A stretch of 64,000 bases of DNA from Methanotrichaceae archaeon (lineage in GTDB: Archaea > Halobacteriota > Methanosarcinia > Methanotrichales > Methanotrichaceae). The notes beneath the pieces were generated by a model. It saw only the letters and a program-made list of their open reading frames with translations. It was not told where the DNA came from and did no database searches. The DNA lies in assembly GCA_013178225.1 (NCBI GenBank), contig JABLXE010000011.1:1-64000 (forward strand), read 5' to 3'. The translations under genes and the position numbers were made by a program. Below, one piece after another: positions 1 through 64,000 of the stretch (its first letter is position 1; each line of letters opens with the position of its first letter).

Positions 1-60
1 CAGATCGAGGGCATCCGGTCAACTAAGGCTTGATGATTTCTAGATTCCGGAAAACCGGGC

Positions 61-120
61 AAACGGGGCGTGCGGCCCGAAGCATACCCCGTCCTTTAGG
101 GCGGGGTGGCCGCACGCAGT
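61..120 (+). repeat. IS200/IS605-like right-end hairpin (possible omega-RNA scaffold)
   Basis: A nested inverted repeat. The outer 10-bp arms GCGTGCGGCC (68-77) and GGCCGCACGC (108-117) are perfect. They enclose a hairpin with arms at 87-94 and 99-106 around a TTTA loop. Hairpins of the form CCCCGTCC-loop-GGGCGGGG are common at the right end of IS200/IS605-family elements, just after tnpB, where they also form the 3' part of the guide RNA scaffold. The element body would lie to the left of the window. The first 33 bases are open to a TGA, but too little is present to identify a protein. A plain transcription terminator is the alternative. Confidence 0.45.
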
Positions 121-273
121 TTGATTTTAGTTAATTGGGTCCAAGAATCTCAGAATAATAATACTTCGTCAAAAAATATCCTGCGTGCCTGCTTTTGAGA
201 ACGGTTGCCGCTCTCCGGCAGGGCGCGCAGGACGCTCTGGTTTTGGTTTTGGCACTACAATCAGGATATATCT

Positions 274-1521
274 TTAGACCCAGCCACGAATCTTCATGGC
301 CTCTACCACCCGGGCAACGGCCACGGTGTAGGCTGCCTGTCGCATGTTTATCTCATACTTCCTGGAGGCATCGAATACCGAGCGGTAGGCCATGGTCATT
401 CTCTGGTCCAGCTTCTGATAGACTTCATCAAAGGACCAGCAGTAGCGCATTATGTTCTGCACCATCTCGAAGTAAGAGACGGTGACTCCGCCTGCATTGG
501 CCAGGAAGTCGGGGATCACGTGCACCCGGTTCAGGTACAGAATCTCATCGGCCTCAGGTGTGGTGGGCCCGTTGGCCAGCTCTACTATTATCTTGGCCTT
601 GATGCGGCCGGCGTTTTCAGCGGTGATGACGTTCTCGAGTGCTGCTGCCACCAGAATGTCCACATCCAGCTCCAGAAGCTCCTCATTGCTGATCTTGTCT
701 CCCTGGGGAATGTTCACCACCGATGATGTCTCGGCCTTGATCCTTCCCGCCACTTCAGGCTCAATTCCGGTCGGGTCGTACACTCCGCCCTTGGAGTCGG
801 AGACTGCCACCACTCTGCTGCCGAACAGTTCTATGGCCAGAGAGTGAGCGTAGCTTCCTGCATTGCCGTATCCCTGGATGGCCATGGTAGCTTTCTTGAG
901 ATCGATGTTCAGCTCTTTAGCTGCCTCTCGCAGGGCGTACATGCCTCCTCGGGCTGTGGCATCGCTCCTTCCGCAGGAGCCTCCGACGCAAAGGGGCTTG
1001 CCGGTAATACATCCAAAGTTGTTTTGACCGGAAAGTTTTGAGTATTGGTCCATCATCCAGGCCATCATCTGGGGCGTTGTGTACACATCGGGCGCAGGCA
1101 CGTCCTTGTCCGGCCCAAAGTTCTGCCATATGGCATCCACGTAGCCCCGGCACAGCCGTTCCTGCTCGCCCGCCGAGAGCTCCTTTGGATTGCAGATCAC
1201 TCCTCCCTTGCCACCGCCCAGGGGAAGCCCCATGAGAGAGCATTTCCAGGTCATCCAGGCGGCCAGCGCTCGCACAGTATCGATGGTCTCATCGGGATGG
1301 AACCTGATTCCCCCTTTGGTCGGACCGAGTGCATCGTTGTACTGGACCCTAAATCCCTGGAAGACTTTTATTCTGCCGTCATCCATCCTCACCGGAATCG
1401 ATACATGAAACTCGCGAACTGGATTTCTCAGGAACTCATGGGTTCCGGCATCCAGCTTTAAAATCCTGGCACAATCATCGAGCTGTTTCCTGGCATTTTC
1501 AAAGGGGTTCTCATTGGACAT
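274..1521 (-). CDS. gdhA: Glutamate dehydrogenase (Glu/Leu/Phe/Val family)
   Basis: This 415-residue protein should catalyse NAD(P)-dependent interconversion of glutamate with 2-oxoglutarate and ammonia in the cytoplasm. The N-terminal ELFV dimerisation domain carries the substrate-binding Lys in a GGGKGG motif (K105) and the PAPDVYTT segment with the catalytic Asp. The Rossmann domain begins near residue 215 with GYGNAGS. Length is normal for the hexameric family. The ATG start is preceded by GGTGATAAGAG. A glutamate-synthase-domain gene lies upstream on the same strand, separated by a terminator, so the two are probably transcribed separately but serve the same nitrogen pathway. Coenzyme preference cannot be read from the sequence. 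Confidence 0.95.
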
Positions 1522-1537
1522 CTCTTATCACCGCATT

Positions 1538-1603
1538 TTTGCCTCAAGGCAAATGTTTATCTTTCATCCCTGGATCGCCAGGGCCACCTGTGGGTATTTA
1601 AAA
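1538..1603 (-). promoter_or_regulatory. gdhA promoter with two 6-4-6 dyads
   Basis: Read on the minus strand, a TATA-like TTTTAAATA (1595-1603) is followed by two perfect inverted repeats, each with 6-bp arms and a 4-base spacer. One is CCCTGG-CGAT-CCAGGG (1568-1583), where transcription should begin. The other is TTTGCC-TTGA-GGCAAA (1538-1553), about 16 bases before the ATG. Their centres are 30 bp apart. They could be operators or leader hairpins. A second TATA-like element lies at 1654-1664. Confidence 0.45.
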
Positions 1604-1834
1604 TCTTTGAGATATATTTATTAATAGCTACGTAGGCCGGAAATGACGTGGTGGCATATTTAAAGTTTTTCGATTCATAAATCTTCTTAATGCTAAAAGC
1701 AAGATCCGCATAGTTGCAGACATTCGATCCTTCATCAGCAGGCGAATTCATAATAATTCACAAAAAATCATACAGAATAAATTCAATCTGTTATCATGCA
1801 GTTAGGTTTTCAAAAGAGGGTGCATCGCCGAAGG

Positions 1835-1879
1835 AAAAAACTTAGCCCCGCACAAAACAACTACCAGAGGGCCGGGGCT
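1835..1879 (-). terminator. Hairpin plus T-run downstream of the glutamate synthase gene
   Basis: On the minus strand, arms AGCCCCG and CGGGGCT (1873-1879 and 1844-1850) enclose a 22-base loop. They are followed by AAG and six T residues. The structure sits about 30 bases after the stop codon at 1910. Confidence 0.6.
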
Positions 1880-1909
1880 TGTTTGGATTAAAAGAAGGAC
1901 GGCACCGCT

Positions 1910-3502
1910 TTAGCGGGCGTCCAGAATAGACAGGGCCTCATCCCGGTAGGCGTCCATGACGTAAGGTATGCCGCTTACGTAAGCCGCTTCCTCAGTCAGG
2001 GCCATGAGGTCCTTTCGGCTGAGGGTAGAGAGGTTAAACCTGCGGGAGCCGGCCATGAGCTGCTGCAGGCCAGTCCTGAGCTTCTGACCGTAGGTGTAAA
2101 TGGCTATCGCACCCATGGGGATATTCCTGAAGTCGTTTCCGAACCTGGCCTTCAGCTCCTCATAGGCCACAAAGATCTCTTCCGGCCGGGAGCCATACTT
2201 GGAAACCGTCTTTGGCAGATCGCCTTTTTCCAGCCATTTTTGGATGTTCTTGCCCACCATTCCGGGAATCATGAGGGCCCGGCCCATGCACACTGCCTTG
2301 AAGTAGGGGCTGCCCATGGCCAGCGCCTTGTACACGCCATCTTCGGTGGAGAACCCTCCGGCCATGGCCAGATCGGGCACCCTGAATCCGCGTTTGCTCA
2401 GCCGCTCGGCGAACTCATAGGTCAGCGACTGCAGATAGAAGGTCGGAATTCCCCATTCGTTCATCATAGACCAGGGGCTCATGCCGGTTCCTCCCGGGGC
2501 GCCATCGATGGTCAGTAGATCCAGCTTGGCCTCTGCACCGTAGCGAAGGGCCATGGCCAGCTCGGCCATGCTGTAAGCACCGGTCTTGAGAGTAATCCTC
2601 TTGAATCCCAGATCCCTTAGCCGATCGATCTCCTCCATAAAGCCCTGGTAGGTAACAAAGCCCAGACGTGAATGGCGCTCGAACTCTTTAATAGCGCCGT
2701 CCTTAAAGGCTGCCTGAATGTCGGCCCGGCTCGGGTCCGGGGAGACTATGTAGCCCCTCCTCTGGAGTTCAAGGGCCCGCTCGAGCGTCTTCACTTTGAT
2801 CTCGCCGCCGATGCATTTAGCGCCCTGCCCCCATTTGAGCTCAATTGTATCCAGGTGGTGCTTGGATGATACATACTCCGCAACCCCCAGGCGGGTATCC
2901 TCAACATTCATCTGGACCAAAATCTCGCCATAGCCGTTATGGAACCTCTTATAGGTCTCAATCCTGCGGTCCATCTCTGGAGATTTGGCCACCTTTCCAC
3001 TTCGATCCAGCTGCAGTGCAGGATCAACTCCGCAGACGTTTTCGCCGCAGACCAGGGTTATGCCGGTAATGGCAGCGCCTATGGCGAAATGCTCCCAGTT
3101 CTGCATGGCGATATCCGTCGAGCCCAAGGCACCGGTGAAGACCGGAATCTGCATCTTGACCTTCTTGCTCCATCCATATTCCGTCTCTGTATTGACATCA
3201 GGAAATACCGCAGTATCCGGTCCGGCTTCAACACCTTCCGGCAGCCCCACGGCACCGACGGCATAGCCCTGAATATTGATATGAGAATAATCGATGGGAT
3301 AATCCTTGTCTGCTCCGGCTGTAATCTCTCCAAAAGGACCCGGATATATGACCTCGCGTCCACGGAAGGAGGCGAGCCAGGTCTCGCAGCCACCCCTGCA
3401 TCCGTCGAGGCAGTCTGAACATATTCCGGACATAGGGACGATGCTACGTGACCGGTTGAAAGTCCCTGTGGCAGCACTCGCGTTTGGCCTTCTAAGGTTC
3501 AT
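1910..3502 (-). CDS. Archaeal glutamate-synthase-domain protein (FMN-binding GltB central domain)
   Basis: The 530-residue protein matches the stand-alone archaeal version of the glutamate synthase FMN domain, which is proposed to make glutamate from glutamine-derived ammonia and 2-oxoglutarate with separate amidotransferase and electron-transfer partners. A Cys-rich N-terminus with CSDCLDGCRGGC near residues 28-40 may hold a metal centre. The TIM-barrel part contains the GAPGGTGMSPW motif and an FMN-phosphate region AGGFSTEDGVYKALAMG. The ATG start has GGTGG eight bases upstream. The divergent neighbour is the hisHF operon. The glutaminase and reductase partner genes are not in the window. 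Confidence 0.9.
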   Translation of the reverse strand: MNLRRPNASAATGTFNRSRSIVPMSGICSDCLDGCRGGCETWLASFRGREVIYPGPFGEITAGADKDYPIDYSHINIQGYAVGAVGLPEGVEAGPDTAVFPDVNTETEYGWSKKVKMQIPVFTGALGSTDIAMQNWEHFAIGAAITGITLVCGENVCGVDPALQLDRSGKVAKSPEMDRRIETYKRFHNGYGEILVQMNVEDTRLGVAEYVSSKHHLDTIELKWGQGAKCIGGEIKVKTLERALELQRRGYIVSPDPSRADIQAAFKDGAIKEFERHSRLGFVTYQGFMEEIDRLRDLGFKRITLKTGAYSMAELAMALRYGAEAKLDLLTIDGAPGGTGMSPWSMMNEWGIPTFYLQSLTYEFAERLSKRGFRVPDLAMAGGFSTEDGVYKALAMGSPYFKAVCMGRALMIPGMVGKNIQKWLEKGDLPKTVSKYGSRPEEIFVAYEELKARFGNDFRNIPMGAIAIYTYGQKLRTGLQQLMAGSRRFNLSTLSRKDLMALTEEAAYVSGIPYVMDAYRDEALSILDAR

Positions 3503-3529
3503 TTATATGCCACCTTCATAATAATATAA

Positions 3530-3552
3530 GCGTATGTTCTACGCTATAAATT
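3530..3552 (-). promoter_or_regulatory. Promoter and candidate operator of the glutamate synthase gene
   Basis: On the minus strand a TATA-like AATTTATAGC (3543-3552) is followed immediately by the dyad GCGTA-GAACA-TACGC (3530-3544), which overlaps the expected initiation region. This is a common place for archaeal repressor binding. No known regulator is recognised from the half-site. Confidence 0.4.
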
Positions 3553-3630
3553 CTTCCGACCGGCTAACGATCCCGGCGGCGCGGGTATTCTCAAAATTGC
3601 CAAGATCGATGAGCCGGTCACAAGCGGGCG

Positions 3631-3649
3631 CAGGTCTCCTTCAGACCTG
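3631..3649. other. Perfect 7-bp stem-loop between divergent operons
   Basis: CAGGTCT and AGACCTG are separated by five bases. The hairpin lies between the leader of the glutamate synthase gene and the TATA-like GTATTTAAAG (about 3677-3686) that probably drives hisH. It may be a terminator for an unseen RNA or part of a small RNA. The remaining 350 bases here show no gene. Confidence 0.3.
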
Positions 3650-3892
3650 ACCACCAACTTGGTTCCTCCTTCCCGTATTTAAAGCTTTTCATAAATCTTC
3701 ACAACATTTATGAATTCCATTAGGAAAAGCTTTTCCGGTGAAGGGGAAAATTCATGATAGCCGTAGTTTCCGGCTGGAGCAAGAGTCAAATTTCAACAGG
3801 AGAACTTTGAGGGTTGGCTCCTATCGATGAAAAGGGGAAAAGCATAGATACTGGTGGCCAATAGAGCGGGATTTGCAGAGGACCAGAATGGG

Positions 3893-4495
3893 ATGATAGC
3901 TATAGTTGATTATGGAATGGGCAACCTCTTCAGCATCTACAATGCGATGCAGAAGGTTGAGGCTGCACCGCGGATCGTGCAGCAGCCGGAGGAGCTCGAG
4001 AACGTAGACGGAATCGTCATACCCGGCGTAGGAGCCTTCGGAAAGTGCATGGAACGCCTTTCTCGCTTTGAGTGCGCCCTTGGAAGGGCCTTGGAAGACG
4101 GAGTTCCGATGCTGGGAATATGCATCGGGCTGCAGGTGCTCTTCGAGCGATCCGAAGAGAGCCCCGGTGCGAAAGGCCTGGGCTGGATCAGGGGTGAAGT
4201 GGTGAAGCTGCCGGAAGGAGTGATGATTCCCCAGATGGGATGGAACAGCCTCACCATCGAGCGACAGGTGCCGATCCTGGAGGGGATAAATGATGGTGAC
4301 ATGTTCTATTTCGTCCATTCCTACTATGGCGTTCCCGAGGATCGAACGCTGATTGCCGCAACTACTGAGCACGGGGTCAAAGTCACGGCGGCAGTGGCCA
4401 AAGATAACCTGTCTGCGACCCAGTTTCACCCTGAGAAGTCAGGAGAGAAGGGTCTCTTGATACTGAAAAACTTTGTGAGGTCCGTGCGATGTTAG
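3893..4495 (+). CDS. hisH: Imidazole glycerol phosphate synthase, glutaminase subunit
   Basis: HisH releases ammonia from glutamine and passes it to HisF to make imidazole-glycerol phosphate and AICAR in histidine synthesis. The protein (200 residues from this start) begins [11 protein letters not shown], the usual family start. The glutaminase nucleophile is in [11 protein letters not shown]. The His-Glu pair is in [12 protein letters not shown] near the C-terminus. An in-frame GTG at 3854 would add 13 residues that the family lacks, so the ATG at 3893 is preferred. Its reading frame overlaps hisF by seven bases, which indicates translational coupling. Confidence 0.95.
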
Positions 4496-5301
4496 CCCGG
4501 CGAATAATACCTTGTCTGGATTGCGATCTCGGAGTTCCTGGCGGAAGAGTGGTCAAGGGGATAGAGTTCAAGCAGATCCGTTATGCAGGGATACCCTGGG
4601 AGCTGGCAGGAAAATATTACCAGGAGGGTGCGGACGAGATCGTCTTTTTGGACATAACCGCCTCCCATGAGCGCCGGGAGACCATGGTTGACGTCATCAA
4701 GAAGACATCCGAATCGGTCTTCGTCCCCCTGAGCGTGGGCGGAGGCATAAGAAGCGTAGATGAGGCCACAGATGCATTTCACGCCGGGGCTGACAAGGTC
4801 ACGGTCAACACCGCCGCCCTCAAGAGGCCGGAGCTGATCTCCGAGATCGCCGACCGCTACGGCCGGCAGGCGGTGGTTGTAGCCATCGATGCCAAACGCC
4901 GCCCGGGCCGAGAGGAAGGAAGGGTGGTGATAGAGGCTCCGGATGGTCCTTGCTGGTTTGAATGCTCCTTTTATGGGGGACGGGAGTTCACAGGTATAGA
5001 CGCCATCGACTGGGCCTGCCGGGCTGAGCGCCTGGGCGCAGGCGAGATACTCCTGACAAGCATGGACCGGGACGGGACCTATGACGGATTTGATATACCG
5101 TTGACCGGTGCGGTTTCAAGCCGGGTGAAGATCCCTGTCATAGCCTCCGGTGGCTGTGCCAGTCCGGAGCACATGCTGGAGGTCTTTCAGAAGACATCTG
5201 CCTCCGCAGCGCTTGCAGCAAGCATATTTCACTTTGGAGAGTGGCAGATAGGGGAAATCAAACGCTATTTGCGAGAGAACGGGGTAAACGTCAGGCTTTG
5301 A
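4489..5301 (+). CDS. hisF: Imidazole glycerol phosphate synthase, cyclase subunit
   Basis: HisF is the (beta/alpha)8-barrel cyclase partner of HisH. The 270-residue product starts [13 protein letters not shown] with the first catalytic Asp in CLDCD and carries the second in VVAIDAKR. The SVGGGIR and [12 protein letters not shown] phosphate-binding loops are both intact. An insertion around [18 protein letters not shown] is typical of the family. The start ATG lies inside the last codons of hisH. The next gene begins five bases after the stop, so all three genes are probably on one transcript. Confidence 0.96.
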
Positions 5302-5306
5302 AGACC

Positions 5307-5627
5307 ATGGGTCGAAGCATTAAGTTTAAACGGGCGGCGGTGCTAGACCCACCCGAGATGGGGACAATTGAGCTCACCAAAGCGCCGTACGACCGGCCTT
5401 TAGAAATCAAATCGCTTACCGGTGGATTCGGCTGGGAGAAGAAGTTTGAGTCGTTGGGGATACGAAAGGGAAGGCGGCTAAGGAAGATCGCCAGCCAGCC
5501 TTTCGGCGGTCCTCTGGTCATAGAAGTAGACGGCTCCAAGATATCGCTCGGAAGAGGGATCGCGGCAAAAATTGTGGTTGAGGTGCTGACTGCACCCGGT
5601 GAGAGAAGCGGCCCCCGGCCGCTATAA
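5307..5627 (+). CDS. FeoA-domain protein
   Basis: A small protein (about 106 residues) whose central part, from LEIKSLTGGFGWEKKFESLG to the IAAKIVVEV strand, is an SH3-like FeoA domain with the G-I-R-K-G turn and the GRGIA motif. FeoA domains assist the FeoB ferrous iron transporter or occur at the C-terminus of DtxR regulators. Here the domain stands alone with a short N-terminal extension, and no feoB is nearby. A longer frame opens at 5241 inside hisF; the ATG at 5307 avoids that overlap. Its position directly after hisF may only mean shared transcription. The FeoA domain is clear; an iron role is inferred. Confidence 0.75.
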   Translation: MGRSIKFKRAAVLDPPEMGTIELTKAPYDRPLEIKSLTGGFGWEKKFESLGIRKGRRLRKIASQPFGGPLVIEVDGSKISLGRGIAAKIVVEVLTAPGERSGPRPL

Positions 5628-5642
5628 TTTACCAATTTATTA

Positions 5643-6020
5643 TTATGTGGATATGAGCTGCTTTAGCCTCTGGATGCTCTCCATAGCCTGAGCAGACTCA
5701 TGCATCTTTTGCTCTTCGAAATGCTTTATTATATTATCGATGCTCTCCCGCAGCGAATAGACCTTCATCGGTCTTCCCTTGCCTTCGCGCTTGATCTCCT
5801 TTTCCTCGATCCAGTTGTTCTCGCGCAGGGTGCGCATGGCTATGCTCACTTCAGGCTGCCGGAGATCGGAGCCCATCTCTATTTCCCGAGAGGAAGCCTC
5901 GTCCACGTTCGCGAGAAAAGTAATGAGCGTTGCCACATTGCGCGGCACTCCCAGGGTGCGCAGGGTCTCTACGAATTCCATGTCTTTGTCGTCAAGGATT
6001 TTCACTGTGGACTCCTTCAT
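5643..6020 (-). CDS. Winged-helix transcriptional regulator
   Basis: This protein of about 125 residues has a helix-turn-helix core. The recognition region is DLRQPEVSIAMRTLRENNWI, followed by a basic wing KEIKREGKGRPMKVYSL and a C-terminal helix, FEEQKMHESAQAMESIQRL, likely used for dimerisation. The pattern is that of archaeal MarR/TrmB-like predicted regulators. Two ATG codons compete, at 6032 and 6020; the second gives the more usual N-terminus. It is convergent with the FeoA gene with only 15 bases between them. Its target is unknown, and no effector domain is visible. Confidence 0.75.
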   Translation of the reverse strand: MKESTVKILDDKDMEFVETLRTLGVPRNVATLITFLANVDEASSREIEMGSDLRQPEVSIAMRTLRENNWIEEKEIKREGKGRPMKVYSLRESIDNIIKHFEEQKMHESAQAMESIQRLKQLIST

Positions 6021-6032
6021 AATGGTCACCAT

Positions 6033-6430
6033 AATTTTTTAGGAACAAATACTTTTTCATATAAATAATTTGTTTTGAAAAGGAGGGATGTTTAAATTAA
6101 CTAAAATAAACTAATATTCACGATAACAATATGCGACGGCACCTGCATTTTGCCCCAGACCACTTATCGCGTCTGAATCTTGCCGATATGGATCTCCATG
6201 AATCACGATTTTCCTTCAAAAGACATATTAATTGCTACAAATACTAATCAGTTTACCTAGTTTTTCTAGTTACAGGCGAAAATTATCTTGGGAAAAATGG
6301 ATTTAGAAAAAATTTATGAGGATGACATGAAAATTGCTCCTCCGGTCAAAAATTATAAAATTAATAAATTATATAAATCAGTTGGATCGCCGCCTATGAA
6401 ACGTAGATGAGGCCCCAAGCCCAAAAGAGA
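6033..6430. other. AT-rich intergenic region
   Basis: About 400 bases between divergent genes. The sequence is strikingly A+T rich and contains several TATA-like stretches, such as one near 6353-6375, that could serve the genes on both sides. No gene or RNA is recognised. Confidence 0.4.
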
Positions 6431-6458
6431 TATGTCGAAAGGGGGACTCTGGCCTTCT

Positions 6459-7010
6459 ATGATATCTATCGAGATCACCCGGGAAGATCTCAAGAGGCTG
6501 GCCAGAACCGAAGTTCGCAATCTGCCCGGCATCTTTTTCGCCGGTGCAAGCCCCCTTCTCAAGCCCTTCATGCCGCAGCTGGAGGTTCTACTTCCCTCCG
6601 AGAACAAAGGCCGGGGAAACAGCTACATTCTGTCGGCTCTGCATTCCTACATCGATTTGGTACAGGCCGATGAAGATGTAATCAGGGTCAAGGGAGGCCA
6701 GAACACGGCCGAGATCACCCGGGAACAGCTGGCTGAGGTTCTGGAAGAGCGGTATCCGGCTACCGACCACCATAAGCTGAACCTGCCCGGCCTCCTGTTC
6801 CTGCAGAGCGGCCCCGGCCTTCAGGTTAGCAGCGCTTCCATATTGCGGTCTCACCATGAGCTGCACCTTCCCGAGGGACGCCGCACGCTGCGCTATATCT
6901 TCCACATGGGCGTCTCAGCGATCAACGCCGATCGGCAGATGATCACCATCTGCTTTGATCCGGACAGGCTGCCCAGGCGGGAGGATGGATCGAGCGTGCT
7001 GGAACTTTGA
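6459..7010 (+). CDS. Conserved-looking protein of unknown function
   Basis: I do not recognise this protein of about 183 residues. It starts MISIEITREDLKRLARTEVR (ATG at 6459); an upstream ATG at 6432 would add nine residues. It has no signal peptide and no transmembrane segment. Two similar phrases, MISIEITREDLKRL and NTAEITREQLAEVLE, both contain EITRE-L, which suggests a weak internal repeat. The C-terminal half is rich in beta-strand-like segments (LRYIFHMGVSAINADRQMI, then TICFDPDRLP). Codon use matches neighbouring genes, so it is probably real. No function is assigned. Confidence 0.6.
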   Translation: MISIEITREDLKRLARTEVRNLPGIFFAGASPLLKPFMPQLEVLLPSENKGRGNSYILSALHSYIDLVQADEDVIRVKGGQNTAEITREQLAEVLEERYPATDHHKLNLPGLLFLQSGPGLQVSSASILRSHHELHLPEGRRTLRYIFHMGVSAINADRQMITICFDPDRLPRREDGSSVLEL

Positions 7011-7040
7011 GGCCGGATTGGAGAACACCCTCGCTTTTCC

Positions 7041-7424
7041 TTAATCTCCCTCAAAGCTGCAGAGTTCGCAGGAGTGGTGCCAGTCAGGCTCGGCCTTGAT
7101 GCGGAAGGAATTTTCGCAGCTCCAGCGTCTTTCGCGCATGTCGACAACGAACTGCCGGACCGGGTCTTCTTCCATTCCCAGAGGACTGATGCGGCCGGTC
7201 TCCCTGCCTAAGACCATCAGTCCGTCCACATCGTCAATGAAAAAGGCCGCGTACTCGGGGTCGTCCTCGCTCTCTGCATCGTTGAGGTAGAGGAAGTTGT
7301 CGAACTCGAATCCTGCGCAAAGAGGCCATTTATGGTTGCTCAGTACCTCGGCCAGATCCGGCAGGGATTCAATGGCCTTTATACCATGGGTGCGCTCGGG
7401 ATGTTTCATGGGTCTCACTCTCAA
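7041..7424 (-). CDS. Small acidic protein of unknown function
   Basis: A 127-residue acidic protein, convergent with the preceding gene. It contains an aromatic and Asp/Glu-rich centre (FEFDNFLYLNDAESEDDPEY) and ends with a CELC pair near its C-terminus, plus another Cys in RRWSCENSF. The Cys arrangement could bind a metal, but no family is recognised. A second ATG six codons in (7409) could also be the start. No transmembrane or signal segment is present. Confidence 0.55.
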   Translation of the reverse strand: MRVRPMKHPERTHGIKAIESLPDLAEVLSNHKWPLCAGFEFDNFLYLNDAESEDDPEYAAFFIDDVDGLMVLGRETGRISPLGMEEDPVRQFVVDMRERRWSCENSFRIKAEPDWHHSCELCSFEGD

Positions 7425-7516
7425 GAACGGATTCTTTAGCTACAACTTAGCTCTTTTCAAAAATTAAAATTTGCCGATCGCGGAGTTAAAAAGAAGAAGA
7501 GGCGGGAAAAACCATA

Positions 7517-7693
7517 TCAGATAAATGCCTCTGCGACCGTAATCTCCCTGCCCTTCTTATCCACCACCAGCACCTCTTCACCATCTTTGATATCTATATC
7601 GGATTTTGCCACCTGTTTTTCGAAGATGTAGCCGCCGCGGGCCACAAAAGGCAGAGCGGCATCGGATACAACCAGCTTTTTTCGATGTGCCAT
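7517..7693 (-). CDS. Minimal PUA-domain protein
   Basis: A 58-residue protein starting MAHRKKLVVSDAALPFVARG, chosen because GGAGGTGA stands just upstream of the ATG at 7693. The body (VSDAALPFVARGG, a variable strand, DIKDGEEVLVVDKKGREI, TVAEAF) follows the beta-strand order of a PUA domain, an RNA-binding module usually fused to tRNA- or rRNA-modifying enzymes. Here it makes up the whole protein. It could act as an RNA-binding subunit of another modification enzyme. The fold call is fairly secure; the role is inferred. Confidence 0.7.
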   Translation of the reverse strand: MAHRKKLVVSDAALPFVARGGYIFEKQVAKSDIDIKDGEEVLVVDKKGREITVAEAFI

Positions 7694-7943
7694 TGTTAAG
7701 TCACCTCCAAGGATTACTAGAAGTTTCTCTGATATGAATCTTTCTATAATTAGTATTATCAAATGATAAATAAATCCAAAAAAGAGAGAAACCCATCGAG
7801 AGCGAAACAGACCGAGGCGAGAACACGGGACTGCTCGGATTTCAGAGTCCAGGGGCCACGAAGGTCGGGACGGTTGGTCACTTTATTATAATAACGGCAA
7901 TATGCCGCTGTGGTACCAAATTATTTATAGAATCTCTTTGCCT

Positions 7944-7970
7944 TATTACTACTATAATATTTAGGGGTAG
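7944..7970. promoter_or_regulatory. Candidate autoregulatory dyad before the small regulator gene
   Basis: Inverted arms TACTAC and GTAGTA flank an AT-rich centre just upstream of the GTG start at 7976. They lie about 20 bases after a TATA-like TTATTTATAG (7920-7929). They overlap the expected transcription start. Confidence 0.3.
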
Positions 7971-7975
7971 TAGCT

Positions 7976-8368
7976 GTGAAGGGAAGACGCATTAAAGTAT
8001 TCGAAGATAGCTATTGCGATTTCTTAGAAGTCCTGCAAAAATTGGGGGAGCTTGGCCGTCTGCAGGCCCTGATCGACCGGCTGGAGGGCCGAGAAAGAGA
8101 GCCCGATTGCCATCCCTGGGCCGGGGTAAAACTTGGGCCGAACCGAGGAGGCGCGCTGCACACCTTCTGGGACCGGGGATGGATCGAGGTGAGGGAGATC
8201 GATACCGAACGAAAATGCGGTCTGGTAAGGCAATACAAACTGCTGGTCCGTCTGGACAGAATAGGCCAGTATTTCAGCTCGGAGGGGACTGCAAAATCCA
8301 TCACATTCGACCAGAAGGCGGCCATTGGCTGCGAGGCGGCGGCTGTAGCCAGAGCAGAGGCCTGGTGA
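7976..8368 (+). CDS. Small putative DNA-binding regulator
   Basis: A basic 130-residue protein with a GTG start behind AGGGGTAG. The layout resembles the winged-helix proteins frequent in methanogens: an N-terminal helical part (LEVLQKLGELGRLQALIDRL), then LGPNRGGALHTFWDRGWIEV like a recognition helix and turn, then a wing-like ERKCGLVRQYKLLVRL. The WDRGWIEVREI phrase parallels ENNWIEEKEI in the regulator at 5643-6020, so the two may be distant relatives. DNA binding is an inference from this pattern. Confidence 0.55.
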   Translation: MKGRRIKVFEDSYCDFLEVLQKLGELGRLQALIDRLEGREREPDCHPWAGVKLGPNRGGALHTFWDRGWIEVREIDTERKCGLVRQYKLLVRLDRIGQYFSSEGTAKSITFDQKAAIGCEAAAVARAEAW

Positions 8369-8394
8369 GGCAAAAAATTTTTGAGAGGGACGGT

Positions 8395-9570
8395 TCAGAT
8401 CACCAGGTGCCTCAGCTCCCAGAGCAGCTTGGGATTCAGCCTGAAGAGCACGCGCAGCATTCCGCGAAGGTCGGTCTTGGTGAGATCTTCGCCCTTGAGC
8501 GATCCCAGCAGCCGGTTCAGATCGTCATCGGAGAGCTTTACGAAGAACTCCTTGAACTCGTAGCTGCGAGAGATGTGTCTGCCGATGGTGGCCCTCCAGC
8601 GGTCCTCATACTCCTTTAACCCTGAGGCGCTCACGTCTCCTGCGCTGATGGCTTTGGCTGCGACCTCCCCGGCTATGATTCCGGCCTCCATGGCGTTCAG
8701 AATGCCGCCTCCGGTAAGCGGATCGGTCTGACGGGCAGCATCGCCGACAAGCATCACACCATCGGCCACTGTGGATTCAATGGGCCCGGAGCAGGGATCG
8801 CCGCCCACCACCATCTCCACTGCCCGGCCGTTGGGATATCGCTTATCTACAAACTGCCGGAGCAGCCGCAGGGCCTCGCCAGGCTTGGATCGCGAGCCAA
8901 GCACCCCCAGGCCGACATTGGCAAGCTTCTTGCCCTTGGGAAAAGACCATACATAGCCCGCTGGTGCTATGCTGTTGCCCAGATAGAACTCGCAGTAGCT
9001 GTCGTCAATTGATGAGTCCTGCACCAGAAACTGAGCGCAGGTCTCTATATCCTTCAGCTTCAAAGCGGTGTCAATTCCAGCCCAGCGCCCGACTTTTGAT
9101 TCCACCCCGTCAGCTCCGATTACCAGCGGCGCATCGATTCGCAGTGCCTCGCCAAATCGCATGGCAGTCACGCCGCAGGGAACGCCGTCCTTCCGGAGAA
9201 GGCCTGTGGCCCTGGTCTTGACCAGCACTTTGGCCCCGGCACGCGCAGCATTCTCTGCCAGCGCCCGGTCGAATACCTTCCTCTCCAGGACGTAGCCTAC
9301 CTCGGCTCCGCCCTTGTCCTCCGACATGACGATGCTGGTTCCATCCGGAGCTATGATGCGTGCGCCTTTTACTTCGGATGCGATCCAGCGAGAATCAAGC
9401 TCTACCATTTTAGAAAGAGCCCTCTTGCCCACCCCCTCGGCGCACCTCACCGGATCGCCTATCTCCTGGCGCTTCTCCAGCATGACCACCTTCAGGCCCG
9501 CCTCGGCTGCCGTCTTGGAGAACATCGATCCGCCCGGACCGGCGCCGACCACCACCACATCGCACTTCAT
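8395..9570 (-). CDS. Geranylgeranyl reductase family flavoprotein
   Basis: A 391-residue FAD-dependent reductase that saturates geranylgeranyl chains of archaeal membrane lipids. The N-terminal dinucleotide fold has VVVGAGPGGS at residues 5-14. The family motif PxxxAEGVG is present as DPVRCAEGVGKRAL, and the second FAD motif is GVMLVGDAARQTDPLTGGG. The start at MKCDVVVVG overlaps the stop of the upstream ferredoxin gene by ATGA. In Methanosarcina acetivorans a geranylgeranyl reductase needs an adjacent ferredoxin for full lipid reduction, and the arrangement here is the same. A longer upstream frame is rejected because it runs through the ferredoxin gene. Confidence 0.93.
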   Translation of the reverse strand: MKCDVVVVGAGPGGSMFSKTAAEAGLKVVMLEKRQEIGDPVRCAEGVGKRALSKMVELDSRWIASEVKGARIIAPDGTSIVMSEDKGGAEVGYVLERKVFDRALAENAARAGAKVLVKTRATGLLRKDGVPCGVTAMRFGEALRIDAPLVIGADGVESKVGRWAGIDTALKLKDIETCAQFLVQDSSIDDSYCEFYLGNSIAPAGYVWSFPKGKKLANVGLGVLGSRSKPGEALRLLRQFVDKRYPNGRAVEMVVGGDPCSGPIESTVADGVMLVGDAARQTDPLTGGGILNAMEAGIIAGEVAAKAISAGDVSASGLKEYEDRWRATIGRHISRSYEFKEFFVKLSDDDLNRLLGSLKGEDLTKTDLRGMLRVLFRLNPKLLWELRHLVI

Positions 9571-9758
9571 GCTTTGACCTCCAGGGCTCCTACCGGGCAA
9601 ATCCTGGTGCACAGGCCGCATTCCGTGCAATCTGCGGAGATTTCGAGCCAGGTCTCCACCAGCTCCAGAGCTAATGACGGGCAAACCCCAACACAGGCCC
9701 CGCAGTAACAGCACTTGTACCTATTGACAGTGAGCAAGACAACACAACCTTTCAGCAT
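9567..9758 (-). CDS. 2[4Fe-4S] ferredoxin, probable partner of geranylgeranyl reductase
   Basis: A 63-residue ferredoxin with two clusters of cysteines, CCYCGACVGVCP and CTECGLCTRICP, each CxxCxxCxxxCP, fitting two [4Fe-4S] centres. Its ATG overlaps the TAA of the acylphosphatase gene by one base (TAATG), and its stop overlaps the reductase start (ATGA), so all three genes are translationally coupled. It most likely delivers electrons to the lipid reductase downstream. An alternative TTG start at residue 8 is possible. Confidence 0.9.
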   Translation of the reverse strand: MLKGCVVLLTVNRYKCCYCGACVGVCPSLALELVETWLEISADCTECGLCTRICPVGALEVKA

Positions 9759-10027
9759 TAATAGACGATCTTGAATTCCTCGTAATCCTTACACTTGAGC
9801 TCTGCTATCTCCATGCCTGACACCCGTGCACCGGTCGGGCCGAGCTTCATTAGTCCCAGAAGTTCTCCCACCTTCTTCCGGTCTCCCTCCAGCACGGCCT
9901 CCACGCCGCCTCCGGGAATGTTCTTGACCCAGCCTTTGACGCCCAGCTCCTGCGCCCGATCGCGGGTAAAGGCACGGAAGAAGACTCCCTGAACCAGGCC
10001 TGAAACCCTCACGTGCACACAGATCAT
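9758..10027 (-). CDS. acyP: Acylphosphatase
   Basis: An 89-residue acylphosphatase that hydrolyses carboxyl-phosphate bonds. The signature VSGLVQGVFFRAFTRDRAQE contains the phosphate-binding Arg, and GWVKNIPGGGVEAV contains the catalytic Asn; both are intact. Its ATG overlaps the tpiA stop by ATGA. Being placed between a glycolytic enzyme and lipid-reduction genes gives no clear clue to its physiological substrate, which is uncertain even in well-studied organisms. Confidence 0.93.
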   Translation of the reverse strand: MICVHVRVSGLVQGVFFRAFTRDRAQELGVKGWVKNIPGGGVEAVLEGDRKKVGELLGLMKLGPTGARVSGMEIAELKCKDYEEFKIVY

Positions 10028-10692
10028 TTCCGAGCTCCGGTTACCAGGTCTTCCAGGGCTTTGCCCGGGTCGCGAGCCTTGATTATTCCCGAGGCCAGCA
10101 ATACTCCCTCCGAGCCCAGCTCCAATGCTGCCGACAGGTCTTCACCGCGGCTGATGCCGGCACCGCAGAGCACCCTCACCTGGGGGGCTATATTCTTCAC
10201 CGCGCGAACCGATTCACGCACCACATCCGGATCGGCTTTCGAGACCGGTATTCCGCTTCCAATCAGCTCAGGCGGCTCGACGGCCACGAAGTCGGGCTCC
10301 AGAGCTGCAGCGGCCCTGGTGGTGGCCACATTGTTGGTGCAGACAATGGTGGATAGCCCGAGAGACTTGCAGGCCGAAAGGGAGGCCTCGATCTCAGCCA
10401 GCCTGAGGCGTCTCTCAGAATGGTTGATGAGCGTTCCTCTGGCTCCGGCCTCCTTGAGCGACGTGGCAGTCACATGGCCGGTAAAGCCTCCGAAGCCCAC
10501 TCCGTCTACGTGCTGGGCAAACACCGGGATCTTCACCGCCTGGCAGATGGCATGGATGTCCGCGGCTTGGGCTGCGACAACTATCTCTACCGAATATTGC
10601 CTGGAGACGTCTTCGCAGATCTCAGCCAGCCGCACCGCAGCCTCGCCGGTCGACTCTCGATAGGTCTTGAAATTTAGCACGATCAAAGTCAT
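10024..10692 (-). CDS. tpiA: Triosephosphate isomerase, archaeal type
   Basis: A 222-residue protein interconverting dihydroxyacetone phosphate and glyceraldehyde 3-phosphate, with the short length typical of archaeal tetrameric enzymes. Catalytic elements visible are the Lys in LNFKTY, the His in LINHSERR and the Glu in VAVEPPELIG. The phosphate loop is VLCGAGISRGED. MTLIVLNFKTY is the normal N-terminus (ATG at 10692); the longer open frame to 10746 adds 18 unrelated residues. It is the first gene of the coupled four-gene set ending with geranylgeranyl reductase. Dihydroxyacetone phosphate links it to glycerol-phosphate supply for lipids. Confidence 0.94.
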   Translation of the reverse strand: MTLIVLNFKTYRESTGEAAVRLAEICEDVSRQYSVEIVVAAQAADIHAICQAVKIPVFAQHVDGVGFGGFTGHVTATSLKEAGARGTLINHSERRLRLAEIEASLSACKSLGLSTIVCTNNVATTRAAAALEPDFVAVEPPELIGSGIPVSKADPDVVRESVRAVKNIAPQVRVLCGAGISRGEDLSAALELGSEGVLLASGIIKARDPGKALEDLVTGARK

Positions 10693-10718
10693 ATGATCCC
10701 TCTTCGGGCTTCTATAAA

Positions 10719-11201
10719 CTAGAGGGCATATATATTTTGGCTGCATTGCGACATGAGATCCCGGTAATGGCTTTCGTACACCTGGGCCTCAACGAACCTT
10801 CCGGTGCAGAGCATGCCGATATCTCCGTTGATGATCAAAGCGACCAGAGGAAGACGCCCGGTCTCCTCCTGGGCGATCATATGATACAGCAGGCCCTCGG
10901 ACGAGGAGTAGTCAAATCTCATCAGCTGCAAACCGGCATGGCTCTGCAGAAATTTTTCCAGCTCGGGAAAGGTTCTCTGGCAGATGGAGCAGCTCTTTCT
11001 CCCTATGAACAGAGCAACCGGCCGATCACTTTTGGCAATCTGATCTGCCGCACGCAGGGCCGGATCGTAGGTGTCGTGCAGAAAGAGCAAGACGGCATCG
11101 CCCACCTCCTCGACTGGAACCCCGTATTTCTCCGCCAGCTCGCCGCTGAGCCGCTGCTGCTGGTGGACCATGAAGCCGTTAACGCGGTTCATGAGATCCA
11201 T
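10719..11201 (-). CDS. Thioredoxin-fold protein
   Basis: This 160-residue cytoplasmic protein has a C-terminal thioredoxin-like domain. Strand VALFIGRKSCSICQRTFPEL carries a CSIC redox motif, and the cis-Pro region is TGRLPLVALIING. The first 50 residues form a helical extension without a signal peptide. The motif differs from the CGPC of standard thioredoxins and points to a specialised disulfide reductase or metal-related role. A short gap separates it from tpiA downstream. Its partner is unknown. Confidence 0.7.
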   Translation of the reverse strand: MDLMNRVNGFMVHQQQRLSGELAEKYGVPVEEVGDAVLLFLHDTYDPALRAADQIAKSDRPVALFIGRKSCSICQRTFPELEKFLQSHAGLQLMRFDYSSSEGLLYHMIAQEETGRLPLVALIINGDIGMLCTGRFVEAQVYESHYRDLMSQCSQNIYAL

Positions 11202-11298
11202 GGCGGGTTTTGTGCAATCCTTGCTTAAAATCGCTGTGGTAGTGGCTGGAGCGGTTCGGCTAAAAAAAGATTTTCTGAGGGCCTGAGAGGACCCTTTT

Positions 11299-11706
11299 TC
11301 AGGTCATCACCTGCTCCTTCAATATGTATCGGATCAAATCCTCGGAAAGCTTGGTCTCTCTTTGTACCCGCTTCACGGTCTCGTCCACGCTGCAGCCCTC
11401 CGACATCAGATTTGATATGCGGCCGACGACCTTGTCGCTGATGGTGTAGTATTCGTCTATGTCCTTTCGATGGCCCCATACATCGCCACGCAGCAGCTCT
11501 ACCCCCTGAATTTCCAGAAATTGCTGCGCGGCCTTGGACATAGTTTCGTGATAGGAAGGTGGAATCTGCACCGCTCTCAAGCGAGGACAGGTCTGCACCA
11601 GGTTCATTACATCCATATTGGAGGCACGAAAGGCCAGGTGAACCACCTGTTCATTTCGATTCAAATCAGTAATTTCATTTTTTGAACTCACAACCCTCAG
11701 CTTCAT
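11299..11706 (-). CDS. DUF1699 family protein
   Basis: A protein of about 135 residues beginning MKLRVVSSKNEITDLNRNE, recognised as DUF1699, a family best known from Methanosarcinales. The N-terminal half (VVHLAFRASNMDVMNLVQTC, then PRLRAVQIPPSYHETMSK) looks like an alpha/beta domain. The C-terminal half (SVDETVKRVQRETKLSEDLI) looks like a helical, possibly DNA-binding segment. The ATG at 11706 is preferred over 11751 on family similarity. Function is unknown. Its presence supports the taxonomic placement. Confidence 0.75.
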   Translation of the reverse strand: MKLRVVSSKNEITDLNRNEQVVHLAFRASNMDVMNLVQTCPRLRAVQIPPSYHETMSKAAQQFLEIQGVELLRGDVWGHRKDIDEYYTISDKVVGRISNLMSEGCSVDETVKRVQRETKLSEDLIRYILKEQVMT

Positions 11707-11948
11707 ACAACTACCAATGCTCTTAAAATATTTATAGATAATGGTAATCATAGTAATACCTGATGCGATATACTGAAGTTAGAAACTAATCTCATAAAAT
11801 ATTTATGTGATAGCGCGGTGCGGTCAAAATATGTAAAGAGATATGTTACCAAACGCAGATCTTTTTAATAATAGGTAAATTTGTATATTTATTAGGGGCC
11901 CACGCTCTCCTGCGAGAATTAAAGCACTATCTGCTGGCGCGAAGTAAC

Positions 11949-12929
11949 TCATTTCACCGATGCCCTGAAGGCCTTCAGAGCGGAGGAGCAGTTGCCGAGC
12001 AGGCTGCAGGCCAGGCTTCGAGAGGGCCAGGACCCAAGTCCGCAATCCGGTCCTGTGGCCCTCAGCCGGTCTCCGAAGAGGCGCGATGCCCTGGCCAGCC
12101 TCTTTGCCAGGACCTCCGGAGACTCCATCAGCAGGATCTCGCTCTCCAGCCGGCCTGGATCTTCCCAAAGGTTTACCCCCAGCTGCTCGTTCCTCCGGGC
12201 GACCATGGATAGTATGTCGGTTCTGGCAATTCCCGCCCGCAGAAATTTGTCCGTATCCTGCAGCAGCTTTCGATCTATGAGCTGCAGATAATCGGGGTGC
12301 GCTGCCGACTCAACTCCTATTATGGACAGAGGACCTACTTGACAGCAGGCCTCGGCATAAAGGGGCGAGTGCAGGTGAATCTCGCAGTCCAGGTTCCGGC
12401 AGGGCAAGGTGGCGATCTCCAGCGCCTTCAGGATGTCTTCCTGCTCGAAGACCACCGAGGAGCTGATGCCCAGAGACGGCTCGTCCAGGGAGGCCACAGA
12501 CATCTTATTTGCGTCCCGGGCCTTCTCGAAATAGCGCGCCACGCTGCGGGCCAGGTTGAAGAGGATATCGGTGTAGGCCGTGGCTCCAAAGGCGGACAGG
12601 TAAAGTTCGACAGGTCCGGTAACGCACACCCTCAGAGGCTCGGAGGGCCGGGCGGCCTCTAGCTCCGGTATGGTGGCATGCTCCGCTTTGATGAGATAGG
12701 GGCTCTCCGAGAGGTCCGGATTCTGAATTGGGTCCATGAACATGGTGATCATGTCCCTGAACTGAGGGTAGGTGGGAACTTCCACTCCTGCTGATATCTT
12801 CAGCTGCAGGGTCTCGTCCACCAGGTTCAGATACTGCCCGGAGCTGAGGCTTTTCAGCTTCACTTTATCCGGCAGGGGAAAGCTGCCGATGTCGTCGAAG
12901 AAGATTCCCTCATCCACCATCGTAACCAC
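11949..12929 (-). CDS. MetE-like (cobalamin-independent methionine synthase core) protein
   Basis: A 326-residue protein equivalent to the C-terminal catalytic barrel of methionine synthase. Putative zinc ligands are the His in CEIHLHSPLYAEACCQ with its nearby Cys, the Glu in IGVESA, and the Cys in ATGPDCGLGSWPSR. The N-terminal half of MetE is missing, as in other archaeal short forms, which are thought to take methyl groups from a corrinoid protein rather than from methyltetrahydrofolate. It directly follows threonine synthase on the same strand with five bases between, so both probably share a transcript for aspartate-family amino acids. The methyl donor is inferred. Confidence 0.82.
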   Translation of the reverse strand: MVTMVDEGIFFDDIGSFPLPDKVKLKSLSSGQYLNLVDETLQLKISAGVEVPTYPQFRDMITMFMDPIQNPDLSESPYLIKAEHATIPELEAARPSEPLRVCVTGPVELYLSAFGATAYTDILFNLARSVARYFEKARDANKMSVASLDEPSLGISSSVVFEQEDILKALEIATLPCRNLDCEIHLHSPLYAEACCQVGPLSIIGVESAAHPDYLQLIDRKLLQDTDKFLRAGIARTDILSMVARRNEQLGVNLWEDPGRLESEILLMESPEVLAKRLARASRLFGDRLRATGPDCGLGSWPSRSLACSLLGNCSSALKAFRASVK

Positions 12930-12934
12930 CGCGA

Positions 12935-14284
12935 TCAGGCCAGATGCAACAGGTAGTTCTTGAGCCCCGAATAATCGTTGCCCATCTTCCCGTACTGCTC
13001 AGAAAGCTCGTCCAGCCTGGACATGGCCGGAGGAAGCACAGGATTGACGCCTGTGGCCCTTACTATCTCCTCGGGGAACTTGGCCGGGTCCGCGGTCTCC
13101 AGGGATACGCACGGGCTCCAGTCGCCGCAGTCGTCCAGGTACTTCATCAGTCCGGCCCAGCCCACTGCCCCGTGGGGCTCCAGCAGGACGCGGTACTGTA
13201 GATAGGCCTCCTTGATGGTCCGCCGGGTCTCCTCGTCGGAGATCGAGATCGCGTACAGGTCTTTTCTCATGGCCGGAATATCCGGCCGGCGGCCGATCCT
13301 GCCGCTCTCGTCCATCTGCCCTCCATAGAGCGCGAAGACCCGGGCCAGGTTGCTGGGGTGGCCCACGTTCATGGCATTGGAGATGCAGTTGCGGCTGGGG
13401 CGAATGGGCTCGTAAACGCCGGTCTTCATGAAGCCGGGGAACTCGTCGTTATCGTTGGTGGCGACGACGAACCTGTGCACCGGCAGCCCCATGCGCTGGG
13501 CTATGAGGCCGCCCATCAGGTCGCCGAAGTTTCCGCTGGGAACCGAGAACACCACCGGCTGGCCTTCAACTGCCACCCTGGACTGAGCGTAGAAGTAGTA
13601 GACTGCCTGGGGCAGGAGTCTGCCGATATTGATGGAGTTGGCGGAGGACAGATCAAGGCTGGAGAGTTCCGGATCGGCGAAGGCCTGCTTGACCAGGGCC
13701 TGGCAGTCGTCGAACTTTCCCGCCACCGCCAGGGGAAAGACGTTCTTTCCAAGTGTGGTCATCTGGCGGCGCTGGCGGGCCGTGACCTCGGTTTCGGGGA
13801 AGAGCACCACTACCTTGATGTTTTCCAGGCCGTAGAAGGCCTGCGCCACCGCTGAGCCGGTATCGCCTGAAGTTGCGGTGAGGATGACGATGTTTTTGCC
13901 CTCCTCGGTCAAGAAGTACTGCATCAACCGGGCCATGGTCCGGGCGGCGAAGTCCTTGAATGAGCAGGTGGGGCCCCGGTCAAGGCGCAGTATGTACTTG
14001 CCCTCGTAGACCTTCTCCACCGGGACCGGGTAGTTGTAGGCATCCTGCAGCATTGCCTGAAGTGCTGAGTCGGCTACCAGATCGCCCAAATAGGGCTTGA
14101 TCACCTGATAGGCGATCTCGGGATAGCTTTTTCCCGGAAACTGCAGGATGTTTCCGACCGGCAGCTGTGGTATCTGCTCGGGCATGTAAAGCCCCTTGTC
14201 CGGAGCCTGGCCCTGCAGCAGAGCCTCGCGGAAATCAACGCCCTCCGGGTGGCCGTTGGTGCTGAAGAACTTGATCGTGGACAT
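12935..14284 (-). CDS. thrC: Threonine synthase
   Basis: A 449-residue PLP enzyme converting O-phosphohomoserine to threonine. The PLP lysine lies in GPTCSFKDFAAR (K110). The catalytic core includes the TATSGDTGSAVAQAF phosphate loop and SVPSGNFGDLMGG. The length and the N-terminal STNGHPEGVDFREALLQG match the long ThrC class. It is followed at five bases by the MetE-like gene. A strong hairpin (14349-14372) separates it from the CHAT gene upstream. Confidence 0.95.
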   Translation of the reverse strand: MSTIKFFSTNGHPEGVDFREALLQGQAPDKGLYMPEQIPQLPVGNILQFPGKSYPEIAYQVIKPYLGDLVADSALQAMLQDAYNYPVPVEKVYEGKYILRLDRGPTCSFKDFAARTMARLMQYFLTEEGKNIVILTATSGDTGSAVAQAFYGLENIKVVVLFPETEVTARQRRQMTTLGKNVFPLAVAGKFDDCQALVKQAFADPELSSLDLSSANSINIGRLLPQAVYYFYAQSRVAVEGQPVVFSVPSGNFGDLMGGLIAQRMGLPVHRFVVATNDNDEFPGFMKTGVYEPIRPSRNCISNAMNVGHPSNLARVFALYGGQMDESGRIGRRPDIPAMRKDLYAISISDEETRRTIKEAYLQYRVLLEPHGAVGWAGLMKYLDDCGDWSPCVSLETADPAKFPEEIVRATGVNPVLPPAMSRLDELSEQYGKMGNDYSGLKNYLLHLA

Positions 14285-14348
14285 ATTCGAGAAAAGCAGA
14301 AGCTCAAATCATTCTTAAAGGTTCGCCATGAGACAGGCGCTTTCCGAA

Positions 14349-14372
14349 ATGGCCGGCGGGGGGGCCGGCCAT
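14349..14372 (-). terminator. GC-rich hairpin after the CHAT/TPR gene
   Basis: A perfect inverted repeat, ATGGCCGGC and GCCGGCCAT, with a six-base loop. It begins eight bases after the stop codon of the upstream minus-strand gene. There is no T-run behind it, so the terminator role is inferred from position only. Confidence 0.4.
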
Positions 14373-14379
14373 CCCCGCC

Positions 14380-17300
14380 TCAGCTCTCATCGGGAAAAGC
14401 CTTGGCGATCAGCGCTCTGCCGCGGTCCCGGCGGTAGGCATCGATCACCTCGTTTACCATGATCATGAACTGATCCTGGCTGTAGCTCAGCTTTGAGGCC
14501 AGGCGTTCTACCACCGGCTCAACGTTCTTCACGTCCTCCGAGCTGATGCTTCGCAGAATAACTGCTGATATAGCCATCAATCGAAGTCCTTCAGCCAACA
14601 TGTTCAACTGCACGGCGACAGCCCCCAGCTGGAAGAAGGCTCCCGCCTCGCCGGGCTTATCGCCCAGCTCCTGATAAATGGCCAAAGCCTCGACGAAGTT
14701 TCGACGGGCTTGGTCTTTGTCCCCGGCTTGTGAATGAATGGAACCGATGCTGTGCAGGACTGCCGCCTGGCCGCGGAGGTTTCCGACCTCGCGGTTGAGG
14801 GCCAGAGCTTTTTCCAGCTCGCCTCTGGCCTCCTCAAACCTTTCCTCCCCCAGGTCAATTGAGGCCAGATTGAAGAGGGCAGACGCCTGACTGCGCTTGT
14901 CTCCCACCTGCTGCAGGATCTCCGCCGAGCGGGCCAGTACTTCTCTGGCCTCTTTCATCTCACCCCGCTGCAGGTGCAGGGTGGACTTTTGAGTCAAAGT
15001 GGCGGCCTGGCCCTTGAAATTGCCCAGGGTCTCCTGAACGGCCAGCACCTCTTGCAGCTTTTCCAGCGCGGAGTCGGTCTTCTCCTGAGCTATATCGATG
15101 CTGGCAAGGCCCTGTAGGGCTGCTGACTTTCCCAGCAGGTCGCCGGACTGCCCGCAGATCTCCGCTGCCGTCTCAAAGCGCTCGCGCGCCAGGTCGTGTC
15201 TGCCCTGCTGCAGGTAGGCTGCACCAAGGCCGTAGCAGGCCTGTGAATCAGGACCCAGCTCCAGTGCCTTTGAGTACCACTTCTGAGCCAGAGAGTAGCT
15301 CCCCTGGTCCAGGTAAGACCTGGCGATCCAGTTCATGGGTTCGGGGTGCCGGGAAAACTTCAGAAGCTCTTCGTTTAAAAGCCTCATCTGGTAGTAGTAG
15401 CCGCGCAGCTCCAGGTAGCTGCAAATCCTGGCCGTGGTCGCCCTCGCCTCTCCCCATTCTCCTGCCTGCAGGTACTGGCCGCGCGCTTCCATCAGCAGGT
15501 CCAGGCGGGACAGGCCCAGCTCAGAGGAGCGCCCGGCCTCGGCTATATCCCGGAGGAATGCTCCTGCTGCCCGGTTGGCCTCAGCTTTCTCCTCAGCAGA
15601 ACACGCAGAGAGGAGCCAGGATCTGACTTGCGACTGAATGATCCACAGGCCGCTCTTGATCTCCTGGGCCAGCGACAGCCCTTGCCAGCGAAGAAGCATG
15701 GATTGAACGTCTTTCGAGGCCTGAGCAGACGAGGATGCCAAAAATTCAGGGATGAAGGCAGTCTCATAAACGGCAAGCCTCCTCAAGGCCAGTTGTTCGC
15801 CGGAATCGAGCTGGCTCTTGAGCCCTTCCCAGATCTTGTCGCAATCCTTTAAATCCCGGCCCCCGGATGCCAGAGAGGCGCGAATCTGCGGAAGGCACGC
15901 GGGCAGACCGGCCGATATGCCGAAAAGATCCTGCAGCCGGAGATAGGTCAAATCGCCGTTGCTGTAGCGCTCTGATACTCTCTGGTCCTTTAGCAGGAAT
16001 CTGATGAACGCTGCCTCGGGAAGAGGACCAACCGACCATTCCCAGGCTCTGGCAGGAAGGGTCAGAGCATCTTTGGGAAGTGTTTCGCAGGTGACCATGG
16101 CCCGTCCGTTTTCCATCCCCCTTAACACCTGCCGGTAGAACTCGGAGAGCTCCGGGTCTTCGATCTTGCCCGATTTGGGGTCCAGGCGGAGCCCGTCCAG
16201 CACCAGCAGAAACCGGCCGTGGTTTATGGCGTCGATCATTATCTTCTGCCGTTCCTCCCTGGAAATTCCCGGGTCCCTCAGCCTGAGGGCTATATCAGTG
16301 AGCCCTTGGGCGGCGAACGTCTTGATCCCCGCTTCCAGTATCCGGGCTGCGCTCAGGGGATTGTTTCTCGAGGCGTAAACCGGAATCAGGACAAACCCGG
16401 TTATGGCCAGATGGCCCGCTATGACAGAGCAGAGTGTGCTTTTGCCTGCTCCATGGGGGCCGGTGATGACCAGAGAGCGAACTGCGCCCTCAGAGAAGGC
16501 AGGAAGCAAACGCGCCAGATCGGCTCTCCGGTTAACGAAATCTGCAGCGTAGCCCTCGAAGATCCCGGATACGGGATGCTGTTTTCGGATGCGGTGGGAG
16601 GTCTCTATTCGCCGTTGGGAATCGAAGATCCTGTCGTGCCCGAATTTGGTGTACAGAACCGGCAGGGCACACAGCCTGCCCTGGTCCTGGCAGATTCGCT
16701 GGCCGTCCAGTCGAGCCCGGATCAGGGCCTCGTCCAGGCCCCCGGCCTCCGTGAGCAGGTGGTAGAAACCTACCCAGCAATCGGCCGGGCTGTTCCAGCA
16801 AACCGCCATGGGAACATGTCCGGCTAAATCCTGAGACAGAAGGTCCAGGGCCGATGGCTTCTCGACCTGGCAGCCGCTGCAGATGACCAGATGCACTCCT
16901 GCCCGGGAGAGCAGAGGTCCCAGTTCCCGCGCTGGCTTCGGATCGGGCCGGCCGGCCGCTCCATCGAAGGCGAAGATGGAAGCTCCATCCTTCATCCGGC
17001 AGGGCCCCACCAGCTGCACCACATGAGGATGGAACTCTTCTGCCAGCTCTTGCAGATCCTCGAAACTTCCGGATTCGCTGATCTCAATCTCCAGGTCCAG
17101 CCCCTCAAGGGAGCGCAGGAACCTGGCCTCCTCCTGGCGGACGTCTCCTGGACCCGAGGCCAGAAAGAGCACCCTTAGGGGCCCTGGAAAAAGCTCTCCC
17201 TCAAAGGGCACCGGGCCGGATTTGGCCGGAACGCGCCTGATGCTGAACCGCTCGTCGAGGCCAGGAGGGCTCTTCGGCAGGGAGATGCGCTCCCAGGGCA

Positions 17301-17646
17301 GGGAAAGAATGCGGGGGATCTCTGAGACCACCAGTACTCTCGCTCCCTCTGCGATTTTCGGCCCTATTTTATGCCAGCTCTTCTCCAGAAACAGGTGGAA
17401 CATGCTCTGTCCCAGGATATCGAAATAGTCATGGGTTCCCTCCGGCCTGCATCCTTCTTCAAAGAGCGAGAAGTACTGAGCCTGCAGCTCTCCGGCCTGC
17501 AGAGATAAAACTGGTGTCAAGAGCTGGTCTTCGAGAACCGCCTCATCTCCGGCTGAGATGGACAGAGATATAGCCGGTGCCGATGGGGTGCCGGCCTCCG
17601 CCAGGACGAGAACCAGATCAGGCTTCATGAGATCGACCTGCTGCAA
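14380..17646 (-). CDS. CHAT-like / P-loop NTPase / TPR repeat protein
   Basis: A 1088-residue multidomain protein. Residues about 150-330 resemble a CHAT caspase-like domain: a VVQLVG strand, then VHLVICSGCQ with Cys at 256 and 259. The usual catalytic GHG is GPC here (P215). Residues about 385-560 form a P-loop NTPase with GPHGAGKST (K402) and Walker B LLVLDG, as in NACHT/STAND ATPases. A helical region follows. From about residue 700 to 1030 there are at least six TPR units (for example AQKWYSKALELGPDSQACYG and ARGELEKALALNREVG). It has no signal or membrane segment. This sensor-switch-effector order is typical of signalling or defence proteins, but no partner gene is adjacent. Confidence 0.8.
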   Translation of the reverse strand: MQQVDLMKPDLVLVLAEAGTPSAPAISLSISAGDEAVLEDQLLTPVLSLQAGELQAQYFSLFEEGCRPEGTHDYFDILGQSMFHLFLEKSWHKIGPKIAEGARVLVVSEIPRILSLPWERISLPKSPPGLDERFSIRRVPAKSGPVPFEGELFPGPLRVLFLASGPGDVRQEEARFLRSLEGLDLEIEISESGSFEDLQELAEEFHPHVVQLVGPCRMKDGASIFAFDGAAGRPDPKPARELGPLLSRAGVHLVICSGCQVEKPSALDLLSQDLAGHVPMAVCWNSPADCWVGFYHLLTEAGGLDEALIRARLDGQRICQDQGRLCALPVLYTKFGHDRIFDSQRRIETSHRIRKQHPVSGIFEGYAADFVNRRADLARLLPAFSEGAVRSLVITGPHGAGKSTLCSVIAGHLAITGFVLIPVYASRNNPLSAARILEAGIKTFAAQGLTDIALRLRDPGISREERQKIMIDAINHGRFLLVLDGLRLDPKSGKIEDPELSEFYRQVLRGMENGRAMVTCETLPKDALTLPARAWEWSVGPLPEAAFIRFLLKDQRVSERYSNGDLTYLRLQDLFGISAGLPACLPQIRASLASGGRDLKDCDKIWEGLKSQLDSGEQLALRRLAVYETAFIPEFLASSSAQASKDVQSMLLRWQGLSLAQEIKSGLWIIQSQVRSWLLSACSAEEKAEANRAAGAFLRDIAEAGRSSELGLSRLDLLMEARGQYLQAGEWGEARATTARICSYLELRGYYYQMRLLNEELLKFSRHPEPMNWIARSYLDQGSYSLAQKWYSKALELGPDSQACYGLGAAYLQQGRHDLARERFETAAEICGQSGDLLGKSAALQGLASIDIAQEKTDSALEKLQEVLAVQETLGNFKGQAATLTQKSTLHLQRGEMKEAREVLARSAEILQQVGDKRSQASALFNLASIDLGEERFEEARGELEKALALNREVGNLRGQAAVLHSIGSIHSQAGDKDQARRNFVEALAIYQELGDKPGEAGAFFQLGAVAVQLNMLAEGLRLMAISAVILRSISSEDVKNVEPVVERLASKLSYSQDQFMIMVNEVIDAYRRDRGRALIAKAFPDES

Positions 17647-17710
17647 ATCTTTCCGGAATAATTCAGCCCGATACCGACCCGTTCAAGGCTCTCCAAGACA
17701 TTCAATTCTT

Positions 17711-18613
17711 TCATCCACTTCCCTCACTTTTTCCTAGCTCACAGTAATCCTTGGGCTCCAGATGAACCACCACATCCCTCACCCCATGAAACGAGCCCTT
17801 GATCGCCTCTTCCACCTCTACGCTCAGATCGTGAGCCTCTTCCAGGGAGAGGGACGGATCTGCGCCGATGTGAAGGTCGACGAATATATCGTTAGGCGAG
17901 CCTCTGGTTCGCACCCGGTGGCACGAGCACACTCCCTTTACCGACATGGCTGCCTCTATGATTGCGCCCTCATCGATCAGGGCCTTGTCCAGCAGGACTT
18001 CCGAGCTGTTCTTGATGATCTCGATGCCGGTATGGACGATCAGCACCGTTACCAGCAGGGCGATGACCGGATCTGCGGCCGGATACCCCATTCTGACCGC
18101 AAAGAGGCTCAGGATCACCGCCAAAGAGGCATAAATGTCGCTCCTGGTGTGCATGGAGTCGGCTATCAGTATGCTGCTTCCCAAACGCCTGCCTATGATG
18201 TACTCGTAGGCGGAGACCACCAGGTTTACCGCCAGCGTGGCGCCCATGATGGCGAAGCTTAAGATCGTCACCTGAGGGACGGTCGGGTTCAGCAACCGGT
18301 GAATGGCGGCATCAAGAACCTGAAAGCAGGTGGCAAAGAGCAGCACCGCAATCCCCAGAGAGGCAAAGGTCTCGAACTTGGAGTGGCCGTAGGGGTGATC
18401 TCGATCCGGTGGCCTGGATGCGATGTAGATTCCCACAATTCCAATGATGTTCGAGGTGCTGTCGAAGAAAGAATGGAGGCCGTCGGTGGTCATGGAGAGG
18501 GAGCCGCTGTAGAGGCCGTATCCGGCTTTCAGGAGAGCCACGCCTACGTTTAAGACAAATATTATTATCAGAATTCGCCTGACAGTCGCGTAATAGGCGT
18601 CCCGGGCCATCAC
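17711..18613 (-). CDS. Cation diffusion facilitator transporter
   Basis: A 300-residue integral membrane protein of the CDF family, which exports divalent metals by proton exchange. Six transmembrane helices span residues about 10-205. Metal-site motifs are DGLHSFFD in helix 2 and ADSMHTRSD in helix 5, both HxxxD, which favours zinc or a related ion. The cytoplasmic C-terminal domain (VKGVCSCHRVRTRG to VVVHLEPKDY) has the family's ferredoxin-like pattern, ending with HLEP. It is divergent from yjbQ. Substrate specificity cannot be decided from sequence alone. Confidence 0.93.
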   Translation of the reverse strand: MMARDAYYATVRRILIIIFVLNVGVALLKAGYGLYSGSLSMTTDGLHSFFDSTSNIIGIVGIYIASRPPDRDHPYGHSKFETFASLGIAVLLFATCFQVLDAAIHRLLNPTVPQVTILSFAIMGATLAVNLVVSAYEYIIGRRLGSSILIADSMHTRSDIYASLAVILSLFAVRMGYPAADPVIALLVTVLIVHTGIEIIKNSSEVLLDKALIDEGAIIEAAMSVKGVCSCHRVRTRGSPNDIFVDLHIGADPSLSLEEAHDLSVEVEEAIKGSFHGVRDVVVHLEPKDYCELGKSEGSG

Positions 18614-18670
18614 TGTATATTGGACCTGCCGTCGTTAAATATTTTCGTTCTGGGAAGAGAAAAGCGGAGT

Positions 18671-19144
18671 ATGATCGCATTTCAATATTTAGAGCTGCAA
18701 ACGCAGAGCGGTGATGTGGTAGACCTGACGGACCGCGTGGCAGAGGCGGTGTCAGCCACGGGGCTGAGAGACGGCCTGGCAACCATTTTCGTTCCCGGAG
18801 CGACCGGGGCTGTTACCACCATCGAGCACGAGCCCGGTCTGGTGAGAGACATGGGAGACGCTCTGCAGAGGCTGGTGCCTGAAGACCGGGACTACCATCA
18901 CAATTTGAGATGGCACGACGGCAACGGGCACTCGCACATTCGAGCCTCGCTGCTAGGGCCGAGCCTGAGCGTGCCCTTCTCAAACGGCAGGCTTATGCTC
19001 GGAACCTGGCAGCAGATAGTCTTTCTTGAACTTGACAACCGGCCCCGCGACCGGCGGATCATCTGTCAGGTCCTGGGAGAACCCTTTAGTTCACCCGAAA
19101 CGAGGGCAGCGGGCCGAAATACGCCAGGCTCTCGGGAGGTATGA
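18671..19144 (+). CDS. YjbQ / UPF0047 family protein
   Basis: A protein of about 157 residues matching the YjbQ family, small beta-rich homotrimeric proteins with weak thiamine-phosphate synthase activity reported for some members. The conserved His/Asp cluster is in DYHHNLRWHDGNGHSHIRAS, followed by the LGPSLSVPFSNGRLMLGTWQ active-site loop. The ATG at 18671 gives the family N-terminus. Family members usually end near VQVMGE. Here about 20 extra residues follow VLGEP, in the stretch that overlaps the convergent gene. Confidence 0.88.
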   Translation: MIAFQYLELQTQSGDVVDLTDRVAEAVSATGLRDGLATIFVPGATGAVTTIEHEPGLVRDMGDALQRLVPEDRDYHHNLRWHDGNGHSHIRASLLGPSLSVPFSNGRLMLGTWQQIVFLELDNRPRDRRIICQVLGEPFSSPETRAAGRNTPGSREV

Positions 19145-19676
19145 CCCTCAAGTTTCCTGCCCGGTCGGAGAGGGTGACCTGCTGCAGGAGCCAGTCTCCC
19201 TTCTCGCTGCCGTCGGGAAGGACCAGCCTACCGGAGTAAAAGCCGTCTTTTTCGCCGCCTTCCGTGCGGTTGCCCGAAGTCACGACCACCTCTGCAGTCT
19301 CTTTTCCCGAGGGGCTTATGAACCGGGCAAGAGCCTCTCCCAGGCCGCTCTGGTCGTCTATTACGTGAATGATCAGATCGATGGGCCCTCTGCCCTCAAC
19401 CAATGGTGGCTCAAGGCTCAATCCAGCCAGGCCCGGCGGCTGGTCGTCGGCCATGGGGTCTGACCTCACCGACGGTGCCAGGTAATCGGGCACCTGGCAG
19501 CCGGATCCGCTGCAGGAGCTTGCGCTGCTCCCTCCCAGCTGAATGCTCTTCTGCATGGAGAAGATCCCAACCAGGTCCTCTTTGCTGCTTCCTCCAGCCG
19601 ATGCGGCGACGGTAGATAGCGCCAGAGCCAGAAAAACACAGAGAAACGATCCCCAGGGCGTCTCAAACCTCATCAT
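19086..19676 (-). CDS. Exported protein of unknown function
   Basis: A 196-residue protein with a signal peptide (hydrophobic SFLCVFLALALSTVAASA near residues 10-27) and no later membrane segment, so it is probably secreted. After a Ser/Cys-rich linker (SSASSCSGSGCQ) comes a beta-rich domain (GPIDLIIHVIDDQSGLGEA and GFYSGRLVLPDGSEKGDWLL) reminiscent of Ig-like or bacterial surface domains that bind partners. No family is recognised. Its last 59 bases overlap the 3' end of yjbQ on the other strand. Confidence 0.7.
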   Translation of the reverse strand: MMRFETPWGSFLCVFLALALSTVAASAGGSSKEDLVGIFSMQKSIQLGGSSASSCSGSGCQVPDYLAPSVRSDPMADDQPPGLAGLSLEPPLVEGRGPIDLIIHVIDDQSGLGEALARFISPSGKETAEVVVTSGNRTEGGEKDGFYSGRLVLPDGSEKGDWLLQQVTLSDRAGNLRVIPPESLAYFGPLPSFRVN

Positions 19677-19833
19677 CCGTCACATGCCGTAGAGCCATAA
19701 ATCATTTGCCGTCATAAAGCTGTCCGGCTTGGGCAAGGGAGTTGGCCGGTACTGCCGAAAGAGTGTCGCAGAAAGCCCGCAGTTCAATTAAGCTGAAGCC
19801 CTGGAAAGGATGAAAATGGTTCTAGCCCGGATT

Positions 19834-20322
19834 CTAGAGCCCCGACTCCATGACCAGCAGCTCTCCTTCTTCGGTCACGTAGACGTCCACATCCTTCAGG
19901 ATGGCCCTCTTGCGGAACAGGTGGGGCGCTTTGCGGCGGAGGAGGACCAGTATGTCCATGGCGGTCACCGGCAGCTGCATCGATTTTTGATCGGCCACTG
20001 AGAAGACCATCTGCGGCAGGTCGAAGACGTCCGTTCCCGCCGGAACGTGAACCGACACCGGAGCTCTAATCATCATCCACTGCTGGAGCGTTCGCTCTGC
20101 ACGGCCGATGTTCTGGTGGGCTCGCTTCTCCAGGATGCTCACGTTGGATCTTGTGGTGCCCAGGAGATCCGCGATCTCCTGCTGCGACCTGCCCTGCAGG
20201 CGGAGCTTGAGCACCTGCAGCTGCCGGTCAGTCAAGAGGGAGTCGCCTCCTTCTTCCGGCTCATCAGGATCGCGGTTCATGCCGTATTTTCTCGGGTTCA
20301 TGGAAGATAAAGCCATCTTCAT
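19834..20322 (-). CDS. tfx: Tfx family transcriptional regulator
   Basis: A 162-residue regulator whose N-terminal helix-turn-helix (SLLTDRQLQVLKLRLQGRSQ, then QEIADLLGTTRSNVSILEKR) is the Tfx signature. The C-terminal half is the Tfx effector domain. Tfx of Methanothermobacter binds near the promoter of the molybdenum formylmethanofuran dehydrogenase operon. Here the gene is last in a cluster with a tungstate-type ABC transporter, 11 bases after the ATPase gene. A role in Mo/W-responsive control is therefore likely. The exact ligand is unknown. Confidence 0.88.
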   Translation of the reverse strand: MKMALSSMNPRKYGMNRDPDEPEEGGDSLLTDRQLQVLKLRLQGRSQQEIADLLGTTRSNVSILEKRAHQNIGRAERTLQQWMMIRAPVSVHVPAGTDVFDLPQMVFSVADQKSMQLPVTAMDILVLLRRKAPHLFRKRAILKDVDVYVTEEGELLVMESGL

Positions 20323-20333
20323 CCGCTCTTCGT

Positions 20334-21035
20334 CTACCAGGGAGGATTTGCGGTCATGCCTTTGCCGGAGAAGATTAGGTCAGGTGAGCCCTGGTCAACG
20401 ATTCTGCCCTTCACCAGCACTGCCACCTGGTCGGCCAGCTTTTCCGCCTGCTGCATGTTGTGAGTGGCCATGATCACCGCCGCGCCCTGCCGGGCGAGAG
20501 CGGATATCAGATCGTCAATGATGGCTGCGGTATTCGGGTCCAGGTTGGCGGTGGGCTCGTCCAAAAGGAGCACCTCCGGCCCGGTCACCATGGCCCGCGC
20601 CAGAGCCGTCCTCTGCATCTCGCCTCCGGAAAGAGTGGTCGCAACCCTGGCCTCGTAGCCCGAAAGTCCCACCTCCTGCAGGGCCTCCTTCACCAGGTCT
20701 TTCCGGCCAATTCCTCGAATCTTCAGGCCGTAAGACACGTTCTCGGCAACTGTTGAGCGGAACATGACCGGCTTTTGAAAGACCATGGCCATCCTCCTTC
20801 GTGCGCCCTGGCGCTCCCTTTCTGATGCCCTGGCCAGGTCTCTTCCCTGCAGGAGGATGGACCCTGAATCCGGAACCTCCAGGAGGTCGATCAGGCGCAG
20901 GAGAGTGGTCTTCCCCGAGCCGGTAGGGCCAATTACCGCCAGCACCTGACCCCGGTCGGCCTGCAGGCTAACGTCTTTCAGCATCTGCACCAGTCCGCGA
21001 GAATAGCTCACTTTCTTGACTTCCAGAAAAGGCAA
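20334..21035 (-). CDS. tupC: Tungstate-type ABC transporter, ATP-binding subunit
   Basis: A 233-residue ABC ATPase with Walker A GPTGSGKTT (near residue 36), Q-loop MVFQKPVMF, signature LSGGEMQRTALARAM, Walker B VLLLDEP and switch His in MATHNMQQ. It energises uptake through the permease encoded just upstream (four bases between). The permease and binding protein are of the TupA/TupB type, which is why tungstate is preferred over molybdate or phosphate. The short C-terminus lacks the molybdate-binding domain seen in ModC. The tfx gene follows. Confidence 0.88.
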   Translation of the reverse strand: MPFLEVKKVSYSRGLVQMLKDVSLQADRGQVLAVIGPTGSGKTTLLRLIDLLEVPDSGSILLQGRDLARASERERQGARRRMAMVFQKPVMFRSTVAENVSYGLKIRGIGRKDLVKEALQEVGLSGYEARVATTLSGGEMQRTALARAMVTGPEVLLLDEPTANLDPNTAAIIDDLISALARQGAAVIMATHNMQQAEKLADQVAVLVKGRIVDQGSPDLIFSGKGMTANPPW

Positions 21036-21039
21036 CCTG

Positions 21040-21723
21040 TCACCCCTGAAAGCGGCTCAGAGCCAGGTTGATCAGCAGCGATATGGACAGCAGTATTATC
21101 CCCAGGGCGATTGAGAGCTCCAGGTTGCCCTTGGACGTCTCAAGGGCAATGGCGGTGGTAAGCACTCTGGTGTGGCCGCGAATGTTTCCGCCGACCATCA
21201 TCGCCACCCCCACCTCGGATATGGCCCGGCCAAATCCCAGCAGGACGGCCGCTATTACCGCATGCCGGGCTTCTTTGATCACCGTCGCTATCAGCTGCCA
21301 TTCAGATGCGCCCAGGGACCTGGCGGTATCCCTAATCTGCGGGGAGACTCCTCGAAGCGCAGAGACGGTAAGGCCGATCATGATCGGAGTGATCAACACC
21401 GTCTGGCCGAGGGCCATACCGGCAGGCGAAAAGAGCAGGTTGAGACCTCCAAGCGGCCCGGAACGGGAGAGGAGCAGAAAGACCAGCAGTCCCACGGTGA
21501 CGGTGGGAAGGCTGTAGAGGGTCTGGATGAGGTTCAAAAGGGCTCTCTTTCCCCGAAATTCCCGGAATTCGATCAACCCGCCCAGGGGGATATCGATCAG
21601 AGATGCCAGGATGACCGAGGCCAGAGATATGGACAGAGATCTGATGGTGATTTCCATCACCACCGGGTTCAGTGTGACGATTAGCTCCAGGGCCTGCCAA
21701 AATCCATTCCAGATCTCGTCCAA
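21040..21723 (-). CDS. tupB: Tungstate-type ABC transporter, permease subunit
   Basis: A 227-residue permease with about five transmembrane helices. The EAA loop is recognisable as IRDTARSLGASEWQLIATVI, which contacts the ATPase. The N-terminal LELIVTLNPVVMEITIRSLS and the segment GRAISEVGVAMMVGGNIRGHTR are characteristic of TupB-like permeases. It sits between the binding-protein and ATPase genes in one operon. Substrate assignment follows the family and its neighbours and was not tested. Confidence 0.88.
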   Translation of the reverse strand: MDEIWNGFWQALELIVTLNPVVMEITIRSLSISLASVILASLIDIPLGGLIEFREFRGKRALLNLIQTLYSLPTVTVGLLVFLLLSRSGPLGGLNLLFSPAGMALGQTVLITPIMIGLTVSALRGVSPQIRDTARSLGASEWQLIATVIKEARHAVIAAVLLGFGRAISEVGVAMMVGGNIRGHTRVLTTAIALETSKGNLELSIALGIILLSISLLINLALSRFQG

Positions 21724-21736
21724 ATGCTGGTCTCCT

Positions 21737-22651
21737 CTAGGCCGAACAGGCCGCCGTGGTCGGTACGGCGCACTCCTCTGCCGGGCAGCCGATCAGCTCG
21801 CAATTGCCCCTGGCAGGGAAGAACAGCGGCCGGCCGTACTCCTCCTGGCCGAAAGAGGCGATTATGTCCTGGCCCTCGTCTGATGCCAGGAAGTCGATGA
21901 ACTTGCGGGCCATCTCGCAGTTAACGCCCGGATGGGTGGCCGGATTTATGGCCATGGCCACGTAGACGTTGAGCAGTTCATCGCCGCCCTCGACCAGCGG
22001 CACCAGACCGATGTCGCGCTGGTAGGCCATGAAAGTTGAGGCATCGGTGAGGGTGTAGGCCTGCTTTTCGTCGGCCATGTTCAGGGTGGCGCCCATGCCC
22101 TGTCCGGCCTCGATGTACCAGGGTCCAGATGTGCTGACTTCTGTGTAATTCAATCCTGCCGCCTTCCAGATGAGCTTCTCGCGGGCGTGCGTTCCGGAGT
22201 CATCGCCGCGCGAGATGAACATGACCTCTTCAGGGTCCGCGATCCCGGCATCCAATATGGCCTTGAAGGCAGAAGACGCGTTCAGGCCCGCAACTTTCGC
22301 GGGATCGTCCTCCGGGCCCACCAGGTAGAAGTAGTTAAAGGCAAAGCAGCGGCGCTCCAAGCCGTGCCCCTCCTCGACGAACTTCAGCTCCCGGGCCTTG
22401 TCATGCACCAGCAGCAGATCGACGTCTCCCCGCTCGCCGTACTGGATGGCGATCCCGGTTCCGCCCGAGACTGTATCTACGCTGACGTTGTTCTCCTCTT
22501 CAAACCTCTGCTCCAGCAGGTCAAGAAGCTTGGTATCGTAGAGGCTGGTGGTGGTGGCGATCTTCAAGCGCCCTTCTTCTGCTGCGGCCGCGCTGCAGAT
22601 GAAAGCCGCAGTCAGAAGCAGCAACAATATTTTTATGACCTTCCGGTTCAT
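21737..22651 (-). CDS. tupA: Tungstate-type ABC transporter, substrate-binding protein
   Basis: A 304-residue exported binding protein. MNRKVIKILLLLLTAAFICS is a signal peptide; the ATG at 22651 is chosen because it gives this peptide. The mature part starts with LKIATTTSLYDTKLLDLLEQ, the TupA hallmark anion-binding TTTS segment. Later motifs are TVSGGTGIAIQYGERGDVDL and ISRGDDSGTHAREK. An odd feature is a Cys-containing C-terminal tail, GCPAEECAVPTTAACSA, with four Cys residues after the normal fold. These may form disulfides or anchor the protein. Confidence 0.9.
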   Translation of the reverse strand: MNRKVIKILLLLLTAAFICSAAAAEEGRLKIATTTSLYDTKLLDLLEQRFEEENNVSVDTVSGGTGIAIQYGERGDVDLLLVHDKARELKFVEEGHGLERRCFAFNYFYLVGPEDDPAKVAGLNASSAFKAILDAGIADPEEVMFISRGDDSGTHAREKLIWKAAGLNYTEVSTSGPWYIEAGQGMGATLNMADEKQAYTLTDASTFMAYQRDIGLVPLVEGGDELLNVYVAMAINPATHPGVNCEMARKFIDFLASDEGQDIIASFGQEEYGRPLFFPARGNCELIGCPAEECAVPTTAACSA

Positions 22652-22884
22652 GCTAGGTACCTCTGGCAAACAATATTGCTTACAACTCAAGAGTGTGTTA
22701 GCAACAATGAAAAAGACTTCGCTCAGTGTTAGGGGGGGTGAGGGGCCGGGCAAAGCTAGTTCCCGGTCCTTCTCCAGCCTGCCTCACGAAATAGCGGCAC
22801 ATACTCCTCCAGGTATGTAAAGGCGATCTTCGGCCTGCGGAACGGTATAATATTCCTGAGGCGATCAGGAGATCGTCATCCTTC

Positions 22885-23050
22885 TCAGATCAATGACATA
22901 TCGGTCACTCCGAAGTTGCACGGTGCTCTGACGGTGATGGTGTCTCCGTCGTGCACCTGTTGCTTTGCCGAGCCGATGGAGTCGCCGTGCAGCCCCCGAG
23001 CCCACATGGCCGGCGGTCAGCTTTTGAATCTGTTCGATAGCTTTGGCCAT
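22885..23050 (-). pseudogene. Decayed staphylococcal-nuclease-like (thermonuclease) fragment
   Basis: The frame from ATG 23050 reads MAKAIEQIQKLTAGHVG. After a one-base shift the next frame continues WARGLHGDSIGSAKQQ, VHDGDTITVRAPCNFGVTDM and ends at TGA (22885). The VHDGDTITVRA segment resembles the first active-site strand of thermonucleases, which normally continues into a RFLGIDAPE motif that is absent here. The fragment therefore appears frameshifted and truncated. Identification rests on a short motif. The rest of the 500-base gap between tupA and the epimerase gene holds only promoter-like AT-rich sequence. Confidence 0.4.
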
Positions 23051-23164
23051 CCAATTCACCTCAGATAACGCCGATAGTCTAATTCCTGGGTCTAACGGCA
23101 ACAATTTATAAGGATAACCTATATCTTTCTCCAGACCCGGTATTGAAATCGCTGAGATACTGAC

Positions 23165-24118
23165 ATGAAAAACAAATCGATTCTGGTGACCGGCGGCGCA
23201 GGATTCATAGGCAGCCACCTGACCGACATGCTTGTCGCCGAAAATGAGGTGACAGTTCTCGACAACCTCAGCTCTGGGAAGAAGGAGCACTTGGACCGTC
23301 ATCTGGGCCGGAAGAACTTCGAGTTTCTGCAGTCGGACCTGCTGGACCAGAAAGCGGTCGAGGAGGCGGTGGCGGACAAAGACCTGGTGTTTCACGTGGC
23401 CGCCAACCCTGACGTAAAGCTGGGAGCAGAAGACACGCGAGTGCACCTGGACCAGAACGTGCTGGCGACCTACAACCTGCTGGAAGCCATGCGCAAGTCC
23501 GGCGTCTCGAAGATCGCCTTTACCTCCACCTCTACCGTTTACGGCGAGGCCGACCTGATCCCCACGCCGGAGGACTACGGACCGCTGAAGCCCATCTCGC
23601 TTTACGGAGCCTCCAAGCTCTCCTGCGAGGCGCTGATCTCCTCCTACTGTCACACCTTCGAGATGCAGTCCTGGATCTATCGCTTCGCCAACATCGTAGG
23701 CGAGAGGGGAACACACGGCGTTCTGGTGGACTTCATAAGAAAGCTGCAGGAGGATCCCCGCCATCTGCAGATCCTGGGCTCTGGAAATCAGCGCAAGTCC
23801 TACCTTGAGGTGAAGGACTGCGCAGAGGCTATGGTGCACTGTGTGGACCGGGCGGATGAAGAGACCAACATCTTCAACATCGGCTCCAGCGACTTCGTGG
23901 ACGTGACCCGGATTGCCGATATCGTGGCTGAGGAGATGGGCCTTTCAGATGTCGAATACCGCTACACGGGCGGGATCGACGGCCGGGGCTGGAAGGGGGA
24001 TGTGAAGGTGATGCTCCTGGATATCGACCGCATCCGCGGCTTGGGCTGGAAGCCCCGCCAGGGCTCGGAAGGGGCCATAAGGACGGCCGTTCGTGCACTC
24101 CTGCGGGAGCTGCAGTAA
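23165..24118 (+). CDS. NAD-dependent sugar-nucleotide epimerase/dehydratase
   Basis: A 317-residue extended short-chain dehydrogenase, probably acting on UDP- or GDP-sugars for glycan or S-layer glycosylation. The Rossmann fold starts with VTGGAGFIGSHL. Further family elements are the LDNLSSGKKEHL loop, the Ser in FTSTSTVYGEA and the catalytic YxxxK in SLYGASKLSCE. The C-terminal part has GGIDGRGWKGDVKVMLLDI, common in archaeal GalE-like proteins. It is preceded by a TATA-like ATTTATAAG near 23103. It stands alone, so substrate is not deduced. Confidence 0.9.
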   Translation: MKNKSILVTGGAGFIGSHLTDMLVAENEVTVLDNLSSGKKEHLDRHLGRKNFEFLQSDLLDQKAVEEAVADKDLVFHVAANPDVKLGAEDTRVHLDQNVLATYNLLEAMRKSGVSKIAFTSTSTVYGEADLIPTPEDYGPLKPISLYGASKLSCEALISSYCHTFEMQSWIYRFANIVGERGTHGVLVDFIRKLQEDPRHLQILGSGNQRKSYLEVKDCAEAMVHCVDRADEETNIFNIGSSDFVDVTRIADIVAEEMGLSDVEYRYTGGIDGRGWKGDVKVMLLDIDRIRGLGWKPRQGSEGAIRTAVRALLRELQ

Positions 24119-24194
24119 TTCTCTTTTTGGCCAGCCGTTATCCGAAAGTCTTTAAAAAATTTTAGAAAAAGATTGGAAAAAGCTCGAGGAAAAT

Positions 24195-25220
24195 CTATCT
24201 CACATTGCTGATGGTCCAATCCGTCTCCATCCACCAATCGCCCTGCAGAAGTGTGGCGTTGTAGCCCATAAGCTCAAGGCCGAAGAATAGCGAGTAGGCG
24301 TCCGGAGTGCCGTAGACCAGCTGGGTGGAGTTTCTATCCAGGCTGCGCCTCTCCAGCAGGTCATCAAGCGTGGCTGCATCCTTGACTCTGGTGTCGTCGT
24401 AGAGCTTGTCAGCTTCGAAGGGCAGCGCTCTGGATGTGAGCTTGGCCAGCCCGTAATCGGAGAAGTCCCGGGCATCCAGTATCTGCAAATTGGATTCGTT
24501 CAGCAAGGATCCCAGATCGCTCTGGTTCACCAGCAGATGGGGAACCAGCCTTACGGTGTAGTTGGAGGGCGAGACGGTCGATTCAGAAGTCTCTCTGGCC
24601 ATGCCGGCAGCCCGGGCGGCGTCGTATCCCCCGTCCAGAAGGCTCAGGTTCTGATGCCCCAAATAGGAGAGCATCCAGAACAGATATGCTGCATCCTGGT
24701 CGTCGCCGTAGATCAAAATCATATCGCTGTTGTTCAGTCCGTCCCGGCAGAGGGCCTCCTCAGCCGCCTGAAGGTCCAGCTCGTCGCTGTTTAGGGTATC
24801 CTTCCAGTACAGGTTTCTGGCTCCCGGAAGGTGGCCCTTTTGGTAATCGGCAGGCGATCTGCTGTCGAGCAGCACCCAGCCATCGACAGAGGCTCCAGGT
24901 GCGGTCAGTATCGACGACTCGGGATAAACGGGCTTTGGCTTATCTACAGCAGCGGCCTGTGTCGCAGGCCGAGGATCCGCATTCCCGTTATGCTGTGCCG
25001 TTTCATAGGCATCTTTCTTGGCCAGCCAGCCGTCCAGATCGGTCCAATCCGGGCAGGTGGGGCAGAACTCGCCCGTCTCCGTTCCCGCCAGCACGGTGGG
25101 AGACAGCGCCATGAGCACTACTGCCAGCAGCAGCGATGCCGCTGCGGCTCCGGAGACCGCCACAAGCAAAGCTGGCACGGATCCACATCTCGAAACCATA
25201 TTCTCTCCGGCTATAGCCAT
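24195..25220 (-). CDS. Exported double rhodanese-domain protein, catalytic Cys absent
   Basis: A 341-residue protein with an N-terminal hydrophobic segment (about residues 17-45) that acts as a signal or anchor. Two rhodanese domains follow: the first around WVLLDSRSPADYQKGHLPGA to SLLDGGYDAARAAG, the second around LQILDARDFSDYG to the end. In the second, the loop where sulfurtransferases carry Cys reads VYGTPDAYSLF; in the first it reads IYGDDQDAAYLF. No Cys is present in either, so persulfide chemistry is unlikely. A binding or structural role outside the membrane is inferred. It is divergent from the aldolase gene. Confidence 0.82.
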   Translation of the reverse strand: MAIAGENMVSRCGSVPALLVAVSGAAAASLLLAVVLMALSPTVLAGTETGEFCPTCPDWTDLDGWLAKKDAYETAQHNGNADPRPATQAAAVDKPKPVYPESSILTAPGASVDGWVLLDSRSPADYQKGHLPGARNLYWKDTLNSDELDLQAAEEALCRDGLNNSDMILIYGDDQDAAYLFWMLSYLGHQNLSLLDGGYDAARAAGMARETSESTVSPSNYTVRLVPHLLVNQSDLGSLLNESNLQILDARDFSDYGLAKLTSRALPFEADKLYDDTRVKDAATLDDLLERRSLDRNSTQLVYGTPDAYSLFFGLELMGYNATLLQGDWWMETDWTISNVR

Positions 25221-25330
25221 CTCTGCCAGCTATTTCAGCCTTCCGGAACCCCAAGCTATAAATACAATAATTCGATCATCATAGCTAATATTAGTACAAT
25301 AATGATCAAATAAGTACAGAGGTATGAATC

Positions 25331-26119
25331 TTGAGAGGAAAGTCAATTCGCATGGAGAGGATATTCAACCGCGAGACCGGACGGGCAGTGATAATACCCA
25401 TGGATCACGGGGTGACTGTGGGGCCGATTAAGGGCATTCGCAGCGTGAAAGCGGTGGCCGATCTGGTGGCCTCTGCCGGGGCTGATGCGGCCGTGGTCCA
25501 CAAGGGGGCGGCGGTCTTCGGCCACCGGGGCTACGGCCGGGACCTGGGGCTGATCATCCACCTCTCCGCCAGCACGTCTCTGGGGCCTGATCCCAACAAC
25601 AAGGTGCTGGTGGCGACAGTTGAAGAAGCGCTCAAGCTGGGTGCGGACGGGGTGAGCATCCATGTGAACGTGGGCGCTGAAGATGAGGGGCACATGCTCT
25701 CCACTCTGGGGACAATATCCCGCAGCTGCCAGGAGTGGGGAGTGCCGCTCCTGGCCATGATGTACCCGCGGGGAAGGAAGATCAAGGACGAGTACTCTGA
25801 GGAAGCGGTAGCCCATGCCGCCCGGGTGGGGGCCGAACTGGGAGCCGATATCGTCAAGACCAATTATACCGGAGACCCCGACAGCTTCTCGCGCGTGGTG
25901 GAGGGCTGTCCAATGCCGGTGGTAATCGCGGGCGGACCCAGAGTGGAGTCGGAGCTGGACCTCTTGACCATGGTAGAGGAGGCAATAGCGGCTGGTGCTG
26001 CCGGAGTGGCGATTGGCAGAAACGTCTTTCAGGCCGAAGACCCTGTCCTCATCACCAGAAGGATCTGCGCCGTGGTTCACCAGGGACTTTCCGCCTCTGA
26101 AGCCCGGCAGATGGCCTAA
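25331..26119 (+). CDS. 2-amino-3,7-dideoxy-D-threo-hept-6-ulosonate synthase / class I aldolase
   Basis: A 262-residue DhnA-type aldolase. The N-terminus [20 protein letters not shown] followed by [15 protein letters not shown] is the ADH-synthase pattern. In methanogens this enzyme starts the alternative shikimate route by joining an aspartate-semialdehyde unit to a ketose-derived fragment. The Schiff-base Lys is in [10 protein letters not shown], and the phosphate loops are VVIAGGPR and [10 protein letters not shown]. The TTG start at 25331 keeps the conserved N-terminal residues; the ATG at 25352 would lose them. A related fructose-bisphosphate aldolase role cannot be excluded. Confidence 0.85.
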
Positions 26120-26173
26120 GTACTGCTGTGAAGGGATAAAAATTATGAACCTGAAGGCCGCCAGATCTCCATC

Positions 26174-27100
26174 ATGAGAGTTCTGGCGCTGGCAGTGATC
26201 CTGGTTCTCCTGGCATCTCCCGCAATGCCGCAAGAGAGCCCCGGCCCGAAGCTGGAGATCTCATCCTGGAACGGGCAGCTTCAGAGCGGCAGGACCGGGA
26301 CGCTCTCGCTGGAGATTGCCAACAACGGCAGCGTCCAAGCGTTTTCCGGCTCTCCGGAAGCTCTCTCCTCCTGGCTGAAAGATGCCGGCGGCCGGGCCTT
26401 CGCCGTTCAAGCGGATCTCGAGAGCGCCGATGAAAGGATTGAGATCCTGTCAGGGCCTCAGCCTGCGGGATCGATTGATCCCGGAGAGAGGCGGGAGATG
26501 AAGTTTGCGGCCCGGGCAATAGAGGAGGCCGGGCCGGGAGTCTATCCCCTGCAGCTGACGTTGAGCTATCAGGAGCTATCCCAGGTCGATTCCTCCGGCC
26601 AGCCGCCTGATGTAGCCTTCGAGTACCGGGAGCAATCCCTGGAAATCCCCCTCCAGGTTGAGGTGGCGAAGGGGCCCCGGCTGGAGATAGAGGCTGGGGG
26701 CGACCTGAGGCCGGGAGCCCATGGCCAGGTTGAGGTTTCGATTCTAAACCGGGGTGACCGGAAGGCCGAAAATGCAAGCTTCTGGCCGATCTCGCAGCCG
26801 CCCCTGCTCTACGACGGCGCGGTCGTGGTCCTGGGCGACCTGGATCCGGGGGCCTCTGGCAGGGCAAAGCTCGAGCTTTCTGTGGAAGAGGACGCCCCCT
26901 CCGGATACTATGCACTGCCCTGCACGGTCGAGTGCCTGAGCGCAGGCCGGCTGCAGACTGAGCGTATGGCAGCGTTGATCGAGGTGAACGATCGCAGCTG
27001 GACCTCTTACCTGTGGCTGCCGGCCCTGGGTCTACTTCTGGCCTGCGGACTCTATGTTGCCGTCAGTAAGCGTCGAGGGAAAAAATTCAAAAGGCGCTGA
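26174..27100 (+). CDS. Exported protein with CARDB/NEW3-like domains and C-terminal anchor
   Basis: A 308-residue cell-surface protein. Residues 1-20 form a signal peptide ending in PAMPQ. Two beta-sandwich repeats follow, each opening with a 'scale and spread' phrase: LQSGRTGTLSLEIANNGS and LRPGAHGQVEVSILNRGD. Each contains late-strand text such as SIDPGERREMKFAARA and DLDPGASGRAKLELSV. A transmembrane helix (WLPALGLLLACGLYVAVS, near residue 285) and a very basic tail KRRGKKFKRR end the protein, giving an outside-facing topology. This is the usual build of archaeal COG1361-like surface proteins. Ligand unknown. Confidence 0.78.
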   Translation: MRVLALAVILVLLASPAMPQESPGPKLEISSWNGQLQSGRTGTLSLEIANNGSVQAFSGSPEALSSWLKDAGGRAFAVQADLESADERIEILSGPQPAGSIDPGERREMKFAARAIEEAGPGVYPLQLTLSYQELSQVDSSGQPPDVAFEYREQSLEIPLQVEVAKGPRLEIEAGGDLRPGAHGQVEVSILNRGDRKAENASFWPISQPPLLYDGAVVVLGDLDPGASGRAKLELSVEEDAPSGYYALPCTVECLSAGRLQTERMAALIEVNDRSWTSYLWLPALGLLLACGLYVAVSKRRGKKFKRR

Positions 27101-27114
27101 ATCAACGCGAGAGA

Positions 27115-28353
27115 TCAAGACGACACCAGGTGCAAGAAGCGCTCCTGAGCCTTTTCCAGGATCTCCTCTTCTCCTGGAATCACGCCCTCCTTCATCAGCA
27201 CCCGGCCGTTTACGATGGTAGTATCGACCCCTCCGGTCATGCTGTAGACCAGATGGGACACCAGATTGCTCCTGGGGCACAGCCAGGGCTTTCTGAGATC
27301 GATTAAGGCCAGGTCGGCAAGAGCGCCCTCTTTTAGCCCCATGTTCAGCTTGAAGGCCATGTAGGCTCCTTCGGTTGCTGCCCTCCAGATCTGGTCGGCA
27401 GAAAATGCGGCCGGAGTGTGGTAGGCGTTCTTCTGGGTGATGGCGGTGACCTTCATCTCCTCGAAGAGGTTCAGGTTGTTGTTGCTGGAGGCTCCGTCAG
27501 TTCCCAGGCAGACGTTGACCCCGGCCTGGAGAAGGTAGTTCAGGGGGGCAATTCCTGAGGCCAGCTTCAGGTTGCTGACCGTGCAGTCCACCATATTCGC
27601 CTTCCGCTCCGCCAGCAGGTAAGCATCCTTCATGGTGAGCCACACTCCGTGAACTGCGATCAGCCGCTGGTTGACTATCCCCAGCCGGTCCAGGTACTCA
27701 ATCGGGCTTAGGCCCCGGGTCAGGTTGAAGCCATCGACCTCCTCGCGGGTCTCGGAGACGTGGATGTGGATGAGCGTGTTATAGCGGTCTGCCAGCTCTT
27801 TGGCCTTTAAAAGCGTTTCCTCGGAGCAGGTGTAGACTGCGTGCGGGCCCACGGTCGGATGAATCAGCTCGTCACCCTGCCAGCGTCGCAGGAAGGGCTC
27901 GGTCTCATTCAGCAATTCGGGCCGCATGTCAAAGACCACCCCGGAGAGGAAGGCGCGCAGCCCCATCTCCCTGGTGGCCCGGGCGGTCTCGTCCATGAAG
28001 TAGTACATGTCGTTGTAGCAGGTGATGCCGAAGCGGATCTGCTCCAGGCAGCCGAGCTTGGTTCCCCAGTAGATATCCTCCGGGGTGAGCCGGGCCTCGA
28101 GCGGCCAGATCTTCTCCTTCAGCCAGGGCATGAGGTCCATGTCGTCTGCATAACCCCTCAGAAGGGTCATGGCCAGGTGGGTGTGGCAGTTCACCAGTCC
28201 CGGTATGGCCAGCTTGCCCCGGCCATTGATTGTCTCCTCTTCCCGGGCCGAGATGTCGCGATCGATCTTGACGATTCGATTTTCCTGGATGAGAATGTCC
28301 CGGCTCTCTAAAAGCTGGCCGGACTGCAGAACAGAGACGTCTTTGATGAGCAT
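27115..28353 (-). CDS. Amidohydrolase of the SAH / 5'-deoxyadenosine deaminase family
   Basis: A 412-residue metal-dependent deaminase. Metal ligands are visible in LVNCHTHLAM, IHIHVSETREE, VHGVWL and LGTDGASSNNNLN. The family in methanogens includes DadD, which deaminates 5'-deoxyadenosine, S-adenosylhomocysteine and methylthioadenosine, so a purine-salvage role after SAM reactions is likely. The start MLIKDVSVLQSGQLLESRDI (ATG at 28353) is typical; the longer frame would run back into the tRNA gene. It is convergent with the surface-protein gene at a gap of 14 bases. Confidence 0.9.
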   Translation of the reverse strand: MLIKDVSVLQSGQLLESRDILIQENRIVKIDRDISAREEETINGRGKLAIPGLVNCHTHLAMTLLRGYADDMDLMPWLKEKIWPLEARLTPEDIYWGTKLGCLEQIRFGITCYNDMYYFMDETARATREMGLRAFLSGVVFDMRPELLNETEPFLRRWQGDELIHPTVGPHAVYTCSEETLLKAKELADRYNTLIHIHVSETREEVDGFNLTRGLSPIEYLDRLGIVNQRLIAVHGVWLTMKDAYLLAERKANMVDCTVSNLKLASGIAPLNYLLQAGVNVCLGTDGASSNNNLNLFEEMKVTAITQKNAYHTPAAFSADQIWRAATEGAYMAFKLNMGLKEGALADLALIDLRKPWLCPRSNLVSHLVYSMTGGVDTTIVNGRVLMKEGVIPGEEEILEKAQERFLHLVSS

Positions 28354-28452
28354 TGTGAGAAAGTTAACCCGGAAAAGTATTAGGAACTTGTGGAAAGGTT
28401 CTCTTCTGGTCGCCAGGCTTAAAAAGTCCTGGCTCCTCAGTGTGTAAGCCGA

Positions 28453-28583
28453 GCTGAGGTAGCCAAGCGGCCTACGGCGCTGGTCTTGAGGTTGCGGGCA
28501 TGAGAGGTCGATTGGGCCCAAATACCGCGACATGACAACCAGTGGTGCATCGCACCTCGTGAGTTCAAATCTCACCCTCAGCG
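28453..28583 (+). tRNA. tRNA-Ser(UGA) with intron
   Basis: Acceptor arms GCTGAGG (28453-28459) and CCTCAGC (28576-28582) pair perfectly, with discriminator G at 28583. The D-arm is GCC...GGC. The anticodon stem is CTGGT with ACCAG, and the loop reads CTTGAG|A with anticodon TGA. The variable arm GGTGC-ATC-GCACC is long, as in serine tRNAs. The T-arm is GTGAG-TTCAAAT-CTCAC. The loop is interrupted after position 37 by about 46 bases (28491-28536), whose ends GTTGCGG and CCGCGAC pair, giving a bulge-helix-bulge-like substrate for the archaeal splicing endonuclease. CCA is not encoded. Confidence 0.92.
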
Positions 28584-28728
28584 TTATTTTCCGGTAGCTT
28601 GGTGGATGGCCTTTAAGTTGTGAATCTTTGGTCGGACTCCAGTCAGCCTATTTGCAGAGGGCTGCAACGATCTGAGGTTTCAAAAGGGTAGCTCTAGGTG
28701 CTGGAAAATTGCAAGTGCTGCAAAATGA

Positions 28729-29295
28729 TCACAGCTTTTCCAGTCCCCACAGAGGATACCACTTCTCCAGATCCTTCTCTATCGGCAGCTCGGCATCCAT
28801 TACCGAGCGCAGCCTGAACTCACGAGCATTATCGCGGCTTTTGTCCCCCTGGGGCACAAAGGGGTAGTAGTTTCCCTGCTTGAAGCTGTAAATCCAGTAG
28901 ACTTTGCCGCCACCTGAAAAGTTATAGACCGCGCACAGCAGCTGGGTGCCGAAACCTTCTTCGATCAGGGTCTGGCTGATCATGTGAATGGTTGTCACCA
29001 GATCTTCGAAGTCTCTGTCCTCCAGCACCACCCATAAAAAGTCGTACTCGTCCTTCTGCATCCACCATCTGGTTCCGCTCTCCTTGGTGCTGATCCGGAG
29101 AAGGTCTTCGATCTCCGACTTTGCCCGTTCGTATTTTGAAGATTCCATGGGCCTAAAACAGATTGCCGCCTTGCCGCTCGGGGACAGGCCGAGGTTTGAC
29201 TCCAGGGTCACGGCAGCAGTGGATATGGCGAAGAGCTTGTCGGTCTTCGCATTCGGAAGAGTGGTCCGGCCTAAAAGAGAGTCCAGGAAGCCCAT
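28729..29295 (-). CDS. pspAB: PspA-associated protein PspAB
   Basis: This 188-residue soluble protein starts MGFLDSLLGRTTLPNAKTDK, the standard start of the PspAB family, which is found next to htpX in many archaea and actinobacteria and is linked to membrane-stress response. It lies directly downstream of htpX with no gap, which supports the call. The C-terminal half (FGTQLLCAVYNF, YWIYSFKQGNYYPFVPQGDK) is conserved-looking. The molecular role is unknown; control or delivery of clients to the protease is inferred from genomic association only. Confidence 0.85.
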   Translation of the reverse strand: MGFLDSLLGRTTLPNAKTDKLFAISTAAVTLESNLGLSPSGKAAICFRPMESSKYERAKSEIEDLLRISTKESGTRWWMQKDEYDFLWVVLEDRDFEDLVTTIHMISQTLIEEGFGTQLLCAVYNFSGGGKVYWIYSFKQGNYYPFVPQGDKSRDNAREFRLRSVMDAELPIEKDLEKWYPLWGLEKL

Positions 29296-30165
29296 TCAGG
29301 CCTCCAGCTCCCTCTCGATCCTCTCCAGAGCCGCTATCCGGTCCTCGACTGGAGGGTGGGTGGAAAGGAATCTGAAGATAGATTTGCCAGAAACCGCCGG
29401 GATTATAAAGAAGGCGTTTGCGCCCTCTACCTTCCGCAGGTCCTCTGTCGGGATGCGGGGCATGACTCCTGAGATCTTCATCAGCGCGGAGGCCAGGTTG
29501 GAGGGCTTTCCGGTAATTATGGCCGACCCCCGGTCGGCAGCGAACTCCCGGTAACGGGAAAGGGCCCGGATCAGGAGAAAGCTGGCGAAGTAGACCGCGT
29601 AGGATGCCAGCAGGACCAACAACATGTTGCCTGAATCCCGGTCACGTCTTCCGGTTCCCCCGAACAGCATCATGTAGTAGGCCAGAGTAGAGATGAAGCT
29701 GGCAATGGTCAGCACCATGGCATCTCTGTTCTTCACATGGGTCAGCTCATGGGCAAGGACTGCCTCAAGCTCGGCATTGTTGAGCTGCTGCATTATCCCG
29801 GTGGTCACCGCCACCACCGCATTTCTCTGATTTCTTCCTGTGGCAAAGGCATTGGGAACTGCAGTTTTCACTACAGCTATCTTGGGCTTGGGCAGGTCTG
29901 CTATGGCGCAGAGCCTGCTCACCATCCCGTGAAGGTCAGGAGCCTCGCTCTCCGAGACGATCCTGGCATTCATGGACCAGAGAACGATCTTGTCGGAGTA
30001 ATAGTACTGAATGAACATCGATCCCAGGATGAAGATCGCAATAATGGGCAAATCCGCGCCCAGGTAAGTCAATACTGCCAGGAATGCCAGATAGATTATC
30101 CCCAGCAGGAAGAAGGTCAGGACCATCCTGGCTTCCAGACCTCGATCTGATTTCCATCTTCTCAT
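29296..30165 (-). CDS. htpX: Zinc metalloprotease HtpX homolog (M48)
   Basis: A 289-residue membrane protease that degrades misfolded membrane proteins. Two N-terminal transmembrane helices (about residues 12-50) precede the catalytic motif AHELTHVKNRD, which is the HExxH zinc site. Two further hydrophobic helices follow (around LTIASFISTLAYYMMLFGG and MLLVLLASYAVYFASFLL). The third zinc ligand is the Glu in SRYREFAADRGSA. The gene abuts pspAB. Its 5' leader contains a hairpin with AAGCCC/GGGCTT arms near 30180-30210. Confidence 0.93.
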   Translation of the reverse strand: MRRWKSDRGLEARMVLTFFLLGIIYLAFLAVLTYLGADLPIIAIFILGSMFIQYYYSDKIVLWSMNARIVSESEAPDLHGMVSRLCAIADLPKPKIAVVKTAVPNAFATGRNQRNAVVAVTTGIMQQLNNAELEAVLAHELTHVKNRDAMVLTIASFISTLAYYMMLFGGTGRRDRDSGNMLLVLLASYAVYFASFLLIRALSRYREFAADRGSAIITGKPSNLASALMKISGVMPRIPTEDLRKVEGANAFFIIPAVSGKSIFRFLSTHPPVEDRIAALERIERELEA

Positions 30166-30518
30166 ATCTTTATGTCACCTTAAGCCCAACCGGACACGGG
30201 GCCGGGCTTTCTTCCTTTCAAATTGATAACATAATCTCTCACCAAGCTATTTATTCTTTTAGCAACGGTCGATTTTCCGGAATCTATAGTTTGAAAGCGG
30301 TATTTCTTCCAGCTGAAATTTCTGGGATAACCTCATCTGAGAGTTGAATAATCCTTGAGATCTGCCCCGGACGATGGACGCGAATCCGGGTCTTTACAGA
30401 GTCCACAGATGCCATGCCGATTGGGGAATATAGGATATTAGCTAAATAGTAGTAGATACCAGCTAATTATCAGCCGTTGATGAGATTCTCTCGCATCTCG
30501 AATGGGGGTTTGATCTAA
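30166..30518. other. Intergenic region between htpX and FKBP genes
   Basis: Around 350 bases with a GC-rich hairpin near the htpX start and AT-rich promoter-like sequence near 30430-30470 (for example TAGCTAAATAGTAG) that probably serves the FKBP gene. No additional gene is seen. Confidence 0.4.
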
Positions 30519-30983
30519 GTGCCAAAAGCCAAAGAAGGAGATACCGTAGTAGTGCATTATACCGGAAAGCTAGCAGACGGCTGCATCTTTGACACGTCCA
30601 AGGATTCGGATCCTCTCCGGTTCACTCTGGGAGAAGGACGCATGATCCCTGGTTTTGAAGAGGCGATCGTCGACATGAGCCCGGGCCAGTCCAAGACCGT
30701 AAAGATTCCTCCCGAAAAAGCCTACGGCAGATACCGCGAAGACCGTCTCATAACTTTGAACCGCAGCGACCTTCCAGAGGATTTAGTTCCTGAGATGGGA
30801 ATGATCCTGGAGATCCCTACATCCACCGGAACTATGGTTTCCGTTCAGATTACGGACATGGACGAAGAAGTGGTATGTTTGGATGCCAATCATCCTTTGG
30901 CAGAGCAGACGCTTAACTTCGACATCCAGCTGCTGGAAATTGTAGAATCGGCACCAGAAGGCGGAAAAGGCAAAGGGCAGTAG
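30519..30983 (+). CDS. FKBP/SlyD-type peptidyl-prolyl isomerase
   Basis: A 154-residue folding helper. The FKBP core begins GDTVVVHYTGKLADGCIFDT and includes LRFTLGEGRMIPGFEEAIVD. An inserted 'flap' domain (PPEKAYGRYREDRLITLNRS to CLDANHPLAEQ) replaces the usual loop, as in archaeal and SlyD-like enzymes that combine isomerase and chaperone activity. The final strand LNFDIQLLEI closes the core. The GTG start is preceded by an AT-rich promoter region. It is cytoplasmic, without a signal peptide. Confidence 0.93.
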   Translation: MPKAKEGDTVVVHYTGKLADGCIFDTSKDSDPLRFTLGEGRMIPGFEEAIVDMSPGQSKTVKIPPEKAYGRYREDRLITLNRSDLPEDLVPEMGMILEIPTSTGTMVSVQITDMDEEVVCLDANHPLAEQTLNFDIQLLEIVESAPEGGKGKGQ

Positions 30984-31305
30984 GTCCCTCTGGTTCGCGA
31001 TGCTGGCTCATTTCCGGAGTAATCTGCCTTTGATGGTCAGAACCATGAGCGACGGAAAGGTGCGAAAAATGCCTGAATTGTCTCACCATGTTCTGTACAT
31101 ATCTTTATCACATTTTGAAAAGAATAATCCTGTAATGGGCCGCATTAGCGACTTCCATCCAAATTCACGAGATTTATGTTAAGGACTACAAGTAAGAATT
31201 TTAACCATCGCAATTTAGATATAATTGTAACGGAAGAATTAAGGGCTATAATAGCCGCTGCCGTTCCAGTGGATGGCAGTAAATTATGATTAAGGTGGGA
31301 ATGTT
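30984..31305. other. Intergenic region before the NYN gene
   Basis: About 320 bases. A promoter-like AT-rich stretch occurs near 31200-31260. Short open frames lack a ribosome site or recognisable protein. A GGTGGG ribosome-binding site lies just before the TTG start at 31306. Confidence 0.4.
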
Positions 31306-31839
31306 TTGGATAACCGGGCTGCTGTATTCATAGATGGTGCATATCTGACCAAGATTCTGGATCTGGATTTCGGCAAGCCCAAGATCGATTTGGCCGGATT
31401 CTCAGATCTTCTTTGTGGCAAAGATGAGCGTTTAAGAACTTATTACTATAATTGCATGCCTTATCAGAGCTGCCCTCCCACGGAGGAAGAGCGCAGGCGA
31501 TTTGCGGCTATGGATAAATTTGTTTACACCCTCAAAAAATTGCCGCGATTCGAGGTCAGGCTGGGACGGCTGGGATGTGTGGGGGGCGAATTCATTCAGA
31601 AGAGGGTGGATATAGCTCTGGCCGCAGATCTGGTAAGACTGAGCTACGGGCGGATGATCGGAAAGGCGGTGCTGGTGACAGGCGATAGCGATTTCGTCCC
31701 TGCCATAGAGGCGGCCAAGGAGGCCGGGGTGGTAGTGGTTCTTTATTATTCGCCAAGCTCGATACACGATGAGCTTCTATCGGCGGTCGATGAGAGCGCC
31801 ACAATCGATCAGGAACTGATAAGCAGAGTTGAACGATAG
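31306..31839 (+). CDS. NYN-domain (LabA-like, PIN-fold) protein
   Basis: A 177-residue protein with a TTG start after AAGGTGGG. It has the acidic metal-binding residues of the NYN/PIN nuclease fold: the Asp in AVFIDGAYL, the Asp pair around VDIALAADLVRL and the VTGDSDFVPAI motif. Such proteins are predicted RNases. LabA of cyanobacteria belongs to the same family. The KRVDIALAADLV segment also matches the family's conserved Lys. Its RNA target is unknown. A T-run follows the gene. Confidence 0.88.
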   Translation: MDNRAAVFIDGAYLTKILDLDFGKPKIDLAGFSDLLCGKDERLRTYYYNCMPYQSCPPTEEERRRFAAMDKFVYTLKKLPRFEVRLGRLGCVGGEFIQKRVDIALAADLVRLSYGRMIGKAVLVTGDSDFVPAIEAAKEAGVVVVLYYSPSSIHDELLSAVDESATIDQELISRVER

Positions 31840-31848
31840 CGGTCAGCT

Positions 31849-31859
31849 TCTTTTTTTTT
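31849..31859 (+). terminator. Oligo-T terminator
   Basis: A run of about nine T residues ten bases after the NYN stop codon, without a strong hairpin. This is the usual form of an archaeal terminator. Confidence 0.5.
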
Positions 31860-32329
31860 ACAATTTTGGCCTCGGGCCCTGCGGATTGGATCAGGCTGCT
31901 GCAGACCGCCGGAGATGAAAGAGATACGACCCCGTGAAGAAGTGCTTCAACAGCCTGTTGCGTCTTTCTCAGAATAGTTATTTTCTTTAAAATTTCCTCC
32001 AACAGCCTCAATTGTCCACCTGTGATTTGCCAGTTCTATGGCCATTTATAGACGATCCGGACAGAGTTGTCTTTTATCCGATCTCAACCGCATACTTGGG
32101 TTTTGCTAATTAAGCTGGAAGCTGATTGGCAGCTTTTGCCGAACCATCCGGCCTTTCTAAAATTACATAACTCTCCTGAAATTGACCCTTTTAAAATTGA
32201 CTCTTAATAGATAATGTTATATAGCCTGTCAATGGTTGAATTGTTAGAGAAAGCCGCTTTGTAAGCCTATTCTGAGGGAGAGACGACAATACCATCAAGA
32301 CTGACTGAAGAGACGGTAAAGAGACGCTC
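31860..32329. other. Intergenic region before the histidine kinase gene
   Basis: About 470 bases. No gene is recognised; antisense frames here have no ribosome site. An AT-rich stretch at 32200-32225 may hold the kinase promoter. Confidence 0.4.
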
Positions 32330-35300
32330 ATGAATCTACGTGAGAAGACGCTCCTGGTGACAGGAAGCATCCTCCTCTGCCTCATGCTGGTGATCTATGC
32401 CACCTCGCAACTGGTCCTGCTCAGCAGCTTTGCCGGCATCGAAGAAAAAGATGCCGTTCAGGACGTTGAGCGTGCCTTGGACACCATGTCCCTGGAGCGT
32501 ACCAGCCTCAGCAATACGGCAGCCTACTGGGCAGCGAGAGATGGAACTTATCAGTTCATCAACAATGGCAATCAGGATAACATCCGGACCGACCTGGTCC
32601 AGGGATTGCTCTCCAACGAAACATTCTCAGAATTCAGAATAAATCTTATGATGTTCATAGGATCGTACGGCCAGACGGTTTATGTCAAATGTTTCGACCT
32701 CAACAATGAGAGCGAGATCCCGGTTCCAGCGGGGCTGTTCGAGCAGCTCTCTCTTTACGGCTTCTGCCCCGGATGTCTTGACAGGCAGAACAATCTTGAG
32801 GGTTTCATTCTCCTCCCTGAAGGTCCGATGATGATCGTATCGCATCCTGTGACCCCTGTAAACCGTACCGGCCCTCCGAAGGGAAGGCTGGTTATGGGAC
32901 GGTATCTCGATTCGCATGAGATCGAAAAGATTGCATCCATCGCTCATCTCAACCTCACCTTGGAAAGGCTGGACAGCCCCAACCTGCCTGCTGACTTTCA
33001 GGATGCTCGACGCTACCTCTCTTACCAGAGGCCCATACGGGTCGAAGACCTGAACGAGAACTCCATAGCCGGGTACGCCCTGATCAGAGACATATACGGC
33101 GATCCTATCTTGATCCTGAAAGCCGACTCGCCCAGAGACATCTACGTGCAGGGGCAAGCCGGCTTGCGCTACTTTATTGTGCTGTTTGCCCTGGCCGGAT
33201 TGATAATCGTCCTGCTGACTTTGTTCTACCTCGATAGGTCTGTGCTCTCCGGCCTGGTACATCTGAGCAGAAAGGTGGAGCAGATAGGGACCATGAGCGA
33301 CCTATCAGTGCGGGTGCCTTCTGAGAGAAAGGACGAGATGGGCCGTCTGTCAGCTTCCATCAACAACATGCTTTCCGAGCTGGAGAAGGCTCAGGCTGAA
33401 CTTCGCCAGAGCGAAGAGCGCTATCGAGCAATAGTTGAGGATCAGACCGAGCTCATCTGCCGCATACTTCCGGATGGAACCATGACCTTCGTGAACGATG
33501 CCTTCTGCCGGTTCCTGGGCCTGGGCAGCAAGGATCTGGTTGGCAAAAACATCTCCGAACTCTATCCCGAAATTGCCGCTCCCCTGAGCGGCGACTTCAG
33601 CAAAGGTACGGCAAAGAGCTATGATACGCAGATATCCCGGCCGGATGGATCCAGCTGGCTGCACTGGACATGCCGCGCCATATTCGACAGCTCGGGGGAT
33701 CTCTTCGAACTGCAGCTGGTCGGACGGGACATAAGCCTGCGAAAGAAGGCCGAAGAAGAGGTTCGAAAGCTCAACGAAGAGCTGGAGAGCCGGATTATCG
33801 AACGCACCAGGCAGCTTGAGGAGGCCAACGACGAGCTCCAAAAAGCCAAAGAGGCGGCTGAAGAGGGAGCAAGAGCCAAGGCGAAGTTCCTGGCCAATAT
33901 GAGCCATGAGATTCGCACCCCCTTGAATGCGGTTATCGGAATGACCGAGCTGCTCCAGCAGACGAGCTTGTCTCCAGAGCAAAGGGATTGTGCCGAGACC
34001 ATCAAACGAAGCGGGGAGGCTCTTCTGGCTACGATAAACGATATTCTTGATTTCTCCAAGATCGAGGAGAGCAAGATGCAGCTTGAGAGCCGTCCTTTCG
34101 ATCTCTGTAATACCATCGAGGAAGCTATGGATCTGGTCGCTGTCGGAGCGTCGCAAAAAAGACTCTCTCTGGCCTACATAGTCGAGGCCGAGACGCCCAC
34201 CTGGATAATTGGCGATCCTGACCGGTTGAGACAGATTTTGACCAATCTCGTCGGAAATGCGGTGAAGTTCACCGACAGAGGCGATGTTGCGATCTACGTT
34301 CAAGGCCGTCCCCGGCCGGAAGGACGTGCCGAAGAAGATGAATTCGAACTGAAGTTTGCGGTAAGGGATACGGGAATCGGCATTCCGCAGGACCGCATGC
34401 CTCATCTCTTCCAGTCCTTTTCCCAGGGGGATATGTCCACCACCAAAAAATACGGCGGCACCGGCCTTGGACTCGCGATCAGCAAGAGGCTGGCTGAGAT
34501 GATGGGTGGCAGAATTTGGGTGGAGAGCGAGGAAGGAAAAGGGTCGTCGTTCTATTTCACAATTAAGACCAGGATGGCCTCCGGCGATCTCTACGCCTCG
34601 CTTGAGGGATCAGGAGAACTGCCGGGTCTTCTCAAGGCTAAAAGGGCGCTCATAGTGGATGAGAATAAGATCTACCGCGAGATGCTGGAGTCTGTGCTTT
34701 CCTCGTGGAAAATGGCCCGCTGCTCGACCGGCTCGATAGAGGATGCCGTCCGCCAGCTGGAAGATGGAGAATCTTACGACCTGGCCCTGGTAGAGATTAA
34801 ATCACAGGAAGCATACGGCCGGGCGCTGGACGGGATTTGCAGCCGCTGGCCGGATCTGCCGGTAGTCGGAATGGCATCATTCGGTAAGACTGATATCGAG
34901 GGCTGTTTTTCGGCAGTTCTCACAAAACCCGTCAAGAGGTCCCAGCTCAGGGCGGTCCTGAAGGACATCTTTTCTGAGGGGGAGGATTGGGAAGCGGTTG
35001 AATCCAGGATTTCCAGTAACTTGCACGCCCAGGAGCCTATGAGCATCCTGCTGGCGGAAGACAACCCCATAAACCAAAAAGTGGCTCTGAAAATGCTGGC
35101 AAAGCTGGGCTACAGGGCAGACCTGGCGGAAAACGGGACCGAAGTGCTGGAAGCCCTGGAGCACCGGCAATACGATATCATCCTGATGGATGTGCAGATG
35201 CCGGAGATGGACGGCCTGGAGGCCACGCAAGCGATCCTTCGCGGCGGCTCGAAAGCTCGACCCAAGATCGTGGCTCTGACCGCTCATGCTCTGGAGGGAG

Positions 35301-35407
35301 ACAGAGAGCGGTATATCGAGGCGGGGATGGATGATTACATCTCCAAGCCCATGACTCTGGATAACCTCAGGACGGTTCTGGCCAGAGTAGCTCGCGATTT
35401 GCATTAG
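32330..35407 (+). CDS. Hybrid sensor histidine kinase (CHASE4-HAMP-PAS-HisKA-HATPase-REC-REC)
   Basis: A 1025-residue membrane sensor kinase. Transmembrane helix 1 is at about residues 8-30. The extracellular CHASE4-like domain contains [19 protein letters not shown]. Helix 2 is at about 281-300. HAMP, PAS (about 365-475) and a coiled coil follow. The phospho-accepting His is H526 in [17 protein letters not shown]-binding boxes are [19 protein letters not shown] and [10 protein letters not shown]. Receiver 1 has Glu (E822, LVEIK) where the Asp should be. Receiver 2 has D954 in [11 protein letters not shown]. No response regulator gene is adjacent, and there is no DNA-binding output. Confidence 0.93.
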
Positions 35408-35502
35408 ATCTGCAATTTGCATTGGTGCATTGGAAATGAAAATGTCCGGCAAATGGTAACGCGAAAGCTAAATAAGATGCACAAAGGCAGAAGACGAATA
35501 TT

Positions 35503-35790
35503 TTACGGATATCTTTTCAATTTGAGTGATGATGGATCGCGGTCCAGGTTGACATTGATCATGGAATTGATGTCTGCCAGATTGGATAACAGGGCCTCGC
35601 CTGAAGGCGTGATCCTGTAGACTTTTCCATCAGCCTTTAGATAATCGTGCTTGAGGAGCCAGTTCAAATAGATGCCGGCGTTTTTGAAGTTCAAATTGGC
35701 CTGGTAGACTATGCGAGTCTTGCTTGCGCCAGACGATTTGCATATATTGAGTATGCAGGCTATGATCTCCAGCTTATTTCGCCGTGCTAT
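35503..35790 (-). CDS. Winged-helix regulator with an apparent ATA start
   Basis: A common archaeal winged-helix protein of about 95 residues. From the N-terminus it reads ARRNKLEIIACILNICKS, SGASKTRIVYQANLNFKNAG, IYLNWLLKHDYLKADG and KVYRITPSGEALL, which covers the full family domain. In frame there is no ATG, GTG or TTG before the conserved RRNKLEII. The codon in the right place is ATA (35788-35790), seven bases after AGGAGG. The only standard alternative is a TTG at 35694, which would remove the recognition helix. Either ATA is used or the start was recently lost by mutation. The target is unknown. Confidence 0.65.
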   Translation of the reverse strand: MARRNKLEIIACILNICKSSGASKTRIVYQANLNFKNAGIYLNWLLKHDYLKADGKVYRITPSGEALLSNLADINSMINVNLDRDPSSLKLKRYP

Positions 35791-35819
35791 TTCGATGCCT
35801 CCTAGAAAATCCTGAAAAG

Positions 35820-36180
35820 TACTTTAACATATCCACCTTGACAGTGATAAAACTTTCGAAAAGATGTAGCTATGAAAATCGGCGTATTCCGTCTCTAGGA
35901 TTCCGGCCCTATTATAGCAGTTGATTTAAAACTGAGTGAAATTTTATCATTATGTTCCAAATTGTAATTTTATATTTAATTGTAAATATTTCAGTTCGCA
36001 AAGAGGCCGAAATTCCAATTGAGAACTGCATGATTGGACCCAATTAACTTCCCATGATAAATTAGACACTTTGTGGTATTTGTAAAGGCAAATTGTTCGC
36101 CTTTGATCATGCGAGATTCTGGCAACTGAGCTAGCAATGCCACATGTCGCTATTAGCAATATAAAATCTTTTAAATGGAC
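35820..36180. other. AT-rich intergenic region
   Basis: About 360 bases between a regulator gene and the YunC-family gene. It is clearly more A+T rich than its surroundings. A 69-codon open frame at 35950-36159 has no ribosome site or family resemblance and is not accepted as a gene. Confidence 0.4.
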
Positions 36181-36181
36181 G

Positions 36182-36496
36182 TCAGAGCATTTCCAGTGCC
36201 TCTCTTCCTGAGATTCCGGTCTTCAGTCCCAGCTTCTCGGCGGAGAGGTTCACTTCTTTGACGGTTCCTTCCAGCAGGTCTTGCAGGCTGACAATAGATG
36301 CTCCGTTCTTGTGTCCCACTTTGGCCGCGGGACAGTCGAACTTGTCCAGAGCCGCCAGATCGAAAGCACCGCATCCTATCATCCCGCTGTCTGTAACTGC
36401 GCTCACTATCTTGAGGTCACCCAAAGGAATGACATAGCCGTCCGCGCTCTTCCTGGAAAGCTGAACCTTCATGTGGATCATTTCTTCCTCCGACAA
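36182..36496 (-). CDS. YunC/DUF1805 family protein
   Basis: A 104-residue protein of the YunC family. The core GYVIPLGDLKIVSAVTDSGM followed by IGCGAFDLAALDKFDCPAAK contains the GCGAFD motif typical of the family. A C-terminal segment (SIVSLQDLLEGTVKEVNLSA, then EKLGLKTGISGREALEML) completes it. The exact role of DUF1805 proteins is not known. The ATG at 36496 and a second ATG at 36472 (MKVQLSRKS) are both possible starts. No operon partner is visible. Confidence 0.82.
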   Translation of the reverse strand: MSEEEMIHMKVQLSRKSADGYVIPLGDLKIVSAVTDSGMIGCGAFDLAALDKFDCPAAKVGHKNGASIVSLQDLLEGTVKEVNLSAEKLGLKTGISGREALEML

Positions 36497-36960
36497 GTCT
36501 TACACTATCTTTTTCTTCAGCGTGTACTGCTTCAACCCTTAAAAAGTCTTTGGCCGACGCATAATCAATTTCTCATCTATAATATGCGAATTTGAATCAA
36601 AAATACCTCCTACTTCCTGAATAGATTCCCCGATAATGATCTGGAGAGAGTGGATGAGTGATGACGTGATTATTAATTGATATTGATACTTCTCGAAAGC
36701 AGCAGAAGCCAGGGGGAAAAGATCTAGAAAGAATCCCGCATAGACCTAAAACCCTATTTTTATATCGAAAGAGTTAAATACTATGATGATTACTTGCTTA
36801 TTATTAATATTATGTAGGATGAATCGCTACCTCTAAGCGGCTCAGGGCATACATCCCCTCAATTAGTCCCTTCGCTCTGGGCCGTCTCTTCTATTCCCGA
36901 AAAAACAGCCGTTAAGAGGCGCTTTGGGTCCATTCTTGCGGCCTTGGCCGCAGCCTGGCT
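36497..36960. other. Intergenic region with hairpin after the C45 gene
   Basis: About 460 bases. A perfect GCGGCC-TT-GGCCGC palindrome at about 36939-36952 lies just after the stop of the acyltransferase gene and may end its transcript. The centre (36720-36830) is strongly A+T rich. No gene is recognised. Confidence 0.4.
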
Positions 36961-38388
36961 CTAGCGCATCCTTTCCAGCAGCTCTTTCAGATTGAAGTGC
37001 TCGTAGCCCCCGTACTGGGCCGGAAAGCCTCTGGCTGCCAGCCAGAAGTCTCCCGCCTGTGGATAGGCCACCATGCTCCACATGTTGGCGATATGGGCCC
37101 GAAAGGTCCCGAGGGGCTCTTTCGCATGGTAGGTGAAATCCGGATAGAGAGCGCAGATGGTGCACAGAATATTATTGGTCCAGGAGGGAAAATCCGGCGG
37201 TCGAATCTGGCGAGTGTAGGGATCGTAGCGATCGCTGAGAATCTTCATGGCAGTCTCAGGAGTGATCCGGCCGTAATGCTCGTGGATCAGCTGTCTATAG
37301 CGCTCAAAGCGGCTGGGTGCTTGAACATAAAAGTTGTATGGATCTTTGAGGCTGTTCTGCCAGGCTTCGACTGTGGAGATGTCCTTCAGCTCATTGACCG
37401 GGGCCTGGTCCGCGACCATGTTGTATCCGGAGTAGCCCATCCATCCCGGATAGCAGTTGGAGTGATTGGTCTGCCAGAGCGCTTTCACTTCAGGCATAGG
37501 ATGACGGATGGCGATCCTATCTGAAGAGGTCTCTACAACTGCCGCTTTCCTGGCCCCGGCATCGGCCAGTTGATAGGCGATGCCGGCGCAGCCAGGATGC
37601 AGGCGGAAGATCTGTATGGCCTGGTCCAGGCTGCCGGCGTAAGTCAGCAGTAGACGGGTAAATACGGCAATTCCGCAACCCTTCATGCTTTCGTGCTGCA
37701 TGGAGTTCAGCTGGGTCATCATCTCCATGCCGCTCTCGTTTAATCCCCCGTCAAGCCCCACCATTCCCGGGTAAGTCATGAAGGCATGGCCGAAACCCTG
37801 GGAAGGATCGGCAACGACCAATAGCCGGCTATCCAGCTGCTCCGGCATATTGAAGTTGTCCTCGTTCTTGCCGAAGATCAGTCGGCCGTCGCCTCCTGCC
37901 CAATCATCCCAGGCGCAAAAGCTGGAGCATCCGCCTGCGGGCCCAATTGTCATTGCTGAGCCTGCAGAGTTAGATGCATCTGAACCGTCGCGCTGCCGGT
38001 ATTGAGGATGGCAGTAGATGCACCACTGGTCGTAATTGGTGTTCCAGAGCATCACCTGGCTTAGCGTTACATCGCTTCCTGCGCCTTTAGCGCCGTCGGC
38101 GATTCCTTCCATCTCTTGCCTCAGCTCCGGGGGAAGATGCGGCTCGGCCTCCTGCTGGCCTGCTCTCAGCAGCTCTTCTGCGCGTTTTGTGTCGCTTCCG
38201 GTCTGCGCAGCCACATAGGCAGCTGTGGCCAGCAGAGTCCGGTTGATCATCAAACCGATCTCTTCTGCCAGCAGGAAGCCATGTTGATAGCCCATCTGGT
38301 AAGGGCTGCCCTTGATGTGCAGTACCTTGATTCCGTTTCGATTATCGAGCCCTGCGCCTCTTAAGATCTCATCTTTCATCCAGGCCAC
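36961..38388 (-). CDS. C45-family autoproteolytic acyltransferase/hydrolase
   Basis: A 475-residue Ntn-hydrolase relative of acyl-CoA:6-aminopenicillanic acid acyltransferase. The N-terminal part (IKGSPYQMGYQHGFLLAEEI) is the family's pro-region. The probable nucleophile exposed after self-cleavage is C154 in AGGCSSFCAWDDW. It is followed by the LIFGKNEDNFN and GMVGLDGGLNESGM substrate-region motifs. No convincing signal peptide is seen, so it is probably cytoplasmic. Archaeal members are uncharacterised; amide or peptide cleavage is a guess from the family. An alternative start MKDEILRG is three codons in. Confidence 0.82.
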   Translation of the reverse strand: MAWMKDEILRGAGLDNRNGIKVLHIKGSPYQMGYQHGFLLAEEIGLMINRTLLATAAYVAAQTGSDTKRAEELLRAGQQEAEPHLPPELRQEMEGIADGAKGAGSDVTLSQVMLWNTNYDQWCIYCHPQYRQRDGSDASNSAGSAMTIGPAGGCSSFCAWDDWAGGDGRLIFGKNEDNFNMPEQLDSRLLVVADPSQGFGHAFMTYPGMVGLDGGLNESGMEMMTQLNSMQHESMKGCGIAVFTRLLLTYAGSLDQAIQIFRLHPGCAGIAYQLADAGARKAAVVETSSDRIAIRHPMPEVKALWQTNHSNCYPGWMGYSGYNMVADQAPVNELKDISTVEAWQNSLKDPYNFYVQAPSRFERYRQLIHEHYGRITPETAMKILSDRYDPYTRQIRPPDFPSWTNNILCTICALYPDFTYHAKEPLGTFRAHIANMWSMVAYPQAGDFWLAARGFPAQYGGYEHFNLKELLERMR

Positions 38389-38623
38389 CTGTTCGAAGAT
38401 GATATGGGGGATAAAATATATGCCATCTTGAGGAGACGAATCTCAATAGATTTTCGCTTCTGCCGGATGAGCCGGGGCCGTGTTCTGCCGGTGGGGAAAA
38501 AAGGCCTTCGCTAATGCAGTTTGGCACAATCGGCATCCGCTCAATCCTGGCGATTGCTGTCTGAGATTAGTCCCCTTATCGAGATGTATTGCTCGATATC
38601 AATCGCTGAATTTTTCAGATCCT

Positions 38624-38998
38624 TCAAACCTGAGGCCATTTGGGCAGATGGTCAAACGGAGTGTACCAGAAGGTTCCATACCAGGCGTCAACGCCGAGAT
38701 GCCGTCCGCTGGTAGCTGTAACAGTGCAGGGTTGTGTGTAGTTGCAGGGCGCTGGTGGACAGTAATACGGCCAGCAGCAACAGCTGGAGCAAGACTTTTC
38801 CGCTTTGGTGGATATCACCGTATTTCTGGCATTGCTTCCGACGATCTCCAGATCAATAGAGCCTGCGGCAGGTGCGGCGATGCGAGTATCTTCGGTATTG
38901 CTTCCCACTATGTCTACCACTATCGATCCGTGGCCGGCAGCTAAGGATACGGACGATAGAGCCACAAACATCAATATGAATGTTATTGCCTTCTTCAA
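38624..38998 (-). CDS. Exported small protein with IVGS repeats and Cys cluster (paralog A)
   Basis: This 124-residue protein has a signal peptide (AITFILMFVALSSVSLA) and a TTG start behind GGGAGG. Two short repeats follow, VVDIVGSNTEDTRI and DLEIVGSNARNTVI, each about 15 residues. A Cys-rich stretch, CSSCCCWPYYCPPAPC, comes next, then an aromatic tail. The same plan occurs in the protein at 41354-41791, so the two are paralogs. The repeat resembles beta-arch repeats of amyloid-like surface proteins, but this is only a pattern comparison. No known family is recognised. Confidence 0.7.
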   Translation of the reverse strand: MKKAITFILMFVALSSVSLAAGHGSIVVDIVGSNTEDTRIAAPAAGSIDLEIVGSNARNTVISTKAEKSCSSCCCWPYYCPPAPCNYTQPCTVTATSGRHLGVDAWYGTFWYTPFDHLPKWPQV

Positions 38999-39151
38999 CC
39001 CTCTTTCCTCCCTTTCGATCTATAGTTAAGGCTTTTTATATATACTGAAAGTAGAAAAATCTTTCGCCCATTCTTTTGGAAGTCATCAGGACGGGCGGGA
39101 ATGTGAGGATGATTGCTGAGTCTCCCGTTTGGTCCCGAAGGAAACTCAGTC

Positions 39152-39610
39152 TCAGGATTTCGAAGGGCAGCTTACCAATATCGTCACCCGGTCTCCGTCA
39201 CTGAGGCCCAGGACCTCCCTGAGCTTTGCCGGAGCCAGGACCTCGATCACATCGCTGGGATAATGGGTTCTCTCTGGGATCACCACCGCCGCTGAAACGC
39301 CGGATATCCTTGCCGGGTAGCATCTGCTGGAGCCGTAGACGTGCTCACCCTGGACAAAGCCCTGGATAATGATTGCCTGACGCCTGTCCAGCTCTTCGCG
39401 ATGCCCCATGCTGGACGGATAGAGATGAACGTTGAGGGTCCCGGGGAAAGGTGAGAATCCCAGTTTCTCCTCAAACTGTCTCCGGTATCCGGGAATACTT
39501 ACGTAATGCTGCGCTTTTCCTGATCCCGGCAGGACCCTTCCCTCCAGCTGCAATGCTTTCAGCTCACGGTCTGCGCCTTTTGCCGTCGCTTTCCCCGGTC
39601 GCCTGTCCAT
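39152..39610 (-). CDS. ribK: CTP-dependent riboflavin kinase, archaeal
   Basis: A 152-residue DUF120-type kinase that makes FMN from riboflavin using CTP. The N-terminal strand region LQLEGRVLPGSGKAQHYVSI contains the nucleotide-binding GxGxA-like turn. FSPFPGTLNVHLYPSSM holds the conserved GTLNV motif, and YPSDVIEVLAPAKLREVLGL is the C-terminal family pattern. Many archaeal versions have an N-terminal winged-helix domain; this one is the kinase alone. It stands between unrelated genes. Confidence 0.93.
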   Translation of the reverse strand: MDRRPGKATAKGADRELKALQLEGRVLPGSGKAQHYVSIPGYRRQFEEKLGFSPFPGTLNVHLYPSSMGHREELDRRQAIIIQGFVQGEHVYGSSRCYPARISGVSAAVVIPERTHYPSDVIEVLAPAKLREVLGLSDGDRVTILVSCPSKS

Positions 39611-39829
39611 TCGTTGATCCCCTTTTCAGCCGAACCCTTCTCTCTTTTCCCGTTTTATCAGATTTCCGGAAGGAGACTCGGGGCTTTCCCGGATTCCTGG
39701 AGCGGCTCGGGGCGGGGAAAGTTTGGGTCAGGTGTGTTCGTTCGGGACGGACCGGTATGGATCGGTATTTATGTCCTAGCCCGGCTATTATTAATTGATA
39801 ATTTCTGGGATGGCAGGAGAGGTTTGACC

Positions 39830-40261
39830 GTGGTGGATGAGAATTGCATCAGGATCGATTTTGGACATTCGTGCGAGGAAGAGCCGGTGGTCGAGCTTTA
39901 CCGCTCGGGCGGCTGGTGGAAGGAAGATATGGACCCTTCCAAGATCGGTATGCTGATCTCCGGGAGCTATTTGTTTGCGGCTGCGATTGAGACCTCGACC
40001 GGCAGGTGCATAGGCATGGGGCGGGCGGTCTCGGATGGGGTAGCAGATGCCTATATCCAGGATGTGGTCGTTCTCTCCGGCTGGAGAGGGAAAGGAGTTG
40101 GAAGGATGATTGTGTCTGCGCTCCTGAAGCGTTGCCGGTCCGGGGGAATTTCGTGGATAGGATTGATTGCCCAGCCGGGAACAGAGGGATTCTACCGCTC
40201 GTTGGGTTTTTCGCCCATGGAGGGACACGTTCCCATGTTGCTCACGGGGGGAATTGATTGA
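39830..40261 (+). CDS. GNAT family N-acetyltransferase
   Basis: A protein of about 143 residues with the acetyl-CoA motif VVVLSGWRGKGVGRMIVSAL and the C-terminal GFYRSLGF strand and turn of GNAT enzymes. The start is uncertain. GTG at 39830 has GGAGAGG at good spacing; a TTG at 39824 is too close to it. A much longer open frame upstream is not supported. Its stop codon overlaps the TTG start of the next gene (TTGA), so the two are coupled. The acceptor substrate is unknown. Confidence 0.85.
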   Translation: MVDENCIRIDFGHSCEEEPVVELYRSGGWWKEDMDPSKIGMLISGSYLFAAAIETSTGRCIGMGRAVSDGVADAYIQDVVVLSGWRGKGVGRMIVSALLKRCRSGGISWIGLIAQPGTEGFYRSLGFSPMEGHVPMLLTGGID

Positions 40262-41172
40262 CGCTGAAAGACTCTGATTTCAAGCCGGTCGCTCTACAGG
40301 ACCGGGACCTATTCCAAAGACACTACCTGGCGTTTCCTCAGCAGCATAGCGATAATACTTTTGTCAATATGGTTTGCTGGAACCATTATGCCCACTATCG
40401 ATTCGCATTCGAGCAGGACTGCATCGTGCTCTCCAGCACCATCGATGGAAAAACCCGCTTTAGGCCGCCGATAGGTCCGCGAGATCCCGAACTGCTGGCT
40501 GAGGTGATGGAGCTTTCGGCAAGAAGCGATGATCCACATCCTTTGGTGATCCTTGATCCTGGGTCTTGGGAGTGGATCTCGGAGCTTTACCCGGGCCTGG
40601 AGCTTCATCCTGAGCGGGACTACTTCGACTACGTTTACCTGGCGTCTGAGCTGGCGGAGCTTCCCGGAAAAAAGTTTCAGACCATCCGGCATCAGTTAAA
40701 CCAGTTCCAGCGCCAGTGCTCTCCGGAAGCTATGCCGGTGAACGCCGACTGCATGGATGAAGTGCGCGAATTTCTGGAAAAGTGGTGCGAGTGGAAGGAC
40801 TGCGATTCTGAACCCATACTGGCCAACGAGAGGGAAGCTGTATTCTTTGCCATCGACCACTTCCAGTCGCTGCAATTGTCCGGGCTGGCCATTAGGGCAG
40901 AGGGACAGATCGGGGCCCTGTCCGTATTCGAGCGGTTAAACGAGAGCACGGCACTGGTTCACTTCGAGAAGGGCCTTCCTGATTGTAAGGGCATCTACAG
41001 GGCCATCAACGCCGAGACGGCCAGGTATCTGGCTCCGGATTATGTCTACATCAATCGGGAGAGCGACATGGGGGTAGAAGGACTGCGGGAAGCCAAGACG
41101 AGGTATCACCCCCATCATCTGGTGGAGGTGCACCTGGTGAAGAGGGACGATCTGGAAAGGCTGGTGCTGTAG
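40258..41172 (+). CDS. DUF2156 (phosphatidylglycerol lysyltransferase-like GNAT fold) protein
   Basis: A 304-residue protein of the DUF2156 family, with two GNAT-like halves. Recognisable parts are QQHSDNTFVNMVCWNHYAHY near the N-terminus, GKKFQTIRHQLNQFQRQ in the middle, and INRESDMGVEGLREAKTRYH near the end. The last motif is the family signature. Relatives transfer amino-acyl groups from tRNA to lipids or peptides, but archaeal members are uncharacterised. It is translationally coupled to the GNAT gene in front. There is no transmembrane region, unlike MprF. Confidence 0.85.
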   Translation: MTLKDSDFKPVALQDRDLFQRHYLAFPQQHSDNTFVNMVCWNHYAHYRFAFEQDCIVLSSTIDGKTRFRPPIGPRDPELLAEVMELSARSDDPHPLVILDPGSWEWISELYPGLELHPERDYFDYVYLASELAELPGKKFQTIRHQLNQFQRQCSPEAMPVNADCMDEVREFLEKWCEWKDCDSEPILANEREAVFFAIDHFQSLQLSGLAIRAEGQIGALSVFERLNESTALVHFEKGLPDCKGIYRAINAETARYLAPDYVYINRESDMGVEGLREAKTRYHPHHLVEVHLVKRDDLERLVL

Positions 41173-41353
41173 TGTCCCTTCGACGGCCGGATTTGATGGG
41201 ATCATCCGGGCCTAAATAAATGCCAAGGCTAACGAAGCTCTCCCGCGTTGGGTCGCAGGCCTTATTCTCCTGCTCTGGTGAGAGCCTCCTTTTAGCCCCG
41301 TGGCTATCGATGATGCCTTATCGATGTTGCCTATCGATTTACCTGCATCGAAG

Positions 41354-41791
41354 TTACCTGTATCCTCCAATGGATAGAACCTGATTGTCGATTTGCGGTG
41401 AGCAGGGGCTCCAGCACGGTGGAACGCACCCGCACGGCGTCCTTAGGAAGGATTTATGGTATCTGGTGGGGATGTAGGAGCTGTAGGGATAGCACAGGGA
41501 TCGGGAAAAGTCGGCCCATTCGTTGGGATAGCAGATGTTGCAGCAGCACGGTGCGTTCTTCTCGGCCAGAGGATTGCCGATCACGATATTGCTGGTCGTG
41601 CTCCCGACGATTGTCACCTCCACAGGCCTTCCACCGGGGTTGTCCACCTGAGCGTTCTCCGCCTGACTGCCTATCACATCCAGGGTCACGGTGCCATAAC
41701 CACTAGCGTAACCACTGCCGTAACCACTACCAGCGTACGCTGCAGAAGACCACAGCATAAGCAAGAGTCCTAACATGACTGCCCTTTTCAC
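41354..41791 (-). CDS. Exported small protein with IVGS repeats and Cys cluster (paralog B)
   Basis: A 145-residue protein with a GTG start (41791) behind GAAAGG, a signal peptide (AVMLGLLLMLWSSAAYAG) and then a Gly/Tyr/Ser-rich segment GSGYGSGYASGYG. Two repeats follow, VTLDVIGSQAENAQVD and VEVTIVGSTTSNIVIG. Then come Cys-rich stretches, CCCNICYP and CGCVPPCWSPC. It matches the layout of the protein at 38624-38998. It is probably a secreted or surface-bound protein, stabilised by disulfides or metal binding. Function unknown. Confidence 0.7.
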   Translation of the reverse strand: MKRAVMLGLLLMLWSSAAYAGSGYGSGYASGYGTVTLDVIGSQAENAQVDNPGGRPVEVTIVGSTTSNIVIGNPLAEKNAPCCCNICYPNEWADFSRSLCYPYSSYIPTRYHKSFLRTPCGCVPPCWSPCSPQIDNQVLSIGGYR

Positions 41792-41872
41792 CCTTTCGCC
41801 CCCTTTCGAGCAAAATTTGAACATTAGAAGGTATTAAAGGTAGAAAAACTTTTTGTGCTGGTATCTATCGTA

Positions 41873-42391
41873 TCACACCTTCGTCGCCTTGAACTTCCAG
41901 GACTCCAGGCCGGTCTTGATGAACTCGCCGGTCACGGTGTTCAGGCCCCAGAATTCGTTTTCATTGGTGCCGTACATCGATCCGGAGCTGCTAAGGATGC
42001 AGTTGATCCGCACAACCATGTAGACCGCAGAGCCGAGATCGTAGGTGCCCTCAAAGAGCGCCCCGTTTTCTGTGTACTGGCCGGCGATTGATCCGCTGCT
42101 GCCTGTCAGAACCGGGCCCTGGCCGTAGTCGGCGATGGTCCAGGTGTCGGGCTTGATGTCCCCCGGCTTTGGAGCATAGGGGTCGGCCGGATCTTCTGCC
42201 GGAGATGTCACCAGCTCGCCAAGCACGTCCCAGGTACCGATCACATCCTGGGGGCTGGCCCCGTCAGCACAGCAGATAGAGGCACCTGCACACGCAGCAA
42301 GGAGAAGCAGCAACGCGCTCAGGCCCGGCCGTTTCAAACTCTGATTCTTTGCCCTGGGTCCATTCATGTCATTCATGTTATTCATATTCAT
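41873..42391 (-). CDS. Exported protein of unknown function
   Basis: A protein of about 172 residues with an unusual N-terminus, MNMNNMNDMNG, followed by a signal peptide (SALLLLLAACAGASICCADG). The mature domain (DVIGTWDVLGELVTS to LESWKFKATKV) is beta-rich and looks like a lipocalin-like 'IGTW' fold: GTW near the start, a GQYTENGALFEGTYDLG middle. The Met/Asn start is made of repeated ATGAA-type units in the DNA, so the exact start among several ATG codons is uncertain. No function assigned. Confidence 0.65.
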   Translation of the reverse strand: MNMNNMNDMNGPRAKNQSLKRPGLSALLLLLAACAGASICCADGASPQDVIGTWDVLGELVTSPAEDPADPYAPKPGDIKPDTWTIADYGQGPVLTGSSGSIAGQYTENGALFEGTYDLGSAVYMVVRINCILSSSGSMYGTNENEFWGLNTVTGEFIKTGLESWKFKATKV

Positions 42392-42569
42392 GATTTCGTC
42401 CACCCCGAAGCCAAGTCGAAGCAAGTAATTGATCAAGCGTCGATCAAGTATTATTGATCAAGTATTAATCATGAGTGAGCTATCCGTGAAAAAGACAGCG
42501 GTATGAGGCCTACCCCAGGTCCCGCCGGGCCAAAACCGCGAGAATTCTTCTCCGGAGCGCTTTTTCTAT

Positions 42570-43112
42570 TCAATCCTCTGTCAGATAGGCCAGCTTCTCC
42601 CAGCCGCTATTTCCCGTCCGCAAAGGCTGGTTCAGGATGACGTCGATCCAGCGAAATAGCAGCGAGGCGTAAGGGGCATAGAAATCTCGGGCAAAGGTCA
42701 TGGCCTCTTCCAGGTTCTCGAAGCGACGAACCTCCTGATCCGAACCCGTCGACCCGGAAGCCGAGCCGATGGCTGTGTTGGCTACAAACGAGGAAAAGCC
42801 GCAAGAGGCCTTGGCCGGCTGGAGAGCATCGATGTTCACCGGAACGCCGCCGTAGTTCTGGTAGATGTAAGAGATGAGCTGGTCACGATCTACTGCCCCC
42901 TCATCCTCTGCCTCCTGAATCAGGTCGGGATGCAGGCCTTCCGGCTGGGGGATCAGGCAGGCGTCCACCACATAGGGAAAATCGCCCCCACCCAGGTTGG
43001 CAGCCTCCAGGACCACGCCCAGCAACAGATTCCGACCGCGCTTTAGGCAGCACTGCCAGTTCTCGTCCTCCACGTACAGCAGGTTTCTGTCCAGCTCTAG
43101 AATGTCGGGCAT
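42570..43112 (-). CDS. Soluble protein of unknown function
   Basis: A 180-residue cytoplasmic protein, not recognised. It starts MPDILELDRNLLYVEDENWQ and contains acidic stretches (IQEAEDEGAVDRDQ), a Ser/Gly segment (GSASGSTGSD) and an aromatic C-terminal part (FYAPYASLLFRWIDVILNQP). Codon use is like its neighbours. It is followed downstream only by intergenic DNA and preceded by the Cys-cluster gene, 38 bases away, on the same strand, so they may be co-transcribed. Confidence 0.55.
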   Translation of the reverse strand: MPDILELDRNLLYVEDENWQCCLKRGRNLLLGVVLEAANLGGGDFPYVVDACLIPQPEGLHPDLIQEAEDEGAVDRDQLISYIYQNYGGVPVNIDALQPAKASCGFSSFVANTAIGSASGSTGSDQEVRRFENLEEAMTFARDFYAPYASLLFRWIDVILNQPLRTGNSGWEKLAYLTED

Positions 43113-43150
43113 TGTCAGAAATGATTGGAAAGGATCGAATTTAAGCCCTG

Positions 43151-43738
43151 TTATTCGCCCCGTTCTTCGCCCGGCTCATCCTTCATCTCTTCCTTCTGCT
43201 CCTCGTTCTTCTTCATGATCTCTTTGATCTTCTCCTTCTCTTCATCGCTCAGCTTCTCGAATTCCTTCTCCGATCGGTCGACGATGTCCTTCATCAAAAT
43301 GGCGTGGATTATGGGCAGAACCGCGATGAAGCGCTCCTCTTCCTGGTGCTCTTTTCTGGCAGCGTCTCTGATCTCCTCCAGCGCCTCCTGGCTCATCTCA
43401 CCCTGATTGAGGCCCGGGCATTCCGGGTCTCTGATCAGGAAACCGTGGCCGTCGAAGCGCAGCGGATAGGCCCGGCAGGCGATGGGGCGGCTGTCGAAAA
43501 TTGAGCACTCCTTCTTCTCTGTGTCATACATCGGGCACCTGCCTTCTTTGTTCGTCAGGCGGATCTGGGGGAGGCCAGAGTCTTCGGCTACCGACAGATC
43601 GGCGAAGACCCGGTAGACCGTCCCGTCCTTTGACCACCTCTCGATGTCGTCCAGATAAACGGGCAGGTCGCCTCTGGTCTCGCAGCACCGGCCGCATCTC
43701 TGGCAGTTGAATATGAATTTGGGCTTTGAGCTGTCCAT
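43151..43738 (-). CDS. YkgJ-family cysteine-cluster protein
   Basis: A protein of about 195 residues. It has the CxxCxxCC pattern NCQRCGRCCETRGD at the N-terminus and CPMYDTEKKECSIFDSRPIA with CRAYPLRF further on, the Cys ligands typical of UPF0153/YkgJ proteins that may bind a zinc or Fe-S centre. The last 50 residues are highly charged and form a likely coiled coil (KEFEKLSDEEKEKIKEIMKK). Two adjacent ATG codons (43741, 43738) are possible starts. Some family members contribute to Fe-S enzymes or flagellar motility; no specific role can be given. Confidence 0.82.
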   Translation of the reverse strand: MDSSKPKFIFNCQRCGRCCETRGDLPVYLDDIERWSKDGTVYRVFADLSVAEDSGLPQIRLTNKEGRCPMYDTEKKECSIFDSRPIACRAYPLRFDGHGFLIRDPECPGLNQGEMSQEALEEIRDAARKEHQEEERFIAVLPIIHAILMKDIVDRSEKEFEKLSDEEKEKIKEIMKKNEEQKEEMKDEPGEERGE

Positions 43739-43741
43739 CAA

Positions 43742-44197
43742 ATCACCGCGTAGGTGGTGTATTCAACTGGGCGGATTTAGGTTTGGTGGTGCTGCAGACG
43801 ATATGGGTGAGAAATTTCAATAAATCGAATCATGTGAACCATCCGGTTGGGGGACCTGGGAAGAATCTTTCTCTCCATCTGCATGTTGTACGCGCTAAAT
43901 TATACAAACAATAAAATTGGCCCAAATTCGCTCTGGGCAAACTGATTGTTCCTATAGACTTGATAAAATCGCATCGACAATTGCCCGATATCGAAAAATT
44001 GATCGCGGTTATTCTGAGAATACGTTATAAAACCCGCCGCAAAAAGTAGGTGGGGTCACAGGTTTCAGAAAGGGCTTTATAAAATGCAGTTTCAGCTTTG
44101 AAGTTGCTAAAAAATAGAGAGAAGGGTTTACGGGTTACGCAATACCCCTGAATGGCAGGATTATCCGTTATAACTCAAGTCTTTGACCTGGAATAGG
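43742..44197. other. Intergenic region without recognised genes
   Basis: About 455 bases, increasingly A+T rich to the right. No promoter, RNA or gene can be supported. The A+T-rich composition continues into the genes at 44198-45217. Confidence 0.4.
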
Positions 44198-44350
44198 CTA
44201 CTTTGGGCTTCTGTGATGTGCCCAATGACTTAGAGCTTTCTCTTTATTATTCCAGGCATCTTCATATTGAGGATTGTTCTCTATGGCCTTATCATATGCT
44301 TGGATGACCTCATCATACATTTTTGCATATTCACCTTTTAGATTGATCAC
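44198..44350 (-). pseudogene. Solitary TPR unit, probable gene remnant
   Basis: A 50-codon frame (GTG start) reads MINLKGEYAKMYDEVIQAYD, then KAIENNPQYEDAWNNKEKAL and ends HRSPK. The AYDKAIENNPQYEDAWNNK phrase is a canonical tetratricopeptide repeat. A single TPR cannot form a stable superhelix, so this is most likely the last piece of a larger TPR gene. It lies 24 bases after the stop of the phospholipase-like gene and shares its A+T-rich character. Confidence 0.5.
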
Positions 44351-44374
44351 AGTCTCTTCATCCTTTCGCCCCCA

Positions 44375-45217
44375 CTATTGTGGAACCGGCCCAACCAACT
44401 CTGGCGGATATGAGAAAAGAAGAACGCCATCAAAATCTGGATTTATCCAATAATCTCCTACGTATCCTGCATAATCAGCCCAAGCATTGCATTGGGCTAC
44501 TCCCCATTTGACAATGCAATCGCTATTACATTTTTGATGACAGGGTCCAAATATGCTGCTTTCTCCTGTATCAGCGCACTTATCATAACACGCGTCGTGA
44601 TCACGGCAGCCTTGATGAGTCAAGCAACTTACTACATTATTATAAACACAATTATATTGTTGTCCTGACGTGTCGGTGATTGGAATTACAATATGCTTCA
44701 TGGGGTCACAGCGATCTGAGGGGCAGTCCTCACCACATGCTCCTCTGCACTGTGCACATGATGCAATGCCCGGGTCCCTTAAGTTAGGTGCGCCAGCTGT
44801 ACCGATTGGGCAAATGGGAAGAGTAGCTTGATCTTCAGAACCATTTATTCGCTCAGCGCTCCACTCGAAAAGTCTACCTGGGATATTTTGTTGCGTGAAT
44901 GTTCCAGTCACGGCTTCTCCAGATAGTTCTCCTGTGTATAATTGGCTATACTTTGATCCATAATTCGAGTTGCGATAGAACTTAAGGTTTTTTCCGTTGA
45001 AACTGATATCTGTGATTTTTTCCGTGCCTGCTTCGAATTGGATAGTGCTATCCTTATCATTCAATTCCATTGTTCCGTGATACCCATTTGCCACTATATT
45101 CCATGAACCGTAGATGCTCTGAGGATTTGATTCTGATTCCGCACAGCTTGATGGATTTTGCAGGCTACATATTAGCAGCATCAAAAATACAGCTTTTTTC
45201 CTTAGTGCCATTTTCAA
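44375..45217 (-). CDS. Exported protein with phospholipase A2-like Cys/His-Asp motif
   Basis: A 280-residue secreted protein. Residues 1-26 form a signal peptide ending in NPSSCAES. The first domain (residues about 35-130, SIYGSWNIVANGYHGTMELN onward) is a beta-barrel-like region. The Cys-rich second half contains QGCRDHDACYDKCADTG. This resembles the active-site helix of secreted phospholipase A2, C-x-x-HD-x-C-Y, with nearby Cys residues for disulfides. The gene is visibly more A+T rich than its neighbours, suggesting transfer. Calcium-loop residues are not obvious, so activity is uncertain. Confidence 0.6.
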   Translation of the reverse strand: MKMALRKKAVFLMLLICSLQNPSSCAESESNPQSIYGSWNIVANGYHGTMELNDKDSTIQFEAGTEKITDISFNGKNLKFYRNSNYGSKYSQLYTGELSGEAVTGTFTQQNIPGRLFEWSAERINGSEDQATLPICPIGTAGAPNLRDPGIASCAQCRGACGEDCPSDRCDPMKHIVIPITDTSGQQYNCVYNNVVSCLTHQGCRDHDACYDKCADTGESSIFGPCHQKCNSDCIVKWGVAQCNAWADYAGYVGDYWINPDFDGVLLFSYPPELVGPVPQ

Positions 45218-45574
45218 TCCCTCGCAAAACTATTGCCGCTAATATTAATTAATTTGCCTATATTGCTGAGCTACTGTTTGGTTTAACTCGAATACGATGT
45301 GCTAGAATCCCATCCCCCGCACATTAGGTTACGGCCGAATCTTCTCGAGGTTCCCATTCAACATCCTCCAGATGAAACGCACCATCAGTCCATCCCGATG
45401 GGTCTCCAGATAGCGCCTAGGCCCTCGATGACCCGGCTGTTAATATCGGGAAACCACCCCGCTTGTATCCGCTTCTGTGCTTGTTAGGCCAAACCCGATA
45501 GCAGGGATATCGTTGTCTTTAATTCAGACATACAATCGTATTCTATATCGTATTAGTTTCAATTTTTGATGGAT
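45218..45574. other. Intergenic region, possible decayed coding sequence
   Basis: On the minus strand a short frame (about 45345-45430) reads RYLETHRDGLMVRFIWRMLN and GNLEKIRP before a stop, but with no start or neighbouring homologous frame. It may be a relic of an unidentified gene. Nothing else is recognised. Confidence 0.3.
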
Positions 45575-46102
45575 TTAAAATTCCAGTGAATACAACGCGG
45601 ACGTCGGAGCGGCCATCATCTTCCATTCGACTTCATGATGAGCAGCCTTAATATCCGGTGATATATTCTTCGCGGCTTCGCCGATTATCTCCAGACTTCT
45701 AACAACGCCCCGCTGCAATAGCTCGTCTTCCAAGAGATCTTCGAACTCCAGGCCTTCGACGTTAGTGGTCAGAAAAGCTATCTCGTCAAGGATATGACCC
45801 AGATAAACTGAATCATCTCTAATCAGCCCATACCACCTCTCTCTCTCTACATAGGGCCTGATTCTGCGGCTGATTCCTTCCGGAGTGAGCAGGTCAACCC
45901 TCCTGCCGAATAGATCCTCAAGGAAAAAGGCGAGGTTCATGAAGTTCCGAAAAGTCGGGTCTTCGAACTCCACAAGTACGTCAATATCGCTTTCATTCGT
46001 CTCTTCTCCCCGGACAAAGGACCCAAAGAGACCTATGCGGCGTACGGAAAAGCGGTCCTTGATCTCCTGTTCATGGCTTCGGAGGATCTCAATGACCTTC
46101 AT
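45575..46102 (-). CDS. In-frame MntA-HepT fusion with truncated HEPN part
   Basis: A 175-residue protein. Residues 1-95 are a minimal nucleotidyltransferase (MntA antitoxin) with GLFGSFVRGEETNESDIDVL, the GSx10DxD active site. At about residue 95 it runs directly into a HepT-like HEPN domain (RDDSVYLGHILDEI to SLEIIGEAAKNISPDIKAAH). In normal pairs these are two genes, and HepT continues to a catalytic Rx4-6H motif after the MMA segment. Here the frame ends in an unrelated PTSALYSLEF, so the RNase motif is missing. The toxin part is therefore probably dead. The NTase part looks intact. Confidence 0.75.
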   Translation of the reverse strand: MKVIEILRSHEQEIKDRFSVRRIGLFGSFVRGEETNESDIDVLVEFEDPTFRNFMNLAFFLEDLFGRRVDLLTPEGISRRIRPYVERERWYGLIRDDSVYLGHILDEIAFLTTNVEGLEFEDLLEDELLQRGVVRSLEIIGEAAKNISPDIKAAHHEVEWKMMAAPTSALYSLEF

Positions 46103-46120
46103 GAGGGCCCACCACAGCTC

Positions 46121-46573
46121 GATTCAATTGACATGGCCACAACCATAGGATGCGATCACAGATAAGATAATGTGAGAACCTCCTGCTTCATAAACTAATC
46201 TCCCTCTTGCACATTCTTCTCATCTAGTCCATGATCCATCGACCAGCTCGTGAGTCCCGCTGCGGGTCGATGGAGGCATCCGGAACGATCGGCTGCCTCT
46301 ATTCCGACCCGTCCCGCCATCCTATTGAGGCATTGGCCGACTCCTATCGCGACCCTCGATGCGGTTCTTTCCCGGCTGCTTCCTGGAATCCCGGAACATG
46401 TTGAACCCGGCGCGGGAACTTGAACTTCCTCTCCCCCAGCTCTCGGTCTACAGACTGCAGAGCCGTTTCATTCTGGCTCGCTGCCTTGACCCTGTTCAGA
46501 ACCATATCCGAGAACTCTTCCTCCTCCACCTGCACGTGTCGATGTACCACCTGCAGGAAGCTCCTGGTGGCCG
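46121..46573. repeat. Imperfect direct repeat, copy A
   Basis: This segment matches 49002-49533 in the same orientation with many substitutions and small indels. Shared landmarks are GATTCAATTGA at the left end (46121 versus 49002), CAACCATAGGATGCGATCAC, GTCCCGCTGCGGGTCG and the end of the ferritin gene. The offset grows from 2881 to 2960 bases along the repeat because of indels. It contains no intact gene. Confidence 0.85.
46390..46573 (-). pseudogene. Ferritin C-terminal fragment
   Basis: A degraded copy of the 3' third of the ferritin gene at 49337-49873. The frame contains VEEEEFSDMVLNRVKAASQN and VDRELGERKFKFPR, matching VEEEESSDMVLNKVKAAGQN and VDRELGQRKFKFPR of the intact protein. Upstream, one extra base after CTGCAG shifts LQWYIDEQ into LQVVHRHVQ. 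The 5' two thirds are absent. Confidence 0.85.
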
Positions 46574-46655
46574 GAGCGCCTGAGACGAATATCGCACACG
46601 CAATTCAGATTCTCGTCAGAGCTGGATTACGCGGTACAAAAAAGATCCGAGCAGG

Positions 46656-46684
46656 AAGGAGGATCGGGTCGCAGCATCCTCCTT
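46656..46684 (-). terminator. Hairpin downstream of the S9 peptidase gene
   Basis: Perfect nine-base arms, AAGGAGGAT and ATCCTCCTT, around an 11-base loop. It lies about 50 bases after the stop codon of the minus-strand peptidase gene. Confidence 0.5.
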
Positions 46685-46731
46685 TATCGGATTGCTTTCA
46701 TGGCAAGAGACTGAACCGGGGAGGAGCGTTC

Positions 46732-48846
46732 CTATTTCTTGAGAGCCTCCGCCAGGCCAGGAACTCCTTCTGCTCCCGTCGGCACCGTTATGCTGGAGTT
46801 CTCGAATGCATCACCTATCGGCTCGCACATGCCTCCAAGGTGCTCCGCCAGGAAAGCCTCAGCCACTGCGTAGAAGGAGAGCTTGTTCTTGGGCCGAACA
46901 AAGCCGTGCCCCTCATCCGTGTAGATCAGATAGGTCACAGGAATGTCTCTGGCCTGCATGGCTTGGACAATCTGGTCCGATTCGTTCTGCTTCACTCTAG
47001 GGTCGTTGGCACCCTGGCTTATCAGCAGAGGTTTCTTTATCCGGTCCACGTAGGTCAAGGGAGACCTCTCCCTGAGAAAAGCCCTTCCTTCCTCAGTCCT
47101 GTAATCGCCAATCCTCCGAAACTCCTTTTCTATCTCCGGTAGCCAATAAGGCGGAATAGATTTCAGGAACGAGGTGAGGTTTGAGATGCCGCAAATATCT
47201 ACCGCACAGTTGAAGACCTCGGGGGTAAAGGTCAAGCCTGCCAGGGCGGCATATCCTCCATAGCTCCCGCCCATGATGGCAATCTTGTCAGGGTCAGCAA
47301 TTCCCCTTTCAATTGACCAGTTCACAGCATCTATGAGGTCGTCGTGCATCTTTGCGCCCCACTGGCGGTCTCCTGCATTGATAAAGCTCTTCCCAAAGCC
47401 TTCTGAGCCTCTGTAGTTAACGCTCAATACAACGTACCCGCGGTTGGCAAGAAGCTGGTGAAGGCTGTTGAATCCCCAGTAGTCCCTGGACCAGGGGCCG
47501 CCGTGCACCAGCAGAACCATCGGCAGAGGGCTCTCCGGGAGGCTATCGCCATCTTCATCGCTCCCGACCGGTAGGCTGTAGTAGCAGACCATTCTCAGAC
47601 CATCGCTGGAGTTTATCACCACGGGGTGCATCTTGGCCAGGGTCAAATTGTCCAGCCTGCTCCTTTCACTAAAAAGGAACCTCACTTCCCCTGTGCTGCG
47701 GTTGTAGTGATAATGATGGGCTGGGCCTATATCCTGAGTATTGGATAAGAACCAGTTTTTATCGTCGAGGGTGTAATAGTATACGTTAACATCCCCCTCC
47801 GGTAATGTATTTCGCAGCAGCTCCATGTCTGGCTCTATCGACTGATCAAGTATCACCCATTTCCTGCGATCGTAGGTGTATGCTACAGCACGGATTAATC
47901 CCGTCTTCGGGTGAACTATGAAGGCATCGATATTGGCCGGCAGGTCGTCTACCAAAACCTGAACGTCGCCCGTAGTTAAATTTGTTGCAGTGAGTGCTGT
48001 TGTCTCCCGGCCACGGCTGTCGACCATATACATCAGAGTATCATTGGTATCAAAGCCCCGGATCCAGGTGGTGAAGTCATCATCTGCCTCCTTTTTAATG
48101 AATGGCTCCCAGCTGCCGTTGTCCAGCAACTTGAAGATCTCTTCACCGCCATCAGGGGTTGCATTGGCTGCAAATCGGATCTTCAAGTCATGGTCTGCCA
48201 CAAAATAGGAGAAGCCCTCGTTCTTTTGCACTAGTTTCTTCTCCCCCGTAGTGATGTTGAACCGGTAGATATCGTGGTAGCTGGGATCGCGGTCGTTCAG
48301 CCCTATCAACACCTCGTGTGGTATCTTTATGCTAGTGCTCAGCAGCTGGGCATTGACACCCTCCAAGGGAGTTAAGTTTCTTCTTTCATCGGTGATCACA
48401 TCAACAGAATATATGGTCCAGTTCTCATCACCATCTTTGTCTTGGACGTAGAGAATATGGCGATTGGTGAATGCCCAATAATAGCCCTGAATACCCCTGA
48501 AGGTGTCGTTGGTAATCGGCCGGGCCGAGGATAGATCGTAAAGAGGTGCTATCCAAACGTTAAGTACGTCGTTATAAGGTGCCATGAAGCTAATCCACTT
48601 TCCATCAAGACTATTGAGAATCCGATACCTGTCAGGGTCTCCGAAGAACAGATCGCGCGGTATGAGCTCCGTACCGTTTGAATTTTCCCCCGCCCACGTC
48701 CATGTCTGCATCCCAGATGCTTGCACTAAGGAGGGCAGTTCCATGACTGGGCTTTGCTTTGGTTCACTAGAGAGTCCTTCTGAGTTGATCATGCTGAGAC
48801 TTAGTAGTAATAGTAATGCTAGCCTAAATGCCGGTGTATTTATCAC
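46732..48846 (-). CDS. Exported S9 family (prolyl oligopeptidase-like) serine peptidase
   Basis: A 704-residue secreted peptidase. The signal peptide (FRLALLLLLSLSMINSEG) is followed by a seven-bladed beta-propeller of about 380 residues and a C-terminal alpha/beta-hydrolase domain. The catalytic Ser is S528 in GGSYGGYAAL, the Asp is in SQGANDPRVKQNES and the His is in TDEGHGFVRPKN. Family members cleave short peptides, often after proline or acyl groups. The gene is bracketed by the two copies of an imperfect repeat, so it may have been inserted into a duplicated ferritin region. The length is normal for a full enzyme. Confidence 0.9.
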   Translation of the reverse strand: MINTPAFRLALLLLLSLSMINSEGLSSEPKQSPVMELPSLVQASGMQTWTWAGENSNGTELIPRDLFFGDPDRYRILNSLDGKWISFMAPYNDVLNVWIAPLYDLSSARPITNDTFRGIQGYYWAFTNRHILYVQDKDGDENWTIYSVDVITDERRNLTPLEGVNAQLLSTSIKIPHEVLIGLNDRDPSYHDIYRFNITTGEKKLVQKNEGFSYFVADHDLKIRFAANATPDGGEEIFKLLDNGSWEPFIKKEADDDFTTWIRGFDTNDTLMYMVDSRGRETTALTATNLTTGDVQVLVDDLPANIDAFIVHPKTGLIRAVAYTYDRRKWVILDQSIEPDMELLRNTLPEGDVNVYYYTLDDKNWFLSNTQDIGPAHHYHYNRSTGEVRFLFSERSRLDNLTLAKMHPVVINSSDGLRMVCYYSLPVGSDEDGDSLPESPLPMVLLVHGGPWSRDYWGFNSLHQLLANRGYVVLSVNYRGSEGFGKSFINAGDRQWGAKMHDDLIDAVNWSIERGIADPDKIAIMGGSYGGYAALAGLTFTPEVFNCAVDICGISNLTSFLKSIPPYWLPEIEKEFRRIGDYRTEEGRAFLRERSPLTYVDRIKKPLLISQGANDPRVKQNESDQIVQAMQARDIPVTYLIYTDEGHGFVRPKNKLSFYAVAEAFLAEHLGGMCEPIGDAFENSSITVPTGAEGVPGLAEALKK

Positions 48847-49001
48847 TCTTAGCCTCCTTAAGCTTAAACAGTAAGAAAGGCTAAAAGAGATTAAACTTTT
48901 GATTGAATTGTGGATCGTGGACGAGTCTTATTAAACAGGAATCCTGAAGTAATATGTCTCCAGTTCCACCAAGAACAGGATCAATAGGCTCGTTTCGTTA
49001 T

Positions 49002-49533
49002 GATTCAATTGATAGGGCCGCAACCATAGGATGCGATCACAGATAAGATAATGATTAGAACCTCCTGCCTCATAAACCAATCTCCATCTGGCACTTTTTT
49101 CCTCATCTCATCCATGATCCATCGCACGGGCTCGTGAGTCCCGCTGCGGGTCGGTGGAGGCATCCGGAGCGTGAGGCCAGTCATTCAATCCGGAATAGTA
49201 AGCCGCCTCCATCCTGATCTGTCCCGCCATCCTCACTGTGGTATTGGCTGATCCCAATCGCGGCCTTATATGCTGTTCTTTCCCCAGCAGCTTCCTGGAA
49301 TCACCGGATCTGCAATCGCACGCTTCTTCAGCTATCCTATGGCGTCCCGCCGTAGGGAAACATGTTGAACCCGCGCGGGAACTTGAACTTCCTCTGCCCC
49401 AGCTCTCGGTCTACAGCCTGCAGAGCCGCTTCATTCTGGCCCGCTGCCTTGACCTTGTTCAGAACCATATCCGAGGACTCTTCCTCTTCCACCTGCTCGT
49501 CGATGTACCACTGCAGGAAGCTCCTGGTGGCCT
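49002..49533. repeat. Imperfect direct repeat, copy B
   Basis: The counterpart of 46121-46573. It includes the intergenic sequence after ferritin and the last third of the ferritin gene, which here is intact. It has about 80 more bases than copy A, including a stretch near 49306-49350. Since it holds the complete gene, it is the more original copy. Confidence 0.85.
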
Positions 49534-49873
49534 GGTCCTTCTCGGCCTCGGCCACGCCTGCCAGGGCCTTGATCAGTCCGGTCACCGCCCGCTCGTGGTC
49601 CCAGACCTGCTGGAAGGCCTCCAGCGGCGATCCCCAGGCGAATCTGGGCTCCTCCACCGCCAGCATCCGGGCCCTGCCGCCGGAGCTGATCACGTAGTCG
49701 TACATCTTCATGGTGTGAACCAGCTCTTCTCCGGCCTGCACCCGCATCCAGGAGGCGAGACCCTTCATGTTGATGGACTCGAAATAGGCCGACATGGACA
49801 GGTACAGGTAAGAAGAGTAAAGCTCCCGGTTGGCCTGTTCGTTGAGGGCCTCAGTCATCTTTTCGCTGAGCAT
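49337..49873 (-). CDS. ftnA: Ferritin
   Basis: A 178-residue non-heme ferritin storing iron as ferric oxide in a 24-mer shell. The four-helix bundle carries the ferroxidase ligands: Glu in NEQANRELYSSYLY, ExxH in AGEELVHTMKMYDYV, and Glu residues in QWYIDEQVEEEESS. The C-terminal tail GFNMFPYGG is normal in length. It follows the rubredoxin gene on the same strand with a gap of 28 bases, which suggests an operon for iron and oxidative stress. Its final third is duplicated as a pseudogene about 2.9 kb to the left. Confidence 0.93.
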   Translation of the reverse strand: MLSEKMTEALNEQANRELYSSYLYLSMSAYFESINMKGLASWMRVQAGEELVHTMKMYDYVISSGGRARMLAVEEPRFAWGSPLEAFQQVWDHERAVTGLIKALAGVAEAEKDQATRSFLQWYIDEQVEEEESSDMVLNKVKAAGQNEAALQAVDRELGQRKFKFPRGFNMFPYGGTP

Positions 49874-49901
49874 ATCTAAATCACCCTTTAAATTACCCTG
49901 G

Positions 49902-50063
49902 TTATTGCATCTTCTCGAAGTTCTCTTTGCCCACTCCGCACTCGGGACAGATCCAGTCGTCGGGCAGGTCGGCGAAGGCGGTTCCGGGAGGTATGTTGGC
50001 TGTGGGGTCTCCCTTCTCCGGGTCGTAGATGTACCCGCACACAGTGCACACGTACTTATCCAA
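49902..50063 (-). CDS. Rubredoxin
   Basis: A 53-residue rubredoxin. The two iron-binding motifs are [11 protein letters not shown] (CxxCG) and [12 protein letters not shown] (CPxCG). The conserved middle [20 protein letters not shown] is present. The start is a TTG at 50063 six bases after GAGGTGA; an ATG is not available. The product is a one-electron carrier in the cytoplasm. The neighbouring ferritin gene suggests a role in peroxide or oxygen detoxification or iron handling. Confidence 0.95.
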
Positions 50064-50237
50064 TTGCTTCACCTCATGACTGTTATTGCTAATACTATCA
50101 CCAGTACTGCAACTACCTTATTGTCGAACATATTTGGCGAATCATATTTGGCGAATCCGCTAATATCCGCAAATTTTGCGGTCGTTGCTGATATGTGGAT
50201 GGGTAGTGATGGCCTGGAATTGCTATTAGGCTGGATA

Positions 50238-51092
50238 TCAGATTAAGCCTTCCAGAACCTCCTTGATCCTGGAGTCTCTGTCCACATCCCGGATCTCGAA
50301 GCCCGGAAATGTCCGGTCGAACGTCGGTGCATCCACCTGATAGAACTTGCCCAGAGGTATGCGAGCTTCGTGGTCGTCGTAATTCCAGGATCTGGCGATC
50401 TTCAAGGCCTCATCGAAGCTGCTGGTGTCATTGTCCTTGACCTCGTAGGTCCGCTGGTTGTAGGACTCGTAGAGGTTGAAGAAGGTCACGCACACCTGCA
50501 GCACGTCCACGAAGGAGAAGCCCTGGTGAAGTATGGCCTCCTTGAAGAGCTTCTGCAATAGATCTATTCCGTGGGTGTAGCCCCGGGCGATGTAGGTGGC
50601 ACCACTGGCCAGCATAAGCTCCGGAGGGTTCATGGGAAGCTCCTCGGTCCCGAGCGGCGTCGATTTGCCTTTGAAGCCCGGCGGCGAGGTGGGCGTGAAC
50701 TGCCCGGTAGTCAGCCCGTAGACCCGGTTGTCGTGCAGTATCAGGGTGACGTCGATGTTCCTCTTGGCCGCGAAGATCAGGTGGTCAAGCCCCTCGGCCA
50801 GGGAGTCGCCATCTCCGGAAAAGCAAATGACCTTGAGGTCGGGGTTGGCAAGCTTGATTCCCGTGGCCACAGGCAGAGTCCGGCCGTGGATTGAATAGAA
50901 GCTGTTCACGTTCAGATAGTCCACGATCTTGGCGTGACAGCCGATTCCGGAGACCAGCACCACGTCCTCCACCGGATAGCCCTCCTGGTCCAGCTGGGCC
51001 AGTACCGACCTGATGGCGCTGAGGATGGAGAAGTTGCCGCAGCCCGGACACCAGGTGTTGGTGGCATAGGATGCGAGGTCTTTCGGGTTCAT
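50238..51092 (-). CDS. 2-oxoacid:ferredoxin oxidoreductase, beta subunit
   Basis: A 284-residue thiamine-pyrophosphate subunit. Motifs are WCPGCGNFSILSAI for the Fe-S cluster region and CFSGDGDSLAEGLDHLIFAA for the TPP/Mg site. It starts MNPKDLASYAT (ATG at 51092), whose first bases overlap the stop of the alpha subunit (ATGA); the longer upstream frame is an artefact of that overlap. Together with the fused gamma-alpha subunit it oxidises a 2-oxoacid such as 2-oxoglutarate or a branched-chain keto acid, giving acyl-CoA and reduced ferredoxin. The substrate is not decided by sequence. Confidence 0.93.
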   Translation of the reverse strand: MNPKDLASYATNTWCPGCGNFSILSAIRSVLAQLDQEGYPVEDVVLVSGIGCHAKIVDYLNVNSFYSIHGRTLPVATGIKLANPDLKVICFSGDGDSLAEGLDHLIFAAKRNIDVTLILHDNRVYGLTTGQFTPTSPPGFKGKSTPLGTEELPMNPPELMLASGATYIARGYTHGIDLLQKLFKEAILHQGFSFVDVLQVCVTFFNLYESYNQRTYEVKDNDTSSFDEALKIARSWNYDDHEARIPLGKFYQVDAPTFDRTFPGFEIRDVDRDSRIKEVLEGLI

Positions 51093-52750
51093 TGTTCCAC
51101 CTCTGTTAGCCTGGACTCTAAGTCCTCGACTGAAAACGGTCTGCCGTCGTACTTCAGTATCAGCTCGTCTGCCGGAAAGCCGTAAAATCCGCACAGCTTG
51201 GCCAGCTGGCCGGTCGAGTTGCACTCCACAGCTATCACCTTCTCCACTCCCTCCAGGGCCTCGCTCAGGCGGTCCGCCGGAAACGGAGAGAGCACCAGGA
51301 CCTGGATCACTTTCAGCCCCATCTTGAGGCCTATCTCCTCGCACACTCCCTTGTTCGAGCCCCAGCACAGCAGAGCGGTCTTGCCCCTTCCCTTGACCTT
51401 CACCGTCTCGTAGTTCTCCAACTCTCTAGCCAGGGACTGTCCTTTGAGCAGCCGCTTGTCGCTCATCTCCGTGGCCACCTGCGGGTCCTCAGAGGTTACC
51501 CCGTGCTGGTCATGAGTGTAGCTGTCGACCTTTATGGCCTGTCCTTTTTGAGGGGGAAAGGCCAGCGGTGAGACGCCGCTATCCGTTTGACGGTAGCGAT
51601 CGTACTTCCCCTGTCCGTCCCAGCGGGCGAAATCTTCTTCGGACAGGTCTCCGGCCGCCTTTAGATCGAAGCTGTACAGACCTTCGGACACCGACTTGTC
51701 GATCAGGACGAAGGAAGGGACCTGGTACTTCCAGGCCAGGTTGAGCGCCACTCCAGACCAGTAGTAGGACTCCTCGGCGTCTCCCGGAGAGACCACGAAC
51801 CTGGGAAACTCTCCCTGTCCGGCGTTGAGGATGAAGTGCAGGTCTCCCTGGGCGGTATAGGTGGGAATTCCGGTGGAAGGTCCGGCCCTCTGGGACATCA
51901 GTATGGCCACCGGCATCTCGGCCATTCCGCTCATGCTCAGGCCCTCGCACATCAGGCAAAACCCGCCTCCCGATGTTCCTATTGCTGTCTTCTGACCGGC
52001 ATAGGCGAACCCCTGGGCCATGAGCATCACCGCGATCTCGTTCTCGGGATGAACCACCTTGAGACCGAAGCCGGGGGCCTGGTCGGCCAGGAAGTGAAGC
52101 GTGCTGGAGGAAGGTGTCATGGGATAAGCCACATAGGCCTTGAGCCCGGCCTTGAGAAATCCCAGGCCCACCGCCTGGTTGCCGGTGAGCAGCGGAAGGA
52201 CGGGATTGAGGGCGCGGTCCACCCGGCAGAACTCCACCGCCGAGTCGTAGCCCCGGCGCGCCACTTTCAGGTTTTGTTCCAGCTTCTTGGGGATGTGCTT
52301 CTTCAGCACCGATTCCAGGGTCTGCCAGTCTATTCCCACCACCCGGCAGAACCCTCCCAGGATGCAGGTGTTGCGCATTATCTTGGGGGCATCCTCTTGC
52401 TTCAGGATATCCGAGACGGGAAGCCCGCAGCCCTTCTGCTCCAGACCGGCGGCCTTGACCTGGTCGGAGTCATAAATTACAAAGGAGCTATCTTTGAGCC
52501 TCTTTTCGTGCTTCTCTATCGTCTCCTGGTTCAGGGCGATTAAGACATCGATAGCATCGGTGTGCGTGCTCACCCGGCCTTTAGCGGCCCTGACTATGGA
52601 GAAGTTGTGCCCTCCCCGGATGAGAGAAGGGTAATCGTAGTACATGTAGATGCAGTAGCCCAGCCGGCTAAAAAGCCGGCCCAGGGTCAGTCCCGCCTCA
52701 TTGATGCCGTCTCCGGCAATCCCGCCAATCAGGGTTGAAAATTCGTCCAT
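51089..52750 (-). CDS. 2-oxoacid:ferredoxin oxidoreductase, fused gamma-alpha subunit
   Basis: A 553-residue subunit. Residues 1-175 correspond to the gamma domain (GGIAGDGINEAGLTLGRLFS, then ILGGFCRVVGI). Residues about 190-553 are the alpha domain, with GNQAVGLGFLKAGLKAYVAY and YPMTPSSSTLHFLADQA. The fusion order gamma-alpha is typical of the KorA class in archaea. It is the first gene of the two-gene operon. A TATA-like TTTTTATAACTG lies on the minus strand near 52846-52857. No separate delta ferredoxin subunit is found. Confidence 0.93.
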   Translation of the reverse strand: MDEFSTLIGGIAGDGINEAGLTLGRLFSRLGYCIYMYYDYPSLIRGGHNFSIVRAAKGRVSTHTDAIDVLIALNQETIEKHEKRLKDSSFVIYDSDQVKAAGLEQKGCGLPVSDILKQEDAPKIMRNTCILGGFCRVVGIDWQTLESVLKKHIPKKLEQNLKVARRGYDSAVEFCRVDRALNPVLPLLTGNQAVGLGFLKAGLKAYVAYPMTPSSSTLHFLADQAPGFGLKVVHPENEIAVMLMAQGFAYAGQKTAIGTSGGGFCLMCEGLSMSGMAEMPVAILMSQRAGPSTGIPTYTAQGDLHFILNAGQGEFPRFVVSPGDAEESYYWSGVALNLAWKYQVPSFVLIDKSVSEGLYSFDLKAAGDLSEEDFARWDGQGKYDRYRQTDSGVSPLAFPPQKGQAIKVDSYTHDQHGVTSEDPQVATEMSDKRLLKGQSLARELENYETVKVKGRGKTALLCWGSNKGVCEEIGLKMGLKVIQVLVLSPFPADRLSEALEGVEKVIAVECNSTGQLAKLCGFYGFPADELILKYDGRPFSVEDLESRLTEVEQ

Positions 52751-53008
52751 CTCGGTCCTCCCAGCTAGGTCTCTTGCCGGGCAGCAATCCCCAATCCACC
52801 GGCCGCAGCCCGATTGTTGTTATTGTCTTTATTGGGCACTATCAGTTATAAAAACTTCGGGTTCAAGACAGTTCAGTGTCTTCAATCTGGCGAAGATAGA
52901 AATAGCAAGAGATGACAAAGAAATTTAGGGAACTGGATTTCGGGAAGACCCTGAAATCTTTAGTCTTGCATTAAAATCTTACATTTCATTTCGAAGGAGG
53001 CTAAACTC

Positions 53009-53248
53009 ATATCGGAGATCAAGCCAGAACAGGAGCTGGACTGTGTCGGCCTGTTCTGCCCCCTGCCCATTGCCCGCACCAAGGAGGAGATCGAGATGCT
53101 GGAGGTGGGGCAGATTCTGAAGGTGGAGGCGGACGATCCGGCCGCAGAAGAGGACATCCCCCGCTGGGCCAGGCGGGCCGGACATGAGCTGGTGAAATTC
53201 GAAAAATCGGGAAACATCATGACTTTCTGGATCAAAAAGCTTCATTAG
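53009..53248 (+). CDS. TusA-like sulfurtransferase with an apparent ATA start
   Basis: A 79-residue TusA/SirA-fold protein carrying persulfide sulfur. It reads SEIKPEQELDCVGLFCPLPI, ARTKEEIEMLEVGQILKVEA and continues to FWIKKLH. The catalytic Cys is in the family CPxP motif (FCPLP). In frame, no ATG, GTG or TTG precedes this motif back to a stop at 52961. The codon ATA at 53009 stands eight bases after AAGGAGG, and the first ATG (53095) would remove the active site. It leads a cluster with DsrE, IscS-like and IscU genes, so it probably passes sulfur to Fe-S assembly. Confidence 0.78.
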   Translation: MSEIKPEQELDCVGLFCPLPIARTKEEIEMLEVGQILKVEADDPAAEEDIPRWARRAGHELVKFEKSGNIMTFWIKKLH

Positions 53249-53314
53249 ATGAATCTGAAACGGAATTGGAAACTCAGCAGGGTTTTTTGAAAAACATCAG
53301 GTTGGTTGAAAAAG

Positions 53315-53674
53315 ATGACAAGCGTACTTTACGTTCAGACCAGCGGACTGGACAGCCCGGAGAGGCTTTATGCGCCCTTCATCCTGAGCGCGACGGCCAG
53401 GGCCATGGATTTGGAGGCGGCCATATTCTTCATGATCAAGGGCCTAACGCAGATGAAGAAGGGCGAGGCCGAGAAGGTCAAGATAGGGAGCTTCCCGAGC
53501 CTGAAGGAAGTCATGGACCAGGCCCTGGCTGCAGGGGTTAAGATGTACATCTGCGAGCAGAGCACCCAGCTCCTGGGAATTCCCCGCGGCGACTTCATAC
53601 CCGAGGCCAAAATCGCCGGGGCCGGAACCCTGATTGATCTGTCCCTGGATGCCGATTCAGTGCTGACCTTCTAA
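53315..53674 (+). CDS. DsrE-family sulfur-relay protein
   Basis: A protein of about 119 residues with the DsrE/DsrF-like fold, MTSVLYVQTSGLDSPERLYA at the start and GVKMYICEQSTQLLGIPRGD with a conserved Cys near residue 80. DsrE proteins accept or donate persulfide sulfur, often with TusA. It stands between the TusA-like gene and the IscS-like gene on the same strand. A TTG at 53306 could add three residues, but the ATG at 53315 is preferred. It ends 11 bases before the next start. Confidence 0.88.
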   Translation: MTSVLYVQTSGLDSPERLYAPFILSATARAMDLEAAIFFMIKGLTQMKKGEAEKVKIGSFPSLKEVMDQALAAGVKMYICEQSTQLLGIPRGDFIPEAKIAGAGTLIDLSLDADSVLTF

Positions 53675-53685
53675 AAGAGGCCTCG

Positions 53686-54837
53686 ATGAGCATCTATCTG
53701 GACTACCAGTCGGCCTGTCCGGTGGACCCGCGGGCAGTTGAGTTTGCCGGGCGCTATTTGGCCGAGGATTTCGGAAACCCCTCCGCCCTTCACGCCACCG
53801 GCCTTGCCGCCAAAGCGGTTGTGGAGGAGGCAAGGGAAAAGGTGGCCCGGCTGATAAATGCCGAGGGTCCGTCTACAATCATCTTCACCGGCTCGGCAAC
53901 TGAAGCTAACAACCTGGCCATCCACGGGACCGCCGCCAGGAACGCCGGAGCCGGAAAGCAGCTGCTGGCCAGCGCCATTGAGCATATCTCGGTCTTAAAT
54001 CCCCTCAAGTACCTGCAGAAGACCGGCTTTTCGCTCTCTCTGGTCCCGGTGGATGCCTCCGGCCTGCTGGACCTGGAGGCCTTGAAGGGACAGGTCAGCC
54101 CGGAAACCGTCCTCACCTCTGTGCAGTATGGCAGCAGCGAGATCGGAACGGTGCAGCCGATAAAGGAGATCGCCGAGATCGTTCACTCCGGTGCCCGGTA
54201 CCTGCACGTGGATGCCACAGCCGCTGCCGGAAAGATCCCAATCGATGTGCAAAGGGATTCAATCGACCTCCTGACCATCTCCTCCAACGACCTCTACGGC
54301 CCTCAGGGCGCGGGAGCGCTCTACGTCCGTCCCGGCGTCCGGCTCCAGCCGGTGTCGTTCGGAGGCGGCCAGGAAAGAGGCCTCCGTCCGGGAACGGAGA
54401 ACCTGTTCGCCATCGCCGGCCTGGGCGAGGCCGCCAGGCTGGCCGGACAGGAGTTGGAGGCGGAAGGGTCGCGCCTGAAAGGGATGCGGGACCGGCTGAT
54501 CGGGGAGATCCTGAAGATCGAGCAGTCCCATCTGACCGGCCATCCCCAAAGGCGGCTGCCGCACCATGCCAGCTTCCGCTTCTCCCGGATTGAGGGCGAG
54601 AGCATCCTTCTCACCCTGGACGCCATGTTCGGCATCCAGGTCTCCACCGGCTCGGCCTGCTCCTCTCGCACCCTTGAGCCCTCGCACGTCCTCCTGGCCA
54701 TCGGGCTTAAGCATGAGGAGGCCCATGGATCCATGGTCATGACTCTGGGAAAGCGCAATTCCCAGGATGAGGTACCTGCCATCGTGGAGGCGGTGGAAAA
54801 GACCGTGCAGAGGCTGAGGGCTATGTCCCCGCTCTGA
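53686..54837 (+). CDS. iscS: IscS/NifS-like protein lacking the PLP lysine
   Basis: A 383-residue cysteine-desulfurase-like protein. The fold is complete: the DYQSACPVDPRAVEF start, an EHISVLNP His segment, GGGQERGLRPGTEN and the active-site Cys C325 in STGSACSSRTLEPSH. However, the PLP-binding Lys of the usual SHK motif is replaced: SSNDLYGPQG has N201-D202. The HVDATAAAG segment has also lost its usual Gln. Archaeoglobus fulgidus IscS is known to have Asp at the same place and to lack PLP. The protein may therefore act as a scaffold partner for IscU rather than as a desulfurase. Confidence 0.92.
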   Translation: MSIYLDYQSACPVDPRAVEFAGRYLAEDFGNPSALHATGLAAKAVVEEAREKVARLINAEGPSTIIFTGSATEANNLAIHGTAARNAGAGKQLLASAIEHISVLNPLKYLQKTGFSLSLVPVDASGLLDLEALKGQVSPETVLTSVQYGSSEIGTVQPIKEIAEIVHSGARYLHVDATAAAGKIPIDVQRDSIDLLTISSNDLYGPQGAGALYVRPGVRLQPVSFGGGQERGLRPGTENLFAIAGLGEAARLAGQELEAEGSRLKGMRDRLIGEILKIEQSHLTGHPQRRLPHHASFRFSRIEGESILLTLDAMFGIQVSTGSACSSRTLEPSHVLLAIGLKHEEAHGSMVMTLGKRNSQDEVPAIVEAVEKTVQRLRAMSPL

Positions 54838-54846
54838 GGAGGTTGT

Positions 54847-55302
54847 TTGGAAATGGCACAGATCGGTTACAGCAAAAAGGTGATGGAGCACTTCATGAAC
54901 CCGCACAATGTGGGCGTGATCGAGAACCCGGACGGCTACGGCCAGGTCGGAAACCCCGTCTGCGGAGATCTGATGGAGATCTTCATCACCGTGAAAGACG
55001 ACAGAATCGACGACATCAAGTTCCGGACCTTCGGCTGCGGTTCAGCCATAGCTGTCTCCAGCATGGTCACCGACATGGCAAAGGGAAGGACCCTGGACGA
55101 GGCCATGAAGATCTCCCGGAACGACGTGGCAGAAGAGCTGGGCGGTCTTCCGCCGCAGAAGCTGCACTGCTCCAACCTGGGCGCAGACGCCCTTCACGCC
55201 GCCATCAAGGACTACTGGGTCAAGATCGGAAAGATCAAGCCAGAAGAGGCCAAGCCTGAGGAAGAGGCCGCTTCCGAGGGCGAGGCTTGCGGGACTGAGT
55301 AG
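54847..55302 (+). CDS. iscU: IscU-type Fe-S cluster scaffold
   Basis: A 151-residue scaffold for Fe-S cluster assembly. The three conserved Cys ligands are in GNPVCGDLMEIF, FRTFGCGSAIAVSS and QKLHCSNLGADAL. The Asp near the first ligand (CGD) is also present. The C-terminal 20 residues are a Glu-rich tail (EEAKPEEEAASEGEACGTE) not seen in bacterial IscU, with one more Cys. The start may be TTG (54847) or ATG (54853); GAGGAGG precedes both. It follows the IscS-like gene at nine bases and is probably on the same transcript. Confidence 0.94.
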   Translation: MEMAQIGYSKKVMEHFMNPHNVGVIENPDGYGQVGNPVCGDLMEIFITVKDDRIDDIKFRTFGCGSAIAVSSMVTDMAKGRTLDEAMKISRNDVAEELGGLPPQKLHCSNLGADALHAAIKDYWVKIGKIKPEEAKPEEEAASEGEACGTE

Positions 55303-55347
55303 TACTCTTCCGGTCCCTCGGGTTCTTCATGACATACCCTGGAAGAG

Positions 55348-56148
55348 CTATCGATCATTATCCTCGTGGTCAGGTGCCTCCAGACGCTCTATTAGCCCCA
55401 CCACTATCCTGTCAAACTCCCGGGCAGCAGCCGTTCCGGCGTTCAGCATGAAGGGCCGGCCGGAGTCGCCCGAATCGCAGATCTGGGGATCGATCCCGAT
55501 TCTTCCCAGGAATGTAATTCCCAGGCGTGCTGCCGCGTCCTCTGCCCCTCCGGTCTTAAAGTCGGTCCTCTCGCCGCAACGGGGGCAGCAAAAGCCGCTC
55601 ATGTTTTCGATCAGCCCCAGAATCGGGGTGTTCATAGTTCTGGCCAGATCCACAGCCTTCTCCGCATCCAAGAGCGCCACATCGTAGGGAGTGGTGACGA
55701 TTATCACCCCGTCGGGATGCAGGAGCTGGGAGATTGTGATCGGCTCGTCGCTGGTTCCCGGCGGCAGGTCGACGATTGCGTAGTCGAGTTCTTCCCAGTC
55801 GATATCGCCGGTCAGCTTTTGCAGCATCTGGATCTTGACCGGCCCTTTCCACATCACCGGGCTGTCCCGGCCGATCAGGAAGGCCATGGAGGCCACCTCG
55901 ATCCCCTGTCCCGGACCTACCTGGAGGAAGGCCGGCCGGATGGTGCCGTCCTCCTGAGGCGAAAATATCTCCTCTTCCAGCCGCAGCATCCGGGGCACAT
56001 TGGGGCCGGTGATGTCGGCATCCAGCAGGCCCACTTTCCGGCCGTACATGGCCAGTCCGAGAGCCAGGTTGACGGCCACCGTGGTCTTGCCCACCCCGCC
56101 CTTGCCGCTCACGACCATTATCCGGTGTCTGGCGTCCTTGAGTTTCAT
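55348..56148 (-). CDS. Mrp/NBP35-type Fe-S carrier ATPase
   Basis: A 266-residue P-loop ATPase of the Mrp/ApbC group that carries Fe-S clusters to target enzymes. The deviant Walker A motif is VSGKGGVGKTT at residues about 13-23. Walker B is AIVDLPPGTSDEP, and a CCPRC pair (SGFCCPRCGERTDF) provides cluster ligands between subunits. It is convergent with the IscU gene with only 45 bases between, adding to the Fe-S theme of this region. Confidence 0.92.
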   Translation of the reverse strand: MKLKDARHRIMVVSGKGGVGKTTVAVNLALGLAMYGRKVGLLDADITGPNVPRMLRLEEEIFSPQEDGTIRPAFLQVGPGQGIEVASMAFLIGRDSPVMWKGPVKIQMLQKLTGDIDWEELDYAIVDLPPGTSDEPITISQLLHPDGVIIVTTPYDVALLDAEKAVDLARTMNTPILGLIENMSGFCCPRCGERTDFKTGGAEDAAARLGITFLGRIGIDPQICDSGDSGRPFMLNAGTAAAREFDRIVVGLIERLEAPDHEDNDR

Positions 56149-56235
56149 CTTTTACCGCTTCAGGCTCTCTTCCTGGTAAATCCTTTCCCTGCGATTTCCT
56201 AAATAATTTATATCATTGCGGCACAGATAAGCTCT

Positions 56236-56943
56236 ATGGAAAATCGGTTGGTCTACAGCCCTTTTAGACTCCTATTCATATTCATTTTGCTGGTTCTGCT
56301 CTTCGTGGTGGTGGGCCTGCTCTTCCTCAACCTGGCCCGAACCGCCTTTACCAGAATCGGCTTTTCCTGGGAGGATGCCCTCCTGGTCTTGCTGCTCTCT
56401 CTCCTGGGAAGCGGCATCAACATTCCAGTCAAGAAGCTGGAATGCAGCACTCCAGTGGTCCGTGACGGATACGTGCGGGCCTTTGGAGTTACCTACCGGG
56501 TTCCGGTGGTCGAAAACCTGGATTGCGGAACCATGCTGGCCGTAAACGTAGGCGGCGCCATCATCCCGGCCATAATCAGCCTGGCCCTGCTGATCCGCTA
56601 TCCCGATGCGCTGATGTACGCCCTGGCAGCGGTGGCCTTTGTGGCCCTGGTGGTAAACCGGGTGGCCCGGCCGGTAAAGGGCCTGGGAATCGTAACTCCG
56701 GCCCTCTTGCCTCCGCTGGTGGCCGCCCTTTCGGCCATGGTCCTGACCTACGCTCTGGGCTCACCCCAGGAGTACATCTTCGTGCTGGCCTACGTGGGCG
56801 GCACTCTGGGAACGCTGCTTGGTGCGGACATTCTGAACCTGAACCGCATTCGCGACCTGGGAGCGCCGGTGGCCAGCATCGGCGGGGCCGGGACCTTCGA
56901 TGGAGTCTTCCTGACCGGACTAATCGCCGTCTTGCTGGTTTGA
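56236..56943 (+). CDS. DUF1614 family membrane protein
   Basis: A 235-residue integral membrane protein with about six transmembrane segments (first at residues about 12-33). Features typical of DUF1614 are LGSGINIPVKKLECST and LAVNVGGAIIPAIISLALLI near the middle, and ADILNLNRIRDLGAPVASIG followed by GAGTFDGVFLTG near the end. The last region is conserved across archaea and bacteria. Function is unknown. It is divergent from the Mrp gene and followed by the UbiD gene after 115 bases. Confidence 0.85.
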   Translation: MENRLVYSPFRLLFIFILLVLLFVVVGLLFLNLARTAFTRIGFSWEDALLVLLLSLLGSGINIPVKKLECSTPVVRDGYVRAFGVTYRVPVVENLDCGTMLAVNVGGAIIPAIISLALLIRYPDALMYALAAVAFVALVVNRVARPVKGLGIVTPALLPPLVAALSAMVLTYALGSPQEYIFVLAYVGGTLGTLLGADILNLNRIRDLGAPVASIGGAGTFDGVFLTGLIAVLLV

Positions 56944-57058
56944 AGAGCTGCTGGTCTGATGCCCCGGATCCCGGATGCCAGGACTTGCCGGCCCGGCAGC
57001 AGGGTGGGCATGATCGGGGGAAAAACAGCTATAAGTTGACAGGGGAATAGTTTTCCTC

Positions 57059-58330
57059 ATGAGCTTTCGGGGCTTCATTGAAGGCTTGCGAGACGGCGGC
57101 CTGATCGAAGAGATAGCTGAGCCCGTCTCGGCAAACCTCGAGGCCGCAGCCAGGGGCTGGGGCAGAGGGCCGATCTTCTTCCGAAACATCGACGGACACC
57201 AGTGTGCTATGAACCTGCTGGGCACCAGGGAGATGCTGGGAAGAGCCCTGGGCGTGGCCGTCCCGCAGATGGTTCAACACTTGAGCGGCCTGGAGTATCA
57301 GGGCCGGGTGCGGGAGGTTGACTCCTCTCCTTTTCAGGAGGTGGTCTCAGAGCCCGACCTGTCCAGACTTCCGGTCCTGACTCACTTTGAGGGAGACGGC
57401 GGCCCCTACATCACTTCGGCGGTGGTGGTCTCCGAGCTTTCCGGGCACCTCAACGCCTGCGTTCACCGGCTGATGGTTCTGGACAAGGACCGCCTGGCCG
57501 CCAGGCTGGTTCCGGGAAGGCACACTCACCAGCTCTATCAGGCGGCACTGGCCGAAGGCCGGGAGCTTCCTGTGGCAATCGCCATCGGGGTTGATCCGCT
57601 GGTGCTGATCGCCGCCAGCACCAGGGTCCCTCCACAAAAGGAGTTCGAATACGCCAGCGCCCTTCGGAAAACGCCGGTGGAGCTGGTACGGCTGGACAAC
57701 GGAGTTCCCGTCCCTCACGCCGAGATCGTCTTGGAGGGCTACCTGACCGCTGAGCGGGCGCGGGAGGGTCCCTTCGTGGACATCACCGGCACCAGAGATC
57801 TGGTGAGAGAGGAGCCGGTAATCCGGCTGACCAGGATGATGACCCGGGAAAGACCCATCTATCACGGCCTGATTCCGGCCGGCGGCGAGCACAAGATGCT
57901 GATGGGCCTCCCCTACGAGCCGCTGATGTTCAGGGAAGTATCCAAGGTGGCGAAGGTGAGGGACGTGATCCTCACCGAAGGCGGATGCAACTATTTTCAT
58001 GCTGTGGTCCAGATCGAGAAGACGGGAGAAGAGGACCCGCTGCGGGCAATCGAGGCCGCGTTCCGGGCTCACGGCTCTCTGAAACACGTTCTGGTGGTGG
58101 ACACAGATATCGATATCTACGACCCGAAAGACCTGGAATACGCCATAGCCACCCGCATGCGTGCAGATGAGGACGTGGTCATGTACCCCAACGTGCGCGG
58201 GAGCACCCTTGATCCCAGGAGTGTGGAGGGGATGACCACGAAGGCGGGGGTGAACGCCACAGCCCGGCTGGACCGGCGGTGGAAGTTTTCCCGGGTCACG
58301 CCCACCGGATCGGGAAAGGGCGGAAGATAA
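57059..58330 (+). CDS. UbiD family decarboxylase
   Basis: A 423-residue prenyl-FMN-dependent decarboxylase. Conserved parts include TRVPPQKEFEYASALRKTPV with the catalytic Glu-Arg region, VPVPHAEIVLEGYL, and the metal-binding VVDTDIDIYDPKDLEYAIAT. In archaea with the modified mevalonate pathway, a UbiD homolog decarboxylates trans-anhydromevalonate phosphate to isopentenyl phosphate for lipid synthesis. That is the likely role here, but a different aromatic substrate cannot be ruled out. A UbiX-like flavin prenyltransferase gene is not in the window. Confidence 0.9.
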   Translation: MSFRGFIEGLRDGGLIEEIAEPVSANLEAAARGWGRGPIFFRNIDGHQCAMNLLGTREMLGRALGVAVPQMVQHLSGLEYQGRVREVDSSPFQEVVSEPDLSRLPVLTHFEGDGGPYITSAVVVSELSGHLNACVHRLMVLDKDRLAARLVPGRHTHQLYQAALAEGRELPVAIAIGVDPLVLIAASTRVPPQKEFEYASALRKTPVELVRLDNGVPVPHAEIVLEGYLTAERAREGPFVDITGTRDLVREEPVIRLTRMMTRERPIYHGLIPAGGEHKMLMGLPYEPLMFREVSKVAKVRDVILTEGGCNYFHAVVQIEKTGEEDPLRAIEAAFRAHGSLKHVLVVDTDIDIYDPKDLEYAIATRMRADEDVVMYPNVRGSTLDPRSVEGMTTKAGVNATARLDRRWKFSRVTPTGSGKGGR

Positions 58331-58439
58331 TCGAGGCGATCCGGATTCGGATCGAAAGCCTTGCCGGCATGAAAGATGGGCGGAAGAGCTATTCTGGCCG
58401 GGGCTCTTCTCACTCTCGCCTCAATTACATCCGCCGGCT

Positions 58440-58535
58440 CTAGATCTCGAGATAAAGCCTGATGCTGTAGATGGCGGTCACTCCCAGTATGATCGAGGCC
58501 ATGAGCGCGGAAATCTGCAGCAGTAGTTCGTTCAT
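58440..58535 (-). CDS. 31-residue membrane microprotein coupled to ftsZ
   Basis: A 31-residue frame, [20 protein letters not shown] then [11 protein letters not shown]. Its ATG overlaps the stop codon of ftsZ by ATGA (58532-58535), so ribosomes ending ftsZ can restart here. Residues 8-27 form a clear single transmembrane helix with a charged Glu near each end. No family is recognised. Coupling to ftsZ suggests a membrane partner for the division protein, which itself has no membrane anchor. This is an inference; the frame is short and could be accidental. Confidence 0.55.
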
Positions 58536-59596
58536 CTTATCACATCTATCCTGGTTATGATGTCGTTCTCCTGAGGTTTGACCTCTGAGGAGCACAGGAT
58601 CTGGGGAGACCTGACACCTGTGATCACGGCCATGAGCCTGATCCGGTCCCGGAAGTCTGGACGGATCCTGGCTCCCCAGATGACGTTGGCGTCTTTGTCA
58701 AGCTCCCGTGTCAAGGCTTCTGCCACTGCGGCCGCGTCTTTTAGCGTCATATCCGGCCCGCCGGTGAGGTGCAACAGACAGCTCTTGGCTCCCCGGTAGT
58801 CCACATCCAGAAGCGGATTGTTGAGCGCAGTGCGAACCATCTGCTCCGACCTGGCTTTAGTGCTGCCCTCTCCCACCAGCATGAAGGAGGGCCCACCCCC
58901 GCTCATCACCGTTCGCACGTCGGCATAGTCCAGGTTGATCAGGGAGGGCTGGGTCACGGTCTCGGTGATGCCCTTGATGGTCTCGGAGATGATCTGGTCG
59001 ACGACGGAGAAGGCCTGGTAGAGCGGCAGGTGTGGTGCGTACTTCAGGAGCCGGTTGTTATCCATGACGATCAGCGTGTCTGCGACAGGCCGCAGGGACT
59101 CGATGCCCGCCTCGGAAACAAGCACTCTGCCCTTCTCCATGTGGAAGGGGGTCGTCACCATGCATATCACTATCGCTCCCTGCTCTTTGGCCAGCTTTGC
59201 CACCACCGGCAGGGAACCGGTCCCGGTCCCTCCTCCCATGCCTGCGGTCAGGAAGACCATGTCTGAGCCCTGTAGGAGTTCTGAGAGGGTATTCTTTGCC
59301 GACTCGGCCGCTTTTTTGCCCAGCGCCGGGTCTCCCCCCGCGCCCTGGCCGCGGGTGAGCCTTCTGCCGATCAGGATCTTCTGGTCGGCATCAATTGACT
59401 CCAGGTGCTGGCTATCGGTATTGATGGCAATGGTCTCTGCTCCCTCTACCCCCAGGTGCGACAGCCGGTTGACTGTGTTGTTGCCGGCACCGCCACAGCC
59501 TATCACCAGTATTTTTGGAAGTCCGAACCCCTCCATCGCCTCTTTTTCCGGGGCTTCAGCCCACGGGCTCCCGGCCTCTATCGCTATATCTTCCAT
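58532..59596 (-). CDS. ftsZ: Cell division GTPase FtsZ
   Basis: A 354-residue tubulin-like GTPase that forms the division ring. The nucleotide-binding sites are [15 protein letters not shown] near residue 32 and the G-box [13 protein letters not shown]. The T7 synergy loop is [15 protein letters not shown], with the catalytic Asp residues. The C-terminus ([11 protein letters not shown]) lacks a long linker and the conserved binding tail for bacterial partners, which is usual in archaea. Which of the two archaeal FtsZ groups it belongs to cannot be settled by eye. A small membrane protein frame follows with ATGA overlap. Confidence 0.95.
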
Positions 59597-59692
59597 CCCT
59601 TCCCCCTCATTGCCGTCCCTTGTTATTTCACGAAACTGATAATAACAATAATAATTTTAGTAGATAAGAGTTTCCGAAAAACGGACAGCTTT

Positions 59693-60154
59693 ATGAACTT
59701 CATCGTTTTCCAAAACCAAGGAATGGCTGACCTGCGAGGAGCGAGGGACCTGGCTGACTACATTGGGCAGAACTACTCCGGCCGGGTGGTGGAGGTGGGT
59801 GCTGGATATATCGTCAGTGTAGCCCTGCATCTGCGATCTTTTTTTCCGAACATTGACCTGATTATCACCGACCGCGAGAAGAGGAGTGTTCAGGGCCTGG
59901 AGGTCGAGGAAGACGACATATTCTACCCCCGTCCTGAGCTCTATCAGGGTGCAAGCCTTCTTTACTCGCTGCGACCCCCTCTGGAAATGCAGCTGGCCAT
60001 GGGCGAGCTGGCGGCCCGGATCGGCGCCGAGGTTCTGGTTCGCCCCCTGGGCGATGAGGTGGCGAAACTTCCCGGGTTTCAGAGGAAGCTCCTGAATGCA
60101 GGAGCGGCCAGGTTCTACCTCTTCCGGCCGGACAGAAAGCTCGCGGAAATTTAG
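59693..60154 (+). CDS. UPF0146 family protein
   Basis: A protein of about 153 residues belonging to UPF0146, a mostly archaeal family resembling a degenerate Rossmann-fold methyltransferase. The glycine-rich VVEVGAGYIVSVALHLRS strand-loop is like a SAM-binding motif. LIITDREKRSVQGLEVEEDD follows as the second strand with its acidic end. Two starts are possible, ATG 59693 and ATG 59723. It is divergent from ftsZ and convergent with the ATPase gene (four bases apart). Function unknown. Confidence 0.8.
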   Translation: MNFIVFQNQGMADLRGARDLADYIGQNYSGRVVEVGAGYIVSVALHLRSFFPNIDLIITDREKRSVQGLEVEEDDIFYPRPELYQGASLLYSLRPPLEMQLAMGELAARIGAEVLVRPLGDEVAKLPGFQRKLLNAGAARFYLFRPDRKLAEI

Positions 60155-60158
60155 TCCC

Positions 60159-62807
60159 TCAGACCTTCAGCCCCGGCAAGATCTTTTTCATGACTTCAGA
60201 CACCGCTATCACCAGCAGTCCTGCAACCAGTATGGCCCCCCAGGTCTCGCCCCTGAGAGGAACCGTCCCGAAGAATCCCTGCAGGAAGGGGATGTAAATT
60301 ACCACCAGCAGCGAGAAGACTGAGGCAGCGATTCCCACCAGCACTTTCTTGTTGCTCAGGGGATTGATCCTGAAGATGGACTTCTCCAGGGAGCGGCTGG
60401 CATAGGCGTTGTAAAGGGTGAAAAAGCCAAGTGCGGCAAAGGCTACGGTTCGGGCATAGGTCAGGTCTTCCCCTGCCTGCAGCGCCAGGTAGAAGAGCCC
60501 CAGAGATCCGGCTACAATTGCTCCCGCAATCCCCAGGGTGTAGATCAGCAGTCCCCGGTTAAGAAGCGTCTCTTTGGGATCGCGCGGAGGTCGGAGCATA
60601 ATGCCGCGATGAGACGGCTCCACCGCCAGGCCGATGGCCGGAAATTCCTCGGCTACCACATTGATCCACAGGATCTGCACTGCCTGCAGAGGCACGGGAA
60701 GTCCAGCGAGCACTGCCAGAAATATGGTCATGATCTCGGCGAAGCTGACCGACAGCAGGTAAGATGTGCCTTTGCGGATGTTGTCGTAGATCCTCCGCCC
60801 CTCTTCCACCGCGGCGACGATGGTCGCAAAGTTGTCGTCGGCAATAACCATGTCGGAGGCCTCTTTGGCCACCTCGGTTCCGGTCCGGCCCATGGATACG
60901 CCAATATCGGCAGCTGTAAGCGCCGGAGCATCGTTTACGCCATCCCCGGTCATGGCCACGATGTGGCCCCTCCTCTTCAGGGCCTCGACGATTCTGACCT
61001 TGTGCTCGGCTGTCACCCTGGCAAAGACCGAGACCTTTTCGATCTCCTGGTCGCTCAGGCCATCGATCTCCGCTCCCTCCAGGGCATCTCCCTCGCCTAT
61101 TCCCAGCTCTGAGCCGATGGCCCTGGCGGTGATGCGGTGATCTCCGGTGATCATCACCGGGCGAATTCCCGCCTGTTTGCAGGTCCTGATGGCCTCCCGG
61201 GCCTCCGGCCTCGGCGGGTCCATGATCCCCACCAGGCCCACGAAGATCAGCCCGGACTCGACCTGTTCTCTTTCCAGGGAGGCATCATCCAGCGGCCTCC
61301 AGGCGAAGGCCAGAACTCTCAGGGCCCTTTCAGCCATCTGATCCGAGTATTCATGTATTGACCTTCGATCGGCGTCGGAAAGCGCCCTGACTCCTCCCGA
61401 TCCCAGGATGTGTGTGCAGCGCTCGAGCACCACTTCCGGCGCGCCCTTGGTGGAGGCAGCGAGGCCGGCCTGGTCTTTGGAGCGGTTGATGGTGGTCATC
61501 CTCTTGCGATCGGAATCGAAGGGATGCTCGGCCACCTCGGCGAAGTTCTCGCGCATCTCTTCCAAGAGGCCGGCCTTCTTGGCGGCGACTATGAGCGCTC
61601 CTTCAGTAGGGTCGCCCAGCACCTTCCATTTGCCCTCCGCCTGTTCGATATCGGCGTTGTTGGAGAGGACGGCGATTCGCAGGAGCAGGGCCAGGTCGTC
61701 CTCCTTGGGATTAACGGCCCGGCCGTCCTGCAAGAACTCGCCTTCCGGGGCATAGCCCGAGCCGGTCACATCCACCCTTCTGAAGGTGCGAATCTCGCGG
61801 ACCGTCATCTCTCCGCTGGTGAGCGTGCCGGTTTTGTCCGTGCAGATCACGGTTGTGGAGCCCAGGGTCTCCACCGCCGGCAAGCTGCGGATGATGGCCG
61901 ACTTCTTGGCCATTATCTGGGTTCCAAAGGCCAGGGCTAAAGTAACCACGAAGGGAAGGGCCTCGGGCACTCCGGCCACTGCCAGGGAGATGGCGGTGAT
62001 TAGCGTATCCAGAATCGGCTGGCCGCGGTTGACGGAAAGCAAGAAGACTGCCGCCGAAACAATCAGGACGATCACGGCCTGTCTTTTGGCCAGCTGGTCC
62101 AGCTTGGTCTGCAGCGGCGGCTCCTCCGGCCTTTTCTTGATCAGGCCCGAGATCTTCCCGAGTTCCGTTTTCTCTCCGGTAGCCGTCACCACCGCTCTGC
62201 AGTTCCCGTATGAGACGATGGTCCCCATGAAGACCATGTTCTTCTGGTCTGCCAGCGGTGTTTCATCGGGGAGCGGAAAGGCGTCTTTCTTGATCGGCAG
62301 CGACTCGCCGGTGAGAGCGGATTCGATCACCTGGAGAGAGGTTTCTTCCAGGACGCGGCCGTCTGCGGGAACCTTGTCGCCGGCCTCCAGAAAGATCACA
62401 TCGCCCGGAACCAGCTTCTCCGCAGGGGTGGAGATCATTTTTCCCTCCCGGAAGACGTCCGCCTCCGGGGCCACCATCTCCCGCAGGGCCTCCATGGACC
62501 GCTCGGCGCGGTACTCCTGGAGGAAGCCGATGACCGCGACCAGGAGGATGATGGCCAGAATCACATAGGTATTGCTGGTCTCTCCGGCAATGTAGGCCAC
62601 AGCGGAGGCAAAGACCAGCACCAGGATGAGGTAGTCCTGGAACTGGCTGAGGAATATCTTGAGGGGCGAAGGTTTGTAAGGGCTTTGCAGCCGGTTCGGG
62701 CCCTCGGACGAAAGCCTTCTTGAAGCCTCCTCCGCGCTCAGTCCTTCGAAACCGGATCCCAGTTCTTTCAGGACCTGATCAGCAGTCAGCGACGGCCAGG
62801 GCTTCAT
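60159..62807 (-). CDS. Cation-translocating P-type ATPase (P2 type)
   Basis: An 882-residue ATP-driven ion pump. Domains in order are an N-terminal cytoplasmic segment (LSAEEASRRLSSEGPNRLQS), two transmembrane helices, an actuator domain with the TGES loop, two helices with GVPEALPFVVTLAL, the phosphorylation site CTDKTGTLTSGE (D324), a nucleotide domain with a KGAPE motif, the hinge MTGDGVNDAPAL and six C-terminal helices. The PEALP sequence and overall plan fit calcium or similar P2A pumps. The ion cannot be named with certainty. It is a single-gene unit. Confidence 0.93.
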   Translation of the reverse strand: MKPWPSLTADQVLKELGSGFEGLSAEEASRRLSSEGPNRLQSPYKPSPLKIFLSQFQDYLILVLVFASAVAYIAGETSNTYVILAIILLVAVIGFLQEYRAERSMEALREMVAPEADVFREGKMISTPAEKLVPGDVIFLEAGDKVPADGRVLEETSLQVIESALTGESLPIKKDAFPLPDETPLADQKNMVFMGTIVSYGNCRAVVTATGEKTELGKISGLIKKRPEEPPLQTKLDQLAKRQAVIVLIVSAAVFLLSVNRGQPILDTLITAISLAVAGVPEALPFVVTLALAFGTQIMAKKSAIIRSLPAVETLGSTTVICTDKTGTLTSGEMTVREIRTFRRVDVTGSGYAPEGEFLQDGRAVNPKEDDLALLLRIAVLSNNADIEQAEGKWKVLGDPTEGALIVAAKKAGLLEEMRENFAEVAEHPFDSDRKRMTTINRSKDQAGLAASTKGAPEVVLERCTHILGSGGVRALSDADRRSIHEYSDQMAERALRVLAFAWRPLDDASLEREQVESGLIFVGLVGIMDPPRPEAREAIRTCKQAGIRPVMITGDHRITARAIGSELGIGEGDALEGAEIDGLSDQEIEKVSVFARVTAEHKVRIVEALKRRGHIVAMTGDGVNDAPALTAADIGVSMGRTGTEVAKEASDMVIADDNFATIVAAVEEGRRIYDNIRKGTSYLLSVSFAEIMTIFLAVLAGLPVPLQAVQILWINVVAEEFPAIGLAVEPSHRGIMLRPPRDPKETLLNRGLLIYTLGIAGAIVAGSLGLFYLALQAGEDLTYARTVAFAALGFFTLYNAYASRSLEKSIFRINPLSNKKVLVGIAASVFSLLVVIYIPFLQGFFGTVPLRGETWGAILVAGLLVIAVSEVMKKILPGLKV

Positions 62808-63025
62808 TTACCGCTCCTGGCCAATTGTGATGCCATTGAAACAGTTGCCAATTGCGTGGTTACTTGGGACCATCGAATTACTGTAGAGTTGCCATAAGGA
62901 TATAGTTAATTATGCCGAATGTAAAAAATAAAAGTCTTCTCAATTAAACTCTTTCGCTATACTCGGTCGATAAAGTTATATATCACTAAATAAAGTTATT
63001 TTGTTAGATTTGATGGGGGATCGGT

Positions 63026-63730
63026 TTGGCGGTTGGATATAACTGGGCGGGCAATACTATTATTAGGGACACGGTGATCTGGGGAAAGCGCGCCGTCATT
63101 GGATATCAAAATATCTATATACCGACTGATATCCGGGCCTGGTTGTTATCCCAGAACAGCGAGGTGATCAAGAGATCGCTGGAGGAGATCGGCCTTCCCT
63201 CTGCCAAGGGACCGGGAACCTTCGACCTCCGGGCCTGGCGGATCTGGGACCACGTGGCTCGCAGCGTCGAGTACATGCCCGACAAGAAATCCTGCGGCAT
63301 GGAAGACTTCTGGCTCTTTCCGGAGGAGACCATCATGCTGCGCAAGGGTGACTGCGAAGACTCGTCTTTTCTCCTGGCCACGCTTCTCCTGGCCAGCGGC
63401 ATCAGCCAGCACTGCGTACGCGTGGTGCTGGGACGGGTGATATCTCCGGAAGGTCCTTTCGGCCACGCCTGGGTGGTGTACATGAATGAAGAGGGGGTGT
63501 GGTGCATTCTCGAATCCACCCTGGACGCCGCTCCGGCCAGGCTGGTTCCCGCAGATCCCTTCTCCCGGCCCGGAAATAATTATCAGTACGAGCCCAGGTT
63601 CTGCCTGAACGACGCCCATCTATGGTCCATGTCTCATGACAGGACCCCAATCGCCGATTACCTGAAGGCCAGAGGTCAGATGCCGGAGAAGAAGATGGCT
63701 GAGAAATTTCAGAAGGCGTATTCGATCTGA
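63026..63730 (+). CDS. Transglutaminase-like cysteine protease fold protein
   Basis: A 234-residue protein with a TTG start. It carries the Cys-His-Asp triad of the transglutaminase-like superfamily: the Cys in RKGDCEDSSFLLATLL, the His in PFGHAWVVYM, and an acidic residue in CILESTLDAAP. The N-terminal 100 residues are a helical extension containing RIWDHVARSVEYMPDKKSCG. It has no signal peptide. Such archaeal enzymes may cleave or crosslink peptides. Substrate unknown. Confidence 0.85.
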   Translation: MAVGYNWAGNTIIRDTVIWGKRAVIGYQNIYIPTDIRAWLLSQNSEVIKRSLEEIGLPSAKGPGTFDLRAWRIWDHVARSVEYMPDKKSCGMEDFWLFPEETIMLRKGDCEDSSFLLATLLLASGISQHCVRVVLGRVISPEGPFGHAWVVYMNEEGVWCILESTLDAAPARLVPADPFSRPGNNYQYEPRFCLNDAHLWSMSHDRTPIADYLKARGQMPEKKMAEKFQKAYSI

Positions 63731-63732
63731 CC

Positions 63733-64000
63733 TCATCTCGAATCTCTATTGAGACGCTCGAGCATATCCTGCATGCGGTTCCAGTGGGAGCCGCGCCAGT
63801 AAAGCTTGCCGCAGCACTCGCACCTCCACATCTTGGATTCTGCACTCTCTTTTGCGAACTCTTCCCCGGACTTCTCAGGGGGCTCTATCTCTTGAAGCAG
63901 GCAGTTGCAGACTGTGCATCTCTGCGGAGAAAGCTCCAGATCGATCCCCTGTCTTCTCATCTCCAGCAGCTGCTCCTCCAGCAACGATGATTCGATCAAG
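63733..64000 (-). CDS. Mut7-C RNase domain protein, 5' end outside the window
   Basis: The last 88 codons or so of a gene that begins beyond the right edge. The visible C-terminal part has two Cys pairs, RCTVCNCLLQEI and MWRCECCGKLYWRGSHWNRM, which form the zinc ribbon of the Mut7-C family. The N-terminal PIN-like RNase half, with the catalytic acids, is not in the window. It is convergent with the transglutaminase-like gene (two bases apart). Confidence 0.85.
   Translation of the reverse strand, partial: LIESSLLEEQLLEMRRQGIDLELSPQRCTVCNCLLQEIEPPEKSGEEFAKESAESKMWRCECCGKLYWRGSHWNRMQDMLERLNRDSR

What the first reader, a model, noticed from the sequence alone, without database searches (positions are those of the whole stretch)
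38624..41791. Paralogous exported proteins with duplicated IVGS repeats and Cys clusters
Two genes 2.4 kb apart encode a signal peptide, two 15-residue repeats of the form V-x-x-I-V-G-S-x-x-x-N-x-x-I, then a Cys-rich tail with a CCC core. The repeat looks like a beta-arch unit similar in spacing to curlin-type repeats. Methanothrix makes an amyloid-type sheath, so small repeat proteins could be minor sheath or surface components. No known family matched by eye.
Basis: partly seen in the sequence, partly recalled or inferred. Interest (0 to 1): 0.6.

Follow-up and report, generated by a model that had tools for sequence, protein, structure and literature searches.

The report
Co-regulated archaeal surface protein pair
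Two small exported proteins of an acetate-eating methane-maker (Methanothrix family) form an undescribed gene pair with a mini beta-coil, a cysteine-rich linker and a highly conserved tail, and both genes carry a promoter element found almost nowhere else in the genome, which suggests that they build one cell-surface structure together.

Summary
Both genes (A, 38624-38998; B, 41354-41791; minus strand) encode exported proteins with two tandem units of exactly 22 residues (not 15), a Cys/Pro-rich linker and a C-terminal motif. The motif is the most conserved part: HLGVDAWYGxFWY..PKWPQ in A, PWDDFxRPLCYPWSSYIPTRY in B. The CCC core is peculiar to this genome.

No Pfam or NCBIfam family matches. 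Relatives occur only in Methanotrichaceae: A in 6 of 11 genera, B in two. dN/dS is 0.1-0.4.

Both genes share a 16-bp upstream element, AAAGRTTTTTCTACTT. In 50 family genomes it has 38 exact hits, 37 of them upstream of an A or B gene. This looks like a dedicated two-gene regulon.

Curlin membership fails. AlphaFold (low confidence) predicts three short strands per 22-residue turn, a mini beta-solenoid. The pair is absent from the M. thermoacetophila and M. harundinacea groups, which are sheath formers, so it is not a core sheath component.

Best reading, partly inferred: a co-expressed pair of disulfide-linked surface or accessory sheath proteins that dock through their C-terminal motifs.

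The parts
38624..38998 (-). gene A: exported 124-aa protein, TTG start (GGAGG 9 nt upstream)
   Evidence: orthologs; dN/dS 0.17-0.39
38861..38926 (-). gene A, coil unit 1 (22 aa: SIVVDIVGSNTEDTRIAAPAAG)
   Evidence: AF2 strands E8-13, E16-18, E21-23 of the mature chain
38795..38860 (-). gene A, coil unit 2 (22 aa: SIDLEIVGSNARNTVISTKAEK)
   Evidence: AF2 strands E30-35, E38-40, E43-45
38702..38794 (-). gene A, Cys/Pro-rich linker with CSSCCC
   Evidence: poorly conserved in length and Cys number
38627..38701 (-). gene A, C-terminal motif HLGVDAWYGTFWYTPFDHLPKWPQV
   Evidence: most conserved block of the family; also twice at the C-terminus of an unrelated CTDC-repeat protein
39049..39064 (-). 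upstream element AAAGATTTTTCTACTT of gene A
39034..39044 (-). TATA-like box TATATATAAAA of gene A, just downstream of the element
   Evidence: conserved in nearly all genus-g2 A promoters read
41354..41791 (-). gene B: exported 145-aa paralog, GTG start
   Evidence: orthologs; dN/dS 0.07-0.39
41627..41692 (-). gene B, coil unit 1 (TVTLDVIGSQAENAQVDNPGGR)
   Evidence: AF2
41561..41626 (-). gene B, coil unit 2 (PVEVTIVGSTTSNIVIGNPLAE)
   Evidence: AF2
41459..41518 (-). gene B, C-terminal motif WADFSRSLCYPYSSYIPTRY
   Evidence: most conserved block of the B family
41838..41853 (-). upstream element of gene B, AAAAGTTTTTCTACCT (one mismatch to AAAGNTTTTTCTACNT, two to AAAGRTTTTTCTACTT)

Best explanation
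A and B are a co-regulated pair of secreted structural proteins of the Methanothrix-type cell surface. Shown: signal sequence, two (in some genera three) 22-residue units, Cys-bearing linker, invariant aromatic C-terminal motif, purifying selection, family-restricted distribution and a shared promoter element specific to the pair. Predicted only: each unit is one turn of a mini beta-solenoid (three short strands). Inferred: the short solenoid ends stack on each other or on the edge of a surface beta-structure (accessory sheath, plug or granular layer); linker cysteines form disulfides, some of them between chains; the A and B C-terminal motifs dock to two different fixed partners. One regulator acting at the AAAGRTTTTTCTACTT element keeps A and B in step.
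For: Exported architecture conserved in A and B. 22-residue period in 49 of 52 pairs. Unit number 2 or 3 across genera, as expected of a modular solenoid. AF2 gives the same three-strands-per-22-residues layout for both families independently. A-B homology confined to the coil domain while the tails diverged and froze separately. The A tail recurs twice on a different exported Cys-repeat protein, so it behaves as a transferable module. B has three nearly invariant Cys and 7 of 24 B proteins have exactly 3 Cys, so at least one is free for an inter-chain bond. Element: 38 exact hits in 50 genomes, 37 lying about 30-125 bp upstream of A or B and one at a contig edge; control pattern 2 hits. B and A are adjacent in Methanothrix proper. 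Disulfides are known to matter for archaeal sheaths, and no accessory sheath proteins have been identified (PMC11576556).
Against: AF2 confidence is low (mean pLDDT 57 and 52; coils about 65-76) and Foldseek finds no PDB match. The pair is absent from sheath-forming relatives of the M. thermoacetophila and M. harundinacea types. Genome neighbours (ArsA ATPase, PAPS-reductase-domain protein, Tex) say nothing about the surface. No proteomic or expression data were found.
Confidence: 0.5

Rival explanations
1. Redox or metal-binding secreted proteins: the Cys pairs (CxxCG in B, CPxxICP-like in A) bind Zn or Fe or do thiol exchange outside the cell, and the coil is only a scaffold.
For: B has a nearly invariant CxxC-G plus a third conserved Cys. 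In Methanothrix the downstream neighbour is a PAPS-reductase-domain/4Fe-4S protein, a sulfur-handling type.
Against: Cys number and spacing vary widely (2-7 in A, 3-9 in B). Members with 2 Cys cannot form a four-ligand site alone. No Pfam or NCBIfam metal or thioredoxin family matches.
Confidence: 0.2
2. Ligand-binding or adhesion factors: the aromatic C-terminal motif binds a polysaccharide or partner cell, and the coil anchors the protein to the envelope.
For: The motif is rich in W and Y and is the best-conserved part. It occurs in tandem on another exported protein, as binding modules often do.
Against: No match to any known binding module. 25 residues is short for a carbohydrate-binding domain.
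Confidence: 0.2
3. Curli-type functional amyloid of archaea (CsgA/CsgB analogue with Methanothrix-specific tails).
For: 22-residue period, a conserved Asn seven residues after the core Ile as in curlin repeats, and a tandem pair of paralogs.
Against: PF07012 does not hit, no Gln ladder, hhalign at noise, only two or three units, and no csgG/E/F-like assembly genes seen in the conserved neighbourhood.
Confidence: 0.1

Closest known systems
Right-handed parallel beta-helix proteins (PF13229 Beta_helix / PF05048 NosD)
   Same: 22-residue turns with a GS..N..I core. The coil profile's best hit outside the family within Methanotrichaceae is a Beta_helix/NosD protein, L252 (E 0.0013 for one genome; hhalign score 29.5 against at most 18.6 in 60 shuffles; Pfam).
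   Different: Only 2-3 turns, no Pfam match to the window proteins, Asn one position later than in NosD repeats, and unique tails. The hit was picked after the fact from 50 genomes.
Curlin CsgA/CsgB (E. coli curli)
   Same: 22-residue repeat period, secreted, two co-regulated paralogs side by side.
   Different: No Curlin_rpt match, no conserved Gln, Cys-rich linker and a conserved C-terminal motif instead.
Archaeal sheath proteins (SH proteins; MspA of M. thermoacetophila)
   Same: Exported, beta-rich prediction, Cys available for disulfides, same family of organisms (literature: PMC11576556, PMC6242892).
   Different: SH proteins have a core of two six-stranded antiparallel sheets and occur in all Methanotrichales. 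A and B are about 100 residues when mature, with 22-residue coils, and are missing from several genera.

Membership tests
Curlin (PF07012) | match to the Curlin_rpt profile | tested here: not met
   no hit at A or B in 50 genomes, while the E. coli control rings
Curlin (PF07012) | S-x5-Q-x-G-x2-N-x-A-x3-Q repeat | tested here: not met
   no Gln ladder; hhalign E about 0.4 over 1-11 columns
Curlin (PF07012) | forms cross-beta fibres that bind ThT/Congo red | not testable with these tools
   needs purified protein
Archaeal SH sheath protein | core of two six-stranded antiparallel beta-sheets | tested here: not met
   three short strands per 22 residues, two units, disordered tail; models of low confidence
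Archaeal SH sheath protein | present in all Methanotrichales | tested here: not met
   28 of 50 family genomes
Archaeal SH sheath protein | physically part of isolated sheaths | not testable with these tools
   needs sheath proteomics
Right-handed parallel beta-helix | repeat of about 22 residues with one turn per repeat | tested here: inconclusive
   period met; three-strand turn predicted at modest confidence; no Pfam or PDB match
Archaeosortase-anchored protein | C-terminal motif followed by a transmembrane helix and basic residues | tested here: not met
   A ends in PKWPQ[IFVL] with no hydrophobic helix; by inspection

The most novel reading that the evidence does not exclude
A two-component extracellular assembly unique to Methanothrix-type methanogens: A and B co-polymerise through mini beta-solenoids (as CsgA and CsgB do in curli, but unrelated in sequence), are locked by disulfides, and are placed by a transferable C-terminal anchoring module that other exported proteins can borrow. 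Two-gene-specific promoter elements govern the pair; they would be the first accessory (plug, spacer or sheath-lining) proteins identified for the archaeal sheath.
Probability: 0.2. Interest if true: 0.75.

Novelty: new variant of a known kind. Interest (0 to 1): 0.5.

Why it matters
Methanothrix species are among the main acetate-consuming methane producers, and their envelope is poorly understood: the 2024 sheath survey could not link any accessory protein to sheath or plug formation (PMC11576556). This pair gives conserved, co-regulated candidates, present in what appears to be M. soehngenii GP6, so sheath proteomics and transcript data can test them directly. The promoter element also offers a rare two-site archaeal regulon in which to look for its regulator.

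Tried and rejected
Curlin membership: rejected. Viral origin or viral copies, tested because viruses of sheathed archaea carry SH-like proteins: no relatives in viral contigs. Larger regulon for the promoter element: with two mismatches, hits elsewhere equal the control. Fold look-up in the PDB: nothing significant. PDB sequence search gave a phage tailspike (a beta-helix type protein, from general knowledge) at E 1.1 and 0.63, plus mialostatin at 0.058 for B; none is evidence. B-type motif as an independent module: no significant hits. Relatives outside Methanotrichaceae: none in 190 further genomes of the class, none in a 393-genome phylum sample, and the motif scan of 84,980 species gave only Methanothrix/Methanotrichaceae-type records, including a few labelled only 'uncultured Methanosarcinales' or 'uncultured archaeon'. 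Bacterial-type promoters and terminators near the genes: at background. Literature for the pair or its locus tags: nothing found. Supplementary tables could not be opened. The weak hits in g10 genomes L253 and L254 are short ORFs of doubtful reality.

Full report
WHAT IS THERE. Two minus-strand genes lie at 38624-38998 (A) and 41354-41791 (B). Each encodes a short hydrophobic signal sequence, two tandem units with the core V-x-[VL]-[DE]-I-[VI]-G-S-x-x-x-N-x-x-I, a Cys/Pro-rich stretch and a tail. Between A and B in this genome lie three unrelated genes: CTP-dependent riboflavin kinase, a GNAT acetyltransferase and an LPG_synthase_C protein.

RELATIVES. Protein and profile searches find A in six of eleven genera of the same family and B in two (the window's genus and g2). 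In the A2 and A3 profile searches 28 of 50 family genomes match. No match was found in the remaining 190 genomes of the class, nor outside the family in a 393-genome phylum sample. A scan of 84,980 species for H[LF]GVDAWY returned 24 loci, nearly all titled Methanothrix, Methanosaeta or Methanotrichaceae, the rest labelled only 'uncultured Methanosarcinales' or 'uncultured archaeon'. G015 in genus g2 has a 3,008,626-bp chromosome, the size I recall for M. soehngenii/concilii GP6; g6 and g10 look like the M. thermoacetophila and M. harundinacea groups by size. These three identifications rest on my own knowledge, not on a tool. In g2 the order is ArsA-type ATPase (divergent), B, A, a PAPS-reductase-domain/4Fe-4S protein, and Tex in some. 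dN/dS among the closest pairs is 0.17-0.39 for A and 0.07-0.39 for B, so both are real genes under purifying selection.

WHAT IS CONSERVED. The CCC core is not: Cys number runs from 2 to 7 in A and 3 to 9 in B. The tails are conserved: HLGVDAWYGxFWY-x5/6-PKWPQ-[hydrophobic] at the very C-terminus of nearly all A, and Y-x-TPWDDF-x-RPLCYPWSSYIPTRY in B. A and B are homologous over the coil (55 columns, E 1.9e-17), so the duplicates kept the coil and acquired or diverged separate tails. The A tail occurs twice at the end of another exported protein made of Dicty_CTDC-type Cys repeats in two genomes (L083, L082), which marks it as a transferable module. In genera g3, g4 and g11, A has three coil units; in g9 they are degenerate.

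SHARED PROMOTER ELEMENT. Upstream of A stands AAAGATTTTTCTACTT followed after a few bases by TATATATAAAA; upstream of B in relatives stands AAAGGTTTTTCTACTT (the window's own B copy, AAAAGTTTTTCTACCT, has one mismatch to AAAGNTTTTTCTACNT). In the window the pattern with up to two mismatches occurs only at these two places, against 0.10 expected. In 50 whole genomes the exact pattern has 38 hits, against 2 for the reversed control. By coordinates 37 lie about 30-125 bp upstream of an A or B gene and one sits at a contig edge. All 37 distinct contexts with readable downstream sequence precede an A or B gene. With two mismatches the hits elsewhere do not exceed control. In genera g9, g11 and, less exactly, g3 the A gene carries a different gene-specific element, AATTTAATTAANNTTAAATGNTAAAA. 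I infer a dedicated regulator or promoter type. Placement upstream of a TATA box is clear for A; for B in this window the TATA box is not clear.

STRUCTURE. AlphaFold2 with 26 and 24 natural homologs gives low overall confidence (mean pLDDT 56.6 and 51.5), but the same result for both families: in each 22-residue unit one strand of six and two strands of three residues, pLDDT about 65-76. Tails and linkers are disordered or uncertain. Foldseek finds nothing significant in the PDB. The coil profile's best outside hit within the family is a Beta_helix/NosD protein, suggestive of a mini right-handed beta-helix; it was picked after the fact.

HOW IT PROBABLY WORKS. Shown: export signals, modular coil, tail conservation, selection, pair-specific promoter element. 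Predicted: coil as beta-solenoid. Inferred: solenoid ends stack, linkers cross-link by disulfides (B has three near-invariant Cys, so an odd number in members with exactly three), the tails dock A and B to separate partners, and co-regulation keeps stoichiometry. The likely place is the cell surface between membrane and sheath or on the sheath. Sheath literature supports a role for disulfides and lists no accessory proteins (PMC11576556; PMC6242892; PMC10593813). Absence from two sheath-forming groups argues that it is an accessory or lineage-specific part.

COMPARISON. It works perhaps like curli or like SH proteins in being a beta-rich extracellular building block, but it is a member of neither: PF07012 does not match, repeat comparison with CsgA/CsgB is noise, and SH cores differ in fold and distribution. 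No Pfam or NCBIfam family claims it (NCBIfam was run on the A family only). It is a new lineage-specific family, filed as a new variant of the known kind 'small exported beta-repeat surface protein'.

Noticed in passing
window 39049-39064 and 41838-41853 (-): Shared 16-bp upstream element of A and B, almost exclusive to this gene pair in all Methanotrichaceae genomes searched; possible two-site archaeal regulon.
   Followed up: yes
L083 4731-5669 (+) and L082 2126-2551 (+): Exported protein with Dicty_CTDC-type Cys repeats (CDDGNPCTxDxCGPxGC) that ends in two copies of the A-type DAWYG...PKWPQ tail; a domain-swap of the tail.
   Followed up: partly
G010, G008 and (with two mismatches) G002, upstream of gene A: A different conserved gene-specific element, AATTTAATTAANNTTAAATGNTAAAA, replaces the AAAGRTTTTTCTACTT element; among eight genomes seen elsewhere only once, in G002.
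   Followed up: partly
L084 6090-10254 and equivalents in genus g2: Conserved neighbours of the B-A pair: a divergent ArsA/GET3-type ATPase and a PAPS-reductase-domain/4Fe-4S protein; link to the pair unknown.
   Followed up: no
window 41873-42436 (-): Small exported protein (GTWDVLGELVT...) without Pfam match directly upstream of gene B.
   Followed up: no
genus g2 A genes (e.g. L003, L005, L062, L067): Very consistent use of TTG start codons with a strong GGAGGGG ribosome site in the A family.
   Followed up: no
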